A stretch of 37,110 bases of DNA from Candidatus Choladousia intestinigallinarum (GTDB lineage: Bacteria > Bacillota > Clostridia > Lachnospirales > Lachnospiraceae), in NCBI GenBank assembly GCA_018712605.1, contig DVGR01000015.1, positions 1 through 37,110 on the forward strand, written 5' to 3'. The first letter of the stretch is position 1. Each line of letters starts with the position of its first letter. Below are positions 1 to 37,110 of this stretch, piece by piece. Made by a program: the position numbers and the translations under genes. Below the pieces are notes generated by a model. That model ran no database searches and was not told the DNA's origin. It worked only from the letters and a program-made list of their open reading frames with translations.

Positions 1-75
1 AATCAAAGTTTCCTGAGTTTTCAAAGAATGGAGCGGGAAGCGGAGTACGAAAAGATAGGAGGTTTCTATACATAA
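1..75 (+). CDS. C-terminal tail of an upstream gene cut by the window start (NQSFLSFQRMEREAEYEKIGGFYT*)
   Basis: Frame 1 is open from base 1 to TAA at 73-75; the downstream RBS (aggagg) lies within it. Too short to identify. Confidence 0.3.
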   Translation, partial: NQSFLSFQRMEREAEYEKIGGFYT

Positions 76-2604
76 ATGAAAAATAAGAGAAACAGAAGGA
101 TCCGGCAGGCTTCCGCCGGCATACTGGCGGCGGCATTGTTGTTTTCTACCGCTTTCTGCCAGGCAGCGATGGCAGAAGGAGATCCGGTACAGTCGGAGCC
201 GACAACTTCTGTGGAACCAACGAGTGAGCCAAACACAGAACCAACGACGGAGCCGATCACCGAACCGACGACTGAACCGATCACCGAACCGACGACGGAG
301 CCACCAACCGAACCGACGACGGAGCCGATCACCGAACCGTCTACAGAGCCAGTTACCGAGCCAACCACAGAACCGGATACGGCTGTGACGGATGTGCAGA
401 ATCTTATCAATGCCCTTCCAACGGCGGAAACCCTTGCCGCCATGAGCGCAGAGGAACAGCAGGCCGCCCGTGAGAAGCTGGATTCCGTTCAGCAGGCATA
501 CATGGCTTTAAGTGACGAACAGAAAGCGCAGATAACCGGAACCGAGATTTTTGACAGACTTTATGAATTTTTCAACAAAGCAAAGGATGAAGTGCCGGCT
601 ACTGATGATACCTTGACACAGGAAACACAAACTACGGAAGCGGAAACTGAAAATGTTGCCTGCACTTGTGAAGTGGCCTGCACTTTAGATGCAGCCAACA
701 CAGACTGCCAGGTGTGCAGTGCGGACAGCTCCCAGTGTACCGGCAAGAAACCGGCGGCGAACACTGTCCTGCTGGAAGATGAGCCGGATGCGGCTGTGGA
801 GGAAGTGCAGAAACTCATAGACGATCTTCCCACAGCGGAAGCCCTGACTGCTATGAGTTTGGAGGAACAGCAGGCAGTCTATACACAATTATGCGAAGCC
901 TATGACGCATACAAAGCCCTGTCGGACGAGCAGAAAGCACAGGTAACCGGAGCAGAGATTTTTGATGCCCTGTTTGCGGTGTTCAATGAGAAGACAGAAC
1001 CATTGGAAGATCGGATTATTACTGGCGGCAAGTATTCCAACAGTGATTTTGCGGATATGAAGTCTGGTGAGACGTTGAGGATTACAGGCGGCGTAACAGA
1101 ATTTACAGATACTATAAATCTCCCGGAGGGTGTTAATCTGGAGATTACGGGAGGTGTTGTGAAGTCGGATTATATCGTTGCTGCGGCTTCCATCACGCTT
1201 GACGGTGATGCAGTATTGATTTGCTTTGCTACAAGCGAGATAAATGTAAAGCGGGGTATTTGGATTACGAAAGCATCTAGCGAGGGCGGTGTTTATGGAG
1301 ATGTATCCTTGCCAGCAGATTTGACGATTCCAAACGATTATAGCTTAAATATATTGGGCTCCTTGACAATTCCAGAGAATGTGACGCTTACCAATAATGG
1401 TAAGATTACTGGAAGTGGAACACTTACAGTTCTAGGTGATGTGGATGGAACGGGAACTCTGGACGATGACGTTAAAGTGGAAAAAAAGAGCCAGTCCGCA
1501 ACGGCCATCTTTTTAGATAATATGAGCCGAACTGACAGCAGTATCACGATACCGACCGTGTCGGGACAGAGGTATGCTATTACAAAAGAGAATACAGTGC
1601 CAGGAACGGACGCATCTGAGTGGCAGGATGGGATCGGCGGCGACTTGACATTCTATGATTTACAGTCTGGAACGAAATACTATTTGTGGACATATCTGCC
1701 TGGAAATGCTTATTATGCTGATTCTGCTAAAATAAGTGTAGAGGTGACAACGATACCCGTTGCTGGGGACGTAACCATCAATTATAAGGCGGAGACGATT
1801 TCTTTTGCCGACACGCTGGAAGTGAATACATCGGAGAATTTTGATGGTACTCCTATAGCGAACAATGGTTCCATTACGGATTATATCAAAGATACGGAGA
1901 ATACCATCTATGTCCGGGTAAAGGAAATGGGTAATACCGCAGCAAGTGAAGCGACCCCGGTCACCATCCCGGCGAGGCCGGCGCCGCCACAGGGATTGAT
2001 TGTTGATCAATCAGGTTCTGCAGATAGCTTGCGGATTTGTTATCCCGGCACAGAACCAAAGGAATACAAAATATACACAAGTGGTAGTGTTTTTAGAGAG
2101 TGGACGGACTGTACCGTAGATAGTCTTATCTTAGGTCTAGGGGCAAAAAAAGTTTATACCGTCGAAGTGAGAAGGACAGCGACAGAGAACTCATTCTGTT
2201 CAGAATCTGTGTTATTTGAAAATCTTACGACCTCTGATCCGGTATATACGATTACAATTCCGAGAGACGTCAAGGTAGGAAATACAGTTGAAATAGAACC
2301 TAATATGTCTCAAAGATGGAGTCTTGGAGAAGACGGACAGGTGGATGTAAAGGAAAAGAGTGGTCTTAACAGTGATGGAACACTTACCCTTACCAGAGAG
2401 AATGATCCATCAACAACGATTTTTTCGCAGATGAAGGTAAACGGACAGAACTTTACAGAGTTAACGCAGAGCGTTGCTGCATTCAAAGAAAAATATGATC
2501 CTGCAGTACAAATAGGCTTTGAGAGTCCGACCTCTACGGAGACCATCCCGGCAGGAACTTACACCGGGACGGTGACCTTTGAAATCTCATACAGCGAGCC
2601 ATAA
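76..2604 (+). CDS. Large secreted surface protein: signal peptide, TEP-repeat spacer, duplicated 62-aa helical module, Cys-rich motif, Fn3-like middle region, C-terminal beta module
   Basis: ATG at 76 after ataggagg; N-terminus [33 protein letters not shown] is signal-like; (T/I)TEP repeats; repeated [13 protein letters not shown].../[13 protein letters not shown]... modules; C-terminal [14 protein letters not shown]. Confidence 0.85.
220..380 (+). repeat. [11 protein letters not shown] low-complexity coding repeat
   Basis: Degenerate 12-bp units (gaaccgacgacg / gagccgatcacc) encoding [51 protein letters not shown]. Confidence 0.85.
391..576 (+). repeat. 62-aa module copy 1 ([62 protein letters not shown])
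   Basis: Aligns without gaps to copy 2 at 802-987. Confidence 0.85.
802..987 (+). repeat. 62-aa module copy 2 ([62 protein letters not shown])
   Basis: Aligns without gaps to copy 1 at 391-576. Confidence 0.85.
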
Positions 2605-2619
2605 GGAGGAATTTACCTG

Positions 2620-3135
2620 ATGAATAAGACTGTAAAAACAATCCTGATTGCTCTGCTGGCGGTAGTCCTTGTGGGCGGCGGTGTCTTCGTGGGGATGAAC
2701 TGGAATCACTGGTTTGGTAAGGAGGAAGCGCCCCCGGCTTCGGAAGCGACCGCAGAGGTGGACGCAAACGCGGAGGATTACACCGGAGACCGGGATACCT
2801 ACACGGGACAGAAGAACACCGACACCATTGACATCCCCGGCTTTGCGGCCATGAACTTCCAGGCCGGGGTTACAGAGCAGGCCGTGAACCTTTACAACCC
2901 GGAGCAGAACACCTGTTACTTTAAGATGACCATCCTTCTAAGCGACGGAACAAAGCTGTGGGAGAGCGAACTGGTGGAGCCGGGTAAGGCAATCTATGAG
3001 ATCACATTAAATGAACCGCTTGAAGCCGGGGAATATGAGGACTGTACCCTGAAATATGAGTGCTTCGAGCTGAATGACGAACAGACGCCGCTGAACGGCT
3101 CTGAAATAAAATTTTCTTTAAATGTTCTGGAGTAA
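2620..3135 (+). CDS. Membrane-anchored small extracellular protein (N-terminal TM; NLYNPEQNTCYFKMTILLSDGTKLWES...)
   Basis: ATG with upstream aaggagg; N-terminal hydrophobic helix IALLAVVLVGGGVFVGM; remainder looks like an exported beta-rich domain. Confidence 0.85.
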   Translation: MNKTVKTILIALLAVVLVGGGVFVGMNWNHWFGKEEAPPASEATAEVDANAEDYTGDRDTYTGQKNTDTIDIPGFAAMNFQAGVTEQAVNLYNPEQNTCYFKMTILLSDGTKLWESELVEPGKAIYEITLNEPLEAGEYEDCTLKYECFELNDEQTPLNGSEIKFSLNVLE

Positions 3136-3218
3136 ATAGATTGTCCAGGGAAGGACGATGGGAAAGAGAACATATCATAAAAAATGTTGATGCCACGGAT
3201 GGCAGGAGGAATGAAAAC

Positions 3219-3728
3219 ATGAAGAAAAAATTAGCGGCAGGGATTTTGAGCATGGCTCTGGTTGCGGGGATGGTATTGCAGGTAAGTGCTGCGGACACAA
3301 AGACGGAGAACATGACAGTAACTTATACACAGGGCGAGAGTTATGTTTTGTCCATACCCGCCAGCGCACAGGGCCTGAACCTCAGCACCACCCAGGATGT
3401 GACCACTGATGTAGGTGTGACGGGCGTAAACCTTGCGCCCGGAAGGAAAATCCAGGTCAGCGTAACTGCAGGAGTTAATGGCAGTGGAGTCGTGGAGCTG
3501 ACACAGACTGGAGGTACTGCTGTCCTGCAGAGCAGCCTGACTCTAAAGGAGACAGGCGTATCCGTTATTCTGAATCAAGCGTTTGCGGAATTTACAACGG
3601 ACGGCAGCAAGACGCTGAACTTCTCATCGTTGAAAACACAAGATAATTCCCAGGTAAAAGCAGGCTCCTACAGCGGAACGATTACCTTTAGTGCGGATAT
3701 TACTGACACAACGATTGCGACACCGTGA
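3219..3728 (+). CDS. Small secreted protein with YVLSIP ... KAGSYSGTITF architecture (surface/fimbrial-subunit-like)
   Basis: ATG at 3219 (MKKKLAAGILSMALVAGMVLQVSAAD, signal peptide) preceded by ggagga; the tracked ORF start at 3141 is earlier and less likely. Confidence 0.85.
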   Translation: MKKKLAAGILSMALVAGMVLQVSAADTKTENMTVTYTQGESYVLSIPASAQGLNLSTTQDVTTDVGVTGVNLAPGRKIQVSVTAGVNGSGVVELTQTGGTAVLQSSLTLKETGVSVILNQAFAEFTTDGSKTLNFSSLKTQDNSQVKAGSYSGTITFSADITDTTIATP

Positions 3729-3830
3729 GCATTAAATTTTAAGTATTCGGCCTGCCATATCCGTAAACTTGCAGCACTGCGTGTTGTGTATGGCTGAACG
3801 TTTATTCTAAATTTGAAAGGACAAGAATGG

Positions 3831-4304
3831 ATGAAAATAAAGAGACTGACATTCAGCTTTTCGGCCATGGCGCTGGTGGGGATAATGGCCCTGCCGGTGA
3901 GCGTTTCGGCTGCCGACAGCAAAACTATGGAGCTGAACGCTTATGTGGAATCCACTTACACCCTTACGATTCCTTCAAAGACAGAGATTGTCTTTAACAG
4001 CACTTCTACGGACTTAAACGGGACCTTAAAGGTAACGGGAAACGTCCGGCCTATGCAGAAAGTAACGGTCAAAGCGGAGCTGAATGCCCTGCATAATGCC
4101 GTACAGAATACGAATCTGCCCTACAAGCTGATGAGCGGCGCAGTGGAATTTCAAGCCGCCGATTGGAGCGAAACGGAACTGAGAGCCGCAGAGCCCAAGG
4201 AGCTGCAGCTCAGTGTAGATATTGCTGCGGAGGATTGGAATCAGGCGAAGGGCGGAGAATACCAGGGAAATATCGTATTTACAGCGGAGCTTATAAGGGA
4301 ATAA
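3831..4304 (+). CDS. Small secreted protein with YTLTIP ... KGGEYQGNIVF architecture (surface/fimbrial-subunit-like)
   Basis: MKIKRLTFSFSAMALVGIMALPVSVSAAD signal peptide; aaagga upstream; same terminal motifs as the 3219 gene product. Confidence 0.8.
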   Translation: MKIKRLTFSFSAMALVGIMALPVSVSAADSKTMELNAYVESTYTLTIPSKTEIVFNSTSTDLNGTLKVTGNVRPMQKVTVKAELNALHNAVQNTNLPYKLMSGAVEFQAADWSETELRAAEPKELQLSVDIAAEDWNQAKGGEYQGNIVFTAELIRE

Positions 4305-4345
4305 CCGTGAGAGATTGACATGGCCCAAAGAAAGGAGAACATATT

Positions 4346-5128
4346 TTGAGTATAAAAAGATGGATAACTGGCGCAGCCGTGTTTGTTTTGTCCGTATGCC
4401 TGTTTCTTCCGGCTGATGTCTGGGCACAGGAGCAGACATCCGGAAACTCTTCCTCCACGACTATTTCTGCGCAGGTGCCGGAAAGTCATGAAGCGGCACT
4501 TATAATAGATGGCCAGGGAAGCGTTGCGGTAAATGGACAGAGTTATAAAAGCGGAACGGCCAGTGTGCAGGTACAGATCCCCCGCTTGGAAGAAACAGCA
4601 TGGAAAATCATCCCGGAAGAAGGATGGGAATTGGCGGAAGTGCGCTATAATGGGAAAGATGTAACAGGGGAAGTGTCAGACTATACGTATATAGCGGAGC
4701 CGGTCTATGAAGACGGCACTGAGGTCAGGGTTGTATTTGCAGAGGGAAGCGGTGAATCCGAAACGGAACAAGCCACAGAAGAAAATGAATCCGAGACAGA
4801 ACAAACCACGGAAGGCAGCGAGTCTGAGACAGAACAAGCCACAGAAGAAAATGAGTCTGAGACAGAACAAACCACGGAAAGCAATGAATCCGAGACAGAA
4901 CAAGCCACGGAAGGCAGCGAGTCTGAGACAGAAAACGCCATGGAAACTACTCTGGGAAAAGATGCCGGAAGCGGCAGCCAGAATAAAGGAAACAGTGCAT
5001 CTGGAACAGACAGCCCAGAAACAGGAGACTCATCCAGTCTTTACTTATGGATAGAAATCTCTCTTGCATCTCTGTCAGCAGCAGTTGGGATGGTCTTTCT
5101 CCAGTATAGAAAGAAAAAAAGCAAATAA
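4346..5128 (+). CDS. Cell-wall-anchored surface protein with SETEQ repeats and SPETGD-TM-KKKSK C-terminal sorting-like signal
   Basis: TTG start after aaaggag; signal peptide MSIKRWITGAAVFVLSVCLFLPADVWA; C-terminus DSPETGDSSSLYLWIEISLASLSAAVGMVFLQYRKKKSK. Confidence 0.8.
   Translation: MSIKRWITGAAVFVLSVCLFLPADVWAQEQTSGNSSSTTISAQVPESHEAALIIDGQGSVAVNGQSYKSGTASVQVQIPRLEETAWKIIPEEGWELAEVRYNGKDVTGEVSDYTYIAEPVYEDGTEVRVVFAEGSGESETEQATEENESETEQTTEGSESETEQATEENESETEQTTESNESETEQATEGSESETENAMETTLGKDAGSGSQNKGNSASGTDSPETGDSSSLYLWIEISLASLSAAVGMVFLQYRKKKSK
4753..4941 (+). repeat. Acidic ESETEQ(A/T)TE(E/G)(N/S) coding tandem repeat
   Basis: Six ESETE units of about 10 aa with near-identical DNA (gagtctgagacagaacaa...). 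Confidence 0.85.
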
Positions 5129-5178
5129 GCAAATAAGGGAATGGTAATTTTCCCATCATTTAAAGCGGAGGACTCATT

Positions 5179-5772
5179 ATGAAAAGGAGAAAAAAGGATA
5201 TGGATTTCAACAAAATAACAGCAAGTCTAAAAGCACAGGGCTACAGGGAAAGGAGAGTAACCATAACATCAGCGCAGGCTATAGTTAAAGGTACTCTGTA
5301 TGCCTTGCCTTTTGTACTGGCGTTTGGGCTGGCCTATCGTTTCCTGCTGATTGACAGGGCTTATCTATCGGAGGTTGCAGGGGTCAGTTTCTATGCTGTT
5401 TTTATTGGAATTACAGTCGTTTCAGTCATCTTGCATGAGCTTTTTCATGGAATTGGATGGGCTCTGTCCAGTAGGAAAGGGTGGGATGCTGTGCATTTTA
5501 ACATCAGCGCATTTATGCCAAGCTGTGCCTGCCGGGCGGCTTTGAGCAAAAGGAAATATTTGGTTGGAGTTCTTCTGCCATTTGCAGTATTAGGCGGTGC
5601 CAGTTTAATTTTCTTGTTCCTATATCCGGGAACATTTTCTGTTCTCACGATGATTGTCAATTTTATACTTGCTGGAGCGGATATCATGATTGCCCTTCGG
5701 GTTCTTAAAGAAAAAGACGTTTTGATTGCTGACCATCCCACGGAGGCGGGCTACATCGCCTTTTATAAATAA
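5179..5772 (+). CDS. DUF3267-type putative membrane zincin metallopeptidase
   Basis: ATG after gcggagga; multiple TM segments; HELFHGIGW motif (HExxH) in a hydrophobic context. Confidence 0.75.
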   Translation: MKRRKKDMDFNKITASLKAQGYRERRVTITSAQAIVKGTLYALPFVLAFGLAYRFLLIDRAYLSEVAGVSFYAVFIGITVVSVILHELFHGIGWALSSRKGWDAVHFNISAFMPSCACRAALSKRKYLVGVLLPFAVLGGASLIFLFLYPGTFSVLTMIVNFILAGADIMIALRVLKEKDVLIADHPTEAGYIAFYK

Positions 5773-5825
5773 GAAGCGAAAAACCTTAAAATCTCTAGCG
5801 GAGCGGAAATTTAAGTGTGTGAAAG

Positions 5826-5854
5826 TTGACATCTGAAATGATGTTTGCTAGAAT
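5826..5854 (+). promoter_or_regulatory. Sigma-A type promoter TTGACA-17 nt-TAGAAT
   Basis: TTGACA 5826-5831, TAGAAT 5849-5854, 17-nt spacer. Confidence 0.7.
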
Positions 5855-5860
5855 GAAACT

Positions 5861-5957
5861 AGAAAAAAGACACTACTTGATGGACGGTCAGTCCAAGTTT
5901 ATATGGTTACAAAAGAGTAACCGCATTTCCTTTGGCAAGAGGGGCGGTTACTTTTTT
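5861..5957 (+). ncRNA. Candidate ~97-nt small RNA between a promoter and an intrinsic terminator
   Basis: Strong promoter at 5826-5854, terminator at 5917-5957, and no credible RBS/ORF in between (the first ATG lies inside the -10). Confidence 0.45.
5917..5957 (+). terminator. Intrinsic terminator GTAACCGC...GCGGTTAC-TTTTTT
   Basis: Arms 5917-5924 and 5944-5951 are perfectly complementary, followed by six Ts. Confidence 0.8.
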
Positions 5958-6039
5958 GTGTGATTGATATATGCCAATAAGTGTCTTGATTTATTTTATC
6001 AAATTGTCTGTTTGGGAGCAAGATGTTCTTTTTGATATT

Positions 6040-6078
6040 CAGGGTTGTTTCAAGAAATGCTTTCGTGAAACAACCCTG
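6040..6078. repeat. Long perfect hairpin CAGGGTTGTTTCA-a-GAAA-tgc-TTTC-g-TGAAACAACCCTG
   Basis: 13-bp perfect arms plus an inner 4-bp stem and 3-nt loop; no T-run on either side. Confidence 0.8.
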
Positions 6079-6096
6079 AAAGCAGGTTTTCCTCGA

Positions 6097-6125
6097 TTGA
6101 AATAAACAGGAAACTATGGTAGAAT
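6097..6125 (+). promoter_or_regulatory. Candidate pyrE promoter TTGAAA-17 nt-TAGAAT
   Basis: TTGAAA 6097-6102 and TAGAAT 6120-6125. Confidence 0.6.
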
Positions 6126-6176
6126 TGAAAAGATTTAATAGTGCAAAAGCCCATAAATGCAGGAGGATTTAGAGAT

Positions 6177-6857
6177 ATGGAAGCGTACAAACAGGAATTT
6201 ATCGAGTTTATGGTTGACAGCGATGTGCTGAAGTTTGGGGAGTTTACGCTTAAAAGCGGCCGGAAATCTCCTTTCTTTATGAATGCGGGAGGATACGTGA
6301 CTGGTTCCCAGTTAAAAAGGCTGGGAGAATATTATGCAAAAGCGATTCACAGCACCTACGGAGATGATTTCGACGTACTCTTCGGCCCGGCTTACAAGGG
6401 AATTCCCCTGGGAGTCGTGACAGCCGTTGCTTACAGTGAGCTGTATGGAAAAGAGGTTCGTTACTGCTCAGACAGAAAAGAAGAAAAAGACCACGGCGCA
6501 GATAAGGGGAGCTTCCTGGGGAGCAAACTGAAGGACGGGGACAGGGTTATCATGATTGAGGATGTGACGACTTCCGGGAAGTCCATGGAGGAGACCGTGC
6601 CCAAGGTTAAAGGCGCCGCAGACGTGGAGATCGTCGGCTTGATGGTATCTTTAAACCGCATGGAAGTCGGAAAGGGAGGCGGCAAGTGTGCCCTGGACGA
6701 GATCCAGGAGCTGTATGGGTTCAGGACGAACGCCATCGTAACCATGGAGGAAGTGGTAGAGTACCTCTACGGAAGGGAATACAAAGGGCGAGTGATTATA
6801 GACGATCAGATAAAGGCCGCCATAGATGCTTATTATGAGCAATATGGGGTAAAATAG
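6177..6857 (+). CDS. pyrE: Orotate phosphoribosyltransferase
   Basis: ATG 6177 after aggagga; FGPAYKGIPLG and RVIMIEDVTTSGKS (PRPP-binding) motifs. The tracked GTG start at 6141 precedes the RBS. Confidence 0.95.
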   Translation: MEAYKQEFIEFMVDSDVLKFGEFTLKSGRKSPFFMNAGGYVTGSQLKRLGEYYAKAIHSTYGDDFDVLFGPAYKGIPLGVVTAVAYSELYGKEVRYCSDRKEEKDHGADKGSFLGSKLKDGDRVIMIEDVTTSGKSMEETVPKVKGAADVEIVGLMVSLNRMEVGKGGGKCALDEIQELYGFRTNAIVTMEEVVEYLYGREYKGRVIIDDQIKAAIDAYYEQYGVK

Positions 6858-6891
6858 GTAACAGCTTAACAGTAAAACCGGAGGTGCTGCT

Positions 6892-7044
6892 ATGGATGAG
6901 AAAACCTTTAAAACGATCACCAATGCAGGGGCAGGGAGCCTTGCCATTGGGATTATCACCCTTGTTACCGGGATAACCACAGGCGTTCTGCTGGTGGTAA
7001 GCGGAGCGAAGCTGCTTCAGAGCAGAAGAAAAGTTGTAATCTGA
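6892..7044 (+). CDS. 50-aa small membrane protein (MDEKTFKTITNAGAGSLAIGIITLVTGITTGVLLVVSGAKLLQSRRKVVI)
   Basis: ATG after ggaggtg; overlaps the next ATG (tgATG); below the ORF-track length cutoff. Confidence 0.7.
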   Translation: MDEKTFKTITNAGAGSLAIGIITLVTGITTGVLLVVSGAKLLQSRRKVVI

Positions 7045-7511
7045 TGGAAGCGGCAGTTAAAAGAGGAATCAAAATATCCGGCGGAGTTTTATTCGGCATA
7101 TATGTAGTGGGACTGATCTATTTTCTGTTTTTTGCGGAAGGATTCGGAAGAACCGGCGAGGGATTGTACCGCAGCTGCAACCTTCGCCCCTTCCAGGAAA
7201 TTATGCGGTGCGTCCGTTACTGGAAGATCCTGGGAGTGGAGTACGTGGTTTTGAATCTGGCAGGAAATGTGATCGGTTTTATGCCTTTTGGAATGCTGCT
7301 TCCTGTATTCGCCCGGAGCGTAAGGCGGGGATGGAAGGTAGGGATCCTCAGCTTTGAGATCAGCGCCCTGGTGGAGATTTCACAGTTGATTTTCTGTGTG
7401 GGAAGCTTCGACGTTGACGATATGATTTTGAATACACTGGGCGGACTGCTGGGCTATTTCCTGTTCTTTACGATGATACGGGGAGTACGGACTTTTAAAA
7501 AAGGCTGGTAG
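7044..7511 (+). CDS. VanZ family membrane protein
   Basis: VVLNLAGNVIGFMPFGMLLP ... EISQLIFCVGSFDVDDMILNTLGGLLGY, the VanZ-type motif pattern. Confidence 0.8.
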   Translation: MEAAVKRGIKISGGVLFGIYVVGLIYFLFFAEGFGRTGEGLYRSCNLRPFQEIMRCVRYWKILGVEYVVLNLAGNVIGFMPFGMLLPVFARSVRRGWKVGILSFEISALVEISQLIFCVGSFDVDDMILNTLGGLLGYFLFFTMIRGVRTFKKGW

Positions 7512-7542
7512 GCCCAGAATGCCCGGGAAAAGGAGCCGTGAG

Positions 7543-7866
7543 ATGGCAAAAAAACAGGTTTATTCTTTTGTGGAGAAAAAGTACTCAGGGAACAGCGTGA
7601 TGGCCATGGGCCTTTCTCTGTGCTCTGTCATCGTTCTGCTGGTTCTGCTGTTGGTGTCCTTCTTTCTGAAGGGGCAGGTGGGAGCCTGGATCGGAGCCGT
7701 GGGCTTTCTGGGAATTGCGTCAGCCGTGTGCGGGCTGGCCTATGGCTTCGCCAGTTTTAAAGACGACTGCAAGTCTTACTTTCTGGCAAGATTCGGAACC
7801 ATTTTAAGCGCAGTGGATATAGCGGCCTGGTTCTTTATTGTGTGCATCGGCCTGGCATCTGCCTAA
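7543..7866 (+). CDS. Small membrane protein (DUF6142-like)
   Basis: ATG 7543 after aaaaggag; three hydrophobic segments. Family label is recalled, not searched. Confidence 0.6.
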   Translation: MAKKQVYSFVEKKYSGNSVMAMGLSLCSVIVLLVLLLVSFFLKGQVGAWIGAVGFLGIASAVCGLAYGFASFKDDCKSYFLARFGTILSAVDIAAWFFIVCIGLASA

Positions 7867-7893
7867 AAGACCACAGGGAAAGAAGGTTCATAG

Positions 7894-9993
7894 ATGGATA
7901 AAAATATGGAATTGGACGAGATTTTGAGGGAGCGGTACTGTCTGGCTTCCCGGCGGATTTCAGAGATCTGCGGGGAAGAGACGGTTCCTGCCCCCTTTTA
8001 CAATTTTTTCAGGGAAACTGCAAAGTTTCTGGCCCAGATGGCTGCCTGGAAGGAGGCCCTGGAATCCGGGGAGACAGAAACGTACACTCTGGAGCAGTGG
8101 CAGGAGAAGAACAGGGAGCTGTATGAGGATATTCTTCCCCAGCAGTATGGATCTTCCTTTGGCAATCCCGATTACGCCCAGGAGATTCTGGGGGGAGAGT
8201 ACGGGAAGCTTCTTGGATTTCTTTACACGGAGCTGCGTTCCCTGATTGTTTACATTTTCGAGGGATGTCTGGAAGAGACAGTGGTGCATCTGGAGCTGTT
8301 CATCGAAGTTTATAACTGCTTTGAGCAGGAAGAGCTTCCCACGCCCAAAGAACTCCGGGATATTTTGTACTGGTTTGCCAGCGATTACAGCGAGCTTTTT
8401 GTGGGGAGGCGGATTCGGGAATCCGTGGATCCCTCCCTGGATTTCGCACTGAAAATTCTCATGGAATCGGATCTTGAGGATCTTCGATACCTGTACCGGT
8501 ATGGAGAGTATGTGTCAGAGAATGAGCTGGAGACAGCCCGTTTCCTGAACAGCCTCAGCCAGGAGGAAGTGCAGGCTATGGCGGATACGTATACGGAAGG
8601 ATACCGGGTCGGCTTTGCCGTGGACGGCAAGGATATTTCTCTGAAGAGAACCGTAAATATCCGCTATAATCTGGGATTTGAACGGATGGTGCGCCAGGCT
8701 GTGAAGAATTTCAGGGCAATAGGCCTTGAACCCGTGATCTACCGGGCGGCGGCAAGCGTGGTGAATAAACGGCAGAGCGCCAGGATCGGGTATACGGGAG
8801 CAGTTCCCAATAAGCAGTTTGAATACGATCACAGAGCGGATCAGGCCCTCTTCCTGGATCGGAAATTTATGGAGCGGAAGCTGGGAGTGATGCGGACTGT
8901 CTACGAACAGTATAAGGAACTTGCCAAAGTTCATGGCGGCCCAGCCGTGATTGAAGTTTTCGGGGAAGAACAGTTCGTGCCTGAGCCAAAAGATACGGCG
9001 TATAAGTTTTCTCCAAAACAGCAGCAGATTCTGGTGGAGATGAACCAGGAGGCGGGACAGCTTACGAACCAGTATATTCCGGGAGACGAGAGAAGCTTTA
9101 CGATTATCGCCTTCCCCATTCCCGAGATCGGAGAAAATTTCCAGGAGATCTTCCGGGAGACGGTTAAAATTAACACGCTGGATTCGGCAAAATACAGAAA
9201 GATCCAGCAGCATTTAATCGATGCCCTGGATCAGGGGGAATACGTCCATATAAAAGGAAAAGGTGAGAACAGAACGGATCTGAGAGTGGCTCTGGCGCCT
9301 TTGGAGGATCCCTCGTCCCAGACCTTGTTTGAAAATTGTGTGGCGGACGTGAATATTCCTGTGGGGGAGGTGTTCACCTCACCGAGACTTTCCGGTACGG
9401 AAGGGATTCTCCATGTGACGCAGGTTTATCTGTCCGGGCTTTTATACAAGGACTTGGAGATTCGTCTGAAAGATGGAAAGGTGACGGAATATTCCTGCGG
9501 GAACTTTGAAAACAGAGAGGAGAATCTGGAATATATAAAGGAAAATGTCCTGTTCCAGCATGAGACGCTTCCCCTGGGCGAATTTGCCATAGGCACCAAT
9601 ACCACAGCGTATGCCATGGCTCAGAAATACGGCATTGCGGCTAAGCTGCCCATCCTCATTGCGGAGAAGATGGGGCCGCACTTCGCTCTGGGAGACACGT
9701 GTTTTTCCTGGCAGGAGGATGTGCCTGTCTTTAATATGGACAACGGCAAGGAAATCATTGCCAGAGACAATGAGATTTCTCTGCTTCGCAGGGAGGATTT
9801 TTCCAGGGCATACTTTAACTGCCACACGGACATTACCATTCCCTATGAGGAACTGGATTTTATCCGGGTGGTGACCGGGACTGGGGAAGAGATCTCCCTG
9901 ATCGAGGACGGACATTTCGTCCTGCCGGGCACGGAGGAACTAAATGAGCCATTGACAATGGAAGAATCTCTTAGTAAAATTAAAAATCAATAA
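7894..9993 (+). CDS. M29-like aminopeptidase with long N-terminal extension
   Basis: C-terminal NIPVGEVFTSP, LGEFAIGTN and MGPHFALGDTCF match M29 (AmpS/AmpT) metal-site motifs; about 490 residues precede them. Confidence 0.7.
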   Translation: MDKNMELDEILRERYCLASRRISEICGEETVPAPFYNFFRETAKFLAQMAAWKEALESGETETYTLEQWQEKNRELYEDILPQQYGSSFGNPDYAQEILGGEYGKLLGFLYTELRSLIVYIFEGCLEETVVHLELFIEVYNCFEQEELPTPKELRDILYWFASDYSELFVGRRIRESVDPSLDFALKILMESDLEDLRYLYRYGEYVSENELETARFLNSLSQEEVQAMADTYTEGYRVGFAVDGKDISLKRTVNIRYNLGFERMVRQAVKNFRAIGLEPVIYRAAASVVNKRQSARIGYTGAVPNKQFEYDHRADQALFLDRKFMERKLGVMRTVYEQYKELAKVHGGPAVIEVFGEEQFVPEPKDTAYKFSPKQQQILVEMNQEAGQLTNQYIPGDERSFTIIAFPIPEIGENFQEIFRETVKINTLDSAKYRKIQQHLIDALDQGEYVHIKGKGENRTDLRVALAPLEDPSSQTLFENCVADVNIPVGEVFTSPRLSGTEGILHVTQVYLSGLLYKDLEIRLKDGKVTEYSCGNFENREENLEYIKENVLFQHETLPLGEFAIGTNTTAYAMAQKYGIAAKLPILIAEKMGPHFALGDTCFSWQEDVPVFNMDNGKEIIARDNEISLLRREDFSRAYFNCHTDITIPYEELDFIRVVTGTGEEISLIEDGHFVLPGTEELNEPLTMEESLSKIKNQ

Positions 9994-10011
9994 ACAAAAA
10001 GGAGTAAGACG

Positions 10012-10518
10012 ATGGCAAAAGTAGGGATTGTGATGGGAAGCGATTCAGACATGCCCGTGATGGCCAAGGCTGCGGACATGCTGGAAAAATTTGGGATTGA
10101 GTATGAGATGACGATTATATCGGCCCACAGGGAGCCGGAGGTTTTCTTTGAATATGCGAAAACTGCCGAGGAAAAGGGATTTAAAGTGATTATTGCCGGA
10201 GCGGGGATGGCGGCTCATCTTCCGGGTATGTGCGCGGCGATTTTTCCTATGCCGGTGATTGGGATTCCCATGCATACTGCTTCGCTGGGGGGACAGGATT
10301 CCCTGTACTCCATTGTCCAGATGCCCTCCGGGATTCCGGTGGCCACGGTAGCCATCAACGGGGGAGCCAATGCGGGAATTCTTGCGGCCAAGATCCTGGC
10401 TGTGTCAGATCCCGAGCTGCTGGCCAAGGTGAAGGATTATGCCAGGGAGTTAAAGGAGCAGGTCCAGAAGAAGGATGCCAAGCTTCAGGAAAAAGGATAT
10501 AAAGAATACAGCAAATAA
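10012..10518 (+). CDS. purE: 5-(carboxyamino)imidazole ribonucleotide mutase
   Basis: VGIVMGSDSDMPVM and SAHREPE motifs; aaaggag RBS. Confidence 0.96.
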   Translation: MAKVGIVMGSDSDMPVMAKAADMLEKFGIEYEMTIISAHREPEVFFEYAKTAEEKGFKVIIAGAGMAAHLPGMCAAIFPMPVIGIPMHTASLGGQDSLYSIVQMPSGIPVATVAINGGANAGILAAKILAVSDPELLAKVKDYARELKEQVQKKDAKLQEKGYKEYSK

Positions 10519-10563
10519 GTGACGGTCAGGTGAGGGACGGTCTGTCTGTGCAGGAGGAAAAAG

Positions 10564-11589
10564 ATGGATTATAAGAACGCAGGTGTGGATATTGAAGCAG
10601 GTTATAAATCTGTGGAGCTGATGAAAGAACATATTAAGAAGACCATGAGGCCGGAGGTGCTGACGAATATCGGCGGATTCTCCGGGGCCTTTTCCATGGA
10701 AGCCTTTAAAGGGATGGAGAAGCCCACCCTGGTATCGGGAACGGACGGTGTGGGAACGAAGCTGAAGCTGGCTTTTCTTTTAGACCGGCATGACACAGTG
10801 GGGATCGACTGTGTGGCCATGTGCGTAAATGACATAGCCTGCGCAGGCGGGGAACCTCTTTTCTTCCTGGACTATATTGCCTGCGGGAAGAATTATCCCG
10901 AGAAGATTGCCCAGATCGTAAAGGGAGTTGCAGAAGGCTGTTCCCAGGCAGGGGCGGCTTTGATCGGCGGCGAGACGGCGGAGATGCCGGGATTTTATCC
11001 AGAGGATGAGTACGACCTGGCAGGATTCGCAGTGGGCGTGGTAGACGAAAAGGATCTGATTACGGGGAAAGAGCTTCAGGAGGGGGATGTGCTTCTGGGA
11101 CTTGCTTCCTCTGGCGTTCACAGCAACGGCTTCTCTCTGGTGAGAAAGGTTTTCCCCATGGAGAGGGAAGCGTTGGAGACATATTATGAAGAGCTGGGAG
11201 CCACCCTGGGGGAAACCCTTTTGGCCCCAACTAAGATTTATGTAAAAGCTCTGAGAAATATTAAGGAGAGCGGCGTGAAGATTAAGGCCTGCAGCCATAT
11301 TACGGGGGGAGGCTTCTATGAGAATGTTCCCCGTATGCTCAAAGACGGCGTACAGGCTGTGATTCAGAAGGACAGCTATCCGGTACCGCCTATTTTCAGG
11401 CTGCTGGCTGAAAAAGGCGGGATTGAAGAGAAAATGATGTATAATACTTACAATATGGGAATCGGCATGGTTATCGCCGTATCGCCTCAGGATGCCCAGG
11501 CAGCGGCAAAGGCAGCCCAGGCCGCTGGAGAAAAGGTATATTCCATCGGAAAAATCCAGGCTGGAGAAAAGGGAGTTGTATTATGCTGA
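10564..11589 (+). CDS. purM: Phosphoribosylformylglycinamidine cyclo-ligase
   Basis: [20 protein letters not shown] and [11 protein letters not shown] motifs. Confidence 0.96.
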
Positions 11590-12218
11590 AGACGGCAGTG
11601 ATGGTATCTGGAGGGGGCACAAACCTCCAGGCGATCTTGGACGGGATCCGGGACGGAGGGATCACCAACACGGAAATCGTTCTGGTGATCAGCAACAATC
11701 AAAATGCCTATGCCCTTGAGAGGGCCAGGCAGGCGGGCATCCCTTCCGTGTGCATTACCAGAAAGGATTATCCTGTGCCGGAAGAGTTTGACAGGGCCCT
11801 TTTGAAGACGCTTCAGGAGTCTGGGGCGGAGCTGGTGGTTTTGGCCGGCTGCCTTGTGGTCATTGGAGAGAGCATTGTGCAAACTTATCCCAACCGGATT
11901 ATCAATATCCATCCGGCTCTGATTCCTTCCTTCTGCGGCACAGGCTACTATGGGCTGAAGGTTCATGAGGAGGCGCTGAAGCGGGGGGTAAAGGTGACAG
12001 GAGCCACTGTACATTTTGTGGACGGCGGCACAGATACCGGCCCCATTCTTCTGCAGAAGGCAGTGGAGGTAAAGCAGGGAGATTCTCCTAAAGAACTGCA
12101 GCTTCGGGTGATGCAGGAGGCGGAATGGGTGATCCTTCCCAAGGCCATTGATCTCATTGCCAATGGAAGGGTGACTGTGGAAGACGGGAAGGCTTTGATT
12201 TTGGAGGAAGACAGATGA
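11583..12218 (+). CDS. purN: Phosphoribosylglycinamide formyltransferase
   Basis: [25 protein letters not shown] and [16 protein letters not shown]; overlaps purM. Confidence 0.95.
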
Positions 12219-13486
12219 AAGTATTGATAGTAGGAAGCGGCGGCAGAGAGCACGCCATAGCCTGGAAGGTGGCTCAGAGCCCCAAGGTGGATAAAATCTA
12301 CTGTGCTCCGGGCAATGCCGGCATTGAGGAATACGCAGAGTGTGTGAACATAAAGGCCATGGATTTTCAAGGATTGGCGGATTTTGCCCAGGAGAAGGGC
12401 GTGGATCTGACGGTGATCGGCATGGACGATCCCCTGGTGGGAGGTGTGGTCGACGTCTTTGAATCCAAAGGACTCAAAGTATTCGGTCCCAGGAAGAATG
12501 CGGCTATCCTGGAGGGTTCCAAAGCTTTTTCCAAGGATCTTATGAAAAAGTACGGGATTCCCACGGCAGCCTATGAGACCTTTACGGATCCGGGAGAAGC
12601 CCTGGCTTATCTGGAAACGGCAAAATACCCCGTAGTGCTGAAGGCAGACGGACTGGCCCTGGGCAAGGGCGTGCTGATCTGCGCCACCCATGAGGAAGCC
12701 AGGGAAGGCGTCCGCACTATTATGGAAGACCGGAAATTCGGCGATGCGGGAAGCAAAATGGTAGTGGAGGAATTCATGACCGGCCGGGAAGTGTCGGTGC
12801 TGTCCTTCGTAGACGGAAAGACCATCCGCACCATGACCTCCGCTCAGGATCATAAGAGAGCTGGAGACGGAGACACGGGCCTGAATACAGGGGGAATGGG
12901 AACCTTTTCTCCAAGTCCCTTCTATACAAAAGAAGTGGATGCATTCTGCAGGGCCCATATTTACCAGCCCACGGTGGATGCCATGGCGGCGGAGGGACGT
13001 CCTTTCAAGGGAGTGATTTTCTTCGGGCTGATGCTGACTCCCGAGGGCCCCAGGGTACTGGAATACAATGCCCGGTTCGGCGATCCTGAGGCCCAGGTGG
13101 TGCTTCCCAGGATGAAGACCGACATTGTAGAGGTGTTTGAAGCCTGCATTGACGGGACGCTGGATCAGATAGAGCTGGAATTTGAAGATAATGCGGCTGT
13201 CTGCGTGGTGCTGGCCTCCAAGGGATATCCGGTGAGCTATGAGAAGGGCTATCCTATATCCGGGCTGGATGTTTTTAAGGACAAGTCAGGATATTATGCT
13301 TTTCATGCAGGCACTGCCAAGGGAGAGGCAGGCATTGTGACGAACGGAGGAAGGGTGCTGGGAATTACAGCTACAGGGGAGGACTTGAAGAGCGCCAGGA
13401 AAAACGCCTATGAGGCCGTTCAGTGGGTTTCTTTTGAAAACAAATATTACAGGAACGATATCGGAAAGGCGATTGACGAAGCGTAG
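12215..13486 (+). CDS. purD: Phosphoribosylamine--glycine ligase
   Basis: VLIVGSGGREHAIAWK and LKADGLALGKGV; 4-bp ATGA overlap with purN. Confidence 0.96.
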   Translation: MKVLIVGSGGREHAIAWKVAQSPKVDKIYCAPGNAGIEEYAECVNIKAMDFQGLADFAQEKGVDLTVIGMDDPLVGGVVDVFESKGLKVFGPRKNAAILEGSKAFSKDLMKKYGIPTAAYETFTDPGEALAYLETAKYPVVLKADGLALGKGVLICATHEEAREGVRTIMEDRKFGDAGSKMVVEEFMTGREVSVLSFVDGKTIRTMTSAQDHKRAGDGDTGLNTGGMGTFSPSPFYTKEVDAFCRAHIYQPTVDAMAAEGRPFKGVIFFGLMLTPEGPRVLEYNARFGDPEAQVVLPRMKTDIVEVFEACIDGTLDQIELEFEDNAAVCVVLASKGYPVSYEKGYPISGLDVFKDKSGYYAFHAGTAKGEAGIVTNGGRVLGITATGEDLKSARKNAYEAVQWVSFENKYYRNDIGKAIDEA

Positions 13487-13521
13487 CGAGCGGTCAGAAG
13501 CTGAAAAGGAGAGTATAGATA

Positions 13522-14562
13522 ATGAAAAAGACGAGATGTATACGTTATATCACGGCAGTCATTCTGGGAATGCTGGTCTGGCTGTGCGGCGCCGTGGCCT
13601 TAGCTGAGGAAGCGTCTGGGGACAATTCCCTGTCCTCTCTGGGGATTGCCACAGAGGGTGTCACGGTATCACCGGAGTTTTTGTACAGTACCATTGAGTA
13701 CAATGTGACGGTTCCAGCGGGCACAACGGAGCTTTCCCTGGATCCGGTGACATCGAACCCCACAGCCACGATTACGGACATTTCAGGAACAACTCTGGAA
13801 AACGGGGCGGGGACGGTTTCCATTACCGTGGAAGCTGCAAACGGCTCCCAGTGTACATACTACCTCTATGTAACGCCGGATGAGAGCGCCGGAGCGGCGC
13901 CCCAGAGCGAGAGCCAGGCGCAGACGGAGACAGAAACGGAGACGGAGACCGAGACAGAAACGGAGACGGAAGATCCGCGGTATGTCACTGTGTCACGGGA
14001 ATCTCTTACGGCTACGGAAAACACAATCTCAACCCTGCGGGAAGAGACCAGCAGCTACCGTGACCGAGTGGAGCTTCTCCAGTGGATTCTCTATGGAATG
14101 ATTGCGTTCTGCGTGATCCTTCTCTTCGTTGTGGTAAATCTGCTTCTGAAGAAAAAGGATTTAAAGACGGAGCTGGAGTCCTACAGGGAGTACGGCTATA
14201 CCCCGGAAGAGATGCCGGAGGAAGACAGAAAGCCTAAAAAAGAGAAGAAGAAAAAGAAGAAGCGCAGAAAAGAAGAGCCGGAGGAAGAAGAGCTTTACGA
14301 CGGATACCAGGGGGAGGATTCTTCCTATTACCCTGAAGGAGAGGAATGGCAGATGCCGGAGCAGGAGACTGAACAGGAGCCGGCGGCGCCTTCGGAGCCG
14401 GAACCGCTCAGGGATGATCCAGAGCAGGTTCCAAAGCCCTCCAGAGCCAGGAAGAAAGCAAAGAAAATGCCGGAATATCAGAAGCCGGAGCCGGCGGCAA
14501 AATATGAACCGCCCACGGACACAAAAGAAAACGACGTGGAAATTAACATGATAGATCTCTAA
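13522..14562 (+). CDS. Exported cadherin-like beta-sandwich protein with single TM and charged cytoplasmic tail
   Basis: Signal peptide; LSSLGIATEGVTVSPEFLYSTIEYNVTVPAGTTEL (cadherin-like repeat pattern); TM MIAFCVILLFVVVNLLL; Lys/Glu-rich tail. Confidence 0.8.
   Translation: MKKTRCIRYITAVILGMLVWLCGAVALAEEASGDNSLSSLGIATEGVTVSPEFLYSTIEYNVTVPAGTTELSLDPVTSNPTATITDISGTTLENGAGTVSITVEAANGSQCTYYLYVTPDESAGAAPQSESQAQTETETETETETETETEDPRYVTVSRESLTATENTISTLREETSSYRDRVELLQWILYGMIAFCVILLFVVVNLLLKKKDLKTELESYREYGYTPEEMPEEDRKPKKEKKKKKKRRKEEPEEEELYDGYQGEDSSYYPEGEEWQMPEQETEQEPAAPSEPEPLRDDPEQVPKPSRARKKAKKMPEYQKPEPAAKYEPPTDTKENDVEINMIDL
13918..13971 (+). repeat. Hexameric (ACGGAG/ACAGAA/ACCGAG)n coding TE repeat
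   Basis: Encodes QTETETETETETETETED. Confidence 0.85.
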
Positions 14563-14570
14563 AACAAAAT

Positions 14571-14608
14571 GCCGAAGGTGCCGGAAAGCGCCTTCGGCGT
14601 TGCTGTTG
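14571..14608 (+). terminator. Probable intrinsic terminator GCCGAAGG...CCTTCGGC
   Basis: Arms 14571-14578 and 14591-14598; only a weak T-rich tail (gttgctgttgctt). Confidence 0.55.
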
Positions 14609-14625
14609 CTTCAGGAAAAACAGGG

Positions 14626-14653
14626 TTGACAAGAGAAAAAAGACTGTTATACT
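14626..14653 (+). promoter_or_regulatory. Promoter TTGACA-16 nt-TATACT for GntR-clpC
   Basis: TTGACA 14626-14631 and TATACT 14648-14653. Confidence 0.75.
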
Positions 14654-14681
14654 ATCCATATCACAAAGGAGGAGAGGCGCT

Positions 14682-15065
14682 ATGCTGATTGAGATAGATT
14701 TTCAGAGTGAGGAAGCCATCTATATGCAGCTGCGGAACCAGATTGTCCTGGGAATCGCATCGTCTATGCTGCGGGAGGGAGATCCTCTGCCTTCGGTGCG
14801 CCAGCTTGCAGAGGATATCGGAATTAATATGCATACGGTAAATAAAGCTTACGGTTTGCTGAGGCAGGAAGGGTTCCTTTCCATTGACCGGCGCCGGGGG
14901 GCTATAGTCGCCCTGGATGCCAATAAGAGCCAGGCTCTGGAGGAATTGAGAGCCAGGCTACACGTACTTCTTGCTAAAGGCATCTGCAAGCATATCTCCC
15001 GGGGGGAGATCCACGGGATTGTGGATGAGATTTATGACGAGTATTGTAATCAGGAGGAATTTTAA
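14682..15065 (+). CDS. GntR family transcriptional regulator (short, YtrA-like)
   Basis: MLIEIDFQSEEAIYMQLRNQIVLGIASSMLREGDPLPSVRQLAEDIGINMHTVNKAYGLLRQEGFL, a winged-HTH pattern with a short C-terminal domain. Confidence 0.9.
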   Translation: MLIEIDFQSEEAIYMQLRNQIVLGIASSMLREGDPLPSVRQLAEDIGINMHTVNKAYGLLRQEGFLSIDRRRGAIVALDANKSQALEELRARLHVLLAKGICKHISRGEIHGIVDEIYDEYCNQEEF

Positions 15066-17509
15066 TGCAGAGCAGATATACACAGAACGCTCTTCAGGTG
15101 CAGAAGCTGGCCCGGGAAGCGGCCAGGGAGTGCGGACACAGCTATGCCGGTTCAGAGCATCTGCTGATCGGGCTTCTTCGGGAGCCGGAGGGAACGGGAG
15201 GCGTGATCCTTCGGGAGAATAAGGTGGACGAAGAGAAGCTTCTGGCCTTGATCGACCAGCTTATCGCACCTGGTTCCGGGATGACAGTAAAAGAAAAGGG
15301 AGAGTGGACGCCCCGAGCGGCCGGTATTTTGGAGAGCAGCATAGATGAGGCCCATATTGTGGGGGATGCCCTGGCGGGAACGGAACATATCCTGCTGGCG
15401 ATTCTGAAAGATGTGGAATGTGCGGCTGCCAGGCTTCTGTATACCATGGGGATCAATCTCCAGAAGCTCTATGTGGAAGTGCTGGAGGTATTGGGGATCT
15501 CCGAGGATAAGATGAAGGAGCTTCTGCGGGATGTCAAGAACGGCGGCGAGAGCAGTACGCCGGTACTGGATCAGTACAGCACGGACCTTACGGAGCAGGC
15601 CAGAAACCACAGATTGGACGTGACGGTGGGACGGGAGCAGGAGATTAACCGGATGATCCAGATCCTCAGCCGGCGGACGAAGAATAATCCCTGCCTTATT
15701 GGGGAGCCCGGCGTGGGAAAGACGGCCATTGTGGAGGGCCTTGCCCAGAGGATTGTCAGCGGCCTTGTTCCGGAGCCTATGCAGGGCAAGCGGGTAGTAA
15801 CCCTGGATATGGCAGGCATGGTGGCCGGGTCCAAGTACAGGGGAGAGTTTGAAGAGCGGATTAAGAGGATTATCCGGGAGGTGGCCGGCAGCCGGGAAGT
15901 CCTTCTCTTTGTGGATGAGATCCACACCATCATTGGGGCCGGCGGAGCGGAGGGGGCCATGGATGCCTCTAATATTCTCAAGCCCTCCCTGTCCAGAGGG
16001 GAGATCCAGCTCATCGGCGCCACCACGGTGGGAGAGTACAGAAAATATATCGAAAAAGATCCTGCCCTGGAGAGAAGATTTCAGCCGGTCTACGTGGAAG
16101 AGCCTACCCAGGAAGAGGCCCTGACCATCCTGAAGGGACTTCGGCCTGCCTATGAGGCTCACCACCGGGTGAAGATTTCAGATGAGGCGTTGGAGGCGGC
16201 GGTAAAGCTTTCCTCAAGATACATCAACGACCGTTTTCTGCCGGATAAAGCCATCGACCTGATGGATGAGGCCGCATCCAAACGGCAGCTTGGGTACTTT
16301 AAGATGCCCGAAGGGCTGCAGAAGCTGGAGAAGGAATACCAGGAGCTGTTAGAGAAAAGGGAAGAGGCGGTGAAGCAGGGGGAATTTGAAGCTGCCAGAG
16401 AGTACAACCGCCAAAAAGAAAAAGCGGAGCAAAAGCTGAAGCGCCAGAGAGAAAAGCTCCAGAATCGGCAGGATTCCTGTGCGGAGGAGGTTTCCCGGGA
16501 GGATATCGAGGAAGTAGTGTCTGTGTGGACCAAGATACCGGTGCAGAAGCTGGCTGGTTCCGAGAGCCGCAGGCTTTTAAAGCTGGACCGTCTTCTGCAT
16601 CAGCGTGTGATCGGACAGGAAGAGGCTGTTCAGGCGGTGGCCAGGGCCATACGCAGGGGAAGATCCGGCCTGAAAAATCCTGCCAGGCCCATGGGCTCCT
16701 TCCTTTTCCTGGGGCCTACGGGTGTGGGAAAGACAGAGCTTGCCAAGGCATTGGCGGACGTTGTTTTCGGCAGCGAACAGGCTATTATTCGGGTTGATAT
16801 GTCAGAGTATATGGAGCGGCACAGTGTATCTAAGCTGGTGGGTTCCCCGCCTGGGTACGTGGGCTATGAGGAGGGAGGACAGCTCTCTGAGAAAGTGCGC
16901 CGCCATCCCTATTCCGTCGTGCTTTTCGATGAGATCGAAAAGGCCCACCCAGACGTATTCAATATTCTTCTCCAGGTTCTGGACGAGGGGCATATTACCG
17001 ACGGACAGGGGCGGAAGATTGATTTTAAGAATACGGTCCTGATCATGACTTCCAATGCCGGAGCCCAGTCCATTATGGCGCCGAAGCATCTGGGGTTTGG
17101 CGCTTCAGGGGATGTGAAGAAGGATTATGAGACCATGAAGGGAAGCGTCATGGAAGAAGTTCGGCGGATCTTTAAGCCGGAGTTTCTAAACAGGATTGAT
17201 GAGACGATTGTGTTCCATTCCCTGACGAAAGATGAGATCAAGAGTATTGCGGGATTGATTATTGAAGAGCTTCAGAACCGCTGCCTGCAGCAGACGGGAA
17301 TCCGCCTGAAGGTGAGTCCTGCTGTGAAGACCCATATTGCCGAGGCGGGATTTGATGAAAAATACGGGGCGAGACCTCTGCGCAGGGCTGTCCAGACGAA
17401 GCTGGAAGATCCTCTGGCGGAAGAGCTTCTGTCCGGGGAAGCCGGGCCTGGAGACGTGGTTCTTGCCTCCCTGAAGAAGGGAAAGATAGAATTTTCTATA
17501 GAAAAATAA
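15065..17509 (+). CDS. clpC: ATP-dependent Clp protease ATP-binding subunit ClpC
   Basis: Clp_N repeats, two Walker A motifs (GEPGVGKTA, GPTGVGKTE), UVR-like middle segment; TAATG overlap with the GntR gene. Confidence 0.94.
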   Translation: MQSRYTQNALQVQKLAREAARECGHSYAGSEHLLIGLLREPEGTGGVILRENKVDEEKLLALIDQLIAPGSGMTVKEKGEWTPRAAGILESSIDEAHIVGDALAGTEHILLAILKDVECAAARLLYTMGINLQKLYVEVLEVLGISEDKMKELLRDVKNGGESSTPVLDQYSTDLTEQARNHRLDVTVGREQEINRMIQILSRRTKNNPCLIGEPGVGKTAIVEGLAQRIVSGLVPEPMQGKRVVTLDMAGMVAGSKYRGEFEERIKRIIREVAGSREVLLFVDEIHTIIGAGGAEGAMDASNILKPSLSRGEIQLIGATTVGEYRKYIEKDPALERRFQPVYVEEPTQEEALTILKGLRPAYEAHHRVKISDEALEAAVKLSSRYINDRFLPDKAIDLMDEAASKRQLGYFKMPEGLQKLEKEYQELLEKREEAVKQGEFEAAREYNRQKEKAEQKLKRQREKLQNRQDSCAEEVSREDIEEVVSVWTKIPVQKLAGSESRRLLKLDRLLHQRVIGQEEAVQAVARAIRRGRSGLKNPARPMGSFLFLGPTGVGKTELAKALADVVFGSEQAIIRVDMSEYMERHSVSKLVGSPPGYVGYEEGGQLSEKVRRHPYSVVLFDEIEKAHPDVFNILLQVLDEGHITDGQGRKIDFKNTVLIMTSNAGAQSIMAPKHLGFGASGDVKKDYETMKGSVMEEVRRIFKPEFLNRIDETIVFHSLTKDEIKSIAGLIIEELQNRCLQQTGIRLKVSPAVKTHIAEAGFDEKYGARPLRRAVQTKLEDPLAEELLSGEAGPGDVVLASLKKGKIEFSIEK

Positions 17510-17517
17510 GATGCCAG

Positions 17518-17578
17518 GGTCAAAAAGCCTAAGCCCACATGAGCTTGCTCATAGGTGGGCGAAAGGGCTTTTGACCCG
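17518..17578. repeat. Nested intergenic hairpin GGGTCAAAA(a)GCC ... ATGAG-CTTG-CTCAT ... GGGCTTTTGACCC
   Basis: Outer stem of about 13 bp with one bulge; inner stem GCCCACATGAG/CTCAT(ag)GTGGGC closed by a CTTG tetraloop. Confidence 0.75.
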
Positions 17579-17776
17579 CCCCGATATGAGCATAAAAGGG
17601 GGACAGGGCTTTTGACATCGACATCATATTAATAAATGCGGATGGAAGATTCAGATGCAAAAGGGTGGAATTTCACTGCCGTTTATGGTAAGATACCTCT
17701 AAACGGCGGAGGCTTTTCAAAGGCTTCAGGTCAAAAAACGTAAGAGTAAACCATGAAAAACAAAATCAGGAGGGGC

Positions 17777-18196
17777 ATGAAAATGTCAGGAGTTAAAGAG
17801 CTGATACGCACAGAAGAGAACGGCACATTAAGCTTTGGAAATTATGAACTTGCGGAGAAATCAAAGCGCTCTGATTTCGAGTTCGGCGGGGATGTCTACA
17901 AGGTGAAGACGTATGCTGACATTACGAAACTGGAGAAGAACGGAATGTTTCTCTATGAATCCGTTCCCGGTACTGCGGTCAGGAATTTTCACGCTACGGA
18001 AAACGGCGTATCTTTTGAGGTAGAGGGAGACAAGGATGCACAGATCATTCTCGGCCTTGAGGAAGATGCGGAATACAAGATCTACATTCATGACAAGAAT
18101 GTAGGCACGATGACTACAAAGATGGGCGGCAAGCTGGTTTTGAGCGTGGAGGTAGGCGCTGCGGATCAGGTGCCGGTAAAGGTTGTGAAGCTGTAA
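17777..18196 (+). CDS. Conserved small protein of unknown function (SGVKELIRTEENGTLSFGNYELAEKSKRSDFEF...)
   Basis: ATG 17777 after caggagg; the tracked ORF starts earlier at 17753. Resembles clostridial proteins I recall as labelled 'endosialidase' without clear support. Confidence 0.7.
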   Translation: MKMSGVKELIRTEENGTLSFGNYELAEKSKRSDFEFGGDVYKVKTYADITKLEKNGMFLYESVPGTAVRNFHATENGVSFEVEGDKDAQIILGLEEDAEYKIYIHDKNVGTMTTKMGGKLVLSVEVGAADQVPVKVVKL

Positions 18197-19576
18197 ATGG
18201 CAAAGACAAAGACGTTATTTTTCTGTCAGAACTGCGGATTCGAGTCTCCTAAATGGATGGGACAGTGTCCTGCCTGCAAGGAGTGGAATACATTTGCGGA
18301 GGAGCCGGCGGCAGCGGCTCCGGGAAGAAAAAATACAGGTGCGGCGCTTTCGGGGAAGGAGGCGCCGCATCCACGGTATCTGAGAGAGATTTCCGTGGAC
18401 GCTTCCCTTCGCCTGGGTACCGGCATGGAGGAGCTGGACCGGGTGCTGGGAGGCGGGATCACCCAGGGCTCCCTGGTGCTGGTGGGTGGAGATCCCGGCA
18501 TTGGAAAATCGACCCTTCTTCTGCAGGTATGCAGGAATCTGGCTTCCGCCGGGGAGAAAGTGCTTTACATCTCCGGGGAGGAATCTCTTCAGCAGATTAA
18601 AATCAGAGCCGACCGGATGGGAGAATTTACAGATTCCCTGCTTCTGCTGTGTGAGACGGATCTGGGGGCCATACGAGAAGCCATTCTCAGGACGAATCCT
18701 AAAGTGGTGATCATTGATTCCATCCAGACCATGTACAATGATGGGGTGGCATCGGCTCCCGGCAGCGTTTCCCAGGTGAGGGAATCCACGAATATCCTGA
18801 TGCAGATTGCAAAGGGAAGCGGGATTTCCATATTTATTGTGGGCCACGTGACCAAGGAAGGGGTGGTGGCCGGTCCCAGGGTTCTGGAGCATATGGTGGA
18901 CACGGTGCTGTATTTTGAAGGGGACCGTCATGCCTCCTACCGGGTGCTGCGGGGGGTGAAGAACCGTTTCGGCTCCACCAATGAGATCGGCGTATTTGAA
19001 ATGTGCCAGGAGGGCCTGCGGGAGGTAAAGAATCCTTCCGAATATATGCTGGAGGGCAAACCTCAGGGCGCATCCGGTTCTGTGGTGGCCTGCACCATGG
19101 AAGGAACCAGGCCCGTGCTTTTGGAGGTGCAGGCTCTGGTGTGCCAGAGCAGCCTGGCCTTTCCCAGAAGAACGGCGGCAGGGACAGACATAAACCGGGT
19201 CAATCTTCTCCTGGCCGTTCTGGAGAAACGTGCCGGCCTGCGGCTTTCCGCCGCCGATGTGTACGTAAATATCGCTGGAGGGATCCGCATGAATGAACCG
19301 GCCCTGGATCTGGGGATTGTGCTGGCCGTGGCCTCCAGCCTGCGGGACGTGCCCGTGGACGACAAGGTGATCGCTTTTGGAGAAGTAGGACTCAGCGGCG
19401 AGGTCAGATCCGTGAGCATGGCGGCCCAGCGGGTGCAGGAAGCGGCCAAGCTTGGCTTTGAGACAGTGATTCTGCCGGCCTCCTGTAAAAAACAGGCGGA
19501 ACGCATACCGGGAGTGCGCATCCTGGGAGTCAGGACCGTGCGGGAAGCGGTGCAGGCTGTCATGGGAAAAGCGTAA
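18197..19576 (+). CDS. radA: DNA repair protein RadA
   Basis: C4 zinc finger CQNCGFESPKWMGQCPAC, Walker A GGDPGIGKSTL, KNRFG motif, Lon-like C-terminus. Confidence 0.96.
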   Translation: MAKTKTLFFCQNCGFESPKWMGQCPACKEWNTFAEEPAAAAPGRKNTGAALSGKEAPHPRYLREISVDASLRLGTGMEELDRVLGGGITQGSLVLVGGDPGIGKSTLLLQVCRNLASAGEKVLYISGEESLQQIKIRADRMGEFTDSLLLLCETDLGAIREAILRTNPKVVIIDSIQTMYNDGVASAPGSVSQVRESTNILMQIAKGSGISIFIVGHVTKEGVVAGPRVLEHMVDTVLYFEGDRHASYRVLRGVKNRFGSTNEIGVFEMCQEGLREVKNPSEYMLEGKPQGASGSVVACTMEGTRPVLLEVQALVCQSSLAFPRRTAAGTDINRVNLLLAVLEKRAGLRLSAADVYVNIAGGIRMNEPALDLGIVLAVASSLRDVPVDDKVIAFGEVGLSGEVRSVSMAAQRVQEAAKLGFETVILPASCKKQAERIPGVRILGVRTVREAVQAVMGKA

Positions 19577-19580
19577 GAAA

Positions 19581-19620
19581 AAAACGCTGGGATTTCCAAA
19601 CCAGAAATCCCAGCGTTTTA
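19581..19620. terminator. Bidirectional intrinsic terminator between radA and tRNA-Trp
   Basis: Perfect 16-bp stem AAAACGCTGGGATTTC (19581-19596)/GAAATCCCAGCGTTTT (19604-19619), 7-nt loop; A/T tracts serve both directions. Confidence 0.88.
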
Positions 19621-19691
19621 CAGGGGTTGAGAGAATCGAACTCCCACTAAGAGTTTTGGAGACTCCTGTCATACCACTTGACCAAACCCCT
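19621..19691 (-). tRNA. tRNA-Trp (anticodon CCA), 3' CCA not encoded
   Basis: Reverse complement folds as AGGGGTT/TG/GTC-AAGTGGTAT-GAC/A/GGAGT-CT(CCA)AA-ACTCT/TAGT/GGGAG-TTCGATT-CTCTC/AACCCCT/G; 71 nt. Confidence 0.93.
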
Positions 19692-19711
19692 ATGTGGTGA
19701 CTCACCACATA
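19691..19711. repeat. Perfect 21-bp palindrome TATGTGGTGA-C-TCACCACATA abutting the tRNA 5' end
   Basis: 10-bp arms around one central base; covers the predicted tRNA transcription start. Confidence 0.8.
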
Positions 19712-19740
19712 TTTATACCATATCATGAAAAGAATGTCAA
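19712..19740 (-). promoter_or_regulatory. tRNA-Trp promoter TTGACA-17 nt-TATAAA (minus strand)
   Basis: + strand tgtcaa 19735-19740 and tttata 19712-19717, 17-nt spacer. Confidence 0.75.
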
Positions 19741-19783
19741 CAAGATTCGTTGTGAAATTTTAGAAGTCATTAGGAGAACCCAT

Positions 19784-20776
19784 ATGAAACGTATTTTAGT
19801 GATTGCCACCGGAGGCACCATAGCTTGCCGGGAGGGAAAGGAAGGGCTTGTTCCGGAGCTGACTTTGGAACAGCTTTTGAATTATGTACCACAGATTCGG
19901 AAACACTGTGAATTAGGAGCGGTTCAGCTTATGAATTTGGACAGCTCCAACATGCAGCCCTGCCACTGGCTGGAAATAGCCGGCAGGATTGCGGAAGAAT
20001 ATGAAAAATATGATGGATTTGTGGTGCTTCACGGCACGGATACCATGGCTTACACGGCGGCGGCCCTGTCCTATCTCCTTCAGGAGGGCCCTAAGCCGGT
20101 GGTGCTGACGGGAGCCCAAAAACCTATAGATCAGGATATCTCGGACGCCAGGGGAAACGTGATCCAGAGTATTCTGTATGCCTGCGACGACAGGGCCAGT
20201 GACGTGAACTTTGTCTTTAACGGGGAAGTGATTGCCGGAACCAGGGGCAGAAAGATAAGGACCAAGAGCTTTAATGCCTTTTCCAGTATGGATTTTCCCC
20301 ATAAAGCTGTTATAAGAGACAATCATGTGGTGCATTATATTGACAGAAAAAATGCCGGCCCCTTGAAAGTCTATGACCGTCTGGATGAAAAGATCTTTGC
20401 CCTGCGGCTGATCCCGGGGCTGGATGCGGGGATTCTGGAGGAACTTGGCAAACGGTATCATGGAATTATTCTGGAGGGCTTTGGCATCGGAGGCTTCCCC
20501 AGCCTTGAGGAAATGGGATTCCGGGAAGGGATCACAAGGCTTTTGGATCAGGGAGTGGTGGTGGTAGCCACTACCCAGGTTCCCCTGGAGGGGAGCGATC
20601 TTGACGTGTACGAGGTGGGGAGGCTGTTCAAAAAAGACGAGAGGCTTCTGGAAGCCTACAATATGACCCTGGAGGCCATTGCCACAAAGCTTATGTGGAT
20701 TCTGCCGCAGACAAGGGAGTGGAAAGAGATTCACAGGCTGTTCTATAAGGAAATCAATTTCGATATTTGGAGATAA
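19784..20776 (+). CDS. L-asparaginase (type I, AnsA-like)
   Basis: ATG 19784 after taggaga; ILVIATGGTIAC and VLHGTDTMAYTAAALSYLL. The tracked start at 19694 lies in the tRNA promoter. Confidence 0.92.
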   Translation: MKRILVIATGGTIACREGKEGLVPELTLEQLLNYVPQIRKHCELGAVQLMNLDSSNMQPCHWLEIAGRIAEEYEKYDGFVVLHGTDTMAYTAAALSYLLQEGPKPVVLTGAQKPIDQDISDARGNVIQSILYACDDRASDVNFVFNGEVIAGTRGRKIRTKSFNAFSSMDFPHKAVIRDNHVVHYIDRKNAGPLKVYDRLDEKIFALRLIPGLDAGILEELGKRYHGIILEGFGIGGFPSLEEMGFREGITRLLDQGVVVVATTQVPLEGSDLDVYEVGRLFKKDERLLEAYNMTLEAIATKLMWILPQTREWKEIHRLFYKEINFDIWR

Positions 20777-20805
20777 AATTGATGCCTAAAAGGCAGGGAA
20801 AAGCG

Positions 20806-20834
20806 TTGACAAAAAAACGGAAATTGAGTATATT
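20806..20834 (+). promoter_or_regulatory. Promoter TTGACA-17 nt-TATATT for the opp operon
   Basis: TTGACA 20806-20811 and TATATT 20829-20834. Confidence 0.75.
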
Positions 20835-20899
20835 AAATGATAGTGTCTTTCTACGGTGGACATATGTAAAGAGAGAAAAAACGAAGGAGAGTGATACGC

Positions 20900-21811
20900 T
20901 TGGCTAAGTACGTGGTGAAGAGAGTATTGTTAGCGTTTGTAACGGTATTTATCATCTGTGCCATTACATTTTTTGCTATGAATGCGATTCCGGGAGGCCC
21001 GTTCAATTCTGAGAAAGCCCTGAGCCCGGATGTACAGGCAGTTTTGATGGAGAGGTATAATCTGGATAAACCAGTTACCACCCAGTTTGTGCTGTATCTT
21101 CAGAATCTGGTGCACGGAGATTTCGGTGTTTCCCTGAAGACAGGAAGAGAGATCAGCACGATTATTTCAGATGCGGCGGTGATTTCGGCAAGACTGGGAG
21201 GAATGGCGGCTGTGATAGCCATAGTCTGTGGGATTGTCCTGGGAAGCCTGGCAGCCCTTATGAGGAACAAGCTTCCGGACCGTCTGATTATCTTTTTCTC
21301 CACTCTGGGCGCTGCCGTACCCAGCTTCGTTCTGGCCACGCTGCTGCTTTTGGTATTCTGTATACAGTTGAAATGGTTCCCGGTATGGAGTTCATCGAGT
21401 CCTAACTACGTCCTTCCGGTGATTGCCCTGTCCATCTACCCCATGGCTTACATCACCCGTCTGACGAAAACCAGTATGCTGGACGCCCTGAGCCAGGATT
21501 ACGTAAGAACGGGAAGGGCGAAAGGAGTTGCTCAGTGGAAGCTGATCTTTAAGCACGCTCTGAGAAACGCTCTGATTCCGGTTATTACCTATGTGGGTCC
21601 CATGGTGGCCTATATCCTTACGGGAAGCCTTGTAGTAGAAAATATTTTCACCATCGGCGGACTGGGGACACAGATGGTGGACGGGATCACCAACCGGGAT
21701 TACCCCCTGATTATGGCTACCACCATTTTCCTGGCGGTGATGATGGTTATCATGAATCTGCTGAGCGATTTGGTTTATAAGCTGGTGGATCCCAGAATTA
21801 CGTTTAAATAA
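20900..21811 (+). CDS. oppB: Peptide ABC transporter permease OppB/DppB-like
   Basis: Probable TTG start after ggagag; YVVKRVLLAFVTVFIICAITFFAMNAIPGGPF; BPD permease signature. Confidence 0.9.
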   Translation: MAKYVVKRVLLAFVTVFIICAITFFAMNAIPGGPFNSEKALSPDVQAVLMERYNLDKPVTTQFVLYLQNLVHGDFGVSLKTGREISTIISDAAVISARLGGMAAVIAIVCGIVLGSLAALMRNKLPDRLIIFFSTLGAAVPSFVLATLLLLVFCIQLKWFPVWSSSSPNYVLPVIALSIYPMAYITRLTKTSMLDALSQDYVRTGRAKGVAQWKLIFKHALRNALIPVITYVGPMVAYILTGSLVVENIFTIGGLGTQMVDGITNRDYPLIMATTIFLAVMMVIMNLLSDLVYKLVDPRITFK

Positions 21812-21826
21812 AAAGGAGATGGACGA

Positions 21827-22900
21827 ATGCAGAACGAAAATAATATTCCAAAGAAAAATCCGCTGAGTCTTCAGATGGACCTGTCGAAATTTGAACTGGC
21901 TTCAGAGGAAGAGAAGGCCCAGCAGGAGGTTATGAGCGAGTCCACCACCTTTTTTAAAGATGGTATGCGCAAGCTCATGAAAAATCCCCTGGCCGTGGGA
22001 AGTATTATCGTGTTGGTGCTGGTAATCCTTCTGGCTACTTTCGGGCCTATGGTGGTTCCCTACAGCTACGATGAGATGATTTCCATTGACGGAAGAAGGG
22101 ATAAGAGAGCGAAGAACCTGGCTCCCTTTACCTGGTCTGAGACAGAGCAGAAATACATCGATGAGGGGGGGGAGCTTTTCCCGCATATTCTCGGAACGGA
22201 TGAACTCTGCCGTGACTATTTTGTCCGGGTTCTCTACGGAACAAGAGTGTCTCTGCTGGTAGGGCTTTTCGCCAGCCTTATCGTGCTGGTGATCGGACTG
22301 CTGTACGGCAGTATATCCGGCTACGTGGGCGGGAAGACGGATTTGATTATGATGCGTATTGTGGATATCATATACTCCCTGCCTGACATGCTTATGGTAA
22401 TCCTGCTGTCCGTGGTGCTGAAGGAGACTCTGGGCTCCGCCATCGAAGGGACAGTTTTCGCCAAGGTCGGAACCAACATGCTTTCCCTGTTCCTGGTGTT
22501 CGGCTTCCTGTACTGGGTAGGTATGGCCAGGCTTGTGAGAGGCCAGATTCTCTCAGTAAAAGAAAATGAATACATTCTGGCTGCCAGAGCCATCGGGACG
22601 AAGCCGGGGCGGATTATCAGAAAGCATATCCTGCCCAACTGTATCAGTGTCATCATTATTTCCACGGCTCTTCAGATTCCTTCGGCAATCTTTACGGAAA
22701 GCTTCTTAAGCTTCCTGGGACTGGGTGTACAGGCTCCCATGCCTTCCCTGGGTTCCCTGGCAAATGCGGCCAGAGAAGGACTTCAGAGCTACCCGTATAA
22801 GCTGGTATTCCCGGCGCTGATGATTTGTCTGATTGTACTGGCCTTTAACCTGCTGGGCGACGGCCTGCGGGATGCTTTTGACCCGAAACTGAGGAGGTAA
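21827..22900 (+). CDS. oppC: Peptide ABC transporter permease OppC/DppC-like
   Basis: HILGTDELCRDYFVRVLYGTRVSLLVGL; EYILAARAIGTKPGRIIRKHILPN. Confidence 0.92.
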   Translation: MQNENNIPKKNPLSLQMDLSKFELASEEEKAQQEVMSESTTFFKDGMRKLMKNPLAVGSIIVLVLVILLATFGPMVVPYSYDEMISIDGRRDKRAKNLAPFTWSETEQKYIDEGGELFPHILGTDELCRDYFVRVLYGTRVSLLVGLFASLIVLVIGLLYGSISGYVGGKTDLIMMRIVDIIYSLPDMLMVILLSVVLKETLGSAIEGTVFAKVGTNMLSLFLVFGFLYWVGMARLVRGQILSVKENEYILAARAIGTKPGRIIRKHILPNCISVIIISTALQIPSAIFTESFLSFLGLGVQAPMPSLGSLANAAREGLQSYPYKLVFPALMICLIVLAFNLLGDGLRDAFDPKLRR

Positions 22901-22904
22901 TGGA

Positions 22905-23921
22905 ATGGCGGACGAGAAGAGAGAATATTTATTGGAAGTAAAAGATCTTCACACTTCCTTTGTTACGGATTCGGGAGAGGTGAAGGCTGTAAACGGCGTA
23001 TCGTTTAATCTCCGCGAGGGAGAGGTGCTGGGAATCGTAGGGGAGTCGGGCTCAGGAAAGAGTGTTACTGCGTACTCCATTATGCAGATTCTGGCGGAAA
23101 ACGGCAGAATAACCTCTGGCCAGGTACTTTACCGGGGAGAGGATATTACCAAATATACGAAAAAGCAGATGGCTTCCTTCCGTGGGAAAAAATGCAGTAT
23201 GATTTTCCAGGATCCCATGACCAGCTTAAATCCGGTCTTTACTGTGGGAAACCAGCTTATGGAGGCGATTCTGCTGCACACGGACAAGAACCGTGCCCAG
23301 GCAAGAGAGCGGGCGGTGGAGATGCTGAAGCTGGTAGGCGTAAATGAGCCGGAGCGCAGAATTAAGCAGTATCCCCATGAACTTTCCGGCGGTATGCGTC
23401 AGAGGGTGATGATCGCCATGGCTCTGGCCTGCGAACCGGATATCCTGATTGCCGACGAGCCTACCACGGCTCTGGACGTGACGATCCAGGCACAGATTCT
23501 GGAGCTGATGCAGAAGCTTCAGAAGACACTGGGGATGGCTATTATCATGGTGACCCATGACCTGGGCGTCATTGCGGACATGTGTGACAAGATCATCGTT
23601 ATGTACGGCGGAAGCGTCTGCGAGAGAGGGACGGCGGACGATATCTTCTATGATCCCAAGCACGAATATACGAAAGGGCTGCTGCGCTCAATTCCCAATG
23701 TAAATAACAGTAAGGAGCGGCTGGTTCCCATCAGCGGTACGCCCATCAATCTTTTGAATATGCCTAAGGGCTGTGCTTTCTGCAGCCGGTGTGACCAGGC
23801 TATGAAGATCTGCCTGGAAGAGAAGCCAAAAGAACTGTCACTCAGCGATACTCACAGCGCATCCTGCTGGATGAATGTAAAGCAGATGGCGGAAGAACAG
23901 GCAGGAGGTACACAAGTATGA
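22905..23921 (+). CDS. oppD: Peptide ABC transporter ATP-binding protein OppD/DppD-like
   Basis: [30 protein letters not shown] and C-terminal [14 protein letters not shown] motif. Confidence 0.94.
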
Positions 23922-24880
23922 GCAGTGAATATCTGGTAGAGGTTAAAGATTTAAAACAGTATTTTCCTATCAGCACAGGTTTTATGAAAAAGACCTACCT
24001 AAAAGCTGTGGACGGGGTGTCTTTTCAGATCAAAGCGGGAGAGACCCTGGGCCTGGTAGGAGAATCCGGCTGCGGAAAAACGACTGTAGGCCGCACGCTG
24101 CTCCGTCTGTATGAGCCTACGGGGGGAGAAGTACTTTTTAACGGTGAAAAAGTAACGGCCCAGAACATGCTTCACCTTCGCAAGGAGATGCAGATGGTGT
24201 TCCAGGATCCCTACTCTTCTCTGAATCCCAGGATGACAGTGGAGGATATCATCGGGGAGCCTCTGGACGTACACAAGCTGTATACGACAAAAGAAGAGCG
24301 GAGGAAAAAGATTCTGGAGCTGATGGAGCTGGTGGGACTGAATGCGGAGCATGCCAGAAGGTATGCCCATGAGTTCTCCGGCGGACAGAGACAGAGAATT
24401 GGAATCGCAAGGGCGCTGGCAGTAAACCCCAAGTTTATTGTCTGCGATGAGCCGGTCAGCGCCCTGGACGTATCTATCCAGGCCCAGGTGGTGAATATGT
24501 TCGAGGATCTTCAGCATAAGCTGGGAGTCGCTTACCTGTTTATCGCCCACGACCTGCTGATCGTGCGCCACATTTCAGACAGAATTGCGGTAATGTACCT
24601 GGGAAAAATCGTGGAGATCGGGGATGCTGACGAAGTCTATGAACAGCCCAAACATCCGTATACGATCTCGCTTTTGAGCGCAGTGCCGGTTCCCGACCCC
24701 AACACGGCCAGGACCCAGCAGCGGATTATTCTGGAAGGAGACGTGCCGAGTCCTATGAATATGCCTACGGGATGCGCCTTCCGCTCCAGATGCAGATATG
24801 CCACGGAGAAGTGTGCCAAGGAGTGCCCGCCTTTGGAAGATAGAGGCAACGGACATTTTGTTGCATGTTGGAACAAATAG
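23918..24880 (+). CDS. oppF: Peptide ABC transporter ATP-binding protein OppF/DppF-like
   Basis: [30 protein letters not shown]; 4-bp overlap with oppD. Confidence 0.94.
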
Positions 24881-24889
24881 TGGTATACT
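24861..24889 (+). promoter_or_regulatory. Candidate separate promoter for the binding-protein gene, TTGCAT-17 nt-TATACT
   Basis: TTGCAT 24861-24866 and TATACT 24884-24889, overlapping the oppF stop region. Confidence 0.6.
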
Positions 24890-24933
24890 TGCACTGAAAA
24901 ATGAGTTTGCAGGAGAAATCCTTTAAACTAAAC

Positions 24934-24949
24934 GCAGTTAAAAAACTGC
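24934..24949 (+). other. Leader hairpin GCAGTT-AAAA-AACTGC upstream of the binding-protein gene
   Basis: Perfect 6-bp stem with 4-nt loop, followed by A-rich sequence rather than T-rich. Confidence 0.5.
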
Positions 24950-24975
24950 AAAAAATTTATACGGAGGTAAGAAGT

Positions 24976-26871
24976 ATGAAAAAGAAGAAACTTATGGCTC
25001 TGGCATTAGCAGCAGTTACTGCCGTTGCTCCGGTATCTTCCGCATTTGCTGAGGAGACGGAAGCTGTTACAGAAGCAGTGACCGAGGCCGCAGCAGAGGA
25101 AACGGAAGCGGCAGAGGAGACCGAGGCTGTTACAGAAGCCGCAGCAGAGGAGACCGAGGCTGTTACAGAAGCCGCAGCGGAAGAGACCGAGGCTGCAGAG
25201 GATGCAACTGAGGTAGCAGAAGAGAGCGCAGCAGTGACTGGAGCAGTGGCTGAGAAGTCTTCTGAGGCAGCTCCCGACTGGCAGGCTTACAATGATCTGA
25301 TTGCACAGATCAGAGTAGAGACTGATTCTGTAAAGCGTGAGGCTATGCTTCATGAGGCAGAGGATATGCTGATGGAGACAGGAGCAATCCTTCCCCTGTA
25401 CTACTACAATGACATTTATCTGCAGAGAGACGGCCTGACCGGCGTTTACAGCAACCTCTACGGATTTAAATACTTTATGTTCGCTGATTTCGGCGACAAC
25501 ACGACCCTGAGCATCAACCTGGCAAGTGAGCCGGATAAGCTGGATCCCGCCCTGAACTCTACGGTTGACGGCGCATGCCTGGCTGTAAACAGCTTCGCAG
25601 GACTTTTCGCATACAATGAGAATGGTGAAGTAGTGCCGGATCTTGCTGAGAGCTATGAAGTAAGCGAGGACGGTCTGACCTATACCTTCACTCTGAGAGA
25701 CGGCCTGATGTTCAGTGATGGTTCCGAACTGACCGCTAAGGATGTAGAATACTCCTGGAAGCGTGCAGCGGATCCTCAGACTGCAGCAGACTACTCCTAC
25801 ATGTTTGACGTAATCGCAAGAAACGGAGAGGATCTTGACGTTACAGCCAGCGAAGACGGCAAGACCCTTACTGTAAACCTTACAGCTCCCTGTGTATACT
25901 TCCTGGATCTGTGTGCGTTCCCCGCATACTACGTAGTACCCCAGGCAAGTGTTGAAGGCGCAGAGGGATGGGAGACCACACCTGGCGCATGGGCTCAGGA
26001 GGCAGGCTTCGTAACCAGCGGCGCTTACACTCTTAAGGAGTGGAAACACGGCGAGAGCATGATTTATGTAAAGAACCCCAACTACTACAGAGCAGACGAA
26101 GTGAAGATCGAAGAGCTTCATTTCATGCTCAGCGAGGATGCAACCGCAATCTACGCTGCTTACCAGGCAGGCGACATCGACTTTGAGGATACCATCCCCA
26201 CAGACGAAGTGGCAGCTCTTCTGGACAATCCGGAATTCCACAGTGTAGACCAGCTTGGTACCTACTATGTAGCATTTAACGTAAACAGCCCCATCTTCGA
26301 AGGCAAGACTCCGGAGCAGGCTAACGCTATGAGAAAAGCTCTGGCTCTTCTGGTTGACCGTGAGTTCATCTGTGAGAATATCGGACAGACTGGACAGGTT
26401 CCGGCCAACACCTTCGTTCCCGCTGGTATGAACGACGGCAACGGCGGCGTATTCCGTGAGAATGACGACGCTTACACATATCCCAACGAGGCTGCTGTAG
26501 GATACTATGATCCTTCCTACGATGCATACGATGCAAACGTAGAAGAGGCAAGAGCTCTTCTGACAGAGGCAGGCTTTGAGTTCACAGAAGACGGTATGCT
26601 TTCTGACAGCACACCGCTGAATCTGAGCTACCTGACCAATGAAGGTGAGTCCAACGTGGCAATCGGTGAGGCTCTTCAGCAGGATTTCGCTGCAATCGGC
26701 ATCAACCTGACCATCGAGACCTCTGACTGGAACGTATTCCTGAATGAGCGTAAAGCCGGCAACTACGACGTAGCCCGCAACGGCTGGATCGCAGACTTCA
26801 ACGATCCTATCAACATGCTTGAGATGTGGACCTCTGACAGCGGAAACAACGACTGCCAGTTCGGTAGATAA
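24976..26871 (+). CDS. Peptide-binding protein (SBP family 5, OppA-like) with apparent circular permutation
   Basis: ATG 24976 after acggaggt; signal peptide MKKKKLMALALAAVTAVAPVSSAFA. Order is signal, TEA linker, C-terminal-type segment, then TTLSINLASEPDKLDPALNSTVDG ... to NGWIADFNDPINMLEMWTSDSGNNDCQFGR*. Confidence 0.9.
   Translation: MKKKKLMALALAAVTAVAPVSSAFAEETEAVTEAVTEAAAEETEAAEETEAVTEAAAEETEAVTEAAAEETEAAEDATEVAEESAAVTGAVAEKSSEAAPDWQAYNDLIAQIRVETDSVKREAMLHEAEDMLMETGAILPLYYYNDIYLQRDGLTGVYSNLYGFKYFMFADFGDNTTLSINLASEPDKLDPALNSTVDGACLAVNSFAGLFAYNENGEVVPDLAESYEVSEDGLTYTFTLRDGLMFSDGSELTAKDVEYSWKRAADPQTAADYSYMFDVIARNGEDLDVTASEDGKTLTVNLTAPCVYFLDLCAFPAYYVVPQASVEGAEGWETTPGAWAQEAGFVTSGAYTLKEWKHGESMIYVKNPNYYRADEVKIEELHFMLSEDATAIYAAYQAGDIDFEDTIPTDEVAALLDNPEFHSVDQLGTYYVAFNVNSPIFEGKTPEQANAMRKALALLVDREFICENIGQTGQVPANTFVPAGMNDGNGGVFRENDDAYTYPNEAAVGYYDPSYDAYDANVEEARALLTEAGFEFTEDGMLSDSTPLNLSYLTNEGESNVAIGEALQQDFAAIGINLTIETSDWNVFLNERKAGNYDVARNGWIADFNDPINMLEMWTSDSGNNDCQFGR
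25114..25200 (+). repeat. 33-bp tandem coding repeat (EETEAVTEAAA) in the signal-distal linker
   Basis: Units 25114-25146 and 25147-25179 differ at one base, followed by a partial third copy. Confidence 0.85.
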
Positions 26872-26926
26872 TTCATCCGGTATTTATAAAAAAGAGACTG
26901 CTATAGAATAGCGTTCCTTAGCAAAG

Positions 26927-26966
26927 GGAGGACAGCGGCTTAAGCCGCTGTCCTCCTAATTTTATT
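26927..26966 (+). terminator. Intrinsic terminator GGAGGACAGCGGC-TTAA-GCCGCTGTCCTCC-taatttta
   Basis: Perfect 13-bp stem (26927-26939/26944-26956) followed by a T-rich tract. Confidence 0.85.
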
Positions 26967-27112
26967 GAACATTTGAAGTACAGATAGAAAAAGGCAGACG
27001 GAAGGATCCTTTCAAAATCCTCTTATCATTCCGGCCAGCCTGTGGTATACTGGGAGAACAGGTGCGGCCTATGCGGGAAGAGCAGGCCCAAAGACAAAGG
27101 AGGATTTCTAAA

Positions 27113-27904
27113 ATGGCGATTGTGAGCGCAAGATACCGGTCGAACTGCCTGAACCGGTTCGTGACTTTTACGGCAGTGCTTCCCTTTGAAACTTATGGGG
27201 AGGAATATTTTAATCCCAACCAGGAAGCTTTTGGCGATACCACCCCTATGAAGACGCTCTATCTGCTCCACGGGATTACCGGGGATGAGGTGGACTGGCT
27301 TTACGGAACCAGGATTGCCGCTTACGCTGAGGAAAACAGGCTTGCGGTGATTATGCCTGACGGGGGGAACAGCTTTTATTTTGACCATTTTTATGCGGAG
27401 AAGTGGGGAGAGTTTATCGGAAAAGAGCTGGTGCAGGCGACCAGAACCATGTTCCATTTATCCGAAAAAAGAGAAGATACCTTTATCGGAGGGCTTTCCA
27501 TGGGGGGATTTGGAGCGCTGAGAAACGGCCTCCAGTATTCACAGACCTTCAGCAAGATTGTAGCCCTTTCCGGCGCTTTGGTGACACAGGATCTTCCCAA
27601 CAAAGAGTACGGAAAAGAGTGGATGGAGACAGAGGAATTCTATCAGCGCACCTTTGGGGATCTGAATAAAATAAAGGGAAGCGCTCTGGATTTGGAGAAG
27701 CTGTATCTGGATCACGGGAAAGATACGGAGATTTTTATGGCCATCGGCACAGAGGATTTCCTCCTGGAGAAGAACCGCAGGTATAAAAAGTTCCTGCAGG
27801 AACAAAAGGCGAAGCTTCATTATCTGGAGGAGCCGGGAGCCCATGAGTGGGATTTCTGGGACCGGAATATCCGCAGAGGGATCCAATGGCTTTTGGAGAA
27901 ATGA
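27113..27904 (+). CDS. Alpha/beta hydrolase, tributyrin esterase / esterase D-like
   Basis: YLLHGITGDEVDW and GLSMGGFGALRNG nucleophile elbow; ATG 27113 after aaaggagg. Confidence 0.85.
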   Translation: MAIVSARYRSNCLNRFVTFTAVLPFETYGEEYFNPNQEAFGDTTPMKTLYLLHGITGDEVDWLYGTRIAAYAEENRLAVIMPDGGNSFYFDHFYAEKWGEFIGKELVQATRTMFHLSEKREDTFIGGLSMGGFGALRNGLQYSQTFSKIVALSGALVTQDLPNKEYGKEWMETEEFYQRTFGDLNKIKGSALDLEKLYLDHGKDTEIFMAIGTEDFLLEKNRRYKKFLQEQKAKLHYLEEPGAHEWDFWDRNIRRGIQWLLEK

Positions 27905-27933
27905 GAAAGACAGAACAGAAAGGCGGGAGAAAT

Positions 27934-29724
27934 ATGGTTAGGCAGAGACTGCAGTCATTGCGGGAAAAAATGAAAGAGAAGGGAATCCATGCGTACCTGG
28001 TGCCTACGGATGATTTTCATGGGTCTGAGTATGTAGGGGATTATTTTAAATGCAGGGAGTACATTACAGGCTTTACAGGATCGGCGGGGACGGCTTTGGT
28101 GATGCAGGATATGGCCGGGCTCTGGACAGACGGACGGTATTTTATTCAGGCCGAGCGGCAGATGGCCGGAAGCGGCGTGACACTTTTTCGGATGGGAGAG
28201 CCAGGAGTTCCTACTTTACATGAATTTCTGAAAGAGCATGTGAAGGAGGGGGAATGCCTGGGCTTTGACGGCCGGACCGTGTCGGCCAGGGAGGCGGAAC
28301 GATTGGAAAAGCTTATGGAAGGGAACCATGCCCTGGTTAAGAGCGATATAGACTTGATCGGAGAGGTTTGGGAAGATCGCCCTGCCCTCTCCTGTGAACC
28401 TGTCTGGGAGCTGGATTTGTGCTGGGCCGGAGAGCCCAGGGAGGAAAAGTGCCGGAAAATCCGGGAAGAGATGAAAAAGAAGGGGGCGGACGCATTCCTT
28501 CTGACTTCTCTGGAGGATATCGCCTGGATGCTGAATATACGGGGCAATGATATTCACTGCTGTCCCGTGGTTCTTTCCTACCTGCTGATGACAGAGCAGG
28601 AGATCTGCCTGTTCGCAGGGGAAAAAGCCTTTTCTCAGCAGATTCAGGATTCTCTGGAAAAGGCCGGCGTAAGCTTATATGGATATGAAGAGATCTATGA
28701 CTATTTACAGAAGCTGCCGGAGGGTATCAAGGTGCTTCTAAATAAAGGAAAAGTAAACGGACGTCTTGTGAACTGCCTGCCGAAAGACACAGTGATCCTG
28801 GATCAGGTAAATCCCACTCTTCTTCCCAAAGCTCTGAAAAATGAGACTGAGGTGGAGAATGAGAGGATCGCTCATATTAAAGACGGGACAGCGGTGACGA
28901 AATTTATCTTCTGGCTGAAGAAAAATGTGGGGAAAATCTCCATCACGGAGCTGAGCGCGGCTAAGAAGCTGGAAGAGCTGCGCAGAGAGCAGGAGCATTT
29001 CCTGGGAAACAGCTTCGATCCCATTATTTCCTACGGGGAACATGCGGCCATGAACCACTATTCCGCCACGCCGGAGACAGATATTCCGGTTTTGCCTGAA
29101 GGGCTTCTGCTGGCAGATACGGGCGGCCATTACCTGGAAGGCTCCACGGATATTACCAGAACCATCGCAATGGGAGCGCTGACAGAGGAACAGAAAAAAT
29201 TCTTCACTGCGGTGCTGCGGGGCAACTTAAACCTGGCGGCAGCCAAATTCCGGCAGGGATGCCGGGGAGTGAACCTGGACTATCTGGCCAGGGGACCTTT
29301 ATGGGAAATGGAAGAGGACTTTAACCACGGAACCGGTCACGGCGTGGGCTATCTTCTCAGCGTTCATGAGGATCCTAACGGGATTCGCTGGAAGATTCTG
29401 CCGGACCGTGAGGATTCCGCCGTTTTTGAAGAGGGGATGATTACATCCAATGAGCCGGGATATTACGTGGAAGGACAGTACGGTATCCGTCATGAGAATC
29501 TGATGGTATGCAAAAAGGCGGCAGAGAAGGACGGGAAGACCTTCCTCTGCTTTGAAAATCTTACTATGGCGCCCTTTGACCTGGAGGCCGTGGTGCCGGA
29601 GCAGATGACAGAGAAAGAGAGAGAGCTTCTCAATGAGTACCATGCCCAGGTCTTTGAAAAGATCGGGCCTCATCTGACAGAGGAAGAGAGGGAGTGGCTG
29701 CGGGAGGCCACCCGCAGGATTTGA
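27934..29724 (+). CDS. Xaa-Pro aminopeptidase (M24B, aminopeptidase P)
   Basis: FTGSAGTALVMQDMAGLWTDGRYFIQAE; DTGGHYLEGSTDITRTIAMG; HGTGHGVGYLLSVHEDP; ATG 27934 after cgggaga. Confidence 0.93.
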   Translation: MVRQRLQSLREKMKEKGIHAYLVPTDDFHGSEYVGDYFKCREYITGFTGSAGTALVMQDMAGLWTDGRYFIQAERQMAGSGVTLFRMGEPGVPTLHEFLKEHVKEGECLGFDGRTVSAREAERLEKLMEGNHALVKSDIDLIGEVWEDRPALSCEPVWELDLCWAGEPREEKCRKIREEMKKKGADAFLLTSLEDIAWMLNIRGNDIHCCPVVLSYLLMTEQEICLFAGEKAFSQQIQDSLEKAGVSLYGYEEIYDYLQKLPEGIKVLLNKGKVNGRLVNCLPKDTVILDQVNPTLLPKALKNETEVENERIAHIKDGTAVTKFIFWLKKNVGKISITELSAAKKLEELRREQEHFLGNSFDPIISYGEHAAMNHYSATPETDIPVLPEGLLLADTGGHYLEGSTDITRTIAMGALTEEQKKFFTAVLRGNLNLAAAKFRQGCRGVNLDYLARGPLWEMEEDFNHGTGHGVGYLLSVHEDPNGIRWKILPDREDSAVFEEGMITSNEPGYYVEGQYGIRHENLMVCKKAAEKDGKTFLCFENLTMAPFDLEAVVPEQMTEKERELLNEYHAQVFEKIGPHLTEEEREWLREATRRI

Positions 29725-29761
29725 TTGATTCCCGGTAAAAAGAAGAAAGGTGTCTGAAATC

Positions 29762-30820
29762 ATGGAGAAAAAAACAACGGTTGCAGTGCTGTTCGGAGGA
29801 CAGTCCTCAGAGCATGAGGTCTCCTGCATGTCGGCAGTGAACGTGATTCAGGCCATATCGCCGGAAAAATACGATGTGGTTCTGATCGGGATTACAAAAG
29901 AAGGGAAATGGCTGCTGACGGAGAGCAGGGAACAGATTGAAGATGGTTCCTGGAGGGAGAGCCAGGTACAGGCCGTGATCACTCCCGATGCTTCTGTGCA
30001 GGGAGTGCTGCTGATCCGGGAAGATCGTATTCAGAGAAGACAGATAGACGTGGTATTTCCCGTGCTTCACGGGATGTACGGGGAGGACGGCACGGTGCAG
30101 GGCCTTCTGGAGATGGCCAGGATTCCCTACGTGGGATGCGGTGTGCTCAGCTCGGCCATTTCCATGGATAAAGCATATACGAAGCAGATTGTGGAATATC
30201 TGGGGATCCGCCAGGCAAGATACGTTCTGATCCACCGATGGGATCTTGAGGATCTGCAGAAGTGCGCAGACCGGGTGGAGGCAGAGCTTTCTTATCCGGT
30301 TTTCGTAAAACCCTGTAAGGCAGGCTCATCCCAAGGCGTGTCGGGGGCGGGAAACCCGCAGGAATTAAAGGATGCTCTGCGGGAAGCAGCCCGCCATGAC
30401 AATCGGATTTTGGTAGAGGAGACTATAAAGGGACGGGAGATTGAATGCGCCGTCCTGGGAGGCAGAGATGCCAAGGCTTCAGACGTGGGAGAGATTCTCT
30501 CTGCAGAAGCCTTTTACTCCTATGAGGCAAAGTATTTCAACGAAGAGTCCCGCACGGTTCTTCATCCGCTGCTTCCCCAGGGAGTGCTGGAGTATGTAAG
30601 AGAGGCGGCAGTGAAGATTTTTCACGCCGTGGACGGCTTTGGCCTTGCCAGGGTGGACTTTTTCCTGGAAGAGGGGACGGATCAGGTGGTGTTTAATGAG
30701 ATTAACACCCTGCCTGGATTTACGGGGATCAGTATGTACCCCATGCTGTGGGCGGAGAAAGGACTGCCTGGCGGGAAACTCATTGACCGGCTGATTGAGC
30801 TTGCTTTTGAGAGAGAGTAA
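29762..30820 (+). CDS. ddl: D-alanine--D-alanine ligase
   Basis: VAVLFGGQSSEHEVSCMSA; HGMYGEDGTVQGLLE; ATP-grasp NEINTLPGFT. Confidence 0.93.
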   Translation: MEKKTTVAVLFGGQSSEHEVSCMSAVNVIQAISPEKYDVVLIGITKEGKWLLTESREQIEDGSWRESQVQAVITPDASVQGVLLIREDRIQRRQIDVVFPVLHGMYGEDGTVQGLLEMARIPYVGCGVLSSAISMDKAYTKQIVEYLGIRQARYVLIHRWDLEDLQKCADRVEAELSYPVFVKPCKAGSSQGVSGAGNPQELKDALREAARHDNRILVEETIKGREIECAVLGGRDAKASDVGEILSAEAFYSYEAKYFNEESRTVLHPLLPQGVLEYVREAAVKIFHAVDGFGLARVDFFLEEGTDQVVFNEINTLPGFTGISMYPMLWAEKGLPGGKLIDRLIELAFERE

Positions 30821-30834
30821 GGGCGGAGGAAAGT

Positions 30835-31536
30835 ATGGACAGAGCAGAGGCGCTTCGTGAACTGATGGAGAAGCGGGATGAATCCTACAAGGCTTTTAAT
30901 GATGTCATTGCCAACTGCCCGGAGATCCCAAGCCTGGGGGTGAGAGTGCCCCAGGTGCGGGCCATAGCCGCCAGGGCGGCCAGGGAGGATCCGGAGGCGT
31001 ATTTTGCCTCTATAGAAGAGTGCAGGGAACCTCTGTACGCCGAAGAGCATATGCTCTGGGGCATGGCCATCGGCTGCACGAAGAAGAGATCCATAGACTG
31101 GTATCAGGAGAGGCTGGACCGGTATGTGCCGGGGATCGCCTCCTGGGCGGACTGCGACTGCGGAACCTTCACTTTGAAATTTATGGGACAGAACCAGGAG
31201 GAATGGTTTCTTTATCTGGAAAAGTGGCTGAAAAGCCAGAGAGAGTTTGAGCTTCGCTTCGGGATCGTGGCTCTTATGGATTATTACATCAATGATTCCT
31301 GGATCGACCGGGCCCTTGCGTATTTCTGCATGCCTTTAAGCCAGGCATACTATGTCAGGATGGCTCAGGCCTGGGCTTTATCCGTGGCTTTCGTGAAATA
31401 CCGGGAGAAAACCCTGGAGCGGTTCCAGGCCGGGCTTGGGGATCCGTGGGTACAGAACAAGGCCATTCAGAAATGCAGAGAATCCAGGAGAGTCAGCAGG
31501 GAAGACAAAGAGCTTTTGCTTCAACTGAAAAAGTGA
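30835..31536 (+). CDS. DNA alkylation repair protein (AlkD-like HEAT repeat)
   Basis: GVRVPQVRAIA, EEHMLWGMAIG, WADCDCGTF; typical AlkD/PF08713 pattern. Confidence 0.85.
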   Translation: MDRAEALRELMEKRDESYKAFNDVIANCPEIPSLGVRVPQVRAIAARAAREDPEAYFASIEECREPLYAEEHMLWGMAIGCTKKRSIDWYQERLDRYVPGIASWADCDCGTFTLKFMGQNQEEWFLYLEKWLKSQREFELRFGIVALMDYYINDSWIDRALAYFCMPLSQAYYVRMAQAWALSVAFVKYREKTLERFQAGLGDPWVQNKAIQKCRESRRVSREDKELLLQLKK

Positions 31537-31584
31537 AGCGGATGTAAAAATAAATAAAAGAGTATAAAATCTGTTTTGGAGTTC

Positions 31585-31613
31585 TTGCGCTTGGCTTCCC
31601 GGTGGGGTATAGT
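31585..31613 (+). promoter_or_regulatory. Candidate dnaK-paralogue promoter TTGCGC-17 nt-TATAGT
   Basis: TTGCGC 31585-31590 and TATAGT 31608-31613. Confidence 0.45.
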
Positions 31614-31689
31614 TAAAACAATGCGGATGGAAGGGCTTTCCAAAGGAAGGCCCGCCGGATTCCGAACTATATGCGAAGGAGTGAAGCAA

Positions 31690-33441
31690 ATGAGCAAGGT
31701 AATAGGAATAGATTTGGGAACCACCAATAGCTGCGTGGCGGTGATGGAGGGCGGAGAGCCAGTAGTGATCGCCAACGCCGAGGGGCAGAGAACGACGCCC
31801 TCCGTGGTGGCTTTTACTAAGAATGGAGAGCGCCTGGTGGGAGATGCGGCTAAGCGTCAGGCGGCAGTGAACCCGGACCGGACGATTCAGTCCGTAAAGC
31901 GCCAGATGGGCACGAATTACAGGAAGAGGATCGGCAGCCGGGAATTCTCCGCCCAGGAGATATCGGCCATGATTCTTATGAAGCTGAAAACAGATGCCGA
32001 GAGCTTTCTGGGAGAGACTGTATCGAAGGCAGTGATCACGGTTCCAGCGTATTTCAACGACGCCCAGCGGCAGGCCACTAAGGATGCGGGACGGATTGCG
32101 GGACTGGAGGTCCTGCGCATTATCAATGAGCCCACCTCCGCAGCCCTGGCCTATGGGCTGGATCATGGACAGGCCCAGAAGATTATGGTGTACGACCTGG
32201 GGGGCGGTACCTTTGACGTGTCGGTGATTGAGATCGGTGACAGCCTGATTGAGGTGCTGGCCACGGCAGGGGACAACCATCTGGGAGGCGATGATTTTGA
32301 CGCAAGGATCGTGGAATATTTAAGAGAAAATCTGCGCCGGGAGAAGGGGGCAGACGTATCAGGGGATCCAGCAGCCCTTCAGAGAATCCGGGAGGCGGCG
32401 GAGGAAGCTAAGAAAAGCCTCTCAGTTCAGACCTCTGCTTCCATAACCCTTCCCTTCCTGACTATGGCCAAGGGTGAGCCGGTACATCTGGAGTGCGAGC
32501 TGACCAGGGCGAAATTCCAGGAGCTGACGGCGGATTTGGTAGACCGCACAGAGGAAGCGGTGCAGAAAGCCCTGGGAGACGCAGGAATCTCAGCCAGGGA
32601 TCTGGGCATGGTTCTCTTGGTGGGAGGTTCCACCAGAATGCCGGCCGTGCAGGAAAAGGTCCGCAGGCTCACCGGCAAAGAGCCTGCCAGAAATTTAAAT
32701 CCTGACGAGTGCGTGGCGCTGGGAGCCGCCATTCAGGGCGCTAAGCTTGGAGGTGAACTGACCTCGGGAGCAGGGGCTGACTTAATCCTCATGGATGTGA
32801 CGCCTCTGACTCTTTCCATTGAGACAGTGGGCGGCGTGGCCACCAAGATTATTGAGAGAAATACCACGATTCCCACAAGGCACAGCCAGATCTTTTCCAC
32901 GGCGGCTAATTTCCAGACCTCTGTGGAGATTAAGGTACTCCAGGGGGAGAGGCAGTTTGCCAGGGACAATACGCTGCTGGGGAATTTCCGGCTGAACGGC
33001 ATCAAACGAGCTATGGCCGGCGTGCCTCAGATCGAGGTGACCTTTGACATAGATGCCAACGGAATCGTAAATGTGTCCGCCAGGGATCTGGGGACTGGCA
33101 AAGAACAGAGCATTACTATTACAGCCAGCTCAAACCTTTCGGAAGAGGAGATCCAGAAGGCTGTGCGGGACGCTCAGATGTATGAGCATGAGGACGCACA
33201 GCGGATGGAGCAGATGGACGTGCTGGGAAACGCCCGGGGCGCCATTCAGAAGGGAGATCAGTATCTGGCTGAGAACAAAAAGAATATCACCAAGGAAGAG
33301 AAAAAAGAACTGAAAGGGCAGATCTCTCTCCTGCAGAGACAGATACGGGGCAAGAAACCTGAAAAGCTGACGAGACAGGAGATTGAGGAAATCGTGGCCC
33401 AGACAGAGAAGCTGGAGGGGATGCTTTCCAGCCATTCATAA
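31690..33441 (+). CDS. dnaK: Hsp70 chaperone DnaK (stand-alone copy)
   Basis: [47 protein letters not shown] 31690. The tracked start 31576 overlaps the promoter. Confidence 0.93.
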
Positions 33442-33463
33442 GAAACTGCTGAGGGAGGAGTAA

Positions 33464-34831
33464 ATGGAAAAGACATCACAGATCAATCTGACAGAGGGGC
33501 CGATTCTCAACACCCTGACACGGCTCTCTCTGCCGATTATGGCATCATCCTTTCTGTCTACGGCGTACAATATTACGGATATGGCCTGGATCGGAGTTTT
33601 AGGATCCAAGGCAGTGGCCGGAGTGGGAGTGGGCGGGATGTATGTCTGGCTTTCCCAGGGCCTAGTCTCTCTGGCCAGGATGGGAGGACAGGTTCACGTG
33701 GCCCAGAGCGTGGGGAAGGGAGACCGGCAGGAAGCCAGGGAGTATGCCAGGGGCGCCATCCAGCTTACCATACTCTTCGGACTGGCTTTTGCGGCGGTGT
33801 GCCTGCTGTTTACGGACTCACTCCTGGGTTTTTTTGCCCTGGATGACCCGAAATCCTACAGCTATGCCAAAATATATACCCAGGTGACCTGCGGATTGAT
33901 TCTGTTTTCTTATATGACCCAGACTCTTACCGGTCTGTTCACCGCTCAGGGGGACTCCAAGACTCCCTTTCTGGCAAATCTGGCTGGGCTTTTTATTAAC
34001 ATGGTTTTTGACCCGGTGCTGATCCTGGGAGTGGGCCCTTTTCCCAGGATGGAGGTTCTGGGGGCGGCAGTGGCTACTGTCACGGCCCAGGCTATCGTAA
34101 TGCTGGTAATGCTGCTCTCCCTGCTCCGGCCTGGAAGTGCGGGAAACGTCATCCGCCGGGTGGGGCTGCTGAAGAAAACCCCTGCCTATTTCTATAAGCA
34201 GATTTTTCGCATGGGAGGCCCCACCGCTCTGCAGGGCTCTATCTACTGCATGATCTCCATGGTGCTGACCAGGATGGTATCGGGCTTTGGAGCGGCGGCG
34301 GTGGCTACCCAGAGAATGGGGGGCCAGATTGAATCTATATCCTGGAACACGGCGGACGGTTTTGGTGCGGCTCTGAACGCCTTTGCGGGGCAGAATTACG
34401 GGGCCAGGAAGCTGGACCGCATGAAGAAAGGGTATGATATATCCTTTCGAATCGTGGCGGTCTGGGGGCTGGCGATCACACTGCTTTTTGTGCTGGCGCC
34501 GGAGCCTATCTCCAGAATCTTTTTCCATGAGGCGGACGCCATTGCCATTTCTGTAAATTACCTGATTATCGTGGGGCTGGGGGAAGCCTTTATGTGCGTG
34601 GAGCTGATGACCATCGGAGCCCTATCCGGTATGGGAAAGACAAAGCTGTGCAGCGGGATCAGCATCCTGCTGACGGGGCTGCGGATTCCTCTGGCATATT
34701 TCCTGGGAGCCATAGGACTTGGACTGAACGGAGTCTGGTGGGCGCTGTCAGCCACTTCTATTTTAAAGGGAATCGTGTTCTTCGTGGTTTTTCAGGTGCA
34801 GATGAAAGCGGAAGAGAGGAGAAAAGGGTAA
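33464..34831 (+). CDS. MATE family efflux transporter
   Basis: GPILNTLTRLSLPIMASSFLSTAYNITDMAWIGVLGSKAVAGVGVGGM; 12-TM pattern. Confidence 0.92.
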   Translation: MEKTSQINLTEGPILNTLTRLSLPIMASSFLSTAYNITDMAWIGVLGSKAVAGVGVGGMYVWLSQGLVSLARMGGQVHVAQSVGKGDRQEAREYARGAIQLTILFGLAFAAVCLLFTDSLLGFFALDDPKSYSYAKIYTQVTCGLILFSYMTQTLTGLFTAQGDSKTPFLANLAGLFINMVFDPVLILGVGPFPRMEVLGAAVATVTAQAIVMLVMLLSLLRPGSAGNVIRRVGLLKKTPAYFYKQIFRMGGPTALQGSIYCMISMVLTRMVSGFGAAAVATQRMGGQIESISWNTADGFGAALNAFAGQNYGARKLDRMKKGYDISFRIVAVWGLAITLLFVLAPEPISRIFFHEADAIAISVNYLIIVGLGEAFMCVELMTIGALSGMGKTKLCSGISILLTGLRIPLAYFLGAIGLGLNGVWWALSATSILKGIVFFVVFQVQMKAEERRKG

Positions 34832-34832
34832 G

Positions 34833-35450
34833 ATGGACAGTTTTATTTTAGATGTGGATGGAACGCTCTGGGACTCTACGCCTATTGTGGCCAGGGCATG
34901 GACCAAGGCTCTTGAAGAAGGGGGCTGTGAGAGAGAGGTAACCCAGGAGGAACTGAAGGGGCTCTTTGGGAAAACTATGAAAGTGATCGGTGAGGAGCTG
35001 CTGCCGGAGGAAAGCCAGGAGAGAAGACAGGAGCTTATGGATCTGTGCTGCCGGTATGAGCATGAGTATCTGACGGCGGATCCCTGCAGGATCTGCTATC
35101 CGGGGGTATTGGATGTCATCCCCAAACTGGCTGAAAGCCACCGGGTATTGATTGTCAGCAACTGCCAGTCAGGATATATAGAGCTGTTTTTGGAAAAGAC
35201 GGGCCTTGGCCCCTGGATCACAGATTTTGAGTGCTATGGGAATACGAAGAAAAATAAAGGAGAAAACATTCGGGCCATTGTGGAGCGGAACCGATTGGAA
35301 TCTCCTGTATATGTAGGCGATACCCAGGGAGACAGACAGGCGGCAGGGGAGGCCGGGGTTCCTTTTGTGTGGGCTTCCTATGGCTTCGGAACTCCTGAGA
35401 ACTGGGACAAAAAGATAAAAGAATTTTCAGAACTGCTGAAGTGGGACTGA
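34833..35450 (+). CDS. HAD family hydrolase (phosphatase-like)
   Basis: FILDVDGTLWDS; VLIVSNCQSGY; YVGDTQGDRQAAGEAGVPFVWASYGFG. Confidence 0.9.
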   Translation: MDSFILDVDGTLWDSTPIVARAWTKALEEGGCEREVTQEELKGLFGKTMKVIGEELLPEESQERRQELMDLCCRYEHEYLTADPCRICYPGVLDVIPKLAESHRVLIVSNCQSGYIELFLEKTGLGPWITDFECYGNTKKNKGENIRAIVERNRLESPVYVGDTQGDRQAAGEAGVPFVWASYGFGTPENWDKKIKEFSELLKWD

Positions 35451-35473
35451 GATTCTGAAAAGGAGAGAGAAAA

Positions 35474-36190
35474 ATGAAAAGAATTCTGTGGATGGTTTTA
35501 ATGAACCTGTGGTACGTGCCTTACGGGCTCACTCGCCTGCTGCGGTGTGCGGCCCATCCGGAACGGTACACGGAGGAAGAACGTTTCCGGCTTTTGAAAG
35601 AGATTGACAACAGAGCCATTAAGGGAGGAAGGATTGTCATAGAGGGGCACGGCATGGAAAATCTTCCGGAAGAGGGAGGATACATTTTATACCCCAACCA
35701 TCAGGGAATGTTCGATGTGCTGGCCATCCTCTACCTGATGCCCCATGCCTTCTCTGTAGTGCTGAAAAAAGAACTGAAGAACATACCTTTTCTGAAGCAG
35801 GTATTTGCCTGTATGGGCGCCCTCTCTCTGGACAGAAGCGATCCCAGGGAGGGAATGAAGGTCATCCTGCAGGTGGCTGAAGAGGTGAAGCAGGGGCGGC
35901 GCTTCCTGATCTTTGCGGAGGGAACCAGGAGCCGGAAGGGAAACCAGCTGCTGGACTTCAAAGGAGGAAGCTTTAAGAGCGCCATGAAGGCAAAATGTCC
36001 CATTGTCCCTGTGGCCCTTGTGGATTCCTACAAGGCTTTTGACACAGGTTCCATCCGAAAGCAGGCGGTGCAGGTGCATTTCCTGGAGCCCATTCCCTAT
36101 GAGGCATATGCGGGGATGAAGACCACAGAGGTGGCGGCCATGGTAAAGGAGAAGATCGAAGAGAAAATCGCCCAGTGTCAAAAAAGCTGA
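35474..36190 (+). CDS. plsC: 1-acyl-sn-glycerol-3-phosphate acyltransferase
   Basis: YPNHQGMFD (HX4D) and FAEGTRSRKGN motifs. Confidence 0.92.
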   Translation: MKRILWMVLMNLWYVPYGLTRLLRCAAHPERYTEEERFRLLKEIDNRAIKGGRIVIEGHGMENLPEEGGYILYPNHQGMFDVLAILYLMPHAFSVVLKKELKNIPFLKQVFACMGALSLDRSDPREGMKVILQVAEEVKQGRRFLIFAEGTRSRKGNQLLDFKGGSFKSAMKAKCPIVPVALVDSYKAFDTGSIRKQAVQVHFLEPIPYEAYAGMKTTEVAAMVKEKIEEKIAQCQKS

Positions 36191-36252
36191 CTGAAATGGG
36201 GCGATTAGAACAAGCAACATACTTTAAACATCAGAATAAGATACAAAAAAAG

Positions 36253-36295
36253 GGAGACAATACTGCTAACAGAGAAAGCAGGAGTCTCCTTTTTT
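36253..36295 (+). terminator. Intrinsic terminator GGAGAC...CTGCT/AGCAG...GTCTCC-TTTTTT
   Basis: Arms 36253-36258 and 36284-36289 with an inner CTGCT/AGCAG stem and T-run. Confidence 0.85.
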
Positions 36296-36335
36296 GCTGC
36301 GTGGGATGCCTGCCGAAAGGAAAGGAAGGGAAAAT

Positions 36336-37110
36336 ATGGCAGTAGACCAGAGAAAAGGAAATCAGAGCCTTGCGTTTGCGGATCCGGTGCATATCATCAG
36401 CAGCGCTTCCATCGTGGGTCCCAAGGAAGGGGAAGGGCCCCTGGGAGAGTTTTTTGATCTGATTTCACAGGATGCCGGATTTGGCGAGGAAAATTGGGAG
36501 AAGGCGGAGAGTACCCTTCAGAAGGAAGCGCTGAGTGTGGCGGCTGGGAAGGCGAAACTTTCCCCCTGGCAGATCCGCTATCTGTTTGGAGGGGATCTTC
36601 TGGCACAGCTCTCGGCTACCTCCTTCGGGACAGAGGAGAGCAATCTGCCCTTTTTCGGTTTGTACGGGGCCTGTTCCACCTGCGGTGAGTCTCTCACTCT
36701 TGCCGCTATGGCCGTGGCAGGGGGCTTTGCCGATTATGCGGCGGCCATTACCTCCAGTCATTTCGGGAGTGCGGAAAAGGAGTTCCGATTTCCCTTGGCC
36801 TATGGGAATCAGCGTCCCCTTTCAGCTACCTGGACGGTTACGGGGAGCGGAGCCTTTATACTTGCCGCCCAGGGGGGTTATGTAAAAATTACAGGGGTGA
36901 CTCCGGGAAAAATTGTGGATATGGGAGTGAAGGATAATATGAATATGGGAGCCTGCATGGCTCCCGCCGCCTGTGACACGATTTACCAGAATTTCATGGA
37001 TTTTAACCGCCAGCCGGAGGATTATGACCGGATTATCACGGGAGATCTGGGCTATGTGGGGCAGGAGATCCTGATACAGCTTTTAAAGGAGAAAGGCTTT
37101 GACATCAGCG
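36336..37110 (+). CDS. spoVAD: Stage V sporulation protein AD (partial, runs off window end)
   Basis: Open frame from ATG 36336: MAVDQRKGNQSLAFADPVHIISSASIVGPKEGEGPLGEFFD ... ACSTCGESLTLAAMAVAGGFADYAAAITSSHFGSAEKEFRFPL. Absent from the ORF track because it has no stop in the window. Confidence 0.93.
   Translation, partial: MAVDQRKGNQSLAFADPVHIISSASIVGPKEGEGPLGEFFDLISQDAGFGEENWEKAESTLQKEALSVAAGKAKLSPWQIRYLFGGDLLAQLSATSFGTEESNLPFFGLYGACSTCGESLTLAAMAVAGGFADYAAAITSSHFGSAEKEFRFPLAYGNQRPLSATWTVTGSGAFILAAQGGYVKITGVTPGKIVDMGVKDNMNMGACMAPAACDTIYQNFMDFNRQPEDYDRIITGDLGYVGQEILIQLLKEKGFDIS

Follow-up and report, generated by a model that had tools for sequence, protein, structure and literature searches.

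Natural circular permutation of a ligand-binding protein of an ABC importer has a precedent in TpMglB-2 (Tp0684) of Treponema pallidum, a 'Type Ic/Cluster Bc' protein for which ligand binding has been demonstrated experimentally and which has relatives in Gram-positives (PMC4990184). With subscription literature outside the scope, no other natural permutation of an ABC-importer binding protein was found, and there was none for family 5; a literature search on family 5 or OppA in connection with permutation, within the same limits, returned nothing relevant. For other proteins, namely swaposin and DNA methyltransferases, permutation by duplication has been proposed, with fused tandem intermediates predicted along the route (PMC3320104).

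The protein described here is encoded in a 37,110-nucleotide stretch of the Lachnospiraceae genome Candidatus Choladousia intestinigallinarum (contig DVGR01000015.1), hereafter the window. It resembles the family-5 (cluster C) solute-binding proteins (SBPs) OppA, DppE and DppA in sequence family, predicted fold, oppBCDF operon and the retention of a Trp/Asp pair, but differs from them in that their canonical C-terminal ~73 residues lie at its N-terminal side and that its tether enters lobe 2. With TpMglB-2 it shares natural permutation of an ABC-importer binding protein and relatives in Gram-positives. The two are, however, not homologous at the family level: TpMglB-2 is of the Type I/cluster B sugar family, with one topology in which a fourth hinge crossing is added, and recurrence has not been reported for it. 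Homology of the window protein to MglB or cluster B found no support, since SBP_bac_5 is its sole Pfam family and its structural matches are of OppA and DppA types.

We consider it very probable that the gene encodes an OppA-type (SBP_bac_5) peptide-binding protein which has been circularly permuted in nature, looks functional and serves the upstream oppBCDF importer; on this reading it is otherwise an ordinary receptor with both lobes intact. Sequence alone shows how its parts are ordered, that this order is conserved, that the gene sits in an opp operon and is under purifying selection, and that relatives exist with other cuts; no expression, folding, binding or transport experiment is available. 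The recurrence of permutation within family 5 is unusual. Natural circular permutations are mostly isolated curiosities; here one large, well-studied family offers several cuts, sister proteins of normal order in the corresponding operon slot, and intermediate-like fused tandems, so that both the route and the fitness effect become testable with natural pairs. Permuted SBPs also supply natural termini for the engineering of peptide sensors from OppA.

The rotated chain and its match to OppA

The first-pass annotation had the chain running from a signal peptide through a TEA-rich linker and a displaced block to the rest of the protein, and this order is borne out by the reading frame, the residue order and the coordinates (Table 1). 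The stop codon directly follows SGNNDCQFGR. The position of the GGAGG sequence favours a start at ATG 24976 over an earlier in-frame ATG at 24901. As to the expression signals proposed for the gene, the terminator was confirmed but the candidate promoter found no confirmation in a consensus scan. The window's own subclade of permuted SBPs has a signal peptide without a lipobox, unlike most relatives: 47 of 79 permuted relatives are lipoproteins by a strict pattern, and about 55 by eye.

Table 1. Coordinates, within the window, of the permuted SBP gene, its parts and the neighbouring opp genes.
Feature	Position	Strand	Basis
OppB-like permease	20891..21811	+	Pfam BPD_transp_1 6.7e-44 + BPD_transp_1_N
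OppC-like permease	21827..22900	+	Pfam BPD_transp_1 3e-34 + OppC_N
OppD-like ATPase	22905..23921	+	Pfam ABC_tran 8.8e-33 + oligo_HPY
OppF-like ATPase	23918..24880	+	Pfam ABC_tran 4.6e-38 + oligo_HPY
Shine-Dalgarno-like GGAGG, 8 bases 5' of ATG 24976	24963..24967	+	Sequence
Circularly permuted OppA-type SBP, 631 aa	24976..26871	+	ORF and profile matches
Predicted signal peptide MKKKKLMALALAAVTAVAPVSSAFA, without lipobox Cys	24976..25050	+	Sequence compared with relatives; cleavage site inferred
Acidic TEA-rich linker, ending KSSEAAP	25051..25275	+	Sequence; relatives share the linker end
Moved block, 73 aa, DWQAYND...FADFG, equivalent to the canonical family-5 SBP C-terminal end	25276..25494	+	Profile matches
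Main part, DNTTLSINL...SGNNDCQFGR, canonical N-terminus onward, now C-terminal	25495..26868	+	Pfam SBP_bac_5 5.7e-87
W..D motif (GWIAD), aligned with OppA W416/D419	26784..26795	+	Alignment
Hairpin resembling an intrinsic terminator, 14-bp stem followed by AATTTTATTG	26926..26957	+	Terminator scan

Pfam SBP_bac_5 (PF00496) gives a single match, residues 218-625 on profile positions 1-367 of 368. This model covers only the middle of the protein and stops at the canonical position of the moved block, so alone it is blind to the window's permutation; Pfam- and annotation-based pipelines overlook such changes of order. The longer NCBIfam model PRK15104 (OppA, 543 positions) matches the native permuted protein over profile 36-466 with 207.6 bits. 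For the re-rotated protein the match extends over 39-519 and scores 222.0 bits; shuffling the block as a control lowers the score to 196.3 bits. The moved block by itself matches PRK15104 at 471-519 (17.7 bits, E 0.001), and it corresponds to S. Typhimurium OppA from residue ~445 onward. When a profile was made from 71 permuted relatives, its match to B. subtilis OppA fell into two pieces: positions 77-529 lie on chain 18-450, and positions 7-73 follow on chain 456-522, with an i-E of 5.8e-9 for this second, reordered match. DppE shows the same two-piece reordered match (i-E 2.7e-13), as does enteric OppA. Matches of this kind lie far beyond chance and, at the level of sequence, constitute the signature of circular permutation.

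The homology of the N-terminal block to the family-5 C-terminus, as earlier proposed, thus rests on the rotation and shuffle comparison and on the split profile match; circular permutation behind the signal peptide is supported by these and by the conserved order. The suggested profile check for split, reordered matches succeeded with the profile of permuted relatives on OppA and DppE but not with PF00496, whose match is single and complete. The block precedes the main part in the linear chain, which thus lacks the canonical order with the block after GNN..; judged by homology the protein is still a member of SBP_bac_5, as a permuted variant. When a profile of the closure, that is, of the fused old termini, was compared with solved structures, no chain matched in permuted order: the matches carry the two halves in their canonical places, and no permuted family-5 structure was therefore found among them.

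AlphaFold2, supplied with an alignment of 70 permuted relatives only, models the permuted chain with pLDDT 92.9 and pTM 0.90. The best PDB matches of the model in Foldseek are the OppA proteins of B. subtilis, Haemophilus and enteric bacteria, with a TM of ~0.7 to OppA over ~477 columns in a sequential alignment, in which the block is not superposed in permuted order. The residues aligned with OppA W416/D419, which bind the N-terminus of the peptide, are retained, and their equivalents in AliD, W498/D501, hold the peptide N-terminus (PMC11192437). We infer, for peptide binding from residue conservation alone, that the protein folds as a two-lobed flytrap, binds peptides between its lobes via this Trp/Asp pair and, like normal OppA, delivers them to OppBC.

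The block might instead complete the chain of a neighbour, either in a domain-swapped oligomer or as a fragment complementing a partner. Domain-swapped OppA-type dimers do exist, as in AliC (PMC11192437), and the N-terminal signal and linker region of 100 residues is flexible, but only ~4 residues join the block to the first strand, which is a natural closure of the old termini. Since, in addition, the monomer model is confident and proteins with other cut sites show the same closure, we regard an exchange between chains as unlikely and a block folding within its own chain as the better reading.

Recurrence of the order and its operon

The cut seen in the window protein is here called cut A. 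The same order recurs in about 100 other assemblies, single-contig genomes included. Within the genus sample it is present in 8 of 47 genomes, the window's among them, and a truncated copy is present in G006; the permuted proteins from other genomes of the genus, which stop at the same residue, are 53-89% identical to that of the window. In the family, contiguous closure was detected in 24 of 299 genomes, again counting the window's, and the remaining 23 were all read and are all permuted, the copy in G1101 being interrupted by one stop. A search of GTDB with the block plus the start of the main part as query found relatives encoded on 250 contigs; the best 79 of these loci are without exception permuted, two as fused double units. 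Cut A is also present in the single-contig genomes G1019 and G1101, in the isolate genome of Proteiniclasticum aestuarii (L100) and across independent studies.

A contig misjoined between two SBP copies would mimic permutation, and the window's assembly is indeed fragmented (87% complete, 279 contigs), with nine SBP_bac_5 loci. Such an assembly or binning artefact is nevertheless excluded with near certainty, because numerous independently made assemblies show an identical order, from diverged members of the genus to the isolate and the single-contig genomes. Misassembly, which the first-pass annotation had named as a possible refutation, is accordingly not upheld.

In the window the permuted gene is linked to oppBCDF, which lies directly 5' of it, and in relatives with sufficiently long flanks oppBCDF is likewise followed directly by the permuted SBP. 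A rare exception is L240, where the SBP gene precedes oppB. Unpermuted relatives (L168, L169, L242-L248) occupy the same operon slot as permuted SBPs. One of these sisters, L169:8044-9795 (G024), has a TEA-like acidic C-terminal tail which resembles the N-terminal linker of the window's permuted SBP. Directly 5' of oppB lies an asparaginase-family gene (window 19694-20776), an arrangement shared by L040 and L041. This gene may be part of the opp operon, in connection with amide or peptide use.

Compared with the 90%-identical L040, the block has a dN/dS of about 0.06 and the main part one of about 0.08, values which indicate purifying selection on both. That the gene is instead a rearranged remnant in decay, without function, might be suggested by the degenerate state of some relatives, such as L037 in G006, without half of the main part, and L241 in G1101, with its in-frame stop. 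The intact frame of the window gene, its low dN/dS, its conserved ligand-site residues, and the conservation of order and operon position across families leave this reading scarcely credible. They agree, together with the confident model and in the absence of experiment, with the earlier description of the gene as functional-looking and not decayed.

Some permuted relatives depart from the common form. The copies in the single-contig genomes G1101 (L241:7016-8848) and G819 (L206) have one in-frame stop each, TGA in the latter, and may be pseudogenes, sequencing errors or cases of recoding. The truncated copy in G006 (L037/L128) is a degenerate permuted paralogue with a truncated block and without the first half of the main part, although its frame is still open over 471 codons; diverged full-length copies of it occur in G007 and G067. 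At L116:548-2422 a dockerin type I-like repeat lies between signal peptide and permuted SBP, as if the protein were docked on a cellulosome scaffold (Pfam Dockerin_1 22.5 bits, cut-off 22.9).

Other cut sites and the number of order changes

Further permutations were found by searching for the closure and not for the whole protein. Three cut sites besides A, all with the same closure, were seen in SBP_bac_5 proteins of Bacillota, Alphaproteobacteria and haloarchaea, several of them on closed replicons. Cut B falls at about OppA 280-287 (L160, in the single-contig genome G404, L164 and L177) and cut C at about OppA 353-358 (L161, in the single-contig genome G107, L162, L163, L167, L178-L181 and L183-L186). 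Cut D, at about OppA 120-126, is represented by L216:5861-7663 on a circular 215-kb replicon of Subdoligranulum variabile. The last protein has an added Ser/Ala-rich C-terminal tail.

Cut C extends to the haloarchaea Halalkalicoccus jeotgali (WP_238532955.1) and Natrononativus amylolyticus (WP_345781479.1), and to Ketogulonicigenium vulgare (WP_013385786.1), Nitratireductor (WP_113156578.1) and Roseomonas marmotae (WP_237182973.1) among Alphaproteobacteria. In the H. jeotgali and the three alphaproteobacterial proteins, the N-terminal piece alone matches PF00496 at about 283-366 and the remainder of the chain matches it at 2-285. For Natrononativus the Pfam match to the protein is broken into two stretches, the beginning of the profile lying at the C-terminal end. 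By tblastn, closure of the haloarchaeal type is present in thirty plasmid records, of which only the five named proteins were read. In even samples searched at strict thresholds, and counting the window, 9 of 391 genomes drawn from the class and 12 of 399 drawn from the phylum contained the closure. The window's permutation is no isolated case: the family has been cut recurrently, at four or more sites.

Two candidates were discarded. Thioclava plasmid matches (H44-H46) showed a permuted-like junction in tblastn, but the gene that was read (H44) is unpermuted, and a junction match in Phyllobacterium spans two adjacent genes of normal order. The alphaproteobacterial permuted SBPs L252 and L255 adjoin genes for M28 peptidase or hydantoinase/oxoprolinase, and the signal sequence of the Ketogulonicigenium protein is Tat-like and lacks a lipobox.

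Trees were built on order-normalised sequences; they are quick-search trees with some long branches, and the tests of origin did not include L213 (G816) or any alphaproteobacterial or haloarchaeal sequence. Permuted types are interleaved with unpermuted proteins, giving nine changes on the trees. A single clade is rejected for cut B (p 7e-11), for cut C (p 3e-10) and, with nearer unpermuted relatives added, for cut A (p 3.6e-6); the first AU tests, without those relatives, did not reject a single origin of cut A (p 0.43, 0.094). Given these rejections and the position of the cut D sequence among unpermuted proteins, at least six changes of order, whether new permutations or reversions, are implied.

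One ancient permutation might still underlie all permuted family-5 SBPs, followed by re-cutting and horizontal transfer. The closure shared by all permuted forms is in its favour, as were the first trees for cut A, yet the later rejections for A, B and C speak against it, as does the 73% identity of L177 (cut B) to the unpermuted L173; moreover, re-cutting is itself a new permutation. We therefore hold a single origin to be very unlikely. Somewhat better than evenly supported, in our judgement, is a recurrent permutation of family-5 SBPs that is reversible via fused tandems, with a hot spot after SGNND.QFG[RK] that switched several times in Lachnospiraceae opp operons and at least three other cuts across Bacillota, Alphaproteobacteria and haloarchaea. 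For cut A, repeated gains and reversions cannot be distinguished.

Cut geometry, tether and inferred route

Cut A maps to about S. Typhimurium OppA 441-445, in domain III, which we take to be residues 271-486. The domain boundaries of AliD and BbOppA4 identify lobe 2 with domain III and put both old termini in domain I (PMC11192437, PMC5736914). With the cut in the former and the old termini in the latter, the tether of signal peptide and linker leaves from lobe 2, not lobe 1; we infer that an SBP so tethered still serves OppBCDF. Relocation of the tether cannot be the general reason for permutation, because a lipid anchor is absent from the permuted SBPs of Alphaproteobacteria and from some of those in Bacillota, and as an explanation of all cases it is weakened. 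Nor do all cuts lie in lobe 2, as was first supposed, since cut D maps to domain II.

A closure of 2-7 residues links the old termini; in the window protein it is a loop of about 4 (..FADF-GDNT-TLSI..). Comparison with unpermuted relatives narrows the position of the cut to within a few residues. Permuted proteins end at QFGR/K and have ..SEAAP or ..SAAP before the block. Their unpermuted same-slot relatives carry, between ..GNND.QFGK and DW..YD, a loop of 6 to 9 residues, for example DPSNTAAP; this AAP-type loop sits exactly at the cut and matches the ..SEAAP before the permuted block. More distant unpermuted relatives have there only 2-3 residues, or a different insertion of 28 residues. That nested unpermuted genes carry the AAP-type loop would fit either a reversion or an ancestral expansion of the loop.

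We infer that the gene arose by permutation by duplication, in which tandem SBP copies would fuse in frame and the outer halves would then be lost, so that the original signal and linker would now precede a rotated gene. In the present protein the old N- and C-termini, which both belong to domain I (lobe 1), are joined, and the chain is open in a domain III (lobe 2) loop after SGNNDCQFGR. A partially truncated duplication intermediate of the window's protein, of the form main part-block-main part, was not seen. The same route has been proposed for swaposin and DNA methyltransferases, and the fused tandems predicted there are seen here: L048:6530-10450 (1307 aa) and L053:4607-8593 (1329 aa) each comprise two permuted SBP units in the order block-main part-block-main part, separated by an acidic/alanine-rich linker of ~90 residues. 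Those cases differ in concerning other protein families, and family-5 SBPs have several cuts and possible reversions. Both fused frames come from rumen MAGs labelled Chloroflexi/Anaerolineaceae. Their inner main part and block stand in canonical order, from which we infer that such a fusion could resolve to either order. Tandem SBP genes also stand in runs (L220; four in Phyllobacterium), and together with the fused double units they fit permutation by duplication.
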